Source: Sneathiella chinensis
GTDB lineage: Bacteria > Pseudomonadota > Alphaproteobacteria > Sneathiellales > Sneathiellaceae
DNA length: 64,000 nucleotides
Assembly: GCF_012720115.1 (NCBI RefSeq)
Contig: NZ_VNWN01000006.1
Location: forward strand, 372,001-436,000
Direction of reading: 5' to 3'
Shown: positions 1 to 64,000 of the stretch, in pieces
Position numbering within the stretch: the first letter of the stretch is position 1
Layout: each line of letters begins with the position of its first letter
Translations under genes and position numbers: made by a program
Notes under the pieces: generated by a model
What the model was told of the DNA's origin: nothing
What the model saw: the letters and a program-made list of their open reading frames with translations, nothing else
The model's database searches: none

Positions 1-49
1 AGATAGCGATCGAGGCAGCGAGCGTGGCTGCCTTCCGGATGTTTTTCAT
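1..49 (-). CDS. N-terminus of an exported protein (partial)
   Basis: On the minus strand an ATG at 49 opens a frame that runs off the left edge. Its 16 visible codons read MKNIRKAATLAASIAI, a basic start followed by a hydrophobic stretch, as in the beginning of a Sec signal peptide. A strong Shine-Dalgarno (GGGAGG) lies about 8 bases upstream. The product is probably periplasmic or outer-membrane, but the family cannot be told from 16 residues. It is transcribed divergently from rnj. Confidence 0.55.
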   Translation of the reverse strand, partial: MKNIRKAATLAASIAI

Positions 50-319
50 TGATTATTCCTCCCGTGCTGTTCGTGCCCGGTTATCCTTGAGTGTTTTTTG
101 GCGGGCACCAACGTTGCAAAACGGAGCGTTCCATATTTGATGGGGATACGCAACCTCTTTTATCCAGCAAAATTGTATACAATAGCATCTTAATATTGTC
201 GGCCCTCACACCTGCGTAACTTTGACCTTTCCGTTTCCTTTCAATCCTGATAGATCAAGGCCAAGCATTTCGCGGTCCTCCTGTCCGCGAGCATTAAAAA
301 TTCACAATATTCTCAGGGC
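50..319. other. Divergent intergenic region
   Basis: This 270-base gap separates the leftward exported-protein gene from rnj. It holds the palindrome at 172-183 and a short GC hairpin at about 272-290 (CGCGG / CCGCG). A TTGACC hexamer near 222 could be a -35 element for rnj, but I see no convincing -10 at the right distance. No coding sequence is evident. Confidence 0.4.
172..183. promoter_or_regulatory. 12-bp perfect palindrome, GntR-type operator candidate
   Basis: ATTGTATACAAT is a perfect palindrome in the gap between the leftward exported-protein gene (start at 49) and rnj (start at 320). GTATAC-centred palindromes of this kind are typical operators of GntR-family regulators. Its position about 125 bases upstream of the leftward gene suggests it controls that gene. 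No regulator gene is visible in the window. Confidence 0.4.
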
Positions 320-1999
320 ATGATCTCCATGAATTATGATAACGGACTGATCTTCCTTCCCCTTGGCGGCAGCGGGGAAATCGGCATGAACCTCAATCTG
401 TATTGCTGTGACGGCAAATGGTTGATGGTCGATTGCGGTATTTCCTTTGCCGATGAAAGGGCGCCGGGAATTGATCTGATCGTTCCCGATGCCCGGTGGA
501 TCGCCGAACGGCGCGAGGATCTGCTGGCCATTGTGGTGACCCACGCCCATGAGGACCATGTGGGCGCGGTGGCACGGCTGTGGGACCAGTTCCGCTGTCC
601 GGTTTATGCCAGTCCGTTCACGGCGGAAATCCTGTCGCTGAAACTGGCGGAGGAGGGGATCGAGGACGCGGTCGAGGTGAATATCGTTTCGCCGGGAAGT
701 TCCGTGCAGATTGATGCCTTCCATCTGGATTTTGTTGACCTGACCCACTCCATCCCGGAAATGCAGGCCCTGATGATCACCACGCCCTATGGCCGGGTGA
801 TGCATAGCGGGGACTGGAAACTGGACCCGGCGCCCGTGGTTGGGCCGGAAAGCAACCTTGAGAAGATGCAGGATATCTCGACAGGGGATGTTCTGGCCAT
901 GGTTTGCGATTCCACCAACGTGTTCAAGCAGGGGGTTTCCGGCTCGGAAGGGGATGTTCAGGAAAGTCTGGACAGCCTGCTGGCCAGAATACCGACCGGG
1001 CGCGTGGCGGTGACCACCTTTGCCTCGAATGTGGCGCGGGTCAGCACCATCGCCCAGATTGCCGAGCGGCATGGCCGGCACGTGGTGCTGGTCGGGCGCA
1101 GCCTGTATCGAATGACGGAAGCAGCCCGGAAATCCGGCTATCTTGAGGACCTGCCAGCCTTCGTGAAAGAGGATCAGGCCGCCTATCTGCCAAAAGACAA
1201 GGTTCTCTACCTTTGTACCGGCAGTCAGGGCGAGCCACGCGGCGCCATGGCCCGGATTGCCCGTGATGATCATCCCCATGTCAGCCTTGAAGGCGGGGAT
1301 ACGGTTATTTTCTCTTCCAAGGTGATCCCCGGCAACGAGAAGACCCTGTTTGCCCTGCATAACCAACTGACCGACCTTGGCGTCAATGTCATCACCGAGG
1401 CGGAAGAGTTTGTTCATGTGTCCGGCCATCCGGCACGGGATGAACTGGCGCGCATGTACGAAATCGTAAAGCCGCAGATTTCTGTGCCTGTGCATGGCGA
1501 GGCCCGGCACCTGAAAGAACATTGTGCCCTGGCCCTGTCGCTGGGTGTGCCCGAGGCGATCGAGATCAGAAACGGCGATATGCTGAAACTGGCCCCCGGC
1601 AAGGCCGAGATTATCGACAAGGTTCATTCCGGCCGTTTGGCCGTGGATGCGGGCGGGGCCACACCGCTGGATGGTGAATTTCTGGCGACACGGCGCAGGA
1701 TGATATATAACGGGGCGGCGAATGCCCTTGTGATTGTCAACGAAAAGGGACAAATTACCGAGGATCCGATTGTCCGGCTGCGCGGTGTGGTGGACGAAGA
1801 CCTGTTCCCGGACCTGCATGAGGACTTGAAACAGGCCATCGTGAAACGGCATTCCGAGCTGTCGAAGCGCGATCAGACGCGGGATTCCGACGTTGAGGAA
1901 GCCGCCCGGCAAGCCATCCGCCGGACCATCCGCCGGTTGGCAGGGCGACGCCCGGTCACGGACGTTCATGTGGTCCGGATCGAGGATGAAGACGAATAA
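320..1999 (+). CDS. rnj: Ribonuclease J
   Basis: This 559-residue metallo-beta-lactamase/beta-CASP ribonuclease takes part in mRNA turnover and RNA 5'-end processing in the cytoplasm, with endo- and 5'-to-3' exonuclease activity. The zinc motif HAHEDH is at residues 75-80; the N-terminal GGSGEIG and the central CTGSQGEP and C-terminal HVSGHP motifs are also in place. Length is usual for the family. ATG at 320 and a second ATG at 329 are both possible, since the nearby SD (CAGGG) is weak. The next gene, mce, starts 54 bases downstream. Confidence 0.95.
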   Translation: MISMNYDNGLIFLPLGGSGEIGMNLNLYCCDGKWLMVDCGISFADERAPGIDLIVPDARWIAERREDLLAIVVTHAHEDHVGAVARLWDQFRCPVYASPFTAEILSLKLAEEGIEDAVEVNIVSPGSSVQIDAFHLDFVDLTHSIPEMQALMITTPYGRVMHSGDWKLDPAPVVGPESNLEKMQDISTGDVLAMVCDSTNVFKQGVSGSEGDVQESLDSLLARIPTGRVAVTTFASNVARVSTIAQIAERHGRHVVLVGRSLYRMTEAARKSGYLEDLPAFVKEDQAAYLPKDKVLYLCTGSQGEPRGAMARIARDDHPHVSLEGGDTVIFSSKVIPGNEKTLFALHNQLTDLGVNVITEAEEFVHVSGHPARDELARMYEIVKPQISVPVHGEARHLKEHCALALSLGVPEAIEIRNGDMLKLAPGKAEIIDKVHSGRLAVDAGGATPLDGEFLATRRRMIYNGAANALVIVNEKGQITEDPIVRLRGVVDEDLFPDLHEDLKQAIVKRHSELSKRDQTRDSDVEEAARQAIRRTIRRLAGRRPVTDVHVVRIEDEDE

Positions 2000-2053
2000 C
2001 AACAAAAGCCGCAGGAATAGCGGCGGTACACAACAAAGAGAAAAGGTGAAGTC

Positions 2054-2458
2054 ATGATCGGTCGTTTGAACCATGTTGCCATTGCGGTTCCGGATCTGGA
2101 AGCGGCGGCGAAAACCTATCGGGAAACACTGGGCGCCAAGGTCAGTGAACCACAGGCAGAGCCGGATCACGGTGTGACCGTGGTGTTTGTCGAACTGGAC
2201 AATACCAAGATCGAATTGCTTCACCCGCTGGGTGAGAATTCACCCATAAGTGCTTTTCTTGAAAAAAATAAATCTGGCGGCATGCACCATGTCTGCTATG
2301 AGGTTGAGGACATTCTGGCGGCCCGTGACAAGCTGGTGGCAGAAGGCGCCCGCATTCTGGGAGACGGGGAGCCGAAGAACGGTGCCCACAATAAGCCGGT
2401 TCTGTTCCTGCACCCGAAAGACTTCAACGGTACGCTGGTCGAGCTGGAGCAGGTTTGA
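2054..2458 (+). CDS. mce: Methylmalonyl-CoA epimerase
   Basis: This 134-residue VOC-fold enzyme interconverts (2R)- and (2S)-methylmalonyl-CoA, linking propionyl-CoA carboxylation to methylmalonyl-CoA mutase. The expected metal ligands are present: H7 in LNHVAI, E54 in KIELLHP, H78/H79 in GGMHHVCYEV and E130 near the C-terminus. The start is set by a good SD (AAGGTGA) about 6 bases upstream. It lies between rnj and the DUF1467 gene, an order I recall from many alphaproteobacteria, and is probably cotranscribed with the latter. Confidence 0.93.
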   Translation: MIGRLNHVAIAVPDLEAAAKTYRETLGAKVSEPQAEPDHGVTVVFVELDNTKIELLHPLGENSPISAFLEKNKSGGMHHVCYEVEDILAARDKLVAEGARILGDGEPKNGAHNKPVLFLHPKDFNGTLVELEQV

Positions 2459-2485
2459 GCCAATACCGCAATTAAGGAGTGAGCC

Positions 2486-2746
2486 ATGTCGTTGATCGGT
2501 GGCATTGTCGTTTTCAGTATTACGTGGTTTGTGGTTCTGTTTACCGTTCTGCCGTGGGGCGTTCGCACCCAGCAGGAAGATGACCATGTGGCGCCGGGCA
2601 CGGTGGAAAGTGCGCCTGTCAATCCGGCGATCTGGAAGAAGATGCTGGCGACGACCATTATCACGGGAATTCTGTTCGGCATTTTCCTGTGGACTGTGGA
2701 ATACGGGATCATTGATTATCGCAGCATCGTCAACCGTAACGCGTAG
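2486..2746 (+). CDS. DUF1467 family two-pass membrane protein
   Basis: This 86-residue inner-membrane protein has two predicted transmembrane segments, about residues 5-24 and 51-74. A short polar loop between them contains PWGVRTQQE, which is characteristic of the alphaproteobacterial DUF1467 family. Its function is unknown. A strong SD (AAGGAG) precedes the ATG. It follows mce by 27 bases and is probably in the same transcript. Confidence 0.85.
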   Translation: MSLIGGIVVFSITWFVVLFTVLPWGVRTQQEDDHVAPGTVESAPVNPAIWKKMLATTIITGILFGIFLWTVEYGIIDYRSIVNRNA

Positions 2747-2783
2747 GTCGCCTTGACTGAACCAATGTCTGTCTCACTGTAAG

Positions 2784-4745
2784 ATGTATCGTTCTGATAT
2801 TGATGGCCTGCGTGCCATTTCCGCCCTGGCAATTTTCGCCTTTCACCTTGGTATATCGGGGTTTTCAGGCGGATTTGTCGGGGTTGATATTTTCTTCGTC
2901 ATTTCCGGCTATCTGATCGTTCCGCGCATCGTGGATGGTCTGGAAGCCGGAAACTTCTCGCTGGCCGACTTTTTTGAGCGCCGCGCCCGGCGCATCCTGC
3001 CCGCCCTGTTCCTGATCATCCTGTTCTCGCTGGTGGTCGGGTTCTTTATTCTGGGCCCGCGGGAATTCCATGAACTGGGGCTCAGTGTTTTTGCCACACT
3101 GGCCTTTGGCGCCAACTTCTTCTTTCATGACCGATCCGACTATTTTGCTGACGCGGCCCATCAAAAGCCGCTGTTGCACGCATGGTCGCTGGGGGTCGAG
3201 GAACAGTTCTATATCCTGATCCCCCTTATCCTGATGGGGGTATGGTGGGCGTTTCGGTCCTCAAGGCGCCTGTCGCTGCGCCGGATGGTTCTGCTGATTA
3301 CGGTGGCGTCATTCCTGTATAACGTGGTGTTTGTGCGGCTGGATGAATCCCACGCCTTTTATATGCCCATGTCCCGGTTCTGGGAGTTGGGCCTTGGCGG
3401 TTTGCTGGCCCTGTATACGCGGGATCAGGTTTTCGGGCGCGGCTTGAGCCGTGCGGCGGCGGCTTTGGGGCTGCTGCTGATCGTTGTTTCCATCTTCCTG
3501 ATTGACGACCGGGTCCGCTATCCCGGCGAGGCGGCGCTGCTGCCGGTTCTGGGATCGGCGCTGCTGATTTTCGCAGGGCAGGGCATATCCAATCCGTTGT
3601 CGCGATTTCTGGGGGCGGCCCCGTTCCGCTATGTGGGGCGGATTTCCTATTCGCTCTACCTGATCCACTGGCCGATCATCGTTTTTGCCCGGATTTACCT
3701 GTCCCGCCCGCTGGAGCCGCTGGAACAGGCGGTTCTGTTTGTCTTTGGCGTGGTGTGGGCCATTCTGTCGTGGGAGTTTTTTGAAAAAGCCATTCTGGCC
3801 CGTGGCAAGCTGGCCTTCCGGCCGGTCTTTACCGGTTTGGCGGCGGTCGGCGTGGCCATGCTGGTGCTGAGCGGTGTGGTGGTGCAGACCGACGGCCTGC
3901 CGGGGCGAATGAGTGACCGTTCTGTCGCCCTGATCCAGTCGCTGGAGCAGGAAAAGCAGGCGACCCGCAAGGCGGTCTGTGATGAGACCGTGACCTTTGG
4001 GGATGACCGCTTCCGCAAGTTCCGGGGCTGTCAGGTCGGCCCGGAGGAGGGAAGCCGGGTTCTGTTCTGGGGTGATTCCCATTCCGGGATGGTGTTCAAG
4101 GCCTACCGGGCCTTGCAGGAGGAAGCGCCGTGGCAGGTCTTGTCCGTGGGAATGCCCGACTGTCCGCCCATCGTGGACATCGTGACCACCCGCCGGAAAA
4201 ACCGCGAACTGTGCCCCGGTTATGTGGACCTGATCGTGGATCACATCGAGAAAAACGGCGTTGAGGTTGTGGTGCTGGGAAGTCGCTGGGCCAATCTGGC
4301 ATCGGATTTCCGGGCACCCGGCGATGGCGGCCGCAGCCATACCATCTTTGATACCCGCAATGAAAACAGCGTGATGGACCTTGGATCGGCCCTGATCCGC
4401 ACCATCGACCGGATTGAAGCGGCCGGGGCGCGGGTGATCGTGATCGGTCCAGTTCCCGAAATCCAGTTTCATGTGCCCGACACCCTGATCCGCACCTGGA
4501 GCGGGATCGGAGACCTGCCGCTGGTCCGCCGGGAGGATTTCGACGACCGGCAATCCCGCGTTCTGGCGGCCCTGAAAAGGATCGAAATACTGGGCAAGGC
4601 AACGGTGATCTATCCGCACCAGATGCTGTGTGACGACGTTTCCTGCGATGTGACCCGCAACGACAAGGCCCTATACACAGACGATGACCATTTGAGTGTG
4701 GAAGGCGCCCGCGCTATAGTTGATGAACTTGTCACCCATTTTTAG
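2784..4745 (+). CDS. Acyltransferase 3 / SGNH membrane acyltransferase (OafA/YrhL type)
   Basis: This 653-residue protein has an N-terminal acyltransferase-3 domain of about ten membrane helices (residues 1-370) and a C-terminal periplasmic SGNH hydrolase-like domain (about 420-653). Acyltransferase-3 landmarks are H21, the RRARRILPA stretch near residues 67-75 and HAWSLGVEEQFY near 133-144. SGNH landmarks are WGDSHSG near residue 430 and the D633-x-x-H636 pair. Such enzymes O-acetylate cell-surface polysaccharide, lipopolysaccharide or peptidoglycan; the acceptor here is unknown. The SD is weak. No glycan cluster adjoins it, so it may be a stand-alone envelope-modifying gene inserted between the DUF1467 gene and proS. 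Confidence 0.88.
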   Translation: MYRSDIDGLRAISALAIFAFHLGISGFSGGFVGVDIFFVISGYLIVPRIVDGLEAGNFSLADFFERRARRILPALFLIILFSLVVGFFILGPREFHELGLSVFATLAFGANFFFHDRSDYFADAAHQKPLLHAWSLGVEEQFYILIPLILMGVWWAFRSSRRLSLRRMVLLITVASFLYNVVFVRLDESHAFYMPMSRFWELGLGGLLALYTRDQVFGRGLSRAAAALGLLLIVVSIFLIDDRVRYPGEAALLPVLGSALLIFAGQGISNPLSRFLGAAPFRYVGRISYSLYLIHWPIIVFARIYLSRPLEPLEQAVLFVFGVVWAILSWEFFEKAILARGKLAFRPVFTGLAAVGVAMLVLSGVVVQTDGLPGRMSDRSVALIQSLEQEKQATRKAVCDETVTFGDDRFRKFRGCQVGPEEGSRVLFWGDSHSGMVFKAYRALQEEAPWQVLSVGMPDCPPIVDIVTTRRKNRELCPGYVDLIVDHIEKNGVEVVVLGSRWANLASDFRAPGDGGRSHTIFDTRNENSVMDLGSALIRTIDRIEAAGARVIVIGPVPEIQFHVPDTLIRTWSGIGDLPLVRREDFDDRQSRVLAALKRIEILGKATVIYPHQMLCDDVSCDVTRNDKALYTDDDHLSVEGARAIVDELVTHF

Positions 4746-4757
4746 GGAGGGACCGGT

Positions 4758-5195
4758 TTGCACCATTCATGCTTTTTCCTGACCTTGGGCCTTGTTGTTC
4801 TGGGGGCCATCCCGTTCAGCGCAGCAGAGGAGGTCCGGGTAACGGTCACAACCGAGGACTGCGCCCATATCAGTCGCCATGTGGCCCGCGATGATGTGAC
4901 CTATCAGGCGGGGCGGGATGTTTCCGGCAGGCCGGTTGTCCCCGCCGATCTTGACGGGCCGCAGGTGCAGTTCCCCGAAACGGTGATCATTGACCTGTCC
5001 CTGCCGCTGGCCGATTTGTTCGAGGGCGGAAATCCGCCTGTCCGGGCCTTGCGAAACGCTGATGTTGAATTGGGGCGCATTGACTATCATATGCAAACGG
5101 GGCGGATAACCTTCAACGGTCAGGTGCTTGCGGACCCGGCGCTGAATGCGATCGCGGCGGAATGCCGGAAAAGATATGACCTGTTGGAAAAGTGA
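4758..5195 (+). CDS. Small secreted protein of unknown function
   Basis: This 145-residue protein starts at a TTG, chosen because a strong SD (GGGAGG, 4745-4750) lies seven bases upstream. A signal peptide covers about residues 1-23, ending near FSAAEE. The mature protein has two cysteines, in TTEDCAH and AAECRKR, that could form a disulfide, and includes a GRPVVPADL motif and a late RITFNGQ motif. I recall similar hypothetical proteins in alphaproteobacteria but no assigned function. It begins 12 bases after the acyltransferase gene, so the two are probably cotranscribed. Confidence 0.7.
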   Translation: MHHSCFFLTLGLVVLGAIPFSAAEEVRVTVTTEDCAHISRHVARDDVTYQAGRDVSGRPVVPADLDGPQVQFPETVIIDLSLPLADLFEGGNPPVRALRNADVELGRIDYHMQTGRITFNGQVLADPALNAIAAECRKRYDLLEK

Positions 5196-5200
5196 CCGGT

Positions 5201-5230
5201 GGCAAGTTGCATAACCCTTGCAATCTTGCC
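5201..5230 (+). terminator. Hairpin after the secreted-protein gene
   Basis: GGCAAGTTGCA (5201-5211) pairs with TGCAA-T-CTTGCC (5219-5230) with one bulge. It starts 6 bases after the stop codon. No T-run follows, so it may be a weak terminator or an RNA-stability element. It overlaps the proposed proS -35 element. Confidence 0.4.
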
Positions 5231-5269
5231 AAATCCCTTTAAAAGTCTTGCAATAAAACGACCGTTTTA
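5226..5269 (+). promoter_or_regulatory. Probable proS promoter with adjacent palindrome
   Basis: TTGCCA (5226-5231) and TGCAAT (5249-5254) are separated by 17 bases and resemble a sigma-70 promoter. Directly downstream is the inverted repeat TAAAACG-AC-CGTTTTA (5254-5269), which overlaps the presumed transcription start and could be an operator or a short leader hairpin. The proS start codon is 67 bases further on. Confidence 0.35.
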
Positions 5270-5336
5270 ATGCGCCAGATTGGCGTGAACGGATCGGGTA
5301 ACAGTTCAACAACCAAGAGATTTCACAGAGGACTCC

Positions 5337-6647
5337 ATGCGTCTTTCCCGATATTTCATGCCTACCCTGAAAGAGGATCCAAAAGAGGCGCAAATCGCTT
5401 CGCATCGGCTGATGTTGCGCGCCGGAATGATCCAGCAGTCCTCTGCCGGTATCTATTCATGGCTGCCACTTGGGAACCGTGTCCTGAAGAATATCGAGCG
5501 GATCGTCCGCGAGGAACAGGACCGCGCCGGTGCCCTTGAAATCCTGATGCCGACCATCCAGCCTGCGGATTTGTGGCGCGAGTCGGGTCGGTATGACGAC
5601 TACGGCAAGGAAATGCTGCGGATTGTGGACCGCCATGACCGGGACATGCTGTACGGTCCGACCAACGAGGAGCAGGTCACCGATATCTTCCGCTCCCACG
5701 TCAACAGCTATAAAGACCTGCCGCTGAACCTGTATCACATCCAGTGGAAATTCCGCGACGAGGTTCGCCCCCGGTTTGGTGTCATGCGCGGACGGGAATT
5801 CCTGATGAAGGATGCCTATTCCTTTGATCTGGATTATGAAGGCGCCAAGATCGCCTATAACACCATGTTCGTGGCCTATCTGAAGACCTATGCGCGGCTT
5901 GGCCTTCAGGCTATTCCGCTGCGGGCGGATACAGGCCCCATCGGCGGTGATCTGTCCCACGAGTTTATCATTCTGGCCGACACCGGCGAGAGCGAGGTGT
6001 TCTATCACAAGGACATCCTGAACCTGAAAACACCGGAAGGCGACCATACACCTGAGGAGCTTCAGGCCCTTGTGGATGAGTGGACCAGCTATTACGCGGC
6101 TGCCGATGAAATGCACGATGCGGACAATTGCGGCGTTGCAGAAGGCGACCTTGTTGCCCGGCGCGGGATCGAGGTGGGGCATATCTTCCACTTCGGCGAA
6201 AAATACTCCAAGGCCATGGGCGCCACGGTCATGGGGCCGGATGGCAAGGAAATCACCGTTTCCATGGGGTCTTACGGCATTGGTGTTTCCCGTCTGGTTG
6301 GCGGCATCATCGAGGCCTGTCACGACGAGGCCGGCATTGTCTGGCCGGAAGAGGTTGCGCCGTTCAAGGTGGGCCTGATCAATCTGAAATCCGGCGACGA
6401 GGCCTGCGATGCAGCCTGTGAGGATTTCTACGCCAAGCTGCAGGCCGCCGGGATCGAGGTTCTGTATGATGACACGTCAGACCGGGCAGGCGGCAAGTTT
6501 GCCAAGATGGACCTGATCGGTGTTCCCTATCAGGTGACCATTGGTCCGCGTGGCCTGAAAACAGGCGTTGTTGAATTCAAGACCCGGAAATCCGGCGAGA
6601 AAGAGGAGATCACCCCCGAAGCCGCCCTGAACCGGTTGGTGGGCTGA
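5337..6647 (+). CDS. proS: Prolyl-tRNA synthetase, short alphaproteobacterial type
   Basis: This class II aminoacyl-tRNA synthetase charges tRNA-Pro. At 436 residues it is of the compact bacterial type that lacks the roughly 180-residue editing insertion of the E. coli enzyme; misacylated Ala-tRNA-Pro would have to be cleared in trans. Class II motifs are visible: motif 1 near [12 protein letters not shown], motif 2 around [19 protein letters not shown] and motif 3 [15 protein letters not shown]-terminal anticodon-binding domain covers about residues 340-436. An SD (AGAGGA) precedes the ATG. lolC starts four bases after its stop, so proS-lolC-lolD form one operon. Confidence 0.96.
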
Positions 6648-6651
6648 TCTG

Positions 6652-7899
6652 GTGTTTTCCCGTTTCGAATGGATGATGGCCCTTCGCTACCTGCGCGCCC
6701 GTCGGCAGGAAGGGTTCATTTCCGTCATTGCCCTGTTTTCATTCCTCGGGATTGGTCTTGGGGTGGCAACGCTGATCATCGTCATGTCCGTCATGAACGG
6801 GTTCCGGGCCGAATTGCTGGACCGGATCCTGGGCATGAACGGCCATTACGAGGTTCGGGCCCCTGAAAACGGGTTGCTGACGGATTATGAACCACTGGTA
6901 GAGCGGTTGTCCGTCGTGCGGGATGTGGTTCGGGTGACCCCTATCGTGGAAGGACAGGTGATGGCCGCTGCCGGCAAGCAGGCCAGCGGCTCCCTTGTTC
7001 GCGGCATGAGCGGCGAGCAGCTTCGCAAGCTGACCGTTCTTGCAAGCTCTGTTCCGCCGGGGGCACTGGACAAGTTCGACCGAGGCGAAGGCATTCTTCT
7101 TGGGTACCGGTTGGCCCGGTCCCTTGGCATTCGAACCGGGGATCGGATCAAGCTGATTTCCCCCAATGGCACCTCGACCGCGTTTGGGACGGTGCCACGG
7201 GTCAAGACCTATGAAATTGCGGGCCTGTTCGATACGGGCATGTATGAATATGACAGCGGCTATATCTATATGCCGCTGGGCGAGGCGCAGAAATATTTCA
7301 AGCTGGGCGACGGGGTCACCGCGCTTGAGGTGTTTGCAACCGATCCCGACCGGGCCCTTGCCATTCGGGCCGATATTATTAACGCCGTCAATGTGCGGGC
7401 CTTTATCTATGACTGGCAGCAGTCGCGGGCCAGTTTTTTCAACGCGCTTGAGGTGGAACGGAACGTCATGTTCCTGATCCTGACCCTGATCATTCTTGTG
7501 GCCGCCTTCAATATCATTTCCAGCCTGATCATGCTGGTCAAGGACAAGGGCCGCGCCGTTGCGATCCTTCGGACAATGGGCGCGACCCGGGGCATGATCA
7601 TGCGGGTTTTCTTCATTGCGGGGGCCAGTATCGGGGTGACGGGAACCCTGTTCGGCTTTTTGCTGGGCATTGGTTTTTGTGCCAATATTGACGGTATCAA
7701 GCGCCTCATCGAGGGACTGACCGGGGCGGAGCTGTTCTCGGCTGAAATCTATTTCCTGTCCAATTTGCCGGCCAAGGTGGACCCGTCCGAGGTCACCGTG
7801 GTGGTGATCATGGCACTGGTGATTTCGCTGGCGGCGACCATTTACCCGTCATGGCGGGCGGCTCGTCTCGACCCGGTGGAGGCCTTGCGCTATGAGTGA
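6652..7899 (+). CDS. lolC: Lipoprotein-releasing ABC transporter permease LolC/LolE family
   Basis: This 415-residue inner-membrane permease has one N-terminal helix (about 22-45), a large periplasmic MacB-like domain (50-265) and three C-terminal helices (about 270-400). With LolD it extracts outer-membrane lipoproteins from the inner membrane and passes them to LolA. It begins with GTG four bases after proS. Only one permease gene adjoins lolD, which fits a homodimeric LolF-like arrangement rather than the LolC/LolE pair of enterics. The family motif MSVMNGFR is at about residues 45-52. Confidence 0.93.
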   Translation: MFSRFEWMMALRYLRARRQEGFISVIALFSFLGIGLGVATLIIVMSVMNGFRAELLDRILGMNGHYEVRAPENGLLTDYEPLVERLSVVRDVVRVTPIVEGQVMAAAGKQASGSLVRGMSGEQLRKLTVLASSVPPGALDKFDRGEGILLGYRLARSLGIRTGDRIKLISPNGTSTAFGTVPRVKTYEIAGLFDTGMYEYDSGYIYMPLGEAQKYFKLGDGVTALEVFATDPDRALAIRADIINAVNVRAFIYDWQQSRASFFNALEVERNVMFLILTLIILVAAFNIISSLIMLVKDKGRAVAILRTMGATRGMIMRVFFIAGASIGVTGTLFGFLLGIGFCANIDGIKRLIEGLTGAELFSAEIYFLSNLPAKVDPSEVTVVVIMALVISLAATIYPSWRAARLDPVEALRYE

Positions 7900-8572
7900 T
7901 GCAATCCTGACACTGGATAATGTGGGCCGGGTTTTCCGGCAGGGCGGAACCGATTTTGCCGTGCTGGTCGATATCAACCTAGAGGTCAAGGCCGGCGAGA
8001 TTGTCGCCCTGCTGGGCCAGTCTGGTGCGGGCAAATCGACGTTGCTGCACACGGCGGGCCTGCTGGAGCCACCAACCACGGGGCAGGTTCTCATCAACGG
8101 GCAGGACTGTACCCGGACATCGGATCGCAAGCGGACCGAAACCCGGCGCCGGGAAATCGGTTTTGTGTACCAGTTTCATCATCTTCTGCCGGAATTTTCC
8201 GCTATTGAGAATGTGATGATGCCGAACCTGATCGGGGGGACGCCGAAAAAGAAGGCTTATGCCAATGCGCGGCATCTTCTGGTGTCCATGGGGCTGGAAC
8301 ATCGGCTGGATCACCGTCCGGCCAAGATGTCCGGCGGCGAACAGCAGCGGGTCGCCATTGCGCGGGCGCTGGCCAATCATCCATCCCTTCTTCTGGCGGA
8401 CGAGCCGACAGGCAACCTTGACGAGCAGACGGCAGAACTGGTGTTCCAGAAATTTGTCGGCCTTGTTCGGGAAAAGAATGTCGGCGCCCTGGTGGCCACC
8501 CATAATCTGGAACTGGCAAAGCGCATGGACCGGATCGTCATGGTGCGCGATCATCGACTGGTGGATGCCTGA
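7892..8572 (+). CDS. lolD: Lipoprotein-releasing ABC transporter ATPase LolD
   Basis: This 226-residue ATPase powers the Lol lipoprotein-release complex. Walker A is GQSGAGKST (42-50), the signature is MSGGEQQ (146-152) and Walker B is LLLADE (166-171) followed by PTGNLD. It overlaps lolC by eight bases, implying translational coupling. In many alphaproteobacteria dnaE follows lolD directly; here a secretion block lies between them. Confidence 0.95.
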   Translation: MSDAILTLDNVGRVFRQGGTDFAVLVDINLEVKAGEIVALLGQSGAGKSTLLHTAGLLEPPTTGQVLINGQDCTRTSDRKRTETRRREIGFVYQFHHLLPEFSAIENVMMPNLIGGTPKKKAYANARHLLVSMGLEHRLDHRPAKMSGGEQQRVAIARALANHPSLLLADEPTGNLDEQTAELVFQKFVGLVREKNVGALVATHNLELAKRMDRIVMVRDHRLVDA

Positions 8573-8659
8573 ACGGCCTGACTGTTTAAAAGATTTTTCT
8601 TTATAAGTTTTTCAACATAAGCCTCTACAAATACACCACTTTCCTGTAAACTCTCCTCC

Positions 8660-8703
8660 CGGTTTCGTCAGATCGCCCTTTTTCCCAAAGGGCACCGAAA
8701 CCG
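8660..8703 (+). promoter_or_regulatory. Nested stem structure in the leader of the type I secretion operon
   Basis: CGGTTTCG (8660-8667) pairs perfectly with CGAAACCG (8696-8703), and inside it GCCCTTT (8675-8681) pairs with AAAGGGC (8687-8693). The structure ends 16 bases before the ABC-transporter start codon and just upstream of its SD (GGGGGA). It could regulate translation or block readthrough from lolD. The AT-rich stretch at 8583-8640 before it is a plausible promoter region, but I cannot assign a -35/-10 pair. Confidence 0.45.
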
Positions 8704-8719
8704 ATCTCAGGGGGACTGA

Positions 8720-10459
8720 ATGGGACAGGGGAAACCGTGGTTTGCAGCGATCAGGCGAAAGCTCCGGCCGCTTCTTTGGGAGATGGCGGTCTATTCGTTT
8801 TTTGTGAATATCCTCGCCCTTGTCATTCCCTTGTTTGTCCTGCAGGTCTACAACCGGGTTGTGGCCTTCGGGGCCATCACCACTTTACAGGGACTGGTGC
8901 TGGGGGTGGTTCTCGTACTGGTCTTTGACTTTCTTCTTCGCCAGATCCGCAGTCGCCTGCTTCAAAAGGCGGCCATGCGCCTTGATATCGGGATCGGCGA
9001 GGCGTTGGTTCGGAAAATCTGGTCCTTGCCCCTCCGGGTTCTGGAAAGCCGGCCGTCTTCCTATTGGCAGGGGTTGTTTCGCGATGCGGACATGGTGCGC
9101 AACACGGTGGCCGGGCCGCCCTTTCTGCTGTTGATCGACTTGCCGTTTTCCCTGTTGTTTGTTGGCTTGATCTTTGTCATTGCCGAACCGGTCGCGTGGG
9201 TGTTTGCCGGGGTCATCCCGGTTTTTATCTTGCTGGGGGCCATATCGGCCCGGTCCGTCAGTCGGGTCAGCAACGATGAAAAAGACGCCCAGCGCCGCCG
9301 GGACAGCCTGATTGGCGACATGATCGACAACCGGGGCACGGTTAAGGCGCTGTCTCTGGACCGGGGGTTGCAACCGCAGTGGGAAAAGGTCCATGCCGAT
9401 GGGGTGGAAAGGGCCCTGCACCGCGGCATGAACGTGGATTTCTTTGCCAATACGGGCATGATTTTAACCTTGGCGACAACGGTCCTGATTACCAGCTTTG
9501 GGGCCCTTGCCATCATCGACCAGAAGCTGAGCATTGGTGCCCTCATCGCTGCCAACATGCTGTCCAGCCGGGTGATCGGGCCGTTCAGCCAGCTTGTCGG
9601 CGGCTGGAAGGGGTTCGCCATGTATCGGCAGGCCCGCCAGCGTCTGGATGATGTGATGACCCTGCCGGAGGAAAGACAGGAAACCACCATTGATCTGGAC
9701 AAACCAGCGGGGGAGATCCTTCTGGAAAATGTCTGTTTCCGGTACCGCGCCGATGGGGACCCGGTGCTGGAGGGATTGGGCGTGCGTTTCGCCCCGCGTG
9801 CCGTTCATGTGATCATGGGGCCAAATGGCGGCGGCAAAACCACCCTGATCAAACTGTTGACCGGCCTTTACAGCCCCGAAAGCGGGCGTGTTCTGCTGGA
9901 CGGGGCCGACCTTGGCCAATTCACCCGCCGTCAACTTGCCGGTTGGATCGGCTATGTGCCGCAAAATTCCGTTCTGGTGGACGGCACCATCCGCGACAAT
10001 ATCACCGGGAAAAGGCCCGACATTTCCGACCGGGAGGTTGTCGAGATTTGCAAGGCCGTCGGCCTTCACAGGATCATTTCCGATTACCCGGACGGGTACG
10101 GTACCCCGGTGGGAGAGGCTGGCGGGGCGCTGTCCGGTGGCATCCGCCAGCGCATTGCCATTGCCCGGGCGCTGATCGGCCATCCGCCTGTCCTTATCCT
10201 TGATGAACCATCGGCCAGTCTGGACCGACCCGCCGAAAATATGTTGAGAGACCTGCTAAAGAATCTATCACAAGATCATACAATTATTGTTGTTTCCCAT
10301 TCACCAACCTTACTGAATATGGCCGATTATCTGTATCTTCTGGATCGTCGGCGCATGGTGATTTCCGGCCCCCGCGAAGAGGTTCTCAATCACATCAATA
10401 GCCTGCAGGCAGGGGCTGCCGCGGCGGACGGCACACGAAACCGGAGGGCAAATGTATGA
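8720..10459 (+). CDS. Type I secretion ABC permease/ATPase (PrtD/HlyB family)
   Basis: This 579-residue half-transporter fuses six membrane helices (about residues 20-300) to a C-terminal ATPase. Walker A is GPNGGGKT (367-374), the signature LSGGIRQR (481-488) and Walker B VLILDE (491-496). It lacks the N-terminal peptidase-like domain of HlyB/LapB and so resembles PrtD-type exporters. It would drive ATP-dependent export of an unfolded substrate, probably the RTX protein at 15660. A strong SD (CAGGGGGA) precedes the ATG. It overlaps the HlyD gene by four bases. Confidence 0.92.
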   Translation: MGQGKPWFAAIRRKLRPLLWEMAVYSFFVNILALVIPLFVLQVYNRVVAFGAITTLQGLVLGVVLVLVFDFLLRQIRSRLLQKAAMRLDIGIGEALVRKIWSLPLRVLESRPSSYWQGLFRDADMVRNTVAGPPFLLLIDLPFSLLFVGLIFVIAEPVAWVFAGVIPVFILLGAISARSVSRVSNDEKDAQRRRDSLIGDMIDNRGTVKALSLDRGLQPQWEKVHADGVERALHRGMNVDFFANTGMILTLATTVLITSFGALAIIDQKLSIGALIAANMLSSRVIGPFSQLVGGWKGFAMYRQARQRLDDVMTLPEERQETTIDLDKPAGEILLENVCFRYRADGDPVLEGLGVRFAPRAVHVIMGPNGGGKTTLIKLLTGLYSPESGRVLLDGADLGQFTRRQLAGWIGYVPQNSVLVDGTIRDNITGKRPDISDREVVEICKAVGLHRIISDYPDGYGTPVGEAGGALSGGIRQRIAIARALIGHPPVLILDEPSASLDRPAENMLRDLLKNLSQDHTIIVVSHSPTLLNMADYLYLLDRRRMVISGPREEVLNHINSLQAGAAAADGTRNRRANV

Positions 10460-11742
10460 GCCGGTTTTCCGGGCTGGAGAAAAAATATCCGCTGTCATCG
10501 TGGCGTCTGTTCGGGCTGGTTATCATCGCCCTGATCGCGGGGTTTCTGGTCTGGGTGAATTTTGCTGAATTCGAGGAAGTCGCCGTCCTGTCCGGGGAGG
10601 TGGTGCCACAGGACCATGTGAAGGTGGTCCAGCATCTGGAAGGCGGGATCATCCAGAAAATCCATGTGCGCGAAGGAAGCCGCGTGGAGCAGGGCGCGCC
10701 CCTGATGCAGCTTGACCTTGCGGTGAACGCCATCAACGAGGAAGCCCTTAAAATCCAGTTGGAAAGCCTGCGGATCAAGCGAGCCCGACTGATTGCCGAA
10801 AGCGAGGGGGCAGCCCCCGTTTATCCTGCGTCTTACCTGCCGGGTATCGGTGCCGTGCTGGAGGCCGAGAAAAAGACCTATGCCTCGCGCATGGCGCAGT
10901 TGGAGGCAAAGCGGAAAATCATGGAGGAAATCGCCACCCAGAAGGCCCTGGATGTGGAGCAGTTGCAGCTTAAATATGCGGCGCTGAAATCCGATCTGGC
11001 GGTATCGCGGCGGAAATTCGCCATGTCACGGGAATTGCTGGATGCGAACCTGACCCCGAAGATCGAGCATCTGCAACTTGAAATCGAGCTGACCCGACTG
11101 GAAGGGGAGCTCAAATCCCTGAAACCGGCCCTGCCACGGGCGGAGGCCGCCGCCAAGGAGGCACGCGAGCGGGTGCGGGAGGAGGAACTTGGCTTTCGGC
11201 GCATGGCGTTTGACGAATTGGGCGCGACAGAACGGGAAATTGCGCGGCTGAAGGAGCTTCTGGTCACCGCCGGGGAACAGGTGACCCGCACCACCATCCG
11301 CAGCCCCATAGACGGTATCGTCAAGAATTTGCGGATCAACACGGTTGGCGGCATTGTCCGGCCGGGGGATGCGGTGATGGATATTGTCCCGTCCAGCGAC
11401 AAACTGGTGGTGGAGGCCCGCCTCAATCCCGCCGACCGGGGATTTGTTCGCGTCGGGCAGGAGGCCATGGTCAAGCTGACCAGTTATGATTATTTCACCT
11501 ATGGCGGATTAAAGGGCAAGGTTGCCAATATCGCGGCGGATGCCTCCAGCGATGAAAACGGAAACCCCTATTTCAAGGTGATTGTTGAGACGGACGAGGT
11601 GCAGGGGCCGGATCAGGGCGGGTTTCTGGTGACACCGGGGATGCAGGCCCTTGTCGATATTCATACGGGGCGAAAGCCGGTTATCGACTACCTGTTACAG
11701 CCGGTCCTGAAGCTCCGGCATGAGAGTTTCAGGGAGCGCTAG
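10456..11742 (+). CDS. Type I secretion membrane fusion protein (HlyD family)
   Basis: This 428-residue periplasmic adaptor links the ABC exporter to the outer-membrane pore. It has one N-terminal membrane helix (about 18-36), a split biotinyl-lipoyl domain beginning at VVQHLEGGIIQKIHVREG (about 56-73), a long alpha-helical hairpin (about 90-270) and a C-terminal beta-barrel around TIRSPIDGIVKNL and beyond. The start ATG overlaps the stop of the ABC gene in the ATGA arrangement, indicating tight coupling. Length and order match PrtE/HlyD-type adaptors. Confidence 0.92.
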   Translation: MSRFSGLEKKYPLSSWRLFGLVIIALIAGFLVWVNFAEFEEVAVLSGEVVPQDHVKVVQHLEGGIIQKIHVREGSRVEQGAPLMQLDLAVNAINEEALKIQLESLRIKRARLIAESEGAAPVYPASYLPGIGAVLEAEKKTYASRMAQLEAKRKIMEEIATQKALDVEQLQLKYAALKSDLAVSRRKFAMSRELLDANLTPKIEHLQLEIELTRLEGELKSLKPALPRAEAAAKEARERVREEELGFRRMAFDELGATEREIARLKELLVTAGEQVTRTTIRSPIDGIVKNLRINTVGGIVRPGDAVMDIVPSSDKLVVEARLNPADRGFVRVGQEAMVKLTSYDYFTYGGLKGKVANIAADASSDENGNPYFKVIVETDEVQGPDQGGFLVTPGMQALVDIHTGRKPVIDYLLQPVLKLRHESFRER

Positions 11743-11789
11743 AAAGCAAGGGAGAGCCGGGTGAAGACAGGGGGCGTAAAGGGGCCGTG

Positions 11790-14012
11790 ATGCGATTTTT
11801 GCGTAGGCTGTTATCGTTGCTGGCGGGAACCAACGGGCAAAGGGTGGCCTGGGCCGTCCTTGTTGGCATCCTTGCCATCCACAGCATCAACTTTCCCCTG
11901 ATCGAAGGAATTAGAAACCGCTCTTTCGATTTATATCAAAGACTTGCGCCGCGACCTTCACTTGAACAATCACCTGTTGTGGTGGTTGATATCGACGAAA
12001 AAAGCCTGTCCGAAATTGGGCAATGGCCGTGGGGGCGGAATGTCATGGCGGCACTTGTCCAGCGCCTGACCGAATCCGGGGCCGTGGTGATCGGTTTCGA
12101 TATGGTCTTCTCGGAGGAGGATCGGTTGTCGCCGCCGCGGCTGGCCCGCCAGATCGTCGGGCTGGAGCCGGACATGCGGGAGCGGCTGGCCGCGCTGCCG
12201 GATACGGACCGGATTTTTGCATCGGCGATTGCGCGAAGCCGGGTCGTGCTGGGCGGATTTGTCAGCAACGAACAGACCGGGGGACAGGAAGCCTCGCTTG
12301 AGCGGATAAAAAGCATCAACTGGATGGGGCAGAACCCGTCCCTGTTCGTCAAACGGTCCGCCCGCTATGTGGGCAATGTCCCGGTTCTGGAAGCGGCGGC
12401 GACCGGTCATTCCAACTTTACGCTGGATAACGATTTTGACGGGGTGATCCGCCGCATTCCCCTGTTCAGCCGGGTGAATGAGACCCTGATCCCCATTTTG
12501 GGTCTGGAAATGTTGCGGGTGGCGACGGGAAAAAGCGTCCTGATCCGGGCCGGGGAACAGGGCATCGAGGGGGTGGTCATTGCCGGCACCCTGATCCCGA
12601 CCGATGGATATGGCCGGATGTGGATCCGTTTTTCCCGGCGGGATGAAAGCCTGTATCTGTCTGCCGCCGATATCCTGTCAGGCCGTATCGGACCGGAGCG
12701 GGTCGCGGGGCGCCTTGTGCTGATGGGAACCTCGGCCACGGGGCTGAAGGATTTGCGATCCACCCCGGTTGAGGCCGTTGTTCCGGGGGTGGAAGTGCAT
12801 GCCCAGATGCTGCAAACGGTCCTGACGGGCAACCACCTCTATCGCGGCGACCTGATGCGGGCGGTGGAGTGGCTGACCATCCTTGGGGCGGGGCTGCTGC
12901 TGATTATCGTGTCTCCCTTGCTGGGGGCAACGGCAGCCTTCACCTTTTTGCTGGGGATTGTGGGGGCGTCTTCGGGGCTTGCCGCCTATCTTTTTCTGGA
13001 AAAGTCGATCCTGATGGATATCACCTTCATCGTGGGGTCGTCGGTCCTGTTATTCTTTGTGTTGGTTTATTCCAGCTTTCGGTCCGTCGAGGAACAGCGC
13101 AGCCAGATCCGCAGTGCCTTCGGCCATTACCTGTCGCCGGAACTGGTCGACCGATTGGCGCGGGAGCCGGACAAGCTGAAGCTCGGCGGGGAGGTACGAA
13201 CCCTCAGCTTTCTGTTTTGCGACATTCGGGGCTTTACCGAGATTTCCGAAACCTATGACGATGACCCGGAGGGACTGACCCGGCTGATCAATGACTTCCT
13301 GACCCCCATGAGCAATATCATCATGCGTCACGGAGGCACCATCGACAAATATATGGGCGATTGCATCATGGCCTTCTGGAATGCCCCCATGAGCGACCCT
13401 GATCACGCCCTTCATGCGGTGCTGGCCGCACGGGACATGCAGCGGGAACTGATGAGCTTGAATTTCCAGTTACAGAAAAACGCCGAGGAGGCAGGCCATG
13501 TCTTCACCCCAATCAAGGTGGGGATTGGTATCAATACAGGGTCTTGCGTCGTCGGCAATATGGGATCAGAACATCATTTTGATTATTCCGTTCTGGGGGA
13601 TGCGGTCAATCTGGCCTCCCGCCTTGAGGGGCAATGCAAAGCTTATGGGGTGGATATCATCGTCGGCGACCAGACTGCACAGGCCGTGGAGGGGATGACG
13701 TTCCTTGAACTGGACCTTCTGGCGGTAAAGGGCAAGATGCAGGCGGTCCGTATTTTCGCCTTTCTTGACGAAAAGAGGGAGGATAGCCGGGCGAAGGCGG
13801 TGGGAGAGGCCTTTTTCCCCCTTCACAATCGGTTTTTACATGCCTATCGCGCGAAGCAGTGGGCGGAAGCGCGGGGTCTGCTGTCCCGTTGTCTTACCCT
13901 GCGCCCGGACCTTGCCACCCTGTATGAAGCCTATGACGAACGCATTACTGAATTCGAGCAACGGGACCCCGGGCCGGATTGGAAAGGCGTGCACAAGGCT
14001 GCCTACAAATAG
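11790..14012 (+). CDS. CHASE2 sensor class III adenylate/guanylate cyclase
   Basis: This protein of about 740 residues has an N-terminal helix (about 22-40), a CHASE2 periplasmic sensor (about 40-350), three closely spaced membrane helices (about 358-430) and a cytoplasmic class III cyclase domain (about 465-640). Metal-binding D479 (FCDIRGFT) and D525 (KYMGD), and transition-state N608 and R612 (NLASRLE), are present, so it should be active. K521 favours ATP; the second base-selecting position is serine (YSVLGD), where cAMP-forming enzymes have Asp or Thr, so the product is not certain. A GTG at 11787 is too close to the SD (AAAGGGG), so I chose the ATG at 11790; residue numbers count from that GTG. 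It sits inside the secretion operon. Confidence 0.9.
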   Translation: MRFLRRLLSLLAGTNGQRVAWAVLVGILAIHSINFPLIEGIRNRSFDLYQRLAPRPSLEQSPVVVVDIDEKSLSEIGQWPWGRNVMAALVQRLTESGAVVIGFDMVFSEEDRLSPPRLARQIVGLEPDMRERLAALPDTDRIFASAIARSRVVLGGFVSNEQTGGQEASLERIKSINWMGQNPSLFVKRSARYVGNVPVLEAAATGHSNFTLDNDFDGVIRRIPLFSRVNETLIPILGLEMLRVATGKSVLIRAGEQGIEGVVIAGTLIPTDGYGRMWIRFSRRDESLYLSAADILSGRIGPERVAGRLVLMGTSATGLKDLRSTPVEAVVPGVEVHAQMLQTVLTGNHLYRGDLMRAVEWLTILGAGLLLIIVSPLLGATAAFTFLLGIVGASSGLAAYLFLEKSILMDITFIVGSSVLLFFVLVYSSFRSVEEQRSQIRSAFGHYLSPELVDRLAREPDKLKLGGEVRTLSFLFCDIRGFTEISETYDDDPEGLTRLINDFLTPMSNIIMRHGGTIDKYMGDCIMAFWNAPMSDPDHALHAVLAARDMQRELMSLNFQLQKNAEEAGHVFTPIKVGIGINTGSCVVGNMGSEHHFDYSVLGDAVNLASRLEGQCKAYGVDIIVGDQTAQAVEGMTFLELDLLAVKGKMQAVRIFAFLDEKREDSRAKAVGEAFFPLHNRFLHAYRAKQWAEARGLLSRCLTLRPDLATLYEAYDERITEFEQRDPGPDWKGVHKAAYK

Positions 14013-14116
14013 TTATTACCAACACGGGTTTGATTAAAAATTTTTTCTATTTTAAAGGCCCACCCTTTCGTTTAAGATAAAGTTAATATTAGAAGGGGGC
14101 TGGGGGAAGGGTCCTG

Positions 14117-15445
14117 ATGGGGAGTAGATTATTGAAACGGCAAACAGGTCGTCTGACATCCATTTGTGTGGGGATTGGGGTTCTTGCGGCGGTTGGCGCA
14201 GCACCCGTCCATGCAGAAACGCTGGAGGAAGAACTCCGGTATCTTCTGGAAAGTCATCCACAACTGGATGTCCGAAAGGAAAACCTGACCGCCGCCGAAG
14301 AGGGGGTGGACAGTGCCTTTTCCGGCTTTTTGCCACGGGTGACCCTGAACGGGGATGCCGGGTGGGAACGGTCCGAAAACCCCGTGCTGGACGCCACGGA
14401 TGAATCCCCATGGAATACGGACCGATACCGGGCCGGGATCGAGGTCCGGCAGAATATCTATCAGGGGTTGCGCACAACCGCAGAACTTGAGGCCGCCGAA
14501 AAAGGGCGGGAGGCTGCCGATATCGATCTTGCCTTCGTCGAGCAGCAATTGCTGTTTGAGGGGATTACGGCCTATGTCAATGTGGAGAAATTTACCTTTC
14601 TCCGCTTTCTTGCCATGGAGAACGAGAAAACCCTGAAGCAGCAGCTTCGGCTTGAGGATGAGCGGGTGCAGCGCGGAGCGGGGATTGAGGTGGATGTACT
14701 GCAGGCAAAGTCCCGCCTGCAACGGGCCATTGAGCGCCGGGTTGGCTTTGAAGGCAACCTGAAAGAAGCGCACGCAAGATACCTGCAGGTTTTCGGAAAA
14801 TCCTCGGAAGGGGCGCAACTTGCCGAAGTGGTGCCGCCGCTTGACCTGTTGCCCGCCTCGCTGGACGACAGTCTGGAACGGGCCCTTGGAAACAATCTGC
14901 AAATCCGGAACGGCCGGGTACAAAGCGAGATTGCCGAAACCGGAAAACAGGTTGCGGCTTCCGGCTATCACCCCACCGTGGATGCGGTTGCCCGCTATAA
15001 CTGGGAAGAGGATGTGGACGGCTCCATCGGGGTTGAGAAAAACCTGTTTGGCGGGGTCGAACTGAACTGGGAGATTTTCTCAGGCTTCCTGACCGATAGT
15101 CAGGTGGGGCAGGCCGCCGCCCGTCACAATTCAACGCTCGCCAACCTTCGCTATATCCAACAGAAGGTAGAGGAAGAGGTTCGGGTTGCATGGCGGTCGC
15201 TGGAAACCGCGCAGGAGCGGGCGGACCTTCTGGAAAATGCCGTCAATATCGCCGCCGAGGTGTTTATCGCCCGCCAGAACCTGCGGGATGGCGGCAAGGA
15301 AACGGCTATCAATGTGCTGGATGCGGAAAATGAACTGTATTCCGCCCGGATTGCACAGGTTGGGGCCTCCTATGAGGCGCGGCTGGCCGTGTTCCGGCTG
15401 CTTTTGGCCATTGGTGAACTGACACCGGACAGTCTTGGCGTCTAA
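14117..15445 (+). CDS. TolC-family outer-membrane secretion pore
   Basis: This 442-residue protein has a signal peptide ending at about residue 33 (APVHA-ET), followed by the duplicated outer-membrane efflux protein repeats of long alpha-hairpins and short beta-strands. Characteristic pieces include QNIYQGLRT and the internal repeat counterpart NWEIFSGFLTDSQV, and a late NVLDAENELYSARI. It should form the trimeric channel for the ABC/HlyD pair upstream. An SD (AAGGG) precedes the ATG. It is separated from the cyclase gene by 104 bases, so it may also have its own promoter. Confidence 0.92.
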   Translation: MGSRLLKRQTGRLTSICVGIGVLAAVGAAPVHAETLEEELRYLLESHPQLDVRKENLTAAEEGVDSAFSGFLPRVTLNGDAGWERSENPVLDATDESPWNTDRYRAGIEVRQNIYQGLRTTAELEAAEKGREAADIDLAFVEQQLLFEGITAYVNVEKFTFLRFLAMENEKTLKQQLRLEDERVQRGAGIEVDVLQAKSRLQRAIERRVGFEGNLKEAHARYLQVFGKSSEGAQLAEVVPPLDLLPASLDDSLERALGNNLQIRNGRVQSEIAETGKQVAASGYHPTVDAVARYNWEEDVDGSIGVEKNLFGGVELNWEIFSGFLTDSQVGQAAARHNSTLANLRYIQQKVEEEVRVAWRSLETAQERADLLENAVNIAAEVFIARQNLRDGGKETAINVLDAENELYSARIAQVGASYEARLAVFRLLLAIGELTPDSLGV

Positions 15446-15523
15446 GCGTTAAGGGCAGGGGCGCCGCGTCGGACTTTTCAGGAAACGTCCCATAAGAGGG
15501 TGTGTTTGGTGAAGATTGTGGCT

Positions 15524-15552
15524 TTGTGAATATGTGTATAAAATAATATGCA
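15524..15552 (+). promoter_or_regulatory. Candidate promoter of the RTX protein gene
   Basis: TTGTGA (15524-15529) and TATGCA (15547-15552) are spaced by 17 bases inside a clearly AT-rich tract (15520-15600), unlike the flanking coding DNA. The RTX gene begins about 100 bases downstream. This suggests the large substrate gene has its own promoter in addition to any readthrough from the secretion genes. Confidence 0.35.
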
Positions 15553-15659
15553 ATTTTTAATAAATTGATCTGTGGAATTTGTTTCATTCAAGGAATTCAA
15601 ACAGGGGGGCTGCCGGTCTGTAGCCTTGGGACGCCCCGCTCAATGCCGGAGAGAAGGCC

Positions 15660-18600
15660 GTGATTAAAGAGACAGCGATATCCCCCGTTCATGAAGGATC
15701 AGAACCGGACATTCAGGCCGCAAGCTGGGATTTTCAGGGAAACGAAATTCTGGTTCAGATGCCCTATAAGGGTTTTCTGTTTGATGCGGATTACGCCCGG
15801 GATGGTCAGGATCTTGTGCTGACCGACGATCATGGCCGTGAGGTGGTGGTGGATGGATATTTTACCGTCCAACCGGCGCCCGATCTGGTCAACAGTGACG
15901 GTGCGCGGGTAACCGGGGATTTTGCAACTTTGCTGGCGGGGCCGGGACAGGTGGCGCAGGCGGGCCCCTCCGGGGATGCGGCCGCCGTTTCGGTTGGCAC
16001 GATCGAGACCCTGGAGGGGGTTGCAACCGTTCGTCATGCGGATGGCAGCAGTGAAACCCTGTCGGTTGGCTCCAAGGTCTACCAGAATGATATTATCGAG
16101 ACCGGCAGCGGGGCGTCCCTTGGGGTGCTGCTGAAGGACGGGACGGTTCTGGGCGTTGGGCCGGGGTCCCGCATGGCCATCGACAGTTTCGTTTATGATC
16201 AGGCTTCGACAGATGGCAATCTGGGATTATCCTTCCTGAAAGGGGCGGTTTCCTTTGTTTCCGGCAAGATTGCCAAGAACGATTATGATGATGTGAGCAT
16301 CAAGGTCCCTTACGGGTCGATCGGTATTCGCGGCACTGAATTTGTGGTGGAAATTGCCGCCGATGGCACCACGACCGTCTTCGTTCTGGACGGGGCCGTG
16401 GCCTCCATCGCCGGGGGGCAGGAAATTGTGCTCGACCCCGGTGAATATGTCAGTCTGGGCGCTGCCGGCCTGTCCGATGCGGCGCAAATCGCCATTGCGG
16501 CCATCGAGGCGCGGTATGGCTCCTTGCTGACGGTCCAGCGGAATACCATTATCATTCGCGACCAGCGCGAGGGAGAGGATGACGCCGACCTGAATGTCGC
16601 GCCGGAAGCCGGGGGGAATGCCACCCCCAGTGAGGGGGATGCGCCCGGCGATGGGGGCGATGGCACTGATCCCGGACCGGGAGAGCGGGAAACCCAAATT
16701 CAATTGGATGAATATGCCCCAATCCTGAATGTGGGGGAAATTGGTGATTTTTCTGAATTGGGAACGGTGGGGCTGACCTCCTTGCGCAACAGTCTCAGCC
16801 AATTCCGCATTCCGGATGATGATCAGTATTTGCTGACCCTGACCACCTTTATCGGGACAGATGGGGATGACCTGATCATTGGCGGGGATACCAACGATTT
16901 TATCAGCGGGCTGGGCGGCAATGACACCCTGATCGGGCTGGGGGGCGATGATATCGTCCTTGGTGGATCGGGGAACGACTTCATTTATGGCAGTCCCGGG
17001 GATGACTCCGTTGATGGCGGCACCGGCAACGATGTGATCGAGGGCGGACAGGGAAGCGCCGATATCCTGCTGGGCGGGGCCGGGAATGACCTGATTTACG
17101 GCGATGTGGCCAGCCAGTCGGGCGCGGTGATCGGTGATCATGATACCCTGCGAGGGCAGGCAGGCGATGATACCCTGATTGGCGGCGGCGGCAATGACAT
17201 CCTTGAGGGCGGGACCGGGAACGACCTGCTGGACGGGGGGCGCGGCGATGACATCCTGCTGGGCGGGGCCGGAACGGATACGGCCCGCCTGACCGGCTCG
17301 ATTGAAGATTATCGGTTCACGGTGGACGGGCAGACCTTTACCTTGCGAAATCTGGAAACAGGCGACCGCGACCAGTTGGAAAGTGTGGAGAACCTCCTCA
17401 TTGGCGGAGAGGCCTATTCGCTGGTTTCTGTCTCGCTGAACGGGGACGAGACGGTTCGTGAAGGGCGGGCCGCAGATTACAGCCTGAGCCTTGGCGGGGC
17501 GGAATTGCAGAACGGCCAGACATTGACCGTGCAGCTTGATCTGGACCTGCTGGGCGATGTCGGGACAACCCCCGTGCAGGATATCTTCCGTGCCGCGCTG
17601 CAATCGGCGGCGGACGGGACGGATGGGGTGACGTTTGATGGCGTCGATACCCTGACCTTCAGCGCCGGGGCCACCGGGCTGGATTTCAACCTTGCCTTCG
17701 ATAATGACACGGTGATTGAAGATGCAGAGATTTTCCGCATCCGCATTGGCGATATGGATGGCACGTCCGGAACCGGCATGGAGGTCCTGCCGGTAACAGG
17801 AAGCAGCAGTGTCACCACGGGCCTGTTCGATCGCACCAACCAGCCGCTGACTTGGGGGTTGGAGCAATCAGACACCACCGTTCAGGAAGGGGAGACCATC
17901 CGGTTTGATATTGACTGGGGCGGTATCACCCTGTCGGAAGGGCACACCCTGTCCTTCGATCTGGCCTTTTCGGGCGAGGCCTCCGGCAACGAGGATTTCG
18001 TCCAGAGTTTCCTTGGCGCCCTTGAGCAAGCGGTCCTGGCCACAACCGGGGTCAGCCTTTCCGGCACCACCATCACCTTTGACAGTACGGCCGAAAGCAG
18101 TTTCTCTTTTGCCCTTGAGGGCCTATCTGATGGTCAGGTCGAAGGGGATGAGAGTTTCTCCATCACCTTGTCCAGCCCGCGGATCGACGGCAATCCGGTT
18201 GCGGGAAGCGAGCCTGTCAATCTGGAGACCGTGCTGGAGGATGCGGACACGCTGGTCTTCTCCCTTGCCGGACAGGATCAGGTCACGGAAGGGGAGGATA
18301 TTCTGTATACCCTTTCCTGGGCCGGGGAAATTCCTGCGGGCGAGACGGCCTTGGTCACCTTCAGCCTGACCGATATCACCACCAGCGGCGGGGATCGCTA
18401 CAGCCTGAAATCCACATTGCTGGAGGCGGCGGGTCAGGTCGATGGGGTCACTTATGACGAGGCCAGCGGCGGGTTGATCATTACCGGCGGGAATGAAGCC
18501 CTGTCCAGCCTCTCCATCGTTCTGAAAACAAAGAATGACTCGCTGGTTGAACTGAACGAGAGCCTTTCCCTGAGCATTGAAACCGTAACCCTTTCCAATG

Positions 18601-19889
18601 GCGGGTCCGGCGGGATTGTGGATGGGGAGGTGACGACCACCATCGTGGATGAGGACCCTCTTGTCCTGTCCTTCGGGGGTGCCTCGCAAGTTCAGCAGGA
18701 AGGCAACAGTGCAGTCTTTTCCGTCGTGCTGGCCGGTCTGGCCCTGTCGGCCCTGCCAGCAGGCGGGTCGATCAGTTTTGATGTGGACCTTTCTTTCGGG
18801 ACCGCAGACGGGACGGATATCATTGGCGATTTGTCCCAGTCCCTGCAGGGGTTGCCGACCGGTGTTACGGTGACCGGAACGGGGAACCAGTTGACGATTA
18901 CCGTTGATGATAGGGTAGATTTTACCAATGGTCAGTTGACCCTTGATTTCAGCCTGCCGCTGAATGATCAAGACGGGCCGGAAGCCGATCAGGACTTCAC
19001 CCTGTCCCTTGGCAATGTGGTGTCGGATTTGATCCCGGTCCAACTGGGCTTGGATGCCCATGTGGTGACGATTGAGGACCCGACATACGGTGCCAACCTG
19101 CCCACTGAAGGGCCTGATTTCATTCTTGGCGGTCCGGGGGATGATTATATCTCGGCGCTGGGCGGGAATGATACGGTTTATGGGGATGTCGGGCATGACC
19201 TGATCCTTGGGGACGAGGGGGATGACAGCCTGTTTGGGGAAGGGGGCCATGATACCCTTCGCGGCGGACAGGGGGACGATACCCTTGTGGGCGGCGCAGG
19301 GAACGACAGGCTGATCGGCGGCGAGGGGCATGACCAGATGCTCGGCGGCGACGGAGAGGATACCCTGATCGGGGGCGAGGATGGCGGTGCCCCGGATTAT
19401 GGGGAAAATTCCCTGAGCGGCGGCGCTGGAGACGACCTTCTGCAGGGCGCTGATGGGGCCGACTGGCTGATGGGCGGTGCGGGGCTTGATACCATGACTG
19501 GCGGCGCAGGCGCCGACAGCTTCTGGTTTGATGGCGTCGGTGATATTGCCTCGGTTGCCGGAAACGGCGTTTTTTCAGGGGCTGCCGATGTGATCACGGA
19601 TTTCGAGACCGGTCAGGACAAGGTGCATCTGGACCCCTATGGTTTTGCCTTTGACGGCGGATATGATCCGACGGATGATTTCCTGACCACCATTGGCATG
19701 GCCGCCTATGATGGAACCAACGTGGATTATGGGGATGGTCAGGACACCGGCGAGGCCAAGGTCATCTTCGATGGCACCACCCTCTATTATGACGAGAACG
19801 GTTCCGGTGAAGGCTATTCGGTTATTGCCCGTCTTGATACAGGCGAAATAACCGGGGCGGATATCTCAACCAACAGCGCTCTGGCATAG
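15660..19889 (+). CDS. FecR-domain RTX protein with four beta-rich repeats, type I secretion substrate
   Basis: This acidic 1409-residue protein has no Sec signal and ends in a type I secretion region. In order: an N-terminal segment (1-105), a FecR/LapA-retention-like domain (about 110-265, with DGTVLGVGPGSRM and GSIGIRGTEFVV), an acidic Gly/Pro-rich linker (about 300-345), a first block of RTX nonapeptides (about 400-545), four related repeats of about 135 residues each starting near a V-x-EG motif (about 596, 738, 872 and 1010), a second RTX block (about 1150-1287) and a C-terminal domain with ADVITDFETGQDKV. It starts at GTG with the SD GGAGAG six bases upstream. It is probably a calcium-binding surface adhesin exported by the genes just upstream. 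GAAG at residues 267-270 could be a LapG-type cleavage site, but no LapG or LapD is in the window. Confidence 0.88.
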   Translation: MIKETAISPVHEGSEPDIQAASWDFQGNEILVQMPYKGFLFDADYARDGQDLVLTDDHGREVVVDGYFTVQPAPDLVNSDGARVTGDFATLLAGPGQVAQAGPSGDAAAVSVGTIETLEGVATVRHADGSSETLSVGSKVYQNDIIETGSGASLGVLLKDGTVLGVGPGSRMAIDSFVYDQASTDGNLGLSFLKGAVSFVSGKIAKNDYDDVSIKVPYGSIGIRGTEFVVEIAADGTTTVFVLDGAVASIAGGQEIVLDPGEYVSLGAAGLSDAAQIAIAAIEARYGSLLTVQRNTIIIRDQREGEDDADLNVAPEAGGNATPSEGDAPGDGGDGTDPGPGERETQIQLDEYAPILNVGEIGDFSELGTVGLTSLRNSLSQFRIPDDDQYLLTLTTFIGTDGDDLIIGGDTNDFISGLGGNDTLIGLGGDDIVLGGSGNDFIYGSPGDDSVDGGTGNDVIEGGQGSADILLGGAGNDLIYGDVASQSGAVIGDHDTLRGQAGDDTLIGGGGNDILEGGTGNDLLDGGRGDDILLGGAGTDTARLTGSIEDYRFTVDGQTFTLRNLETGDRDQLESVENLLIGGEAYSLVSVSLNGDETVREGRAADYSLSLGGAELQNGQTLTVQLDLDLLGDVGTTPVQDIFRAALQSAADGTDGVTFDGVDTLTFSAGATGLDFNLAFDNDTVIEDAEIFRIRIGDMDGTSGTGMEVLPVTGSSSVTTGLFDRTNQPLTWGLEQSDTTVQEGETIRFDIDWGGITLSEGHTLSFDLAFSGEASGNEDFVQSFLGALEQAVLATTGVSLSGTTITFDSTAESSFSFALEGLSDGQVEGDESFSITLSSPRIDGNPVAGSEPVNLETVLEDADTLVFSLAGQDQVTEGEDILYTLSWAGEIPAGETALVTFSLTDITTSGGDRYSLKSTLLEAAGQVDGVTYDEASGGLIITGGNEALSSLSIVLKTKNDSLVELNESLSLSIETVTLSNGGSGGIVDGEVTTTIVDEDPLVLSFGGASQVQQEGNSAVFSVVLAGLALSALPAGGSISFDVDLSFGTADGTDIIGDLSQSLQGLPTGVTVTGTGNQLTITVDDRVDFTNGQLTLDFSLPLNDQDGPEADQDFTLSLGNVVSDLIPVQLGLDAHVVTIEDPTYGANLPTEGPDFILGGPGDDYISALGGNDTVYGDVGHDLILGDEGDDSLFGEGGHDTLRGGQGDDTLVGGAGNDRLIGGEGHDQMLGGDGEDTLIGGEDGGAPDYGENSLSGGAGDDLLQGADGADWLMGGAGLDTMTGGAGADSFWFDGVGDIASVAGNGVFSGAADVITDFETGQDKVHLDPYGFAFDGGYDPTDDFLTTIGMAAYDGTNVDYGDGQDTGEAKVIFDGTTLYYDENGSGEGYSVIARLDTGEITGADISTNSALA

Positions 19890-19970
19890 GCCGCATCCGG
19901 GCGTGGGGTCGCGGGGGGCAGCGCTCTCGGTGATGGGGAATGCCGCCCTTCCGCCCTTGCAGGGGCCGGT

Positions 19971-20528
19971 TCAGGAAGGCAGCTTCCAGGTTGGCCGGAT
20001 GAAATGACAGGTATACCCTGACGGGAATTTCTGCAGGTAATCCTGATGTTCCGGCTCGGCAGGCCAGAAATCCATGATCGGCAGAATTTCCGTCACAATG
20101 GGGCCGGGCAGAACCTGCGCCTTTTCAAGGGCGTCCATTGCGGCGCGGGCGCTGCGTTCCTCTTCCTCGTCATTGACAAAAATGATGGATCGGTACTGGC
20201 TGCCCATATCGTTTCCTTGACGGTTCGGGGTGGTGGGATCGTGGATCTGGAAAAAGAACGCCAGAATGTCCTCAAAATTGGTCTGTGCCGGATCATAGAC
20301 AATCTCGACCGCCTCTGCGTGGCCGGTGCCGCCGAATTTCAGATCCTGATAACGGGGATGCTTGAGGGTGCCGCCCGTATACCCGACACGGGTGGCAAGG
20401 ACACCGGGGCGGGCCCGGATCAGGTCCTGCATCCCCCAGAAGCATCCTCCGGCAAGGACCGTGCGTTTGGTCTCGCTTGTCTGGGAATCAGTTTTCTTCA
20501 AATCGGTTCTTGTCTGGTCGGTGGTCAT
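19971..20528 (-). CDS. msrA: Peptide methionine-S-sulfoxide reductase MsrA
   Basis: This 185-residue enzyme reduces the S-epimer of methionine sulfoxide in oxidised proteins. The catalytic motif GCFWG lies about 30 residues from the N-terminus, followed by RVGYTGG and [12 protein letters not shown]. The C-terminus ends in [14 protein letters not shown], with a cysteine that may act in recycling. I chose the ATG at 20528 because of the SD (AAAAGGAG) nine bases upstream; the open frame continues to 20708 but that extension resembles no MsrA. It is convergent with the RTX gene. Confidence 0.93.
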
Positions 20529-20658
20529 GAGGGCGGCTCCTTTTCGAAGGCATTTTTCCTTTATGTCAGTATGTGGGGCAATGCCTTGTTTTTTCAATAT
20601 AAAATACAACCGATCAGGAACAGGGAATGGGGGGAGAACAGGGCGGAACAAAAAATTG

Positions 20659-20687
20659 TTGACGTGAGAACAAAACGTGAACATTAT
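20659..20687 (+). promoter_or_regulatory. Promoter with LexA-type operator between -35 and -10
   Basis: TTGACG (20659-20664) and CATTAT (20682-20687) are 17 bases apart and form a good sigma-70 promoter. The spacer contains GAAC-N7-GAAC (20668-20682), which on the other strand is GTTC-N7-GTTC, the LexA box of alphaproteobacteria. The same pattern lies over the lexA promoter in this window. A third GAAC at 20646 is in register at 22 bases. Repression by LexA and induction by DNA damage is the natural reading. The first ORF downstream is the 35-codon gene at 20724. Confidence 0.7.
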
Positions 20688-20723
20688 CCATTCAAACGTC
20701 ACTTGCATTTACAGGGATGAACA

Positions 20724-20831
20724 ATGAAAAACTGGAATTTGATCAAAAGCGGGTTTGAGTTTGTTGTATTTGGCGGCGCCCTCGGGATGATGGTTTTCTG
20801 GGCGGAAATCGTCCATTCTTTCACCGGATAA
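20724..20831 (+). CDS. Small single-pass membrane protein, probably SOS-induced
   Basis: This 35-codon ORF begins MKNWNLIKSG and continues with a hydrophobic segment of about 20 residues (roughly 11-31, including VVFGGALGMMVFW) and a short polar tail. An SD (AGGG, 20713-20716) lies seven bases upstream of the ATG. It is 37 bases downstream of a promoter carrying a LexA-type operator. Size, topology and control recall SidA of Caulobacter, a 29-residue SOS-induced inner-membrane inhibitor of cell division; I see no basis for claiming sequence homology. It ends 140 bases before dnaE and could also act as a leader ORF on a dnaE transcript. Confidence 0.6.
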   Translation: MKNWNLIKSGFEFVVFGGALGMMVFWAEIVHSFTG

Positions 20832-20971
20832 AAAGGGCCGGCGGGAAGGGGCCCGGTTGAGCCGGGAACTTATCCACAAAAAAAATGTCAGTCCGGGCGG
20901 TTCAAGGACTGACCTCTGGACAAGGATATGTAAAAATGGGGCGTGTAAAGTTTCATTTGGAGGATAGTTCC

Positions 20972-23900
20972 TTGTCCCATGCCGGTTTCGTACATTTGCG
21001 GGTGCATTCTGCCTATTCCCTGTCGGAAGGGGCGATCCCGGTCAAGAAACTGGTCGATCTTTGCAAGAAAAATAACATGCCGGCGGTGGCCATCACCGAT
21101 ACCAGCAACATGTTCGGCAGTCTCGAAGGCTCGCTGGCGCTGACCGGGGCCGGGGTCCAGCCCATTATCGGGTGCCAGTTGGCCATTACGCAGGATGGCG
21201 ACATGGACAAGAGCGGTCGCCGCCCGGAACCGGACTCCATTGTTCTGCTGGCCCAGGACGAGGCCGGATATTACAACCTTCTCAAGCTGACCTCCCATGC
21301 GTTCCTGAAAACCGATGCCGGGGAAACGGCGCAGGTCCCCAAGGATGTACTGGAAAAGCATTCTGCTGGCCTGATCTGCCTGACCGGCGGGGCCGAGGGG
21401 CCGATCGGGCGCCTGATCGCCGGGGAACAGATGGACGCGGCCCGCGCCTATCTGTCGTGGCTGCAGGGCCTTTTCCCGAACCGCCTTTATATGGAAATTC
21501 AGCGGCACGGTCTGGAACTGGAAGCCCTGACCGAAGGGGACATGCTGGATTTTGCCTATGACATGGATATTCCCCTTGTCGCCACCAACGAATGCTTCTT
21601 CCCGGCAAAGGACATGTACGAGGCCCATGACGCCCTGTTGTGTATTGCGGCGGGCAAGTATGTGGGGGACATGGATCGGCACCGGCGCACGCCTGAACAT
21701 TATTTCAAGTCGGCGGAGGAAATGGCCGCCCTGTTCAGTGATCTTCCCGAGGCCATCGACAACACTTTGGTGATTGCCCGGCGCTGTGCGGTTTCCTCGC
21801 CGCCGCGGGATCCTATCCTGCCGGCCTTTACCTCGGGCGAGGGACGGGATGAAGCCGGAGAGTTGGAGGCCATGGCAACCGATGGGTTGCACAAGCGGCT
21901 TGCCGAAGAGGTTTTCACCGATGACATGTCGGAAGAAGAACGGGCCGCCAAGTCCAAGGAATATTTTGATCGCCTGAACTATGAAACCGGCATCATTAAC
22001 CAGATGGGCTTTCCCGGCTACTTCCTGATCGTTTCCGACTTTATCCAGTGGTCCAAGGAACATGATATCCCCGTGGGACCGGGACGTGGTTCCGGTGCGG
22101 GGTCCATTGTGGCGTGGGCGCTGACCATTACGGACCTTGACCCGTTGCGCTTTGGCCTGCTGTTCGAACGCTTCCTGAACCCGGAACGTGTCAGCATGCC
22201 CGACTTTGATATCGACTTCTGTCAGGACAAGCGCGAGCGGGTTATCCGCTATGTGCAGAACAAATACGGCCATGATCAGGTGGCGCAGATCATTACCTTC
22301 GGTAAGCTGCAGGCCAAGGCGGCGGTCCGCGATGTGGGCCGTGTTCTGCAAATGCCTTACGGACAGGTGGACCGGATCAGTAAGCTGATCCCCGCCAACC
22401 CGGCCAACCCCATGAGCCTGCAGGAAGCGCTTGATACGGAACGCCCCTTGCGCGAGGCGCGGGACACGGACCCGGAAGTGGCCCGCCTGATCGAGATCGC
22501 CCTGCAACTGGAAGGCCTGTATCGCCACGCCTCGACCCACGCGGCGGGTGTTGTGATCGGGGACCGGGAACTGGACGAACTGGTGCCGCTTTACCGCGAT
22601 CCGCGTTCGGACATGCCGGTGACGCAATATTCCATGAAATATGCGGAAACCGCCGGTCTGGTGAAGTTCGACTTTCTGGGCCTGAAAACCCTGACGGTGC
22701 TGGACCGGGCCAAGGCCCTGATCGCCAAGCGCGGGATCGAGATTGACTATGCCAAGGTGCCGCTGGACGACAAGAAGGCGTTTGAGCTTTTGTCGCGCGG
22801 GGATACGGTCGGCGTCTTCCAGCTTGAAAGTTCGGGCATGCGCGACATGCTGCGCAAGATGCGGCCCGACGCCTTTGAGGATATCATCGCGATCGTGGCC
22901 CTGTACCGTCCGGGCCCGATGGAGAATATCCCGACCTATATCCGGTGTAAGCACGGCGAGGAAGAACCGAACCTGCTGCACCCGAAACTGGAACATATCC
23001 TTGAGGAAACCTACGGCGTTATCATCTATCAGGAACAGGTGATGGAAATCGCGAAGGTTCTGGCCGGGTACAGCCTTGGTGAAGCGGACCTTCTGCGCCG
23101 CGCCATGGGTAAGAAGATCAAGGAGGAAATGGACAAGCAGCGGGAACGCTTCTGTGAAGGCGCGGTCGAGCAGGGCGTCAAGGCGAAGGACGCCAGCCAT
23201 ATCTTTGATCTTGTTGCGAAATTCGCCAGTTACGGCTTCAACAAATCCCACGCGGCGGCCTATGCGCTCGTGTCCTATCACACGGCTTATCTGAAGGCCA
23301 ATTTCCCGGTCGAATTCATGGCCGCGTCCATGAGCCTTGATCTGAACAACACCGACAAGCTGAACATCTTCCGGCAGGATCTGGACCGGATGAACATTCC
23401 CATTCACCCGCCCTGCCTGAACGCGTCCGAGGTGGAATTCACCGTTGAATTTGACGGGGACGAAGGCGCAGTGCGCTACGCGTTGGCGGCGGTCAAGAAT
23501 GTGGGTAAGGAAGCCATGGCCGGTGTGATCGAGGAGCGGCGCGAAAACGGCCCTTACAAGGACCTGTTCGATTTCGCATCGCGGCTGAATACCCGGCACC
23601 TGAACAAGCGGCAGGCGGAAAATCTTGTCCGGGCAGGGGCGTTTGATGCGCTGAACCCGGACCGGGCGCAGGTCTTCGCGTCCATTGAAACCCTTCTCAG
23701 ACATGCGCAGCAAACGCAGGAGGAGAAAGGATCGGGACAGGTCAACCTGTTTGGCGGGCCGGAAGCCAGCATGTCCGTGGTGCCGGACCTGCCCAAGGTA
23801 TCCCGCTGGACCTCCATGGAGCAGTTGAAGCAGGAATTTGATGCCATCGGCTTTTACCTGTCCGGGCACCCGCTGGATGCTTACGCCAAGACACTGGACA

Positions 23901-24439
23901 AGGCCGGTGTGCGCAACAGTGCGTCTTATATGAGTGGTCTTGGCGCGTCGGAGACAGCGGCCAAACTGGCCGGTACTGTTATGGGGCGGCGGGAATTGCG
24001 CACCAAGAAGGGCAAGGCGCTGGCTTTTGTGCAACTGTCCGATGCCAGCGGCGCCTTCGAGGTTACCATGTTCGAGGAAACCCTCTATGCCTGCCGCGAG
24101 TTGCTGGAGGTGGGAACCTCCATCGTGGTTAATGTGACCGGTAATATCGACAATGACCAGCCCCGCCTCACGGCCAACGGGGTTCAGAGGCTGGAAACCG
24201 TCGCGGCGCAAACCGGGGACGGGGTGCGTGTGTTCATCGATGATGACAGTCCGCTGGCCCAGATTGCCACCATTCTGGACAATGGGGGCCGGGGCCGGGG
24301 CCGGGTCGCCTTTGTGGTGAATCTGGAGGATGAATCCAAGGAAGTCGAGCTTGACCTTGCCGGAAAATACAATATCTCTCCTGAAGTGCGGCAGGCCATC
24401 AAATACGTTCCGGGTGTGGTGGATGTGCACGACATCTAA
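20972..24439 (+). CDS. dnaE: DNA polymerase III alpha subunit
   Basis: This 1155-residue replicative polymerase subunit has an N-terminal PHP domain (from FVHLRVHSAYSL), the C-family polymerase palm with catalytic D413 and D415 in MPDFDIDF, the fingers and tandem helix-hairpin-helix region, and a C-terminal OB fold (about residues 980-1070, near RRELRTKKGKALAFVQLSD). The TTG at 20972 is chosen because a perfect SD (GGAGGA, 20959-20964) lies seven bases upstream and because the product then aligns at its start with E. coli DnaE (MSxxxFVHLRVHS). Upstream in-frame ATGs at 20885 and 20936 lack good SDs. It may be read in part from the LexA-controlled promoter at 20659. Confidence 0.96.
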   Translation: MSHAGFVHLRVHSAYSLSEGAIPVKKLVDLCKKNNMPAVAITDTSNMFGSLEGSLALTGAGVQPIIGCQLAITQDGDMDKSGRRPEPDSIVLLAQDEAGYYNLLKLTSHAFLKTDAGETAQVPKDVLEKHSAGLICLTGGAEGPIGRLIAGEQMDAARAYLSWLQGLFPNRLYMEIQRHGLELEALTEGDMLDFAYDMDIPLVATNECFFPAKDMYEAHDALLCIAAGKYVGDMDRHRRTPEHYFKSAEEMAALFSDLPEAIDNTLVIARRCAVSSPPRDPILPAFTSGEGRDEAGELEAMATDGLHKRLAEEVFTDDMSEEERAAKSKEYFDRLNYETGIINQMGFPGYFLIVSDFIQWSKEHDIPVGPGRGSGAGSIVAWALTITDLDPLRFGLLFERFLNPERVSMPDFDIDFCQDKRERVIRYVQNKYGHDQVAQIITFGKLQAKAAVRDVGRVLQMPYGQVDRISKLIPANPANPMSLQEALDTERPLREARDTDPEVARLIEIALQLEGLYRHASTHAAGVVIGDRELDELVPLYRDPRSDMPVTQYSMKYAETAGLVKFDFLGLKTLTVLDRAKALIAKRGIEIDYAKVPLDDKKAFELLSRGDTVGVFQLESSGMRDMLRKMRPDAFEDIIAIVALYRPGPMENIPTYIRCKHGEEEPNLLHPKLEHILEETYGVIIYQEQVMEIAKVLAGYSLGEADLLRRAMGKKIKEEMDKQRERFCEGAVEQGVKAKDASHIFDLVAKFASYGFNKSHAAAYALVSYHTAYLKANFPVEFMAASMSLDLNNTDKLNIFRQDLDRMNIPIHPPCLNASEVEFTVEFDGDEGAVRYALAAVKNVGKEAMAGVIEERRENGPYKDLFDFASRLNTRHLNKRQAENLVRAGAFDALNPDRAQVFASIETLLRHAQQTQEEKGSGQVNLFGGPEASMSVVPDLPKVSRWTSMEQLKQEFDAIGFYLSGHPLDAYAKTLDKAGVRNSASYMSGLGASETAAKLAGTVMGRRELRTKKGKALAFVQLSDASGAFEVTMFEETLYACRELLEVGTSIVVNVTGNIDNDQPRLTANGVQRLETVAAQTGDGVRVFIDDDSPLAQIATILDNGGRGRGRVAFVVNLEDESKEVELDLAGKYNISPEVRQAIKYVPGVVDVHDI

Positions 24440-24567
24440 AAAAATGACCTCATGACGGTGCAAGGCCCCATTTTTCCCTTGCATCAGTTGCCATAGGGCG
24501 GTAGACAGCGCCTGTTAATTCACACGCGGGTTTCGGGTTTTCATCGAGTTGGTGAAGTCCCTCCGGT

Positions 24568-24586
24568 GTTCGGAAAAGTTCCGAAC
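24568..24586 (+). promoter_or_regulatory. Hairpin in the rpsB leader
   Basis: GTTCGGAA (24568-24575) pairs perfectly with TTCCGAAC (24579-24586) around a three-base loop. It ends 41 bases before the rpsB start codon. Ribosomal protein S2 represses its own operon through the rpsB leader in E. coli, so this stem may be part of an equivalent control element; that role is an inference. Confidence 0.4.
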
Positions 24587-24627
24587 CAAGGCCTGCGGAC
24601 GTTCAACCGGAAAAGGAGAAAAGCAGA

Positions 24628-25422
24628 ATGGCTCTGCCAACCTTTACTATGCGTCAGCTTCTGGAAGCCGGCGTACACTTTGGTCACCAATCCCGTCGCT
24701 GGAACCCGAAAATGGGTCCGTACCTGTTCGGGAAACGCAACAACATCCACATCATCGATCTGCAGCAGACCGTTCCAATGCTTCACCAGGCATTGAAAGT
24801 CGTTCGCGACACAGTCGCCGGCGGTGGTCGTGTTCTGTTTGTCGGCACCAAACGCCAGGCATCCGACGTTGTTGCTGAAACCGCAAAAAGCTGCGCCCAG
24901 TTCTACGTGAACCACCGCTGGCTCGGCGGTATGCTGACCAACTGGAAAACTGTTTCTGAATCCATTCGTCGTCTGCGCGAAGTCGAGGAGCGTCTGTCTT
25001 CCGACGCCATCGGCCTGACCAAGAAGGAAGTTCTCCGCATGACCCGCGAGCGGGACAAGCTGGAACTGGCCCTTGGTGGTATCAAGGACATGGGCGGTCT
25101 GCCGAATGTGATCGTCGTCATCGACACTAACAAGGAAGAGCTGGCCGTCAAGGAAGCCAACAAGCTGGGTATCCCGGTTGTTGCTATCGTCGACAGCAAC
25201 TCCGATCCGGATGGTGTTGAATTCCCGATTCCGGGTAACGATGACGCCCTGCGCGCCATCAACCTTTACTGTGATCTGTTCAAGCAGGCTGTTATCGACG
25301 GTATCTCCGTTGAAATGGCTGGTCAGGGCGAAGATCTCGGTGCAGCCGAGGCTCCTCTGGAAGAAGCTCTGCCGGAAGCTGAAGAAGCTGCCGCCGAAGA
25401 AACTGTCGCTGCTTCTGAATAA
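24628..25422 (+). CDS. rpsB: 30S ribosomal protein S2
   Basis: This 264-residue protein binds the back of the small ribosomal subunit and is essential for translation initiation. It shows the family start [16 protein letters not shown], the [10 protein letters not shown] motif and [13 protein letters not shown]. The C-terminus carries an Ala/Glu-rich acidic extension (about residues 235-264), common in alphaproteobacteria. A strong SD (AAAGGAG) precedes the ATG. It heads the rpsB-tsf transcription unit. Confidence 0.97.
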
Positions 25423-25431
25423 TGACTCTTG

Positions 25432-25458
25432 TCACACGCCCGTCTCTCGGGCGTGTGA
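25432..25458 (+). other. Hairpin between rpsB and tsf
   Basis: An 11-bp perfect stem, TCACACGCCCG with CGGGCGTGTGA, closes on the loop TCTCT. There is no T-run after it. It is therefore more likely an attenuating or RNA-stabilising element that sets the S2:EF-Ts ratio than a full terminator. Confidence 0.5.
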
Positions 25459-25498
25459 TCATTCAATCTGATCACGAAATATTAAGTGAGGATGACTA

Positions 25499-26422
25499 AT
25501 GGCTGTAACCGCTGCACTGGTTAAAGAACTCCGCGAAAAATCTGGCGCGGGCATGATGGACTGCAAAAAGGCGCTGAACGAAACCGACGGCGATCTGGAT
25601 GCTGCAATCGACTGGCTGCGGACCAAGGGTCTTGCAACCGCTTCCAAGAAATCCGGCCGTGTTGCTGCCGAAGGTCTGGTGGCTGTTTCCGCCGAGGGTA
25701 CCTCTGGCGCAATCGTCGAAGTCAACGCGGAAACCGACTTTGTTGGTCGTAACGAAGACTTCCAGAACCTGGTAAAGGGCATTGCCTCTGTCGCCGCTGC
25801 CGCCAATGGCGATCTGGATGCGATCAAGGCGTCTGCGTTCCCGGGTTCCTCCAACACTGTTGAAGAAACACTGACAAACGCCATTGCCACCATCGGCGAA
25901 AACATGAACCTGCGCCGTGCGGCCAGCGTTTCCGTTTCCAAGGGTGCTGTCGCTTCCTACGTTCACAACGCTGTAACCGACGGCCTTGGCAAGATCGGTA
26001 TCCTCGTTGCCCTCGAAAGTGAAGGCGATGCGGCCCGTCTGGAAACCCTCGGCAAGCAGATTGCCATGCATGTTGCGGCCACAAACCCGCAGGCAATCAG
26101 CGTTGATGAACTGGACCCGGCCCTGATCGAGCGTGAACGCACCGTTCTGTCCGACCAGGCACGCGAATCCGGCAAGCCGGAAGAAATCATCGGCAAGATG
26201 GTTGAAGGCCGCCTGAACAAGTTCTATCAGGAAGTTGTTCTTCTGAAGCAGACCTTCGTTGTTGATGGTGAAAACTCTGTTGAGAAAGCCATCGAACTGG
26301 TTGCCAAGGAAATCGGCAGCCCGATCAAGGTTGCTGGCATGGTTCGCTTCGCCGTTGGTGAAGGTATTGAAAAAGAAGAAACTGATTTCGCCGCTGAAGT
26401 TGCTGCTGCAGTCGGAAACTAA
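25499..26422 (+). CDS. tsf: Elongation factor Ts
   Basis: This 307-residue factor catalyses GDP release from EF-Tu. The signature [16 protein letters not shown] is at about residues 11-26, preceded by the UBA-like N-terminal domain, and the second signature [12 protein letters not shown] is at about residues 78-89. The core and C-terminal modules follow as expected for the family length. SD GTGAGGA lies upstream of the ATG. A strong terminator follows. Confidence 0.97.
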
Positions 26423-26441
26423 GTTTCACATGTAATGTTTG

Positions 26442-26478
26442 ATATGGCGGTCTCTGTCCTGAGGCCGCCATATTTTTA
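26442..26478 (+). terminator. Rho-independent terminator of rpsB-tsf
   Basis: ATATGGCGG (26442-26450) pairs with CCGCCATAT (26465-26473), followed by TTTTA. The inner bases CCT/AGG can extend the stem. It separates tsf from the pyrH operon. Confidence 0.8.
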
Positions 26479-26572
26479 TGGGATGACAGGAAATCTTTTA
26501 AAATTTCAGGTTTCCTGTATGCTCGGGTCCCGGACCATTTTCAGTATCTGTACATTTTGATTGAGGGAAAGA

Positions 26573-27289
26573 ATGACACAAGAACCAATTTATAAACGGG
26601 TTCTGCTCAAGTGTTCCGGTGAAGCCTTGCTGGGCGACCAGCAGTACGGTATTGACGTGGAAACCGTGTCCCGCATTGCGCAGGATATCAAGGAAGCCCA
26701 TGACATGGGCGTTGAAGTCTGCGTCGTCGTTGGCGGCGGGAATATCTTTCGCGGTGTCTCCGGTACAGCACAGGGAATGGATCAGGCCAATGCCGATTAC
26801 ATGGGGATGCTGGCAACCGTGATGAACGCGCTGGCGCTGCAAAACGCGATCGAGAAGGTGGGGATGGACAGCCGCGTTCTTTCCGCCATTCCCATGTCCG
26901 CCGTATGCGAGCCCTATATTCGCCGCCGCGCCGAACGTCACCTTGAAAAGGGACGCATCGTTATTTTCGCTGCCGGAACCGGCAACCCGTTCTTCACCAC
27001 AGATACAGCCGCTGCCCTTCGGGCCGCTGAAATGAAGTGTAACGCCCTTGTGAAGGGCACCAATGTGGATGGTGTCTACGACAAGGACCCGCGGACCAAT
27101 CCGGACGCTGTTCGCTTTGACAGCCTGTCCCATCTGGATGTGCTGGCAAAAGACCTGAAGGTGATGGATGCGGCTGCAATCTCGCTTGCGCGGGAAAACA
27201 ACATCCCTATTCTGGTTTTCTCCATTCAGGAGAAAGGGTCTTTCGCCAAGGTCCTGAAAAAAGACGGATGTTTTACGGAAGTCGTTTAA
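26573..27289 (+). CDS. pyrH: Uridylate kinase
   Basis: This 238-residue amino-acid-kinase-fold enzyme phosphorylates UMP to UDP as a hexamer. Visible motifs are KCSGEALLG near the N-terminus, [24 protein letters not shown] and [13 protein letters not shown]. The ATG at 26573 is chosen over an in-frame TTG at 26561 because the SD GAGGGAAAG sits just before it. pyrH-frr-uppS-cdsA-dxr-rseP-bamA is a classic bacterial gene order, and this gene probably begins the operon. Confidence 0.96.
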
Positions 27290-27361
27290 ACGCATTTGAT
27301 TGAGCGTAACGCTGAATTTTATTAATTTAGACATGGCTGTCTAAAAGTAAGGGAGAAAATG

Positions 27362-27919
27362 ATGGCATTGCCTGACATGAAGGATCTGGAAAAGCGCATG
27401 AAAGGCGCCCTGGACTCGCTTCGTCAAGAATTTGGTGGCCTGCGGACCGGCCGCGCCCATATCAGCCTTCTTGAACCGGTGATGGTGGATTCCTATGGCG
27501 CACAGATGCCTCTGGTACAGGTTGGCACCGTGAGCGCCCCTGAAGCCCGCATGCTGGCGGTTCAGGTCTGGGACAAATCCAATGTTTCCGCTGTCGAGAA
27601 GGGGATCCGCAATTCCGGTCTTGGTCTGAACCCGGTCGTGGATGGCCTGACTGTCCGTGTTCCCATTCCCGAACTGACCGAAGAACGTCGCGTTGAACTG
27701 ACCAAGGTGGCCAGTGGCTACGCAGAGCAGACAAAAGTCGCCATCCGCAACGTCCGTCGTCATGGTATCGACGCGGCAAAGGCAGCGGAAAAAGACGGCG
27801 AAATGTCCAAGGATGACGCCAAGCGCGCGGAAGACGACATCCAGAAGCTGACAGACACCTACGTCAAGACTGTTGACGAGATGTTGGCCGATAAAAGTAA
27901 GGAAATTATGCAGGTCTGA
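27362..27919 (+). CDS. frr: Ribosome recycling factor
   Basis: This 185-residue protein, with EF-G, splits post-termination ribosomes. It has the two-domain RRF pattern: the helical domain with RTGRAH near residue 30 and the beta domain with [21 protein letters not shown]. An ATG at 27359 directly precedes the chosen ATG at 27362; spacing from the SD (AAGGGAG) favours the second. It is followed by uppS with almost no gap. Confidence 0.96.
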
Positions 27920-27922
27920 TTG

Positions 27923-28657
27923 ATGGGGATTGTCCAGTCCAGCAACCTTATGCCCGGTATTCCGTCTCATGTTGCCATCATCATGGATGGAAACGGGCGT
28001 TGGGCGACGGGAAAGTCACTGACACGGTTGAAAGGACACGAACAAGGGGCCAAGGCCGTTCGTGAAGCCGTGAAGGGATGTCGGGAACTGGGCATCCCGT
28101 TTCTCACCCTGTTTGCATTTTCTTCTGAGAATTGGAAACGCCCCAAAGAGGAAGTCAATCACCTCATGGGGCTGTTCCGTTATTTCATTCAGAAGGAACT
28201 GACGGAGCTGAAAGAGGCTGGCGTCAAAGTAAAATTTATTGGCAACATCAACAGGTTGCCGAAAGACATTCAGAAACTGGTCGATCATGCGAAAGCGGAA
28301 ACCGCGGGTAACAAGGACATGGTCCTGACCGTGGCGCTCAGCTATGGCGGCCAGCAGGAAATTGTTCACGCCGCGAAGGCACTGGCCGAAAAGGTGAAGG
28401 CGGGAACGCTGGCGCCGGAAGAGATCGACGAGGCCTTGTTCGCTGATCATCTGGATACGGCGGACATCCCCGACCCGGATCTGGTCATCCGAACCAGCGG
28501 CGAAAAAAGACTGAGCAACTTTCTCTTGTGGCAATGCGCCTATTCGGAACTGGTGTTTCTGGATGTCCTGTGGCCGGATTTCAAAAGACTGCATCTTGAG
28601 CAGGCCATCGAAGAGTATCTCAAGCGATGCAGGCGATATGGGGCTGTGAGTGTCTGA
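27923..28657 (+). CDS. uppS: Undecaprenyl pyrophosphate synthase
   Basis: This 244-residue cis-prenyltransferase makes the C55 lipid carrier for peptidoglycan and O-antigen from farnesyl diphosphate and isopentenyl diphosphate. The active-site motif MDGNGRWA is near residues 21-28; FAFSSENWKRP and the late RTSGEKRLSNFLLWQ, which binds isopentenyl diphosphate, are present. The ATG at 27923 is four bases past the frr stop; a TTG at 27920 is less likely. Its 3' end overlaps cdsA by eight bases. Confidence 0.95.
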   Translation: MGIVQSSNLMPGIPSHVAIIMDGNGRWATGKSLTRLKGHEQGAKAVREAVKGCRELGIPFLTLFAFSSENWKRPKEEVNHLMGLFRYFIQKELTELKEAGVKVKFIGNINRLPKDIQKLVDHAKAETAGNKDMVLTVALSYGGQQEIVHAAKALAEKVKAGTLAPEEIDEALFADHLDTADIPDPDLVIRTSGEKRLSNFLLWQCAYSELVFLDVLWPDFKRLHLEQAIEEYLKRCRRYGAVSV

Positions 28658-29462
28658 ACCTCTATTGTCATCTTTACAGCAGCGTATCCTGTCATCCGTG
28701 GTGCTTGCACCGTTGGCACTGGCGGCGCTGTATTTCGGTGACCTTTCCTTTTCCATCTTCATGGGGATTGCCGGACTGGTGATGGCCTATGAATGGTGTA
28801 CGGTCTCGTTCCAGAAGAACCGGTTCCGCTATTTCGTCCTGATGGGGCTGTGGGTTGTTGTGGCTGCCTTTCTGGCCCACGAAGCCCTGCTGCTGGAAGC
28901 CATCGGCGTGTCGCTGTTCAGTGCGCTCTGCCTGACCATACTGGCGCGGGTCAATCGCAAGGCAGCGGAATGGCCGTGGGTTGGTCTTGGGCCGATCTAT
29001 GTGGGTATTCCCATGATCTGCCTGATTGCCCTTCGCGCTCATCCGGGGGACGGTTTTCCGTTGGCGGCCTCGCTGTTTTTCATCATCTGGGCAACGGATA
29101 TCGGGGCCTATTTTTCCGGCAAGACCATTGGCGGCCCGAAAATCATGGTTTCCATCAGCCCCAACAAGACGTGGGCGGGCCTGATTGGCGGTATGACCTC
29201 TGCCGCTGTGGTGGCGGTTTTGTGCCTGCAAATGCTGGATACGGTTCCCTTCAATGCGGTGGAAATGGCCTTGGCAGGTGCCGCCATGGCGGTTTTGGCC
29301 CAGATTGGTGATTTTTCGGAATCCGCATGGAAACGTCATTTCGGCGTCAAGGATGCCAGCAACCTCATTCCGGGACACGGGGGCGTTCTTGACCGGCTGG
29401 ACGGCGTGCTCTTTGTCGCGCCTGCACTATATGGTCTGGTAGTGCTTGCAAATGGGAACTGA
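28650..29462 (+). CDS. cdsA: Phosphatidate cytidylyltransferase
   Basis: This 270-residue integral membrane enzyme makes CDP-diacylglycerol from phosphatidate and CTP. It has about seven to eight membrane helices and the family signature S-x2-KR-x4-KD-x5-PGHGG-x2-DR-x2-D near residues 225-252. It starts at GTG inside the 3' end of uppS. The dxr start codon lies one base after its stop, so translation of the three genes is coupled. Confidence 0.95.
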   Translation: MSEPLLSSLQQRILSSVVLAPLALAALYFGDLSFSIFMGIAGLVMAYEWCTVSFQKNRFRYFVLMGLWVVVAAFLAHEALLLEAIGVSLFSALCLTILARVNRKAAEWPWVGLGPIYVGIPMICLIALRAHPGDGFPLAASLFFIIWATDIGAYFSGKTIGGPKIMVSISPNKTWAGLIGGMTSAAVVAVLCLQMLDTVPFNAVEMALAGAAMAVLAQIGDFSESAWKRHFGVKDASNLIPGHGGVLDRLDGVLFVAPALYGLVVLANGN

Positions 29463-29463
29463 C

Positions 29464-30669
29464 ATGAATATTGCCACGCCGCATCCCCTTGCCGTTGCCG
29501 AGGAGGGGACGACCCCCCGGAAAATATCCGTGTTTGGGGCGACCGGCTCCATCGGGGTCAGTACCCTGAACCTGATCCGGGAGCGCCGTTCCGCGTTTCA
29601 GGTGGAAGTCCTGACGGCCCATCGCAATGTGGATTTACTGGCAGAGCAGGTCCGGGAATTCTGTCCGCGACTGGTGGTGATCGGGGATGACGCACGGTTT
29701 CAGGACCTGAAGGATCGGCTGGATGGTTTCCCGGTCGAGATCGCCGCGGGCAGGGAGGCTGTTATCGCCGCCGCCCGGGAGCCGGTTGACTGGTTCATGT
29801 CGTCCATCGTTGGTGCGGCCGGACTGGCCCCGACCCTTGCGGCGATCCAGACCGGAACGACAGTGGCGCTTGCCAACAAGGAGTCGCTTGTTTGCGCCGG
29901 GGATATCATGCTGTCCAATGTGCAGAAATACGGTGCGACCCTGCTGCCCGTGGACAGCGAGCATAACGCCATTTTCCAGGTGCTGGACGATACCCAGATG
30001 GACAAGGTGGAACGCCTGATCCTGACCGCGTCAGGCGGCCCGTTTCTGGATCGCAGCCGGGCGGACATGGCGAATGTGACGCGGGAACAGGCACTGGCCC
30101 ATCCCAACTGGGATATGGGGGCCAAGATCTCCATTGATTCCGCGACCATGATGAACAAGGGCCTTGAACTTATTGAGGCCGTTCACCTTTTTCCCGTTGG
30201 CGGCGATCAGGTGGATATCATCGTTCATCCGCAATCTGTCATTCACAGCATGGTCGAGTATCGCGACGGGTCTGTTCTGGCCCAGATGGGAACCCCGGAC
30301 ATGCGGACCCCGATCTCCTATGCGCTCGGCTGGCCGGAACGCCATGCTTTCAAGTCGGAGCGGCTGGATTTCAGGACCCTTGGTTCGCTTGAATTCCGGG
30401 ACCCGGACCCGGTGCGCTTTCCCGCCCTGCGTCTGGCCCGTGAGGCGTTGGAGGCCGGCGGATCGGCACCGACCATCCTGAACGCTGCCAATGAGGTGGC
30501 GGTTGCAGGGTTCCTTGCAGGCGATATCGGGTTCCTGCAAATTGCGGAAGTGGTTGAAAGAACGCTGCAAAAGACAGAAATTATCGAGTATTCGGAAATA
30601 GATGACATATATAGTCAGGATAGAAAGGGGCGGGAGGCCGCCCTGCAAGTCATAAAGACACTTTCCTGA
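29464..30669 (+). CDS. dxr: 1-deoxy-D-xylulose-5-phosphate reductoisomerase
   Basis: This 401-residue NADPH-dependent enzyme converts DXP to 2-C-methylerythritol 4-phosphate, the second step of the non-mevalonate isoprenoid pathway. The NADPH-binding GATGSIG follows an N-terminal extension of about 20 residues. NKESLVCAG, PVDSEHNAIFQ and SGGPF, the metal- and substrate-binding motifs, are all present. ATG at 29464 is preferred to 29446, which would lie deep inside cdsA. With uppS it supplies the isoprenoid branch of this operon. Confidence 0.95.
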   Translation: MNIATPHPLAVAEEGTTPRKISVFGATGSIGVSTLNLIRERRSAFQVEVLTAHRNVDLLAEQVREFCPRLVVIGDDARFQDLKDRLDGFPVEIAAGREAVIAAAREPVDWFMSSIVGAAGLAPTLAAIQTGTTVALANKESLVCAGDIMLSNVQKYGATLLPVDSEHNAIFQVLDDTQMDKVERLILTASGGPFLDRSRADMANVTREQALAHPNWDMGAKISIDSATMMNKGLELIEAVHLFPVGGDQVDIIVHPQSVIHSMVEYRDGSVLAQMGTPDMRTPISYALGWPERHAFKSERLDFRTLGSLEFRDPDPVRFPALRLAREALEAGGSAPTILNAANEVAVAGFLAGDIGFLQIAEVVERTLQKTEIIEYSEIDDIYSQDRKGREAALQVIKTLS

Positions 30670-30696
30670 CCGCTAGAAGAAAGAACGGACTGACAT

Positions 30697-31848
30697 ATGG
30701 GGTTTCTTGCTGAAAACTGGATTTATCTGCCGGCATTTGTCGCGGTTATCACCGTATTGGTCTTCGTTCACGAATACGGCCATTACAAGGTGGCGCGGCT
30801 GTGCGGTGTGAAGGTGGATGTGTTTTCCATCGGTTTCGGCAAGGAGCTGTTTGGCTGGTATGACCGCAATGGCTGCCGCTGGAAGGTCAGCGCCATTCCC
30901 TTTGGTGGCTATGTGAAGTTCCACGGCGATGCCGGGGTTGCCAGCAATGCCGACAAGGACATTGCCGACATGCCCGAGGAAGAGCGCCGTATTTCATTTC
31001 ACTTCAAGCCGCTTTGGCAGCGGGCGGCCATTGTTGTCGCTGGTCCGGCAGCCAACTACCTGTTTGCCATTGTTGCCATGGCCATCCTGTTCATGGCCTT
31101 GGGGCAGGCCCAGACACCTGCGGTTGCCACCAGTGTTCTTGAGGACAGCGCCGCCGCCGAGGCTGGCTTGCTGCCCGGGGATCGCATCCTGTCCGTGGAT
31201 GGTGATGACATTCACAGCTTCGAGGAACTGCGCCAGCATGTGATGGTGGGACTGGACGAGCCGCTATCCATGGTTGTTGAGCGGGGCGGGGAAACCCTGA
31301 CCCTGAGCGTGACCCCGAATGTCATCGAATATACGGATGGGGACGGCAATACCCAGAAGGTCGGGCAGCTTGGCATTCGGTCCGATCAGCGGGAATTTGT
31401 CCAGCATGGTCCCATTTCCGCCCTGTCCAGTGCGGTGGACCAGACCTGGTTCGTCACCACGGCGACCCTGAAAGGGGTCGGGCAGATGATTTCCGGCGCC
31501 CGTGATACCTCGGAACTGAGCGGTCCGCTTGGTATTCTGAAGATGTCCGGCGATGCGGCCAAGCGCGGGGAAAGCCTGACGGACAACCTGTTGTCCCTGT
31601 TCAACTTCATGATTTTTGTTTCCATCAGCCTTGGTCTGATCAACCTGTTCCCGGTTCCCATGCTGGATGGCGGACACCTTGTATTCTATCTGTTCGAAGC
31701 CGTTCTCGGAAAACCGGTCAGTGAAAAATATATGGAATTCGGTTTCCGTATTGGACTAACCCTTGTTCTAATGCTAATGATATTCGCCACGTGGAATGAC
31801 CTGAATAAACCATGGATCAAGGATTTCTTTACGGGGTTGTTTTCTTGA
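30697..31848 (+). CDS. rseP: Site-2 intramembrane metalloprotease RseP
   Basis: This 383-residue inner-membrane protease carries the zinc motif HEYGH (25-29) in its first helix and the third ligand in MLDGGH near residue 330. One PDZ domain (about 130-215) lies between, where E. coli RseP has two. It would cleave anti-sigma factors and leftover signal peptides within the membrane, coupling envelope stress to transcription. It lies immediately upstream of bamA, the usual order. Confidence 0.95.
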   Translation: MGFLAENWIYLPAFVAVITVLVFVHEYGHYKVARLCGVKVDVFSIGFGKELFGWYDRNGCRWKVSAIPFGGYVKFHGDAGVASNADKDIADMPEEERRISFHFKPLWQRAAIVVAGPAANYLFAIVAMAILFMALGQAQTPAVATSVLEDSAAAEAGLLPGDRILSVDGDDIHSFEELRQHVMVGLDEPLSMVVERGGETLTLSVTPNVIEYTDGDGNTQKVGQLGIRSDQREFVQHGPISALSSAVDQTWFVTTATLKGVGQMISGARDTSELSGPLGILKMSGDAAKRGESLTDNLLSLFNFMIFVSISLGLINLFPVPMLDGGHLVFYLFEAVLGKPVSEKYMEFGFRIGLTLVLMLMIFATWNDLNKPWIKDFFTGLFS

Positions 31849-31871
31849 TCTTTCAGGCACCTGAAACGATC
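31847..31871 (+). other. Hairpin between rseP and bamA
   Basis: GATC-TTTCAG pairs with CTGAAA-C-GATC around a GCAC loop, with one unpaired base, directly at the rseP stop codon. No T-run follows, so it may stabilise RNA or adjust bamA expression rather than terminate. Confidence 0.35.
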
Positions 31872-31910
31872 AAAAAGTTATAGTTCAGTATCCGCTTGGG
31901 GGGTGGAGAA

Positions 31911-34190
31911 TTGCGAGTATTCCTTACTGCTTGTTTGCTTCTGGTTACAGGGGCGACAGCAACGCACACAGACCGCGTTGCCTACGCTCAGACTGCCGGT
32001 ACCATTTCCGAAATTCGGGTTGAGGGAAACCGCAGGATCGAGGCATCAACAGTCCGTTCCTACCTTCTGTTCTCCGTCGGATCTCCCTATCAGCGTGGCC
32101 GTGTTGACCAGTCCCTGAAGGCCCTGTTCAATACCGGCCTGTTTGCCGATGTGTCCATCGCACGGGACGGCAACGCCGTGGTCGTCAAGGTCATTGAAAA
32201 CCCCATCATCAACCGTCTGGCCTTTGAGGGTAACCGCCGTATTCAGGATGATGTCCTGAACGCCGAGGTGCAGCTTCGCCCCCGCGTTGTCTATACCCGT
32301 GCACGCGTCCAGAATGACGTACAGCGGATCATCACCGTTTATCGGCGCAGCGGACGTTTCGCCGCCGTGGTGGAACCCAAGGTTATCCAGTTGCCGGAAA
32401 ACCGCGTTGATCTGGTGTTCGAAATCAACGAAGGCGAGGAAACCGGCATCAAGAAAATCCGGTTCGTGGGCAACAAGGTTTTTCCTGACAAACGCCTGCT
32501 GAGCCAGATTTCAACCGATGAGTCCCGCTGGTACAACTTCCTGTCGGATTCCGATACCTATGATCCGGACCGTCTGACCTATGACCGGGAATTGCTGCGT
32601 AAATACTATCTCAGCAAGGGCTATGCGGATTTCCGTGTTGTGTCCGCCATTGCCGAACTGACGCCGGACCGGGATGGGTTCTTCATTACCTTTGCCTTGG
32701 ATGAGGGGCAGCAATACCGCTTTGGCAAGATTGACGTGGCCAGCGAGATCAAGGATCTGGAGCCGGAGGTTATTCGCTCCCTGCTGACCACCTACGAAGG
32801 CGAGACCTATAACGCCGATGCCATCGAGGAAAGCATCCAGAACATCACCTTCGAGCTTGGCAAGCTGGGCTACGCCTTTGTGAATATTCGTCCCCGTGTC
32901 GATCGGGACAAGGATAACCTGACCATTGGCCTGACCTATGAAATCAACAAGGGCCCGCGGGTTTATGTGGAACGGATCAATATTACGGGGAACGTACGGA
33001 CCCTTGATCATGTGATCCGCCGCGAATTCAAGCTGGCCGAAGGCGATGCGTTCAATACATCGCTGCTGCGCCTGTCCCGTTCCAAGATCCGCAGCCTCGA
33101 TTTCTTTGAAAAGGTCGAGATCACACAGGACGAGGGGTCATCCCCGGACAAGACCGTGATCAATGTGGATGTGCAGGAAAAATCAACGGGTGAACTGAGT
33201 ATCGGTGCCGGTTTCTCTACGGAAGATTCTATCTCTGGTGACCTTCAGATCCGGGAGCGGAACCTGCTTGGCCGCGGTCAGGACCTGCGTTTCAAAATCT
33301 CGCTCGGCGCCGAGAACCAGCAGATCGACCTGGGCTTTACCGAACCGCACTTCCTTGGCAAGGACCTGCAGGCCGGTTTCGATATCTACAGCCTGCGCCG
33401 GGATTTGCAGAACCAGAGTAGCTATGATCTGGAACGGACAGGGATCAACCTGCGTACAGGGTTCCCCATCAAGGATCATATCACTGCCGGTTTGCGCTAT
33501 TCACTGGTGCAGGAAAATATCAGCGATGTCGGCCCCGGTGCGTCCAGCATTATTGCGCGTTCCGAAGGGGAACTCCTAACCTCCTCCCTTGGTTATACCC
33601 TCAGCTTCAACTATCTGGATGACAACATCCTGCCGACAGAAGGAAACCGGTACACCTTCGGTCAGACCTTTAGTGGTGTGGGCGGGGATGTCTATTCCGT
33701 GGCGACGACGGCCGGCTATACCCACTTCTTCCCGGTTTATGAAGATGATGTGGTATTCAGTGTTGGTGGTGATGCCGGGTATATCTTTGGTCTTGGCGAG
33801 GATGTGGTCCTGCAACAGCGCTACAATATCGGCGGTCGAACCTTCCGTGGTTTTGAAAAATCCGGTATTGGCCCCCGTGACGAGGTCACCGGTGACGCCC
33901 TTGGCGGTAACGCCTATGTGGTTGGTAAGGCCGAACTGCGCTTCCCCATGGGCTTCCCGGAGGAATTCGGGCTGCTGGGCCGGACATTTGTCAATGTTGG
34001 TACCCTGACAGGGATCGATGATAATGATCCGGTCATTGTTGACAGCGCTTCCATTCGCGGTTCTGCCGGTTTTGGTGTAAACTGGACTTCACCTTTCGGT
34101 CCGCTTCAGGTCAATATCTCCTATCCGTTCCTGAAGGAAGACTACGACAAGGATGAGGTATTCCAATTCGAATTTGGTACACGTTTCTGA
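31911..34190 (+). CDS. bamA: Outer-membrane protein assembly factor BamA
   Basis: This 759-residue Omp85 protein inserts beta-barrel proteins into the outer membrane. A signal peptide (about 1-27, ending VAYAQ) is followed by five POTRA domains within about residues 30-425 and a 16-strand barrel (about 430-759) with the conserved TFRGF motif in loop 6. It ends in a phenylalanine, typical of barrel proteins. I chose the TTG at 31911 because the purine run GGGGGG lies about seven bases upstream; an in-frame TTG at 31896 has no SD. Confidence 0.95.
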   Translation: MRVFLTACLLLVTGATATHTDRVAYAQTAGTISEIRVEGNRRIEASTVRSYLLFSVGSPYQRGRVDQSLKALFNTGLFADVSIARDGNAVVVKVIENPIINRLAFEGNRRIQDDVLNAEVQLRPRVVYTRARVQNDVQRIITVYRRSGRFAAVVEPKVIQLPENRVDLVFEINEGEETGIKKIRFVGNKVFPDKRLLSQISTDESRWYNFLSDSDTYDPDRLTYDRELLRKYYLSKGYADFRVVSAIAELTPDRDGFFITFALDEGQQYRFGKIDVASEIKDLEPEVIRSLLTTYEGETYNADAIEESIQNITFELGKLGYAFVNIRPRVDRDKDNLTIGLTYEINKGPRVYVERINITGNVRTLDHVIRREFKLAEGDAFNTSLLRLSRSKIRSLDFFEKVEITQDEGSSPDKTVINVDVQEKSTGELSIGAGFSTEDSISGDLQIRERNLLGRGQDLRFKISLGAENQQIDLGFTEPHFLGKDLQAGFDIYSLRRDLQNQSSYDLERTGINLRTGFPIKDHITAGLRYSLVQENISDVGPGASSIIARSEGELLTSSLGYTLSFNYLDDNILPTEGNRYTFGQTFSGVGGDVYSVATTAGYTHFFPVYEDDVVFSVGGDAGYIFGLGEDVVLQQRYNIGGRTFRGFEKSGIGPRDEVTGDALGGNAYVVGKAELRFPMGFPEEFGLLGRTFVNVGTLTGIDDNDPVIVDSASIRGSAGFGVNWTSPFGPLQVNISYPFLKEDYDKDEVFQFEFGTRF

Positions 34191-34191
34191 T

Positions 34192-34761
34192 ATGCATAAA
34201 TTTGTGAAAAAAGCCGTCCGTTTCCTGTCTGTCCTTGGTCTGTCCGCGTTTCTTGTCGGGCAGGGTGGTCAGGCGGCCTTTGCCAAGGATATTATCCTGT
34301 TTCTGGACCTTGGAAAGATCCTGTCTGAATCCGCCGCCATGAAGGATATCGGGGCACAGGTCAAGGCCATGGAAGAAAAGCTGCGCACCGATACGGTTGC
34401 GCAGGAACAGGTTTTGCGTCAGGAACAGGATGAACTGAGCCGGCAAAAGGTGGTCCTGCCGCCGGAAAGTTTCCGGCAAAAACAGGAAGCCTTTAACCAG
34501 AAAGCCCGCAAGGCGGCCCTGGATGTACAACTGAAAAGGCAGCAGCTTGCCCAGAGCCGCGCCGCCGCCATTGCCAAGGTTGAAGGGGAAATGGCTCCGA
34601 TCGTCCTTGAGATTGCAAAGTCTATGGGGGCTGCGTTGGTCATTGAAAAGAAGGACCTGATTTTCGCGGAGAAAACGCTGGAAATCACGGACCAGATCAT
34701 TGACCGCCTGAATGCCAAAGTAACCAAGGTCAAGGTGACCCTGGTCCCGATCAAGAAGTAA
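34192..34761 (+). CDS. skp: Periplasmic chaperone Skp/OmpH family
   Basis: This 189-residue protein has a signal peptide (about residues 1-31, ending AAFA-KD) and a long central coiled coil rich in Gln, Lys, Arg and Glu (about 55-140), as in the jellyfish-shaped Skp trimer that carries unfolded outer-membrane proteins to BamA. The ATG at 34192 is one base after the bamA stop, so translation is coupled. The usual neighbours bamA and lpxD support the call. Confidence 0.88.
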   Translation: MHKFVKKAVRFLSVLGLSAFLVGQGGQAAFAKDIILFLDLGKILSESAAMKDIGAQVKAMEEKLRTDTVAQEQVLRQEQDELSRQKVVLPPESFRQKQEAFNQKARKAALDVQLKRQQLAQSRAAAIAKVEGEMAPIVLEIAKSMGAALVIEKKDLIFAEKTLEITDQIIDRLNAKVTKVKVTLVPIKK

Positions 34762-34763
34762 TT

Positions 34764-35792
34764 ATGGCCGATCGTGACTTTTTCGATAACAAGGGGCCGT
34801 TTCCCTTGTCCAAGCTGGCTGAACTGACCGGATCCCGTCTGGAAGCGCAGCCTGAACAGGATATCGAGATTGTGGATGTGGCCAGCCTGGACAGCGCAGG
34901 CGAGGGGCAGATTGCCTTTCTCAGCAATCCCAAATATGCAGACGCCTTTGCCACCACCAAGGCGTCCGCCTGTATCGTGGCAGAACCATTTGTGCAGATG
35001 GCCCCCAAGGGAATGGCGCTTCTTGTCAGCGACAATCCGTACAAGGCCTATGCCCGCATTTCGGCGCTGTTTTATCCCGCCAATGCTGGTGATGGCAGCA
35101 TTCACCCGACCGCCGTGGTGTCCCCGGATGCCACCATCGGCAAGAATGTCAGCATCGGTGCCTATTCCGTTATTGAAAGCGGTGTGACCATCGGAGACGG
35201 CACGGTCATTGGCCACCATGTGGCGATTGCCCGCAACTGCCGGATCGGTATGGGGTGCAACCTGCATTCACAGGTAACCGTTCAGTGCGCCCATATCGGC
35301 GATAATGTGGCCCTGTATTCCGGGGCCCGGATCGGTGAGGACGGCTTTGGTTTTGCGCCTGATCCGGCGGGACATGTGAAAATTCCCCAGTTGGGCCGGG
35401 TGATCATCGGCTCCAGCGTCGAGATCGGCGCCAATACCACCATTGACCGGGGCGCAGGCCCGGACACCGTGATCGGGGACGGATGCTGGATCGATAACCT
35501 GTGTCAGATTGGGCATAATGTCCGGTTGGGAAGGGGCTGTATTATCGCCTCGCAATCGGGCATCTCCGGTAGCACGGTTGTCGAAGACTTCGTGGTGCTG
35601 GGCGGGCAGGTCGGTGTTGCCGGACATCTTCGCATTGGTATGGGCGCCCAACTCTCCGGTAAATCCGGGGTGATCTCCGATATTCCCGCAGGACAGGTTT
35701 ATGCCGGTTTCCCGGCCCGTCCGCGCAAAGAATTTTTTAGAAATATGGCCGTTCTTCGGAAGCTGGCCAAAGGCAAGGGACATGTTAAATGA
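34764..35792 (+). CDS. lpxD: UDP-3-O-acylglucosamine N-acyltransferase
   Basis: This 342-residue trimeric enzyme adds the second hydroxyacyl chain in lipid A synthesis, using acyl-ACP. An N-terminal uridine-binding domain (1-105) precedes a left-handed beta-helix of hexapeptide repeats (about 110-310), with the catalytic His in CQIGHNV, and a short C-terminal helix. It begins two bases after skp and overlaps fabZ by four bases. Confidence 0.96.
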   Translation: MADRDFFDNKGPFPLSKLAELTGSRLEAQPEQDIEIVDVASLDSAGEGQIAFLSNPKYADAFATTKASACIVAEPFVQMAPKGMALLVSDNPYKAYARISALFYPANAGDGSIHPTAVVSPDATIGKNVSIGAYSVIESGVTIGDGTVIGHHVAIARNCRIGMGCNLHSQVTVQCAHIGDNVALYSGARIGEDGFGFAPDPAGHVKIPQLGRVIIGSSVEIGANTTIDRGAGPDTVIGDGCWIDNLCQIGHNVRLGRGCIIASQSGISGSTVVEDFVVLGGQVGVAGHLRIGMGAQLSGKSGVISDIPAGQVYAGFPARPRKEFFRNMAVLRKLAKGKGHVK

Positions 35793-36253
35793 CTGAACAA
35801 ACAGAAAACGGAACCATCGCGCCTGTTGAGATTATGGAAATTCTCAAGATGCTGCCCCACAGATATCCGTTTCTGCTGGTAGACCGGGTTGAGGATATCA
35901 TTCTGGATACAAGTGCGGTCGGTATCAAGAATGTCACCATGAACGAGCCCCAGTTCACCGGTCACTTCCCGGAAAATCCGATCATGCCGGGCGTGATGAT
36001 TGTTGAAGCCATGGCCCAGACCGCTTGCGTGCTGGTCCTGAAAACGCTGGGCGAGGAAGATTCTGGTAAAAGCGTTCTGTTCATGTCCATCGACAAGACC
36101 CGGTTCCGTTCTCCGGTGCGTCCCGGTGACGTAATGCGTATGAAGGTCACAAAGCTGCAGAACCGCCGCGCGGTCTGGAAATTCTCCGGTGTGGTTGAGG
36201 TCAACGGCAAGAAGGTCGCGGAAGCCGAGTTCTCGGCCATGATTACCGACTGA
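35789..36253 (+). CDS. fabZ: 3-hydroxyacyl-ACP dehydratase FabZ
   Basis: This 154-residue hotdog-fold enzyme dehydrates 3-hydroxyacyl-ACP in fatty acid elongation. The catalytic pair is the His of TGHFPENPIMPGV and the Glu of IVEAMAQ. It competes with the Lpx acyltransferases for hydroxyacyl-ACP, which explains its place inside the lpx cluster. Its ATG overlaps the lpxD stop. Confidence 0.96.
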   Translation: MTEQTENGTIAPVEIMEILKMLPHRYPFLLVDRVEDIILDTSAVGIKNVTMNEPQFTGHFPENPIMPGVMIVEAMAQTACVLVLKTLGEEDSGKSVLFMSIDKTRFRSPVRPGDVMRMKVTKLQNRRAVWKFSGVVEVNGKKVAEAEFSAMITD

Positions 36254-36364
36254 TCTCCCTGGCTCCTTTCGAGGGAAACGGGTTGTAACAAAGCGTGACT
36301 TGGCAAGGCCTTCGGGTCTTGCTAGCTATATCTGCAAGTAAAAGTACTCTAACTGTGGTGCCTG

Positions 36365-37150
36365 ATGGCTAATATTCATCCTACTGCCATTGTCGAAGAT
36401 GGTGCAGTCATTCACGAAGCGGCTGAAATCGGGCCTTTCTGCGTCATCGGTCCCGAGGTCAGCATCGGTTCCGGGACGGTCCTGAAATCCCATGTGGCCG
36501 TTGCCGGGAAGACCTCTCTTGGCGTGGGCTGTACGGTTTATCCCTTTGCCTCGCTTGGCCATGCGCCGCAGGACCTGAAATTCCACGGCGAAGCGTCCGA
36601 GGTTCAGATCGGTGACAACGTGGTAATCCGCGAACATGTCACCATCAATCCGGGCACGGAAGGCGGCGGGTTGCTGACACGGGTTGGCAATAACTGTCTT
36701 CTGATGATCGGGGCGCATGTGGCCCATGACTGCCTGATTGGCAACAATGTCATTCTGGTCAATAACGCGACATTGGGCGGCCATGTGGAAATTGATGATT
36801 TCGCCATTATCGGCGGTCTTTCCGCCGTGCACCAGTTCGTGCGCATTGGGGAACATGCCATGATTGGCGGTGCGTCCGGCGTGGAAACCGACATCATTCC
36901 GTTTGGTTCCGCCACCGGAAACCGGGCCACCTTGCAGGGCCTCAACCTGACAGGCCTCAAACGGCGCAATTTCCCGCGGGAAGAAATCCATGCGCTTCGG
37001 AAGGCCTATAAGGAATTGTTCGCGGATGAGGGAACGTTCCAGGCGCGGGTCGCGGATGTTCAGACGAATTATCCTGACTCCACACTTGTCGGGACCGTCC
37101 TCGACTTCATCAATGGTGAGACCAAGCGTGGGTTCTGTCAGCCCGAATAA
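36365..37150 (+). CDS. lpxA: UDP-N-acetylglucosamine acyltransferase
   Basis: This 261-residue enzyme starts lipid A synthesis by 3-O-acylation of UDP-GlcNAc. The beta-helix occupies about residues 2-190, starting IHPTAIVEDGAVI, with the catalytic His in GAHVAHDC, and ends in a helical bundle. It is 111 bases downstream of fabZ; that gap contains a small hairpin (GGCAAGGCC with GGTCTTGC, about 36301-36322). The 3' end overlaps lpxI. Confidence 0.96.
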   Translation: MANIHPTAIVEDGAVIHEAAEIGPFCVIGPEVSIGSGTVLKSHVAVAGKTSLGVGCTVYPFASLGHAPQDLKFHGEASEVQIGDNVVIREHVTINPGTEGGGLLTRVGNNCLLMIGAHVAHDCLIGNNVILVNNATLGGHVEIDDFAIIGGLSAVHQFVRIGEHAMIGGASGVETDIIPFGSATGNRATLQGLNLTGLKRRNFPREEIHALRKAYKELFADEGTFQARVADVQTNYPDSTLVGTVLDFINGETKRGFCQPE

Positions 37151-38033
37151 AGCCGACCGGAAGCGGATCGGCATTATCGCAGGGCGCGGGGAGTTGCCCG
37201 TTAATCTGGCGCAATCCCTGAAGGCCCGGGGCGAGAACCCGTATATCCTGTTGGTGAAGGGCGAAGCCCGCGAAGAGGATTTCGCCGATTTCCCCCATGA
37301 AAGCATTGTCATTACCAAGGTCGGGAAATTCCTGAAGGCTCTCAACCGGGAAGGCTGCGGCGTGGTGACACTGGCTGGGCCGGTAAACCGTCCTGATTTC
37401 AGGAACCTGATCCCCGATATGGAAGGCTTGCGTCTGCTGAAGCGGATTGGCGGGGCGCTCAGCAAGGGCGATGATGGCCTGATGCGCGCCATTACCGGAT
37501 ATCTGGCGGACAAGGGGTTTCAGATCATCGGGGCCCATGAACTAAGCGGCTCGCTGGTCGCAGAGCCCGGCCTGATTGGCAGCATTGAACCGGAAGCCGA
37601 GGATTGGCAGGACATTCACGAAGGCTTGCAGATCGTCAAGGCGGTTGGCGCCCTTGATATCGGGCAGGCGGCGGTCATTCGCCGGAAATATGTTCTGGCT
37701 GTGGAAGCGGCGGAAGGAACCGAGGCGCTGATCCGTCGGTGTGGTGATTTCGCATGGGACTATCCGGCGGGGGTGCTGGTGAAATTGTCCAAGCCGGGAC
37801 AGGAACTTCGGGCCGACATGCCCACCATCGGGCCGGATACGGTTGAACAGATACAGGCGGCCAACCTGAAAGGCATCGCCGTTGAAGCAGGCAAAACCCT
37901 GATCGTCAACCGGGAGCGGATCCGCGAGTTGGCGGACCGGGCCGGGATTTTTGTCGTTGCCGTGACCGCCGATCAGAATTTGGACCAGACCCAGACCCTA
38001 ACTCAGACCCCGAAAGGGACCGATCCTTCATGA
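37128..38033 (+). CDS. lpxI: UDP-2,3-diacylglucosamine pyrophosphatase LpxI
   Basis: This protein of about 301 residues hydrolyses UDP-diacylglucosamine to lipid X. It is the LpxI type used by alphaproteobacteria in place of the unrelated LpxH. Family features include IGIIAGRGELPV near the start, GPVNRPDF, GDDGLMRAI and a late P-x-IGPDTVEQIQ. I chose the GTG at 37128, eight bases after a GGTGAG SD inside lpxA; an ATG at 37113 is possible. lpxB overlaps its stop by four bases. Confidence 0.9.
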   Translation: MGSVSPNKADRKRIGIIAGRGELPVNLAQSLKARGENPYILLVKGEAREEDFADFPHESIVITKVGKFLKALNREGCGVVTLAGPVNRPDFRNLIPDMEGLRLLKRIGGALSKGDDGLMRAITGYLADKGFQIIGAHELSGSLVAEPGLIGSIEPEAEDWQDIHEGLQIVKAVGALDIGQAAVIRRKYVLAVEAAEGTEALIRRCGDFAWDYPAGVLVKLSKPGQELRADMPTIGPDTVEQIQAANLKGIAVEAGKTLIVNRERIRELADRAGIFVVAVTADQNLDQTQTLTQTPKGTDPS

Positions 38034-39187
38034 CCGCGCCCCTTTCCGTATACCTGATCGCCGGGGAGCCTTCCGGCGATGCCCTTGCCGCAAGGCTGAT
38101 GGCTGGCTTGAAAGACCGCCTTGGTGAAAAGGGTGTGGTTTTCAAAGGGGTTGGCGGCCCGCTGATGCAGGCCGAAGGACTGACCAGTCTGTTCCCCATG
38201 GAAGACCTGACCGTCATGGGCCTGATGGAGGTGTTGCCGAAACTTCCCCTGTTGATCAAGCGGATCAATCAGGCGGCCCGCGATGCCCTTGCGGCGAAGC
38301 CCGATGTGTTTATTACCGTGGATGCGCCGGATTTCAGTTTTCGGGTGGCAAAAAAGCTGAAAGACGCGCCCTTTCCGAAGGTGCATTATGTGGCCCCATC
38401 CGTCTGGGCGTGGCGGCCGGGACGGGCGAAGAAAATCGCCGCGCTGTATGATCACCTGCTGACCCTTCTGCCGTTCGAGCCGCCCTATTTCGAGAAGGAA
38501 GGGTTACCCGCGACCTTTATCGGTCATTCCGTCATCGAGACGGGCGCCGACGCGGGTGAGGGGGATCGGTTCCGTGCACAGCATGATATCGGCAAGGATG
38601 AACGGGTCCTGATGGTTTTGCCGGGAAGCCGCCGCGGCGAGGTGGAGCGTCACCTTCCCGTGTTTAGGGAAACATTGTCGCGCCTGCATGACCTTATGGG
38701 GGATTTTGTCGTGGTCACCCCGGTTGTGGGCAAGGCCGCCGATCTGGTGCGGGCTGAATTGGCCGACTGGCCGTGGAAAACCATCATCATTGACGGCGTT
38801 CAGGAAAAATATGACGCCATGGCCGGTGCCGATGCGGCGCTTGCGGCATCCGGGACCGTGGGTCTGGAACTGGCGTTGGCGCGCCTTCCGGCCGTGATTG
38901 GATACCGGATGAACGGCCTGACCGCGTGGATCGCCCGCCGGGTGGTGAAGACCCCATATGTGAATCTGGTCAATATTCTTGAAAAACAGGAAGTGGTACC
39001 GGAACTTCTTCTGGAAGACTGTACCGCAGAAAATTTGTCTGCGGCGCTTGCAGACCTGTACCGCGATGAAACCTTGCGACAGCAACAGGTTGCGGGATAT
39101 GAGCACGCTGTACAGGCGCTTGGATATGGCGGGGAAAAACCCGGACACCGGGCGGCCGACGTCATTTTGACGCTGACGGATCGCTGA
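38030..39187 (+). CDS. lpxB: Lipid-A-disaccharide synthase
   Basis: This 385-residue GT-B fold glycosyltransferase joins lipid X to UDP-diacylglucosamine at the inner face of the membrane. Motifs seen are the N-terminal IAGEPSGDALAARL, VGGPLMQAEG and the C-terminal ASGTVGLELAL substrate site. It closes the long lipid A and envelope operon that begins at pyrH. Convergent genes follow. Confidence 0.95.
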   Translation: MTAPLSVYLIAGEPSGDALAARLMAGLKDRLGEKGVVFKGVGGPLMQAEGLTSLFPMEDLTVMGLMEVLPKLPLLIKRINQAARDALAAKPDVFITVDAPDFSFRVAKKLKDAPFPKVHYVAPSVWAWRPGRAKKIAALYDHLLTLLPFEPPYFEKEGLPATFIGHSVIETGADAGEGDRFRAQHDIGKDERVLMVLPGSRRGEVERHLPVFRETLSRLHDLMGDFVVVTPVVGKAADLVRAELADWPWKTIIIDGVQEKYDAMAGADAALAASGTVGLELALARLPAVIGYRMNGLTAWIARRVVKTPYVNLVNILEKQEVVPELLLEDCTAENLSAALADLYRDETLRQQQVAGYEHAVQALGYGGEKPGHRAADVILTLTDR

Positions 39188-39190
39188 CGT

Positions 39191-39385
39191 CTAGAAATAC
39201 CAGAGCGCGATCAGGAAGAGCAGGGCGCAGACAGGCGCCAGATAAATCAATCCCCATTTCAGCCGAACGGGAAACGGCGAACGATTGTCGTTCGCCGCTC
39301 TCAAGAACAGTTTTTTGCCACGCGTCCGGTCGCCAGTCCCGGTTCGGGACTGGCCATTTTGGTCCTTTTCGCGTGAGCGAGCCAA
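39191..39385 (-). CDS. Small C-tail membrane protein candidate
   Basis: This 64-codon ORF lies five bases downstream of gltA. Only a TTG start is available, without an SD, which weakens the call. The product has a polar, basic N-terminal half with the sequence AANDNRS and a C-terminal hydrophobic segment (about 44-63, GLIYLAPVCALLFLIALWYF) preceded by basic residues, as in tail-anchored small proteins. AANDNR lies exactly on a perfect 10-bp palindrome. I recall similar AANDN-containing small ORFs in alphaproteobacteria. Function unknown. Confidence 0.45.
   Translation of the reverse strand: MARSREKDQNGQSRTGTGDRTRGKKLFLRAANDNRSPFPVRLKWGLIYLAPVCALLFLIALWYF
39332..39354 (+). terminator. Candidate terminator after lpxB
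   Basis: GCCAGTCCC (39332-39340) and GGGACTGGC (39346-39354) form a perfect 9-bp stem with loop GGTTC, followed by CATTTT. It lies 145 bases past the lpxB stop and inside the small leftward ORF at 39191-39385. Confidence 0.5.
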
Positions 39386-39389
39386 GGGA

Positions 39390-40694
39390 TTACCGCTTGT
39401 TGATCGGAACGAACGGACGCTCGGCGTAACCTGTGTAAAGCTGACGCGGACGACCGATTTTCTGTCCCGGATCTTCCATCATTTCGTTCCACTGAGCGAC
39501 CCAACCGACGGTGCGGGCAAGGGCGAACAGAACGGTGAACATGCTGGTCGGGAAGCCAAGGGCCTTCAGGATGATACCGGAATAGAAGTCCACGTTCGGG
39601 AACAGCTTCTTCTCGATGAAATATTCGTCTTCGAGGGCAATGCGTTCCAGTTCCATGGCCAGTTTGAGCATCGGCTCATCCTTGATGCCCAGTTCGTCAA
39701 GAACCTCGTGACAGGTTTCCTGCATGACTTTCGCACGCGGGTCGTAGTTCTTGTAAACCCGGTGACCAAAGCCCATCAGACGGAACGGATCGTTCTTGTC
39801 TTTTGCCTTGGCAATAAATTCCTGAACCCGGTCAACAGAACCGATTTCTTCCAGCATGGTTAGAACGGCTTCGTTGGCGCCGCCATGAGCCGGACCCCAC
39901 AGGCAGGCGATACCGGCCGCGATGCAGGCAAACGGATTGGCACCGGAAGAGCCAGCCAGACGAACGGTAGACGTGGAGGCGTTCTGCTCGTGATCCGCAT
40001 GCAGGATGAAGATACGATCCATGGCGCGGGCGATGGTCGGGGAAATCTTGTATTCCTCGGCCGGGACGCTGAAGGTCATGTGCAGGAAGTTTTCTGCATA
40101 GGACAGGTCATTGCGCGGATAGACAAAAGGCTGACCCACGGAATATTTGTAGGCCATGGCCGCAATTGTCGGCATTTTTGCAATCAGGCGATAGCTGGCA
40201 ACCATCCGCTGGTGCGGATCGTTGATGTCCGTGCTGTCGTGATAGAAGGCGGACAGGGCGCCAACAACACCAACCATGACGGCCATCGGGTGAGCGTCCC
40301 GACGGAAGCCGCGGAAGAACTGGATCAGTTGCTCATGCAGCATGGTGTGGTAGGTGATGTCAGTGGAGAACTTGGTCTTTTCCTCTTCGGTCGGCAGTTC
40401 GCCTTTCAGAAGCAGGTAGCAGACTTCCATATAGTCGCTGGAAGCGGCCAGTTCCTCGATTTTATAGCCACGGTGCATCAGGACGCCCTGGTCACCGTCG
40501 ATATAGGTGATGGCGGAGTCACATGAAGCAGTGGATGTGAAACCGGGATCATATGTAAAGTGGCCTGTTTGCGCATACAGTTTCCTGATGTCGACAACCT
40601 TCGGGCCAACACTTCCATCGACAAGGGGGAGTTCAATAGTGTCCTTGCCTTCTTCGGCAAGATTTACGGTACCGGTAACTTTTGATCCACTCAT
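39390..40694 (-). CDS. gltA: Citrate synthase
   Basis: This 434-residue type II enzyme condenses oxaloacetate and acetyl-CoA, the entry step of the TCA cycle. The catalytic residues are the His in [10 protein letters not shown], the His in [13 protein letters not shown] and the Asp in VDFYSG. The length matches the hexameric, NADH-regulated Gram-negative type. It lies downstream of gltX in the same direction with a 112-base gap that contains a hairpin, so it probably has its own promoter there. Confidence 0.97.
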
Positions 40695-40717
40695 TCAATC
40701 TATCCCTATTCTGATTA

Positions 40718-40737
40718 GGGCCAGCGGGAGCTGGCCC
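40718..40737 (-). terminator. Hairpin between gltX and gltA
   Basis: GGGCCAGC and GCTGGCCC form a perfect 8-bp stem with a four-base loop. There is no clear T-run on either side, so it is a possible terminator for gltX or a leader stem for gltA. Confidence 0.4.
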
Positions 40738-40806
40738 GGATTATTCCCGCCCTTGTGACAGGGCGACCATTTCAATAATGGAACCGCGTGTGCGATTTAT
40801 TACATT

Positions 40807-42222
40807 TTAAGTTGTCGGCTCACTTTTCGCGGCATCCCTGATACGGCCGATTGCCTCGTCCCGTCCAAGAACTTCCAGCACGTCAAAGATACCGGGTGAT
40901 ACGGTTGTACCAGTCAGGGCAGCCCGCAAAGGCTGTGCGATTTTTCCCAGTTTAAGTCCTTCGGATTCCGCGCACTCGCGTACTGTTGCTTCCAGCATTT
41001 CCTTTTCCCACCCAGACAGCCCTTCCAGGGCGTCTGCAACCCGAGATAAAATCGCGGCAGCATCGGCATCGAGGAGTTTTTCTGCTTTTGAATCCAAGGC
41101 CAAAGGACGTTTGGCGATTAAGAAAAGCGAACTTTCTGCGAGGGATATTACTGATTTTGCTCTTTCTTTCAAGCCGTTCATCGCTTTTTCAATGAGGGAA
41201 ATTTGCTCATCCGTCACGTTTTCCCCTGTTTTCTGCGCCAAAACAGGCCGCACAAGGGAGGCGAGATAGGCATTGTCGCCTTCACGGATATAGTGTCCGT
41301 TCAGGTTTTCCAGCTTGTCAAAATCAAATCGGGCCGCAGATTTCCCAATATTCTCAAGGTTGAACCACTCGATCGCCTGCTCGGTTGAGATGATTTCGTC
41401 ATTGCCATGGGACCAGCCAAGACGCAGAAGATAGTTCCGCATGGCTTCGGGCAGGTATCCCATGTCGCGATAGGCCTCAATGCCGAGGGCGCCGTGACGT
41501 TTTGACAGTTTTGCCCCGTCAGGACCGTGAATCAGCGGGATATGGGCCATGCGCGGCGCGTCCCATCCAAGCGCATGATAGAGCTGGAGCTGACGGGCGG
41601 CATTGGTCAGGTGATCGTCGCCGCGAATGATGTCGGTAACGCCCATGTCATGGTCATCCACGATCACGGACAGCATATAGGTGGGGGTGCCGTCGGCTCG
41701 CAGCAGGATCAGGTCATCAAGCTGGGCGTTGGCGATGGTCACATTCCCCTGAACCGCATCCTGAATAACGGTGCTGCCTTCATTGGGGGACTTGAAGCGG
41801 ACAACCGGGGACACGCCTTCCGGCACTTCGGACGGATCGCGATCACGCCAGCGGCCATCATATCCCGGAGGACGGCCTTCCTCGCGCGCTTTTTCCCGCA
41901 TTTCCGCCAGTTCTTCCTTGCTGGCATAGCAGTAATAGGCGTTGCCGTCGGCCAGCAGTTGATTGGCGACCTCAACGTGGCGGTCGCGGCGGGAGAACTG
42001 GTAGACAGGATCCCCGTCCCAGTCCAGACCCATCCATTTCATTCCGTCCAGAATGGCCTGAATGGCTTCGTCCGTGGACCGCTCCCGATCCGTATCTTCA
42101 ATACGAAGCAGGAATTTGCCGCCGTTATGCCGGGCATACAGCCAGTTGAACAGGGCGGTTCTGGCACCACCAATGTGCAGGAACCCGGTTGGTGAAGGGG
42201 CAAATCGCGTAACAACGGTCAT
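40807..42222 (-). CDS. gltX: Glutamyl-tRNA synthetase
   Basis: This 471-residue class I synthetase has the HIGH-type motif in [12 protein letters not shown] near the N-terminus and the KMSKS-type motif AKLSKRHGA near residues 245-253. The C-terminal anticodon-binding region is entirely helical. Whether it also charges tRNA-Gln, as in many alphaproteobacteria that use the amidotransferase route, cannot be read from this window. It is divergent from comEC across 114 bases, which include a TATACT hexamer near 42250 on its strand. Confidence 0.96.
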
Positions 42223-42336
42223 GGTAATTTACTTTACGTCCTATTCTAGTATAGGTTTAGGGCAAGCCTGATGCCTGACTTTTCCCGGCATTTTTACTCT
42301 TTGTGACTGTCAAGAGCAAGCCTGCGATGTTTCCGC

Positions 42337-44460
42337 ATGATGAACACGGATAGTAGCACAGTCTTTTCGCGAATGCTTGCGGCATTGCAATCGGACAGGA
42401 AGCGTTGGTTCCACTGGTTTCCGGTTTTGATGGCCTCTGGAATCGGGCTTTATTTCTCGCTTGACTGGCAACCGGAACTCTGGTGGCTGGGGCTTCCGCT
42501 GCCCCTGATCCTGCTATACGGGCTGGCCGGTCGGACCCCCTTGGTCAAGGGGGGGATTCTCGCCTTGCTGCTGGTGGTCATCGGGTTTGATGCGGCACTG
42601 ATCCGGCAGGCTCTGGTCGCCGCACCGGTCCTTCAGAAACGCCTCTATACGGACATCACCGGTACCCTTCTTGAAATCAGTGCCGGAACGGGTGGGCGGC
42701 GCCTTGTCATCGCCCCCGATCGCAGCCGTGACGGTGACGCATCAAAACCGCTGCCTGAAAAGGTCAGGGTGACGGCCCGGCAGGATATCAGCCATCTTGT
42801 CCCCGGTCAGACCATCCGGGCAACGGCTGTTTTGTTGCCGCCGCCCTTGCCTACCTATCCCGGGGCCTATGATTTTCAGCGCGATTTCTATTTCAAGGGG
42901 ATTGGGGCGGTTGGCTACCTGACCCGCGTGCCGGAGGTGCTGGCGGATGCGGGGCAGGGCGATCAGAACCATTTTGGGCTGAGCCGCCTTTCGGCGGCGG
43001 CGCGAGACCGGATCAATGATTATGTGATCCGCAATGCCGCGCCGGAGACCGCCGGCTTTGCCATGGCCATCATGACCGGGGACAAGGGGGGCCTGTCGAA
43101 AGACGACCTTGAGGCCATGCGCCGGTCGGGTCTTGCCCATCTTTTGGCCATTTCAGGACTGCATATGGGCATGGTCGGGGGGCTGATCTTCTTTTCCCTG
43201 CGCCTGCTGGGGAGCCTTTGGCCTCGGCTGGCCCTGAATTTCCCGATCAAGAAAGCGGCTGCCCTATGTGCCCTTGTGGGCATGGCGGGCTATCTTTTTA
43301 TCAGTGGGATGTCCGTGTCTGCCGTGCGGGCGTTTATCATGGTGGGCCTGATGTTTCTGGCGATCTGTTTTGACAGGACGGCGCTGTCCCTTCGAAACCT
43401 GACCATGGCGGCGATCCTGATTTTGGCGATCCGGCCGGAAAGCCTGCTGGGGGCCAGTTTCCAGATGTCCTTTTCAGCCGTATTCGCGCTGATTGTGCTT
43501 TATGAACGGTTCGGTCACGGGATCCGCGTCCGGGCTGGGATTGGCTCTCCGCTCAGGGGGGCGGCTCTCTATCTGGTGGGGGTGTTGTTCACGTCGCTTG
43601 TTGCCAGCGGCGCAACGGCCCTGTTTGCCCTGTATAATTTTGGGCAGGTTTCCGGCGCCGGTGTGCTGTCCAATCTGGTGGCGGTGCCGCTGATGGGGCT
43701 GTGGATCATGCCGTGGACCCTGTTATCCCTGTTGGCGCTTCCCTTTGGCGACATCCCGTTCTTTCTGGAAATGGCGGGCCTTGGCATTCACGCCGTCCTT
43801 GAAACCGCCCATTTCGCAAGCGGTGTGCCGGGGGCAGTGCTGTCGCTTCCCCTGTTTCCTACGGGAACGCTTGTCACTTTGGTTCTGGGCATCCTCTGGT
43901 TTGTATTGTGGCGGGGCACTGTGCGGTGGATGGCCCTTTGTGCCGTTCCCTTGGCGGCCTTGTTCCTGCTGGCGGAGAAGCCGGATATCCTGTTTGCAGA
44001 ATCCGGAAACCTGTATCTGGTTCGGGACCGGGACGGGGGTTTTTTCGTTCCCACCTTGCGGGCCGACCGGTTCGAGCGGGAACGCTGGCAAATCTATTAC
44101 GGACAGGACCGTTTCACAAAAATCGGGACGGCGGCAACTGATGGGCCTTTTTCCTGTGACCGGGATGGATGTGTCTTTACCGGATTTGAGCGGACCATCG
44201 CCTTTCCCGATACCTGGATGGGGATTGAACAGGATTGTGATCGGGCCCATCTGGTCCTGAGTCGGCAGCCCGTGACCGGCAGGTGCCGCAGTCCGGCGCT
44301 TGTGATTGACCGGTTTGACCTGTGGCGGGGGGGAACCCATGCCGTTTATCTTCAACAAGACGGGCGCATCCGGGTGGAAAGCGTCAATTCAGTCCGCGGC
44401 AACAGACCCTGGGTGCCGGAGCGCTTTCTGGACCGCGCAAAAGGCCAACCATCAGGTTAA
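42337..44460 (+). CDS. comEC: ComEC/Rec2 family membrane channel protein
   Basis: This 707-residue polytopic protein has an N-terminal DUF4131 region (about 30-200) and the Competence domain (about 225-500, with GLAHLLAISGLHMGMVGG). The part after residue 540 is short and lacks the HxHxDH motif of the metallo-beta-lactamase domain found in longer ComEC proteins. ComEC transports single-stranded DNA in natural transformation. Position between gltX and lexA is typical of alphaproteobacteria. Starts at 42337 or 42340 are equivalent. Confidence 0.9.
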   Translation: MMNTDSSTVFSRMLAALQSDRKRWFHWFPVLMASGIGLYFSLDWQPELWWLGLPLPLILLYGLAGRTPLVKGGILALLLVVIGFDAALIRQALVAAPVLQKRLYTDITGTLLEISAGTGGRRLVIAPDRSRDGDASKPLPEKVRVTARQDISHLVPGQTIRATAVLLPPPLPTYPGAYDFQRDFYFKGIGAVGYLTRVPEVLADAGQGDQNHFGLSRLSAAARDRINDYVIRNAAPETAGFAMAIMTGDKGGLSKDDLEAMRRSGLAHLLAISGLHMGMVGGLIFFSLRLLGSLWPRLALNFPIKKAAALCALVGMAGYLFISGMSVSAVRAFIMVGLMFLAICFDRTALSLRNLTMAAILILAIRPESLLGASFQMSFSAVFALIVLYERFGHGIRVRAGIGSPLRGAALYLVGVLFTSLVASGATALFALYNFGQVSGAGVLSNLVAVPLMGLWIMPWTLLSLLALPFGDIPFFLEMAGLGIHAVLETAHFASGVPGAVLSLPLFPTGTLVTLVLGILWFVLWRGTVRWMALCAVPLAALFLLAEKPDILFAESGNLYLVRDRDGGFFVPTLRADRFERERWQIYYGQDRFTKIGTAATDGPFSCDRDGCVFTGFERTIAFPDTWMGIEQDCDRAHLVLSRQPVTGRCRSPALVIDRFDLWRGGTHAVYLQQDGRIRVESVNSVRGNRPWVPERFLDRAKGQPSG

Positions 44461-44489
44461 AAAAAAGCCCCCACCAATATGGCAGGGGC
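44459..44489 (-). terminator. Rho-independent terminator downstream of lexA
   Basis: Read leftward, GCCCCTGCCA pairs with TGGTGGGGGC (two G-U pairs, loop TAT), followed by eight Ts that abut the comEC stop codon. It lies 84 bases past the lexA stop and would end the leftward transcript before it runs antisense into comEC. Confidence 0.7.
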
Positions 44490-44572
44490 ATATTCTTCAT
44501 GATACTGGATATCCGGTCGCCCCATATGGAACCGATGCCCTCAGAAGCCGGGAGAGGGGGCCTGTACCGGGA

Positions 44573-45343
44573 TCAGTATTTCCGGAACAAGCCGACCAGT
44601 TGCCCCTGAACCTTGATGCGGTCCGGCCCAAAAATGCGGGTTTCATAATCGGGATTTGCGGCTTCAAGTGCGATGGTGCTGCCCTTGCGGCGTAACCGTT
44701 TCAGGGTCACTTCCTGATCATCGATCAGGGCCACAACGATGGAGCCGTTTTCGGCAGTTTTGCCTTCGCGGATAATGACCGTATCGCCGTCGTGAATACC
44801 TGCATCAATCATGGAATCCCCGGCAACCTCAAGGCAATAATGGTCCCCGGATGCCAGCATGGTCGGCGGAACATCCACAAAACTGGTGGGATCGCGCAGC
44901 GCCTCAATGGCCGTACCGGCGGCAATGCGCCCATAAAGCGGCAGGGTAATGCTGGTTTCCGCAGGAGAGGAAGGGGGGCGCGCAGACGCCGCACCGTCCC
45001 CGGTTTCCCCATGAGACGGGCCATGAGCATGGGCGTGGGGATTATTGGAGAAATCCGCCTGAACCACGTTAAATTCACCCCCGTCGGCGGCAGGATGGTG
45101 ACGCTTGGTAATTCCGGTAGGCAGAACCGCATCCGGCAGTTTCAGGATTTCCAGCGCTCGTGCCCGGTGGGGCAGGCGGCGGATAAAACCCCGTTCTGTC
45201 AGGCCGGTGATAAGCCGGTGAATTCCCGACTTGGATTTCAGGTCCAGCGCCTCTTTCATTTCATCAAAGGACGGGCACACACCCTTCTTTTCCAGATAGG
45301 TGTGAATATACATGAGAAGTTCATGTTGCTTCTTGGTTAGCAT
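44573..45343 (-). CDS. lexA: SOS repressor LexA
   Basis: This 256-residue repressor and self-cleaving protease controls the DNA-damage response. A winged helix-turn-helix occupies residues 1-70 ([21 protein letters not shown]). The cleavage site is A142-G143, the catalytic pair S177 (GDSM) and K215 (VTLKRL). The linker between the domains (about 75-130) is unusually long and includes [11 protein letters not shown], making the protein clearly longer than the 202-residue E. coli form. Its promoter carries a GTTC-N7-GTTC box, so it is autoregulated. Confidence 0.96.
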
Positions 45344-45381
45344 CGACCCCGCCTCGAGAACAAAACAAAAACATTATGTAT

Positions 45382-45410
45382 GTTCTACAAAAGTTCTCCT
45401 TTAGGGTCAA
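45382..45410 (-). promoter_or_regulatory. lexA promoter overlapped by a LexA box
   Basis: On the minus strand TTGACC (45410-45405) and TAGAAC (45387-45382) are 17 bases apart. The operator GAAC-N7-GAAC (45396-45382), which is GTTC-N7-GTTC on the plus strand, overlaps the -10. A second, imperfect copy (GTTT-N7-GTTC, 45372-45358) lies downstream in the leader. This is classic autorepression geometry. Confidence 0.75.
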
Positions 45411-45435
45411 CCCGGAATCTGCATAAAAACCGCCC

Positions 45436-46650
45436 CTAGCAGGGCGGAAAATCCGTATCCAGCAGGATAACCTCCACAGCTGCCCCTTCGGACAGGGCCG
45501 GTGCAAAGGGCGGCCGTTTCAACAGGCAATCCGCCCCCGACAGGGCCGACAGAAGGGAGCTGTCCTGATTGGGGACTGTCTCGATCACGGGGATGCCGGT
45601 CTTCTGGCCGGTGATGCGGGCGCGCAGGTAATCCTCGCGCCGGTCATTTTCATTCAGCGGGTTGCCAAGAATGGCCGGGGTTGTTTTCGGCAGGCGGGGC
45701 GGTTGCCCCAGCATGGCCAGCATGGCGGGAAGCAGGAACAGATAGCTGCACATCATGCTGGAGACCGGATTTCCCGGCATCCCCAGCATGGGAATACCGT
45801 TTAGGTCCCCAAACATCAGGGGCTTTCCGGGGCGCATGGCAATCCGCCAGAAGTCGATTTGCAGGCCTTCCTTGCCAAGGATGGACTGGACCAGATCATG
45901 ATCCCCGACGGAGGCCCCGCCAAGTGTAACCAGCATATCGGCGGAGCGGGCCCCGGCTGCCATCTGGCGCAAGGATTGTTCATTATCCTTGGCAATGCCC
46001 AGATCAATCGCAATTCCGCCTGCCTGTTCGATCATGGCCGCCACCAGCAGAGTGTTCGAGGAAATGATCTGGTTCGGGCCGACCGGCTCGCCAGGGCGGA
46101 CCAATTCGTCGCCTGTGGCCAGCAGGGCAATGCGGGGCTTGCGATAGACGGACACCCACGGCACATTCATGGCCGCCAGAAGACCGATATCCCGGGGCGT
46201 GAGTTTCCGGCCGGCCGCCAGTCCGGTTTGCCCCTCGGTAAAGTCGAGACCTTTTTTGCGGACATACCGCCCCGACGCTACACCTTCCAGCACGGTAACC
46301 CGGTCCCCCTCGCGGGTGGTGTCTTCCTGAATGACGATGGCGTCGGCCCCTTCGGGCAGCGGACCGCCGGTAAAAATCCGCACGGCCTGTCCGGCGCCCA
46401 AGGGGCTGTCGTAACTGCCCCCGGCAGGTGCTTCGCCCACCACATTCAGGGTGACGGGAACCGTTTGAACATCCGCCGCCCGCACCGCATAGCCGTCCAT
46501 GGCCGATAAATCTGCCGGGGGCTGGGTTCGTCTCGGGGTGATGTTCTCACTCAGGTAACGCCCGCAAGCCTCTGATATACTGACAGTTTCAGAGGTGAGG
46601 GGAGAGAGGGCGGACAGGATATTTTTGCGGGCTTCTTCAACGGAAATCAT
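45436..46650 (-). CDS. moeA: Molybdopterin molybdenumtransferase MoeA
   Basis: This 404-residue protein inserts molybdate into adenylylated molybdopterin to complete the molybdenum cofactor. It has the N-terminal [14 protein letters not shown] motif, the GDELVRPG motif and the late GMPGNPVSS motif. It overlaps moaC by four bases. Its presence implies molybdoenzymes, though none is in this window. Confidence 0.95.
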
Positions 46651-47123
46651 GATGCCTGATAGGTTCCTGACTTGCCACCGGTCTTTTCAAGAAGACGGGT
46701 TCCGGTGATTTGCATGCCCTTGTCCACGGCCTTGCACATGTCATAAATGGTCAGGCCCGCCACTGACGCGGCGGTCAGGGCTTCCATCTCGACACCGGTT
46801 TTGCCGCGCAACTTGCAGGTGGCGAAAATGTCGATGGCGCTGGCCTCCCGATCCACGGAAAATTCTACCGTGACATTGGTCAGGGCCAGCGGGTGACACA
46901 AGGGGATCAGGTCCGGCGTTTTCTTGGCGGCCATGATCCCGGCCAAGCGGGCAACCCCCAGAACATCGCCTTTTTTGGCTTGTCCCTGTTCGATCAGCGT
47001 CAGGGTTTCCGGCTTCATCAGGACACGGGCCGTGGCAGTGGCACTGCGTTCGGTAACGTCCTTGGCGCCCACATCCACCATATGGGCCGCGCCCTTGTCA
47101 TCAAAATGCGTGAAACCGGTCAT
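46647..47123 (-). CDS. moaC: Cyclic pyranopterin monophosphate synthase MoaC
   Basis: This 158-residue hexameric enzyme makes cyclic pyranopterin monophosphate in molybdenum cofactor synthesis. The family pattern [11 protein letters not shown] and the late [23 protein letters not shown]-type segment are present, as is the opening [13 protein letters not shown] strong SD (AGGAGG) precedes the ATG. It is 11 bases downstream of trpC and translationally coupled to moeA. Confidence 0.95.
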
Positions 47124-47134
47124 GCCGCCTCCTG

Positions 47135-47926
47135 TCAGTTGCGCTTGAGAAGGGCGCGAACCGCCTCGGCCACATCGTCCTGCCGCATCAGGCTTTCACC
47201 CACAAGGAAACAGCCACAACCGGCCTTTTCCATCCGTTGCAGGTCTTCTGGTGTGTACAGGCCGCTTTCACTGACGGGCAGGCAATCCGCTGGCAGCCCT
47301 TTCGACAGGGCCTCGGTGGTGGCGATATCCACCTCAAGGGTCTTCAGGTTGCGGTTGTTGATCCCGATCAGCGGACTTTTAAGGACAGAGGTACGCTCCA
47401 GTTCCTCGGCGTCGTGAACCTCGATCAGGACATCCATGCCATACTGGTGGGCCGCCTGTTCCAGCTCAATGGCCTGTTCATCGGACAGGGCCGCCATGAT
47501 CAGCAGGATGCAGTCCGCCCCAAGGGCGCGGGCCTCGACCACCTGATAGGGGTCCAGCATGAAATCCTTGCGAAGGGTGGGCAGGGAAACGGCGCTCCGG
47601 GCCGCGACCAGATATTCGTCCGCACCCTGAAAATACGGAATATCGGTCAGGACGGACATACAGGTTGCCCCGCCATCCTCATAGGCTTTTGCCAGTTTCG
47701 CCGGATCGAAATCAGCGCGGATCAATCCCTTGGACGGAGAGGCCTTCTTGACCTCGGCGATCAGGCCATAGCGGCCTTCGGCGCGGGCCTGACGAAGGGC
47801 AGCGATAAATCCGCGCGGTGCCGTGGCCTCTTTCGCGAGGGTGTCCAGATCTTCAAAGCTGCGCTCTGTCTTGCATTTTTCGATATGAACGCGCTTGTCG
47901 TCGCAGATTTTGGCAAGAATACTCAT
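47135..47926 (-). CDS. trpC: Indole-3-glycerol phosphate synthase
   Basis: This 263-residue TIM-barrel enzyme closes the indole ring in tryptophan synthesis. The substrate-binding [12 protein letters not shown] is at about residues 56-67, with [20 protein letters not shown] and [10 protein letters not shown] following. It is monofunctional, without a fused TrpF. Its ATG overlaps the trpD stop. Confidence 0.96.
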
Positions 47927-48960
47927 TGGTTCGGGATACTCATATTTGTAATACGTTTCAACTCTTCCATGGCGTGCCGCGCGCGGCCGCTGTCAATGGA
48001 GTCTGCGGCAAGGCGGATGCCTTCCTCAACCGTGTCGCACTTTCCGCCGATCAGGATGGCCGCCCCCGCATTCAGCAGGGTGACATCGCGATAGGGGCCG
48101 GTCTTGCCATCCAGAAGGGCTTCAAGATGACGGGCGTTTTCCTCTGGTGTGCCGCCTTTCAGCGCCGCCAGCGGAACCCGCTCAAGCCCGAACTGTTCCG
48201 GCGTGATTTCGAATTCCGTGATGGTTCCGTGTTTCATCTCCACCACATAGGAGGGGCCGGTGGTGGTCAGTTCGTCGAGCCCGTCCGATCCATGCATGAT
48301 CCACACATGTTCCGACCCCAGTTCTTTCAGGGTTTCCGCCATGGGGCGCATCCAGCGGCGGTCATAAACCCCGGTCAGTTGCCGTTTGACGGCGGCGGGG
48401 TTGGACATGACGCCCAGCAGGTTGAAGATGGTTCGGATCCCCAGCTCCACCCGGGTCGGTCCCACATGGCGCATGGCCCCGTGATGACGATAGGCGACCA
48501 TGAAGCCGATCCCGGCCTCATGAACGGCTTTTTCCGTCAGGGACAGGTCGCATTCCGTATTGATGCCGAGGACCGCCTGAACGTCTGCCGTACCGGATCG
48601 GGAAGAGGCGGCCTTGTTGCCATGTTTGGCGACAGGAACGCCAGCCCCGGCCACAACGAAAGCCGCAGCGGTCGAGATGTTAAGGGTGCCGTGACCATCG
48701 CCGCCGGTTCCCACCACGTCGATGGCGCCTTCCGGGGCGGTGATATATTTCGCCTTTTCCCGGAGTACCGACACCCCACCGATCAGTTCATCGACGGTTT
48801 CACCGCGAAGGTGCAATCCCATCAGGAACGCCCCCATCTGGGACGGGGTCGCATCGCCGGAAAGAATGATATTAAAGGCCCGTTTCGCCTGATCGATATC
48901 AAGGGTTTCCCCGGCTGCGATTTTTGCAATCAGGGCCTTGAAGTCCAGCATTCCGCCCAT
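47923..48960 (-). CDS. trpD: Anthranilate phosphoribosyltransferase
   Basis: This 345-residue enzyme joins anthranilate and PRPP. The PRPP-binding [15 protein letters not shown] motif is at about residues 80-94 and the [12 protein letters not shown] motif follows. The start ATG shares one base with the trpG stop (TAATG), so the two are coupled. It is a stand-alone TrpD, not fused to the amidotransferase. Confidence 0.96.
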
Positions 48961-49553
48961 TATGCCGCCGCCTTGTCGGTTGTTCCTGTCATATCGAGGA
49001 AGTTTTTCAGCAGCGCATGACCATGTTCAGAGGCAATGCTTTCCGGGTGGAACTGAACCCCCTGTATAGGCAGGGTCTTGTGCTGCAGGCCCATGATGAT
49101 GCCATCCTCGGTTTCCGCAGTGATTTCAAGACAATCGGGCAGGGAGGACCGCTCCACGATCAGGGAATGATACCGGGTGGCCGTAAAACCTTGTGGCAGG
49201 CCCTTGAAGACGCCCTGACCCGTATGCTGGATGGGCGAGGTCTTGCCATGCATCATTTCGGGGGCGCGAATGACCTTGCCCCCAAATGACTGACCGATGG
49301 TCTGGTGACCGAGACACACACCGAGAAGGGGAAGGTTGGTCGTGGCGGCCTTCTTTACCATGGCGAGGCAAATCCCCGCCTTGTCGGGATCGCACGGCCC
49401 CGGAGACAGGACAATGCCCTCCGGCTTTTCGGCCAGCACCTGATCCGGCGTGATAACGTTATTGCGGTAAACTTTTACCTTGGCCCCAAGCTCGCCCAAA
49501 AAATGGACAAGATTGTATGTAAAGCTGTCATAATTGTCGATTAACGTTATCAT
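48960..49553 (-). CDS. trpG: Anthranilate synthase amidotransferase component
   Basis: This class I glutamine amidotransferase of about 197 residues supplies ammonia to TrpE. The nucleophile Cys is in [11 protein letters not shown], with the His-Glu of QFHPESI. I chose the ATG at 49553; a TTG at 49559 is possible, and neither has a good SD. Unusually, its partner gene trpE is not adjacent: a rightward gene lies between them, so trpG must have its own promoter in 49560-49806. Confidence 0.94.
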
Positions 49554-49806
49554 TTTCAATGTCTTGTCAGGTTATGTTTATAAATCACATTAAATTCAGG
49601 CGGGAAATCTTCCTGAACCCTCGGGTTAACGCTAGTTTCTATTGTTTTTCGCAGGCGTCAAGTCCACATTTTGTGAATTTCCGCACGTCTGCCAAAATAT
49701 CCCAACCTCCCCGAACCGGCGACATGCTCCGTAAAAATCTGTATTCTGGTGGAAACATACGGCACCATGTCGTAGAACCGGGTCAGTACCCTTTTGCAAG
49801 CATACA
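49554..49806. promoter_or_regulatory. Divergent promoter region of trpG and the deacetylase gene
   Basis: Rightward, GCGACA (49719-49724) and TATTCT (49742-49747), 17 bases apart, could serve the deacetylase gene. Leftward, TTGACG near 49660 is a fair -35 for trpG with a weak -10 about 16 bases on. Small inverted repeats (AACCC/GGGTT near 49616) are present. I found no leader peptide with tandem Trp codons, so trp attenuation is not evident here. Confidence 0.35.
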
Positions 49807-50988
49807 ATGAAGCGCGGACCCATGACACGGAAATCCACCGGCAAAAACAGGCAGGCCGGAAAAAAAAGATCAGGGAAGAAGGCTGAAAACGCCTCTGCCC
49901 ACTGGACAGAAAATCTGCTGGCGTCCCCGGTTCGTTTGACAGTGTTTTGCGGCGCGGTTCTGGTGGTCAGTCTTGCCGGCGGCATGCTGATCGGCGGCGT
50001 GGTCAAGAATAATGGTAGCGCTGACGGGAAGGTGGCAGACGGTACCCCGCTGGCGGCCGCTGTTCCGCCGACCACTCCTGCCCAGCCAGAAAAGGGGTAT
50101 CAGCCTTACCGCCCGGCGGACAGGGAACTCTATTCCCCCGAGCCGGAAAAACCCGCGCCTGAACCGGATTTGGCCTCTACCCAGAAGGGGCAAGAGAAGG
50201 TGGCGAGCCTGCCGCCTGCGGTAAAAACACCGCCCGCCACTGGTTTGGAAGGCGGGCTTCCCACATGGCGGCGCTATGCTGCTGCGGCTGTTCCGGCGAA
50301 CGGTCAGCCGCGCATTGCCATCGTGATTGATGATGTGGGCCTGAACCGGCAACGGGTGCGCGATCTGGCGGCCTTGCCTGAGGTGGTGACAATGGCGTTC
50401 CTGCCTTACGCCAACCATCTGGAGGATAGCGTGGCCCTGATCCGGTCCGAAGGGCATGAGGCCATGCTGCACCTGCCCATGGAACCGTCAAACGCGTCGG
50501 TTGATCCGGGACCGGATGCCCTGCTGGATCGCTTGAGCCCCGCCGAAATCCGGGAGCGTACAGTGCGCAATCTGGACCGGTTTGGCAGTTATGTCGGGGT
50601 CAACAACCATATGGGCAGCAAATTCACCGCTAACGAAGACAATATGCGCGTGGTCATGGATATTCTGGCCGAGCGGGGCATGCTGTTCCTTGACAGCAGG
50701 ACGACCCCCAATTCGGCCGGGGCACGGTTGGCGGCGGCCCGCGGGATGCCAACCGGCGTTCGCGATGTCTTCATTGATAACGTGATCGAGGTTCCGGCTA
50801 TCCTCAGCCAGTTGGAGGAGGCGGAGCGCCTTGCCCGCCGGAACGGGCTGTCCATTGCCATTGGTCATCCGCACAAGGCAACGATTGAGGCGTTGAGAGA
50901 GTGGCTGCCCAAGGCCGCTGCGAACGGGTTTGTTCTGGTCCCGATCAGTGCGGCCCTGGCGCCGGAAGGAAAGGGCGCGCGCGGCTAA
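49807..50988 (+). CDS. Divergent polysaccharide deacetylase family protein
   Basis: This 393-residue membrane-anchored periplasmic protein has a basic N-terminus, one helix (about 41-65), a Pro-rich linker (about 75-150) and a deacetylase-like barrel (about 165-385) with IAIVIDDVGLN, NNHMGSKFT and IGHPH as putative metal-site motifs. The family (YibQ-like) is often found near murein peptidases; its substrate is unproven. ATG at 49807 or 49822 is possible. It lies opposite to and between trpE and trpG, and its stop overlaps the trpE stop by four bases. Confidence 0.85.
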   Translation: MKRGPMTRKSTGKNRQAGKKRSGKKAENASAHWTENLLASPVRLTVFCGAVLVVSLAGGMLIGGVVKNNGSADGKVADGTPLAAAVPPTTPAQPEKGYQPYRPADRELYSPEPEKPAPEPDLASTQKGQEKVASLPPAVKTPPATGLEGGLPTWRRYAAAAVPANGQPRIAIVIDDVGLNRQRVRDLAALPEVVTMAFLPYANHLEDSVALIRSEGHEAMLHLPMEPSNASVDPGPDALLDRLSPAEIRERTVRNLDRFGSYVGVNNHMGSKFTANEDNMRVVMDILAERGMLFLDSRTTPNSAGARLAAARGMPTGVRDVFIDNVIEVPAILSQLEEAERLARRNGLSIAIGHPHKATIEALREWLPKAAANGFVLVPISAALAPEGKGARG

Positions 50989-52502
50989 CGGTTGCCGCCG
51001 CGCTCCGATGCGAAGCGAACTGCTTCCTGTGCGGCCCGGACAAGGGCCTTCGCCTTGTTGACGGTTTCCTGATATTCTGATTCCGGGTCGCTGTCGGCGA
51101 CAACACCGCCCCCGGCCTGAATATAGACCTTGCCGTCCTTCACCACAGCGGTCCGAAGGGCAATACAGGTATCCATGGAACCGTTGGCCGAGAAATACCC
51201 GACCGCACCGGCATAGATGCCGCGCTTGGACTTTTCCAGCTCATCAATGATTTCCATGGCCCGGACCTTTGGTGCGCCGGAGACGGTCCCCGCCGGGAAA
51301 CCGGCCTTCAGGGCATCGATGGCTGTCAGGCCGTCCTCGATCTGGCCTTCCACGTTGGACACGATATGCATGACGTGGGAATAGTTCTCGATGGTCATTT
51401 TCTCGGTCACGGTGACGGAACCAATCCGGGCAACGCGGCCCACATCGTTCCGCCCGAGGTCCAGCAGCATCAGATGCTCTGCCAGTTCCTTGGGATCGCT
51501 TAAAAGGTCCTCGGCCAAAGCCTTGTCCTCGGCCGGGGTTGCGCCGCGCGGGCGGGTGCCGGCGATGGGCCGGATGGTGACTTTCTCGTCGCGCAGCCGA
51601 ACCAGAATTTCCGGGCTGGACCCGACCACAGAAAAATCCCCGAAATTCAGGTAATACATGAACGGGGAGGGGTTGGTCCGCCGCAAGGCCCGGTACAGGG
51701 ACAGGGACGGCAACTCGAACGGCATCTCGAACCGCTGGCTGGGAACCACCTGGAAGATGTCACCGGCGCGGATATATTCCTTGGCCTTCTCCACCATGGC
51801 GAAATATTCATCCTTGGTGGTGTTGGAGACCGGCTCCGGCAGATCGCCAAGCGAGGCATCCGCAGATGTGCCATGCGGCAAACTGCGCGTGAAATCGTTG
51901 ACCGCATCGGACAGGCGTTCCGCCGCGTGGTTATAGGCCGTCTGGGCAGAGCGACCGTCGCCATACCAGACCGGCGTCACGATGGTGACCAGATCCAGAA
52001 TGCTGTCAAAAATGGCCATCACGGTCGGGCGGATGAACATGCCGTCCGGCAGGTCCAGATCCTTCGGGTTGCTGTCCGGGATATGCTCCATCAGGCGAAC
52101 CGTATCATAGGACATATACCCGACCAGTCCTGCGGCCATGGGCGGCAGGTGCGGGGGCAGGTCGATATGGCTTTCGTCAATCAGGTCCTGAAGGCTGTCC
52201 AGAACCGGCTTGTCGCAGGCGATAAAGGCTTCCGGGTCGAACCGGGCTGTCCGGTTGATCCGGGCCTGTTTGCCATCACACCGCCAGATCAGGTCCGGCT
52301 TCATTCCAATGATGGAATAGCGCCCCCGAACGGCTCCCCCTTCGACAGATTCCAGAAGAAACGAATTGGCCTTTCCTTCCGCCAGTTTCATCATGGCGGA
52401 AACAGGCGTTTCCAGATCTGCCACCAGTGTCGTCCAGAGAATTTGAGACTTTCCTTGATCGTATGCGTCGCGGAAGTCGGAAAACGCCGGCAGAATGGTC
52501 AT
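50985..52502 (-). CDS. trpE: Anthranilate synthase component I
   Basis: This 505-residue enzyme converts chorismate to anthranilate. The Trp feedback-binding motif LLES is in SFLLESVEGG near residues 46-55, and the chorismate-binding core shows PIAGTRPRG, DLGRNDVGRVA and FPAGTVSGAPKVRAM. It begins three bases after ppiD and is probably cotranscribed with it. The genes for its partner TrpG and the rest of the pathway lie beyond an opposing gene. Confidence 0.96.
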   Translation of the reverse strand: MTILPAFSDFRDAYDQGKSQILWTTLVADLETPVSAMMKLAEGKANSFLLESVEGGAVRGRYSIIGMKPDLIWRCDGKQARINRTARFDPEAFIACDKPVLDSLQDLIDESHIDLPPHLPPMAAGLVGYMSYDTVRLMEHIPDSNPKDLDLPDGMFIRPTVMAIFDSILDLVTIVTPVWYGDGRSAQTAYNHAAERLSDAVNDFTRSLPHGTSADASLGDLPEPVSNTTKDEYFAMVEKAKEYIRAGDIFQVVPSQRFEMPFELPSLSLYRALRRTNPSPFMYYLNFGDFSVVGSSPEILVRLRDEKVTIRPIAGTRPRGATPAEDKALAEDLLSDPKELAEHLMLLDLGRNDVGRVARIGSVTVTEKMTIENYSHVMHIVSNVEGQIEDGLTAIDALKAGFPAGTVSGAPKVRAMEIIDELEKSKRGIYAGAVGYFSANGSMDTCIALRTAVVKDGKVYIQAGGGVVADSDPESEYQETVNKAKALVRAAQEAVRFASERGGNR

Positions 52503-52505
52503 GGC

Positions 52506-54392
52506 TTAAAGATATTCCTGAATAAGGTTGGTTTTTACGGAAACCCCGATTTCTTTTTCAAGATAGGTTTCATACTGGGACAGCAGGTCCTGCTGCAGGG
52601 ATTGCCCGATCTGCTGGCTCATGGTGTCGGCAAGAACGGCATCCTTGTCCGCATCGGCGGCAATGACGCTGTCAACACCATAGACAATATAGCCGGTCCC
52701 CGTTGTGTTTTCACCAACAGCGAATTCACCGTCTTTCAGGGTGAACAGGGTTTCCTGAACGTCCGGTGTCAGGCCGCCAGCCGGACCGCTGCGACGGATT
52801 GCATCGCTGGTGCGCAGGCTTGAAACCTGATCAGAAGACAGGGTGGCCAGCAGGGTGCCCTGCTTGGCTTTTTCCAGAATGCCATCGGCAATGGTCTTGG
52901 CCTGCTTGTGGCGCCAGTCAGCTTGCCACGCAGCGGTTGCCTGTTCGCGAACCGCATCCAGTTCCTTCAGTTCCGCGTCCCGAACCTCGGTCACGGCAAC
53001 GGCGTAATAGGTGCCGTTCTGGGCTTCGGTCAGGTGGGTTTCGTCGCCAACGGATTTGGCAAACAACTCACCCAGGAACTGGGCCGGGGCGGGAAGACCA
53101 TCGGTGGCCTTGCCATCAATGCCCTTGCCGGTGCGGTCGATCCAGTCTGTGGTGACAGCGGTGGCACCAACTGCCTCGGCCGCTTCCTCAACGGAGGCAC
53201 CGCCAGCGAAGACGTCCATCAGCGCCGTGGAACGCTCATAGGCCAGATCAGCACCGAGGCGAAGGGCGATATCCTGCTTCAACTGGTCCTTTACATCGTC
53301 CAGAGACTGTGTCGCGGCGGGTTCAATGTTGGTTACCTTGACAAGGTGCCAGCCAAGAACCGTCTTGATCGGTGCGGAAACCTCGTTGGCTGTCAGGGCA
53401 AAAACAGGGGCCTGCAATTCGTCCAGCAGGTCCGTTTTGGTAACCTTGCCAAGATCGATGTCGCTGGCGGACAGTTGCAGGTCTTCCTGAGCCACAACAT
53501 CAAAGGCGGCGCCCTCGGTGATGCGGGCCTGTGCTGCCTTGGCGGCGTCTTCGGTTTCGAAGATCATCTGCTGGATGGCGCGGTGTTCCGGGGTCTGGAA
53601 TTCACTGGTCCGTCCATCATATTCCGCCTGCAATTCCTCGTCGGTTACCTCAACCTGACCGATAAAGTCGGCTGCGGACACAGACAGGTATACGGCTTTG
53701 CGGTATTCCGGGGCCGTGAACGGGCCGGGGTTTTCCGTAACATAGGCAGCAAGTTGCTCGTCTGTCGGGGCGGGGACATCATGGATGGTTGCATCCAGAA
53801 CTTCCACATAGGCGGCGCGGCGCTGTTCCGCCTGATAACCGAAAATGGTGTCGGTCAGCACGGCCGGGGCGGTGCCACCCGGAACTGTCAGGCTTTGCAC
53901 CAGTTGCTGGCCTTTCAGTTCGTTGCGCAGGATTTCCACATATTCATTTTCGCTGTAACCGTTCTGGCGCAGGACCTGCTGGAACATGAAGCGGTCGAAC
54001 TGCCCCAGTTCATTGCGGAAGGTCGGACCATTGCGGATGTCATCCAGAACCGCCCCATCGCCAAGTCCAAGGTTCAGCTGATTGGCGCGAACCTCGACCA
54101 GAAGGCGGGACTGAAGGGTCTGGATTGTCATTTGCGGCAGGCCGAACTGGCGGGCCTGATCTGCGGAAAGCTGGGTCTGCAAACGCTGTGACCACAGGTT
54201 CACATTGCGTTGGTATTCCCGTTGAAATTCGCCGATGGTAACAGTTTTGTCGCCCACCTCGATCACATCGCTGCCGACCGAGCTGCCAAGCATGTCACTT
54301 CCAATTCCCCACACCGCAAAACTTGCGACCAACAGAATTAAAAGTCCTTTTGCGAGCCATCCGCTGGCTCCCTTACGCATTGCGTGAAGCAT
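52506..54392 (-). CDS. ppiD: Periplasmic folding factor PpiD (SurA-N/parvulin)
   Basis: This 628-residue protein is anchored by one N-terminal helix (about 12-33) with the rest in the periplasm: a SurA-like chaperone domain (35-200), a parvulin-type PPIase domain (about 250-370, ending GWHLVKV) and a C-terminal helical region. It acts on proteins leaving the Sec translocon. No clear SD precedes the ATG; a TATACT hexamer lies just upstream of it. Coupled to trpE downstream, an order common in alphaproteobacteria. Confidence 0.9.
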   Translation of the reverse strand: MLHAMRKGASGWLAKGLLILLVASFAVWGIGSDMLGSSVGSDVIEVGDKTVTIGEFQREYQRNVNLWSQRLQTQLSADQARQFGLPQMTIQTLQSRLLVEVRANQLNLGLGDGAVLDDIRNGPTFRNELGQFDRFMFQQVLRQNGYSENEYVEILRNELKGQQLVQSLTVPGGTAPAVLTDTIFGYQAEQRRAAYVEVLDATIHDVPAPTDEQLAAYVTENPGPFTAPEYRKAVYLSVSAADFIGQVEVTDEELQAEYDGRTSEFQTPEHRAIQQMIFETEDAAKAAQARITEGAAFDVVAQEDLQLSASDIDLGKVTKTDLLDELQAPVFALTANEVSAPIKTVLGWHLVKVTNIEPAATQSLDDVKDQLKQDIALRLGADLAYERSTALMDVFAGGASVEEAAEAVGATAVTTDWIDRTGKGIDGKATDGLPAPAQFLGELFAKSVGDETHLTEAQNGTYYAVAVTEVRDAELKELDAVREQATAAWQADWRHKQAKTIADGILEKAKQGTLLATLSSDQVSSLRTSDAIRRSGPAGGLTPDVQETLFTLKDGEFAVGENTTGTGYIVYGVDSVIAADADKDAVLADTMSQQIGQSLQQDLLSQYETYLEKEIGVSVKTNLIQEYL

Positions 54393-54593
54393 AGTATACC
54401 ATCAGTTAATTTGTCGTTTTTAAACCTCGTCGCCATGGAAAAGCCCCCCCACAGCGGTGCGACATGATAGGAGGAGGGGACCGGCGGGGGCAACATGGAA
54501 TTTGAGATACCCCTATCTTTCTTTGGCAAAAGATGGCATATGGGCGGAAATTCACGTCTCACACGATCAAACTAGTCCAACCCGAGGTGAACA

Positions 54594-55352
54594 ATGAGCA
54601 AATCCGTAACTCCCCTGATCGCCGGCAACTGGAAAATGAACGGGCTGGCCCGTGAATCAGCCGCCGAACTGACGGCCCTTGTTGAACGGATGAAAGCCGT
54701 TGCACCTGCCGCCTGTGACGTCCTGATTTGCCCGCCGGCCACACTGGTTCGGGAAATGGCCACCCTGGCCGAAGGGTCCGGCGTTGCCATTGGCGGACAG
54801 GATTGCCATGCCAATGAAAGCGGAGCGCATACCGGTGATATTTCTGCGGAAATGCTGAAGGATGCCGGGGCAACCTATTGCCTGGTCGGGCATTCCGAAC
54901 GGCGCACGGATCACGGCGAAAGCAATGACACCGTCAAGGCAAAGGCCGAGGCCGCGCTTCGCGCCGGTCTGATCGCGGTTGTTTGCGTCGGCGAAACCTT
55001 GGATGAGCGGGAGCAGGGCCGGACCCTTGATGTCATCGCAGAGCAGGTCACGCACTCCCTTCCGTCCGGGGCCACAGCCGCCAATACGGTTGTTGCCTAT
55101 GAACCTGTCTGGGCCATTGGAACCGGCAAGACGCCAACCCCGGCCGATGTGGCTGAGGTTCACGCTCATATCCGCAGCACCCTTGCGGGCAAGGCCGACG
55201 CCTCCGACGCCATGCGTATTCTTTACGGTGGGTCCGTCAAGGGCAGCAATGCAGCGGAATTGATGGCCCTTGAAAATGTCAATGGCGGCCTTGTTGGCGG
55301 TGCCAGCCTGAAGGCTGCGGATTTCTGGCCAATCGTTGAAACAGGCCTCTAA
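54594..55352 (+). CDS. tpiA: Triosephosphate isomerase
   Basis: This 252-residue TIM barrel interconverts dihydroxyacetone phosphate and glyceraldehyde 3-phosphate. Catalytic K14 (GNWKMNG), His in VGHSERR and Glu in [11 protein letters not shown] are present, as is the phosphate-gripping [11 protein letters not shown] good SD (GAGGTGA) precedes the ATG. It is divergent from ppiD and starts the run tpiA-secG-pyrG-kdsA-eno. Confidence 0.97.
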
Positions 55353-55375
55353 TCCGGTTGGTGAAAAACCGGATT
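55351..55375 (+). other. Hairpin at the tpiA stop codon
   Basis: AATCCGGTT (55351-55359) pairs perfectly with AACCGGATT (55367-55375). It starts within the TAA stop and is not followed by a T-run. It may attenuate transcription between tpiA and secG or protect the tpiA 3' end. Confidence 0.45.
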
Positions 55376-55474
55376 TAGGTCTGGCAATCCATGAGGATGT
55401 AGTGTAGAACGCCCCTCAACTCTGCTGATAAATTCGAGCGGCAATGCCGTTCTATGTTCGGGATAATTAGGATC

Positions 55475-55795
55475 ATGGAAACAATACTGCTGGTCATTCA
55501 TGTGTTGATCGCGATCTTTCTGATCGGTGTGGTTCTGCTGCAGCGGTCCGAAGGCGGTGCCCTTGGCATCGGTGGTGGCGGTGGTGGCGGTGTCATGACC
55601 GGCCGGGGCGCAGCAAACCTGCTGACCCGGACAACGGCCATTCTGGCGGCTGCTTTCATGGTGACAAGCATCATTCTTGCAATCCTGAGTGGAAGCCATT
55701 CCGCCCCGACTTCAATCCTGGATACGCCCGCGACGGAAACGGCGCCTGCGGCTCCCGCTGCACCAGCAGAACCTTCGGCTCCTCTCTCCAACTAA
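55475..55795 (+). CDS. secG: Preprotein translocase subunit SecG
   Basis: This 106-residue subunit of the SecYEG channel has two membrane helices (about 2-22 and 53-74) joined by the family loop VLLQRSEGGALGIGGG, here with an extended glycine run, and an Ala/Pro-rich C-terminal tail. I chose the ATG at 55475, preceded by AGGAT, over an in-frame ATG at 55454. A strong terminator follows. Confidence 0.93.
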   Translation: METILLVIHVLIAIFLIGVVLLQRSEGGALGIGGGGGGGVMTGRGAANLLTRTTAILAAAFMVTSIILAILSGSHSAPTSILDTPATETAPAAPAAPAEPSAPLSN

Positions 55796-55815
55796 GAGGC
55801 AGCAAAAAAAATCGT

Positions 55816-55841
55816 GAGGCGGCAGAATTGCCGCCTCTTTT
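55816..55841 (+). terminator. Rho-independent terminator after secG
   Basis: GAGGCGGCA (55816-55824) and TGCCGCCTC (55829-55837) form a perfect 9-bp stem with loop GAAT, followed by TTTTA. pyrG therefore needs its own promoter in the next 40 bases. Confidence 0.85.
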
Positions 55842-55842
55842 A

Positions 55843-57512
<1,670 letters not shown>

Positions 57513-57536
57513 GGGCGTGATGATAAGGATTTGAAG

Positions 57537-58367
57537 ATGACTATTCCCAAGCGTGTCAAAATCGGCAACTTCGAGGTCGGGAATGACCTGCCGCTGGCAA
57601 TTATCGCCGGACCGTGCCAGATGGAAAGTGAAGATCATGCCATGGACATGGCCGGACGCCTTCACGAAATGACACAAAAACTGGGAATGGGGCTTGTCTA
57701 CAAATCCTCATTCGACAAGGCCAACCGCACATCGATCAGCACCAAGCGGGGATTGGGTCTGGAAGCCACGCTTCCGGTTTTCGAACGTATCCGCAAGGAA
57801 TTTGATATTCCCGTCCTGACCGATGTGCACGAACCCTATCAGTGCGCCGAACTGGCCACGGTTATTGACGTCCTGCAAATCCCGGCCTTTTTGTGCCGCC
57901 AGACCGATCTTCTGATCGCGGCGGCCAAAACCGGGAAGGTCGTCAATGTGAAAAAGGGGCAATTCCTTGCCCCTTGGGACATGAAAAATGTCGCCAACAA
58001 ACTGATTGAAAGTGGCAATGACCAGGTTCTCCTGACCGAGCGCGGCGCCAGCTTTGGCTATAACACGCTGGTCAGTGACATGCGCGGCCTGCCGATCATG
58101 GCAGAAACCGGATTGCCGGTTGTCTTTGATGCGACCCATTCCGTGCAGCAGCCGGGCGGGCAGGGAACCACATCGGGCGGTCAGCGGGAATTCGTTCCGG
58201 TTCTGGCCCGCGCCGCGGTGTCCGTCGGGGTCGCCATGGTCTTTATGGAAACCCACGAAGACCCGGACAATGCGCCCTCTGACGGGCCGAACATGGTCCC
58301 GATCCAGCAACTGGAAAAACTTCTGACAGACCTTCAGGCTTTTGACCGTCTGGCAAAAAGCCTTTGA
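57537..58367 (+). CDS. kdsA: 3-deoxy-D-manno-octulosonate 8-phosphate synthase
   Basis: This 276-residue enzyme condenses phosphoenolpyruvate with arabinose 5-phosphate to make the Kdo precursor for the lipopolysaccharide core. Motifs include [29 protein letters not shown] and [11 protein letters not shown]. The Asn in KANR and absence of the metal-site Cys point to the metal-independent class. The ATG at 57537 follows the SD AAGGA; a TTG at 57531 is less likely. It complements the lpx genes elsewhere in the window. Confidence 0.96.
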
Positions 58368-59678
<1,311 letters not shown>

Positions 59679-59705
59679 TTCAGGACAGTTCGGCAAAAAG
59701 CACAC

Positions 59706-59734
59706 GGGGCGGCCTCAGGGTCGCCCCTTTTTTT
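59706..59734 (+). terminator. Rho-independent terminator after eno
   Basis: GGGGCGGCC (59706-59714) pairs with GGTCGCCCC (59719-59727) with one G-U pair, followed by seven Ts. It ends the pyrG-kdsA-eno transcript. Confidence 0.88.
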
Positions 59735-59832
59735 ATGGGGGTTCGGGGTTACACCAAATAATATCTTTATTGATATACTAAATTAGACTAAGGTGGTATT
59801 GGCGCAAACGGTCATCACTGCAAGGATCAGAC

Positions 59833-62301
59833 ATGACAGAGGAAACGCGTGCTACTATGGCGAGGCTGACACCCATCCTGATCATTCTCGCCTTTACCGG
59901 TCTCTCCATCGCTTGCTGGTCCTATCTGGAAAACGGATATCGGCAACAGGCCCAAAGCCGGATGGAAGCTGAGGCCGGGTCGGTTGGCACCCTGATCAAG
60001 CTGGATCTTGAAAGCGGTATTCCGGCATTGAAACGCATGGTCAGCCGGTGGGAAACCAATGGCGGCCTGAAAGAGCGCGAATTTATCAGGGATGCTGAAA
60101 ACTATGTCCGGGATATTCCCGGATTGCAGGCGATCGAGTGGGCCGACCCGGATTTTGTCATCCGCTGGGTGGCCCCCCTGCAAGGGAATGAGGCTGCCGT
60201 CGGGCTGAATGTGAAGTTTGAAAAGCGGCGGCGCGAAGCCCTTGAAAATGCCCGCCTCAGTGAATTTCCCACCCTGTCCCAACCCATCAATCTGGTACAG
60301 GGCGGGAAAGGCATTATTTCCTATCTGCCTGTTTACACCCAGTCCGGTTTTGATGGCATGATCATTGCCGTGTATCGCACCGACAAATGGCTGTCCAACC
60401 TGCTCGAAAAGCACTGGGAGGGGGCGGGGCGGCTTGGCATTTCCGTTCACATGAACGATACCACCATTTATGAAGATCCGCTTTATGCCGCTGCCAAGCC
60501 GGACGAGGGGCCCCATACCCGCACCACAGAAGTCTATGGCCAAACCTTTTCAATCTCTGTTGTTCCGTCATCAGGGCTGGCCACGGGCCCGTACCCGTAT
60601 CTGTCCTATCAGGTGGCGGGGGCCCTTTTCCTTGTCGGGCTGCTCATTGCCTTTGCGGCCTATCGGATGTATCCCCTGAAACGCCAAAATCTGGAATTGC
60701 GACGCGAAAATACATTGTTGCTGCGCCAGAGCCGGGAAAATTACCGGGCGGAAAACATGGCCCGAACAGCGAACGAGGCCAAGACCAAGTTTCTGACCGG
60801 CATGTCCCATGAAATCCGCACACCGTTAAATTCCGTCCTTGGTATCCTGCAACTGGTGGAAAAGGAAAACCTGCCGGCGGATGTGGCGCAGAAACTGGCC
60901 TCCGCCCGCAAGTCAGGGTTTTACTTGCTGAACCTGATCAACCAGGTGCTTGAATTTACAAAAATTGAAAACAAGACAGTCGAGCAACTGGACGAGGATT
61001 TCACCGTCAGCAACCTTGTCCGGGATGTGCACGCGACTTTCAGTGCACAGGCCAAGAGGAAAGGGATCAATTTCGATTACCGGTTCATCGGGCCAGAGGA
61101 TGAACGCCTGCACGGGGACTATAATCATATCCAGCAGATCCTGTTCAATCTGGTATCCAATGCGGTCAAATTTACGGAAATGGGGACGGTGTCCATTCTG
61201 GCCCGGATTCACCAGATTGCCGAGGATCGGTATCGCCTGTTGTTTGAAATTGTCGATACCGGACCGGGAATTCCCGAAACTGACCTTGAGGCCATTTTTG
61301 AGGATTTCTGCAAGTCTGATGCGGGCATCAATGATGGCGGCGGGTCCGGCCTTGGCCTTAGCATTTCAGAGGAACTGGCCCGGATGCTGGGCGGGACCAT
61401 CACGGTTGAAAGCACGGTCGGAACCGGGTCCGTCTTCAAGTTCTCCGTAGAGGTCCGAACCGCCTCGGAACGGCAGCATGTGGATACGGAAAGCCCGGTC
61501 GCCAACAACCCGATCCCGCCAAAATCCATTCTGGTGGCAGAAGATAACAACACCAACCAGATGATCATTCGCGAAATGCTGAAAATGGATGGGCATTCAG
61601 TGGTTGTGGTCAATGATGGCATGGCGGCGGTTGAGAAAATCCAGGAGAACCCCGCCGGCTATGATCTTGTTTTCATGGATATTCAGATGCCCGTCATGGA
61701 CGGGGTGGAGGCAACAAAGGCCATCCGATCCATTGTGCCTGCCGCCAGTGACCTGCCCATTCTGGCACTGACGGCCAATGTCTATCCTTCCCAGATCGAT
61801 CAATATGCCGCTGCCGGAATGCAGGACACCCTGACCAAGCCCATTGTCCAGAACGAGTTGCGCGCCGTTCTGAATACCTATCTTGGGGCGTCGACAAAAA
61901 AAAGACAGGATGCTGACACAGGAACCGAGGGACAATTGGGCGATGTCATTGACCTTTCCGTCCTTGGTAACCTGTTGGACATGATGAACAACCGGGCGGG
62001 CAGGGCACTTATTCATTCCATCCGCCGCAACCTGCAAAAAGACGCGGCCCGTCTCCGCTCAGAGGATTTGCCAACGTCCGAAATTGTCATGATCAGCCAC
62101 GACATCGCCGGGCTGGCGGCGAATACCGGCATGAAACGGCTGGCCGCCCATGCGAAAAATGTTGAAATTGAAATCGAGGAAACCCAAACACCGCAAGCCC
62201 TTGTTGCGCCCCTGATCCTTGAGCTTGAACTGGCCCTGTTCGAACTATCGAAAGCCCTGCCATCCCTGTTCACCGATGAAGGGGAACAAAAGACAGGCTA
62301 A
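59833..62301 (+). CDS. Hybrid sensor histidine kinase with CHASE, REC and Hpt domains
   Basis: This 822-residue kinase has two membrane helices (about 12-30 and 259-279) flanking a periplasmic CHASE-type sensor (about 75-230, with GLQAIEWADPDFVIRWV). In the cytoplasm come a HisKA domain with H326 (MSHEIRTPLN), an ATPase domain with N443 and the G-boxes DTGPGIP and GGGSGLGLS, a receiver domain (about 566-680) with phospho-acceptor D616 and K669, and a C-terminal Hpt-like domain with H756 (ISHDIAGLAAN). It can thus carry a full phosphorelay, but the output regulator is not adjacent. The ATG follows an AAGGA SD. Signal unknown. Confidence 0.9.
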   Translation: MTEETRATMARLTPILIILAFTGLSIACWSYLENGYRQQAQSRMEAEAGSVGTLIKLDLESGIPALKRMVSRWETNGGLKEREFIRDAENYVRDIPGLQAIEWADPDFVIRWVAPLQGNEAAVGLNVKFEKRRREALENARLSEFPTLSQPINLVQGGKGIISYLPVYTQSGFDGMIIAVYRTDKWLSNLLEKHWEGAGRLGISVHMNDTTIYEDPLYAAAKPDEGPHTRTTEVYGQTFSISVVPSSGLATGPYPYLSYQVAGALFLVGLLIAFAAYRMYPLKRQNLELRRENTLLLRQSRENYRAENMARTANEAKTKFLTGMSHEIRTPLNSVLGILQLVEKENLPADVAQKLASARKSGFYLLNLINQVLEFTKIENKTVEQLDEDFTVSNLVRDVHATFSAQAKRKGINFDYRFIGPEDERLHGDYNHIQQILFNLVSNAVKFTEMGTVSILARIHQIAEDRYRLLFEIVDTGPGIPETDLEAIFEDFCKSDAGINDGGGSGLGLSISEELARMLGGTITVESTVGTGSVFKFSVEVRTASERQHVDTESPVANNPIPPKSILVAEDNNTNQMIIREMLKMDGHSVVVVNDGMAAVEKIQENPAGYDLVFMDIQMPVMDGVEATKAIRSIVPAASDLPILALTANVYPSQIDQYAAAGMQDTLTKPIVQNELRAVLNTYLGASTKKRQDADTGTEGQLGDVIDLSVLGNLLDMMNNRAGRALIHSIRRNLQKDAARLRSEDLPTSEIVMISHDIAGLAANTGMKRLAAHAKNVEIEIEETQTPQALVAPLILELELALFELSKALPSLFTDEGEQKTG

Positions 62302-62660
62302 CGCACCAGCCTTCAACAAGGTTTCCGACCACCTGACTGATCCTGCCTGACAAATCAGAGGCCTTCGCTCCGCTGGGCCTTCTGATCCACCGCATCAATA
62401 TGTGAAAAACGCCGCCCCGGAACAGATATTTTCGGGGCACCCCAGTTACATCATAAGGGTTAAACCCTTTTTTCTATAGAATATTTACCTAAAATATGAT
62501 CAAACTTCACGAAATATTGGGTTGTTCAATCAAAATTGACGGACCGTAACAGGGGTGGATTACTGGCAGAAGCCTTCAGGTGGGGACAGATGGCGTATCG
62601 TTCCAGACTGGCATTACGACACCCGGAACATGATGCGAAAACAGCACTGAGAGCCTCGAA
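62302..62660 (+). other. Non-coding gap between the kinase and the autotransporter
   Basis: This 359-base stretch has no credible gene. An imperfect hairpin (ATCAGAGGCC with GGCCTTCTGAT, about 62356-62385) and a short one with a T-run (AAGGG/CCCTT, about 62455-62473) could end kinase transcription. TTGACG (62536-62541) with ATTACT (62559-62564) at 17 bases is a weak promoter candidate for the autotransporter. The middle is visibly AT-rich. Confidence 0.4.
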
Positions 62661-64000
62661 ATGATGCACAAAAACCGCCGCATGGCTAAATCCACCGTCA
62701 GCGCCCTTGCCATTCTGGGCGCCCTGTCGTCGTTGCCTCTTTCCCATACCCAGGCAAACGCGACCCCTTCCTATTCCTGTACCCCAACAATGGTAATCTC
62801 GGATACAAAAACCTCGACTTTTTCCACTCCTACCGGGGCATCCCTTCATATTACGGCAACGGGAGTATTGGAAAAGGGGTTGATGGCAATTTCGGCAAAT
62901 CCATCTTATGGCTGTATCCAGAATGACGGTATTATCAACAGCTTGGCACCTCCTATCAATTCTGCAATCTTTTTATCTAAAGTTGCAGAAGGCTCCATTA
63001 TTAACAATGGCACAATTACTGGCACCACAAATGGCATTATGGCGAATTCGGCTCTTGTGAAAAAATCCCTTGTTAATACAGGGACCATCAATGTGTCCCA
63101 AAGCACAGGCCTTGGGATTCGGCTGCAAGGTGGGACAACGATCGAAGGTGATATTTACAACAGTGGTACCATGAATGCGGGGGTTGAGTTTTTAGATGCC
63201 TCCAACCTGCATGGCGACTTGATCAATACGGGGACCATTACCCAAAAGGGGTCCGGTATCAAACTTGTTGGCTCTACCATTGGGGGGACCCTTCGAAATG
63301 CGGGAACCATCAACTCCTCAACCATGGGCGGATACGGGATTTCCCTTGAAGGCAGCACTTCCGTTGGCGCTGTGGAAAATAGCGGGACCATCACAACGGG
63401 GGTTTATGTTGCCGGGGCAACGGTTGCAGGCGGGATCGTCAATACGGGAAGCATTTCCGACGAGGGGTCAAGCGCCGATTTCGGCATCAAAATCACCAGC
63501 AGTTCAACGGTTGGCAAGATCGAGAATGAGGGCGTCGTTTCCGGCAGCAATTTCAGCCTGTGGGTCGATGGCTATGCGGATGACATCACCATCCGCGGTA
63601 CCGAAGCCCGGCTTGTCGGCGATGTGATGGCTGGTCAGGCCATGCTGGTCCTTGCCTCCGGAAGTGAATTCACCACTGAAAATGCCTTCTTTGTTCGCGG
63701 CGTCACCGTGGAGGATGGCGCCACCCTCATCCTGAACGATCAGGCCAGTTCCAGCGGCTCAATACAGAGCGGCACCTTTGCATCAAGCGGGGTCGCCAAT
63801 GCCGGTATTATCGTGGTGCCCGCCGGAACCCGGGCCATGATCCGCGGGGATTACACCCAGACGGGGGCGCTGCAGGTCGGAGCCAACAGCGCCGCCGACT
63901 ATGGCCAACTGGAGGTAACAGGCACGGCCACCGTGGGCAATGACATGAAGATCATTGTGGATGTCAGCACGGGCAATACCCTGCTGGAGGGGGATGCCCT
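62661..64000 (+). CDS. Autotransporter passenger domain, 5' part (partial)
   Basis: An open frame runs from ATG 62661 to the window edge without a stop (446 codons). A signal peptide covers about residues 1-34 (ending SHTQANA). It is followed by at least seven short repeats built around an N-x-GT/SI unit (for example VNTGTIN, YNSGTMN, INTGTIT, RNAGTIN, ENSGTIT, VNTGSIS), the pattern of a right-handed beta-helix passenger. Near the edge, YGQLEVTGTATVGN resembles the region before an autotransporter barrel in type Va proteins. The barrel itself lies outside. Starts at 62664 or 62685 are also possible. Confidence 0.82.
   Translation, partial: MMHKNRRMAKSTVSALAILGALSSLPLSHTQANATPSYSCTPTMVISDTKTSTFSTPTGASLHITATGVLEKGLMAISANPSYGCIQNDGIINSLAPPINSAIFLSKVAEGSIINNGTITGTTNGIMANSALVKKSLVNTGTINVSQSTGLGIRLQGGTTIEGDIYNSGTMNAGVEFLDASNLHGDLINTGTITQKGSGIKLVGSTIGGTLRNAGTINSSTMGGYGISLEGSTSVGAVENSGTITTGVYVAGATVAGGIVNTGSISDEGSSADFGIKITSSSTVGKIENEGVVSGSNFSLWVDGYADDITIRGTEARLVGDVMAGQAMLVLASGSEFTTENAFFVRGVTVEDGATLILNDQASSSGSIQSGTFASSGVANAGIIVVPAGTRAMIRGDYTQTGALQVGANSAADYGQLEVTGTATVGNDMKIIVDVSTGNTLLEGDA

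Follow-up and report, generated by a model that had tools for sequence, protein, structure and literature searches.

Does the short reading frame directly before dnaE, which escapes standard gene finding, encode a real membrane protein, and, if so, how might it be controlled and what might it do? The window, i.e., the whole 64,000-nucleotide stretch of Sneathiella chinensis DNA analyzed here, carries the gene of the DNA polymerase III alpha subunit, dnaE, at 20936..24439 on the forward strand (TIGR00594, 1245.7 bits), with an ATG start at 20936 and an additional in-frame ATG at 20885. About 100 nt before this start lies the stop (20831) of a 35-residue ORF (MKNWNLIKSGFEFVVFGGALGMMVFWAEIVHSFTG, 20724..20831, +), a putative SidA-like gene for a single-pass membrane protein according to the conservation, dN/dS, and predicted helix described below. 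Its promoter consists of a −35 hexamer TTGACG (20659..20664, +) and a −10 hexamer CATTAT (20682..20687, +) with a 17-nt spacer, and in this spacer lies the predicted LexA operator GAACAAAACGTGAAC (20668..20682, +), which reads as GTTC-N7-GTTC on the other strand. The coordinates given in an earlier note on this DNA, which had described the promoter as TTGACG-N17-CATTAT with GAAC-N7-GAAC in the spacer, were right. The same note had called the 35-residue frame, with its Shine-Dalgarno sequence, the first ORF after the promoter; the ORF and the Shine-Dalgarno-like AGGGA (20713..20717, +) were both confirmed, but the first ATG belongs to a 13-codon reading in a different frame, which begins at 20717 and precedes the start of the 35-residue ORF.

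The bare GAAC-N7-GAAC pattern by itself is weak evidence for an operator, with four occurrences in the window versus 2.0 expected, and 155 in the genome versus 99 for the reversed control. This genome-wide frequency is what speaks for a chance box in front of a chance ORF, with no gene at all. Because the counts of the bare pattern were uninformative, conservation was used as the basis of the analysis, and in whole-genome searches the 35-residue sequence was compared with 25 genomes from the genus, one of them that of the window. The ORF was found in 22 of them, with E values of 1e-7 to 6e-13 in the relatives, and the three genomes without it are incomplete drafts (65–84%). Loss of the reading frame, or of the GAAC-N7-GAAC spacing, in related genomes had been named beforehand as evidence that would speak against the proposed SOS-induced protein; the frame was kept, and an exact GAAC-N7-GAAC was present before the ORF at the same promoter position, with dnaE next, in all 22 genomes with the ORF (window's included). 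The promoter layout of the genus is TTGAC-N4-GAAC-N7-GAAC-ATTAT, most commonly in the form TTGACAAAAGAACAAAACAAGAACATTAT; TTGAC is invariant in the 21 tabulated loci, the −10 hexamer is CATTAT or CATTCT in most relatives, and the Shine-Dalgarno-like sequence of the relatives is GGAG/AGGAG. The ORFs start with ATG 30–41 nt downstream of the box and encode single helices of 35–37 residues with 60–79% identity.

The pattern of substitution was that of a translated sequence. Heterozygosity across the 22 sequences was 0.535 at third codon positions versus 0.19–0.20 at positions one and two, a 2.7-fold difference, and the median dN/dS was ~0.14 for 107 unsaturated pairs, an approximate value, as many pairs were saturated. 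The two alternative frames were broken by stops in 20 and 21 of the 22 sequences, respectively. Upstream neighbors differ among species (lolD-like genes, other ORFs, or, in the window, msrA), whereas the order of operator, ORF, and dnaE is constant. Since frame, residues, operator, and synteny are conserved in 22 genomes, the 35-residue ORF is, on comparative sequence grounds, a protein-coding gene, and the same conservation already refutes a chance origin, to which we assign a practically negligible probability.

Two further features of the genus loci were observed. In six of the 22 loci (L010, L012, L013, L017, L018, and L019), another LexA-like box in antiparallel orientation (GTTCTCTTTTTGTTT/C) lies 22–24 nt before the first box and overlaps the −35 hexamer, suggesting that repression is tighter or that a divergent transcript is made. 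The window itself has an msrA-like gene (peptide methionine sulfoxide reductase A, ~19971–20529, −) divergent from the micropeptide, and other genes, often lolD-like, occupy this position in the relatives. The idea that the operator serves the divergent msrA was rejected, as msrA is absent upstream in the relatives.

A stricter form of the operator, GAACAWWACRNGAAC, has a single mismatch-free occurrence in 3.55 Mb, at the promoter of the short ORF. When one mismatch was allowed, ten more sites were found, including one in the promoter of recA (G000:C17:13276) and one in that of lexA (45358). The lexA gene, whose product would be expected to recognize the operator, was identified by its translation at 44573..45343 (−) in the window and has two boxes upstream, one with one mismatch (45358–45372) and one exact (45382–45396), in agreement with the earlier proposal that a lexA gene with the same operator type is present in the window. 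The recA genes of the genus (loci L275–L297) served as a positive control. Their promoters contain GAACAAAACATGTAC or a one-base variant in nearly all readable genomes, ~94 nt before a reference point fixed in the N-terminal part and directly after a TTGC/TTGT −35-like motif, so that the recA operator and the operator of the short ORF have a common core and the same kind of promoter position. Because recA of the genus has an operator with the same core and lexA in the window has two boxes, the predicted control of the micropeptide promoter by LexA is well supported at the sequence level. In nearly all genomes, GAACAAAACATGTAC shows a conserved one-base departure (GTAC) from GAAC-N7-GAAC, and a weaker second box was observed ~66 nt upstream in the recA genes of the genus.

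AlphaFold2 predicted one helix spanning residues 2–34 (mean pLDDT, 94.3) with a hydrophobic core, and in this model the product would be a single-pass membrane peptide. Residues K8, F11, E12, F16, F25, W26, and V30 are conserved and are candidates for a contact face. SidA of Caulobacter crescentus (CCNA_02004; NF033228), with which the earlier note had compared the peptide as a functional analogue, is a LexA-controlled protein of 29 residues located in the inner membrane; it interacts with FtsW, the current view being that it keeps the FtsW/I/N complex inactive, and the filamentation of a ΔlexA strain is due to SidA (PMC4211646, PMC12700426). SidA is suppressed by the FtsW substitutions F145L and A246T (PMC4211646). 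It shares with the window gene the slot upstream of dnaE, an operator of the GAAC-N7-GAAC type, and, by prediction for the window gene, LexA control and a single short membrane helix. The window protein differs from it in having 35 residues, in matching neither NF033228 nor the FVWM-type motif, and in the motifs of its own family, K8-x2-F11-E12 and F25-W26-A-E/D-I-V.

The slot was examined in the Caulobacter/Phenylobacterium/Brevundimonas family, in which 79 genomes were searched and 50 dnaE upstream regions, in addition to ~60 named loci, were read. It usually holds a 29-residue peptide. Scored on NF033228, the NCBIfam equivalog model for SidA (cut-off, 35 bits), the 29-residue slot peptide of Caulobacter zeae reached 72.5 bits and a second Caulobacter slot ORF 59.7 bits, and the model also matches in Caulobacter vibrioides. 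In the literature, Caulobacter dnaE is CC1926 (PMC1839093) and sidA is CCNA_02004 (PMC11034885). As the Caulobacter slot ORFs score above the cut-off of the model, SidA itself, identified by profile match, occupies the slot between the LexA box and dnaE in Caulobacter. We take CC1926 and CCNA_02004 to be adjacent, in agreement with this placement; the sequence evidence is independent of this numbering. Tandem LexA boxes exactly 18 nt apart were seen upstream of the slot at several loci of this family (L136/L167, L151, L160, L171, and L193), and at one of these (L193, genome G084) two exact boxes upstream of dnaE were accompanied by no recognizable 29-residue SidA in our scan, the copy having possibly been missed or degraded.

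Membership of the window peptide in the SidA family by sequence was not borne out. NF033228 at its 35-bit cut-off did not match the window protein or 12 relatives from the genus, and Pfam and NCBIfam held no family for the window protein. The reach of the model is narrow, as nothing scored above its cut-off in 192 genomes of the class, and among the controls only C. vibrioides did. Compared directly at the profile level, the window family and Caulobacter SidA gave no more than noise (score 8.45, with 32 of 60 shuffles as good). Indirect links were obtained: profile–profile comparison connected the window family modestly to family f74 (62%, E 7e-5; one of 60 hydrophobicity-preserving shuffles as good), f74 to a SidA-plus-Parvibaculum set (96%, E 6e-9), and the Parvibaculum/Rhodobiaceae/f10 group to SidA (95%, E 5e-8), with the caveat that short hydrophobic helices look alike through composition. 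Iteration of the SidA profile reached Parvibaculum and other families; the decoys that scored highest with the Caulobacter model were from loci of Caulobacteraceae, and these are probably SidA copies missing from the list. HMM iteration from the genus of the window reached only the sister genus, weakly (E 0.13), with a decoy scoring better, and significant direct homology of the window family to SidA is not claimed. The comparison with SidA nevertheless extends beyond size, since in Caulobacteraceae the gene with a LexA box before it and dnaE behind it is SidA itself. Because slot, control, size class, and topology are the same, the window peptide is best described as the positional counterpart of SidA and is probably a highly diverged ortholog.

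We consider it likely that the SidA checkpoint gene is represented in this lineage by the window locus, whose product would be induced by DNA damage and arrest division. In the proposed mechanism, LexA bound to the recA-type operator between the −35 and −10 hexamers of a sigma-70-type promoter would block RNA polymerase; RecA on single-stranded DNA would trigger LexA cleavage, and the peptide would then be made. The peptide would insert in the inner membrane with its Lys-bearing N-terminus in the cytoplasm, as predicted from the positive-inside rule, and, by analogy with Caulobacter SidA, may block the late divisome (FtsW/FtsI/FtsN) and thereby delay septation until repair. TisB and DinQ of E. 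coli, SOS-controlled single-helix membrane peptides of ~30 residues, are toxins with antisense RNA control and no link to dnaE. It is rather unlikely that the window gene encodes a micropeptide of this kind, one that acts on the inner membrane, by depolarization or otherwise, to slow growth or favor persistence and does not bind the divisome. Its size, single helix, and LexA control would fit equally well, and DinQ of E. coli is a toxic peptide with a single TM segment that is under SOS regulation (PMC3567139); however, the slot is that of SidA, an experimentally studied division inhibitor, and conserved residues as specific as K8, F11, E12, F16, F25, W26, and V30 suggest a protein partner over a generic membrane effect.

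We also examined how this arrangement is distributed among more distant genomes. Of the class, 387 genomes yielded a dnaE locus, and for 109 genomes from other genera the 600 nt preceding this gene were inspected. An exact box with spacer 7, in the same orientation, was found upstream of dnaE in 21 of these, from 11 families, which include the window's own family through the sister genus (G025), while nine other spacer lengths (3–6 and 8–12) were found in zero to four genomes each of the same 109; the remaining 88 sampled genomes had no exact box in this region. In 20 of the 21 box-bearing genomes, a membrane ORF of 26–48 residues with an ATG start begins no more than 120 nt from the box, and the last one (G034) has the same ORF with a non-ATG start; in box-less genomes, 3% of matched windows contain such an ORF. 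No candidate was seen in the dnaE upstream regions of the Dongia, Magnetospirillum, Reyranella, and Marinosulfonomonas loci. The SidA-type checkpoint is probably older and wider than annotation suggests. More tentatively, it is possible that the unit of operator, membrane micropeptide, and dnaE is an ancestral damage checkpoint of the Alphaproteobacteria that occurs in at least 11 families and whose sequence drifts so rapidly that it has been recognized only in its Caulobacteraceae version (SidA); in some lineages, read-through might raise the replicative polymerase subunit and block division from one promoter.

The proximity to dnaE also bears on a reading in which the ORF is a leader or operon-mate that places dnaE under SOS control, through translational coupling or as a transcript leader, with the peptide being secondary. 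In its favor, the ORF keeps a fixed position ~100 nt before dnaE in all relatives, and there is no convincing Rho-independent terminator between 20831 and dnaE, two nearby matches falling inside the ORF. We nevertheless hold this reading to be very improbable: purifying selection acts on the amino acids along the helix, the gap to dnaE, which measures tens of nt in some families and up to a few hundred in others, is too long for tight coupling, and it is as a protein that SidA functions in this slot.

SOS control of division is thought to rely on unrelated inhibitors in each group, such as SulA, YneA, and SidA. YneA of Bacillus and SosA of Staphylococcus are likewise LexA-controlled small membrane division inhibitors, but they are larger, unrelated Firmicutes proteins with locus contexts of their own. 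DidA of Caulobacter, unlike the window gene with its LexA operator, is SOS-independent and controlled by DriD. It is a small, damage-induced inner-membrane division inhibitor acting through FtsN (PMC4211646), a description that the window product may share, and YneA is reported to interact with FtsW (PMC13396833). SidA and its LexA control were known already; new here are this lineage's version and the class-wide arrangement of operator, micropeptide, and dnaE, missed by current family models. A limited literature search, in which absence counts as weak evidence, returned no report of SidA counterparts outside Caulobacterales or of a class-wide dnaE-linked arrangement. Across alphaproteobacterial families, the slot and the switch appear to be conserved while the peptide drifts, and the rule of a LexA box followed by a short membrane ORF and dnaE could find the missing inhibitor in genomes without an annotated one. 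If the SidA checkpoint reading is true, SidA would be the known tip of a wide family, the natural variants could help to map the way in which a helix of this type silences FtsW, and lists of LexA targets that would name dnaE as the controlled gene would be corrected.

Elsewhere in the window, 15660–19889 encodes a protein of 1409 residues whose N-terminal part is FecR-like and which also carries Ca-binding repeats of the hemolysin type. Long open frames of 546 and 402 residues on the opposite strand of this gene are probably an effect of composition.
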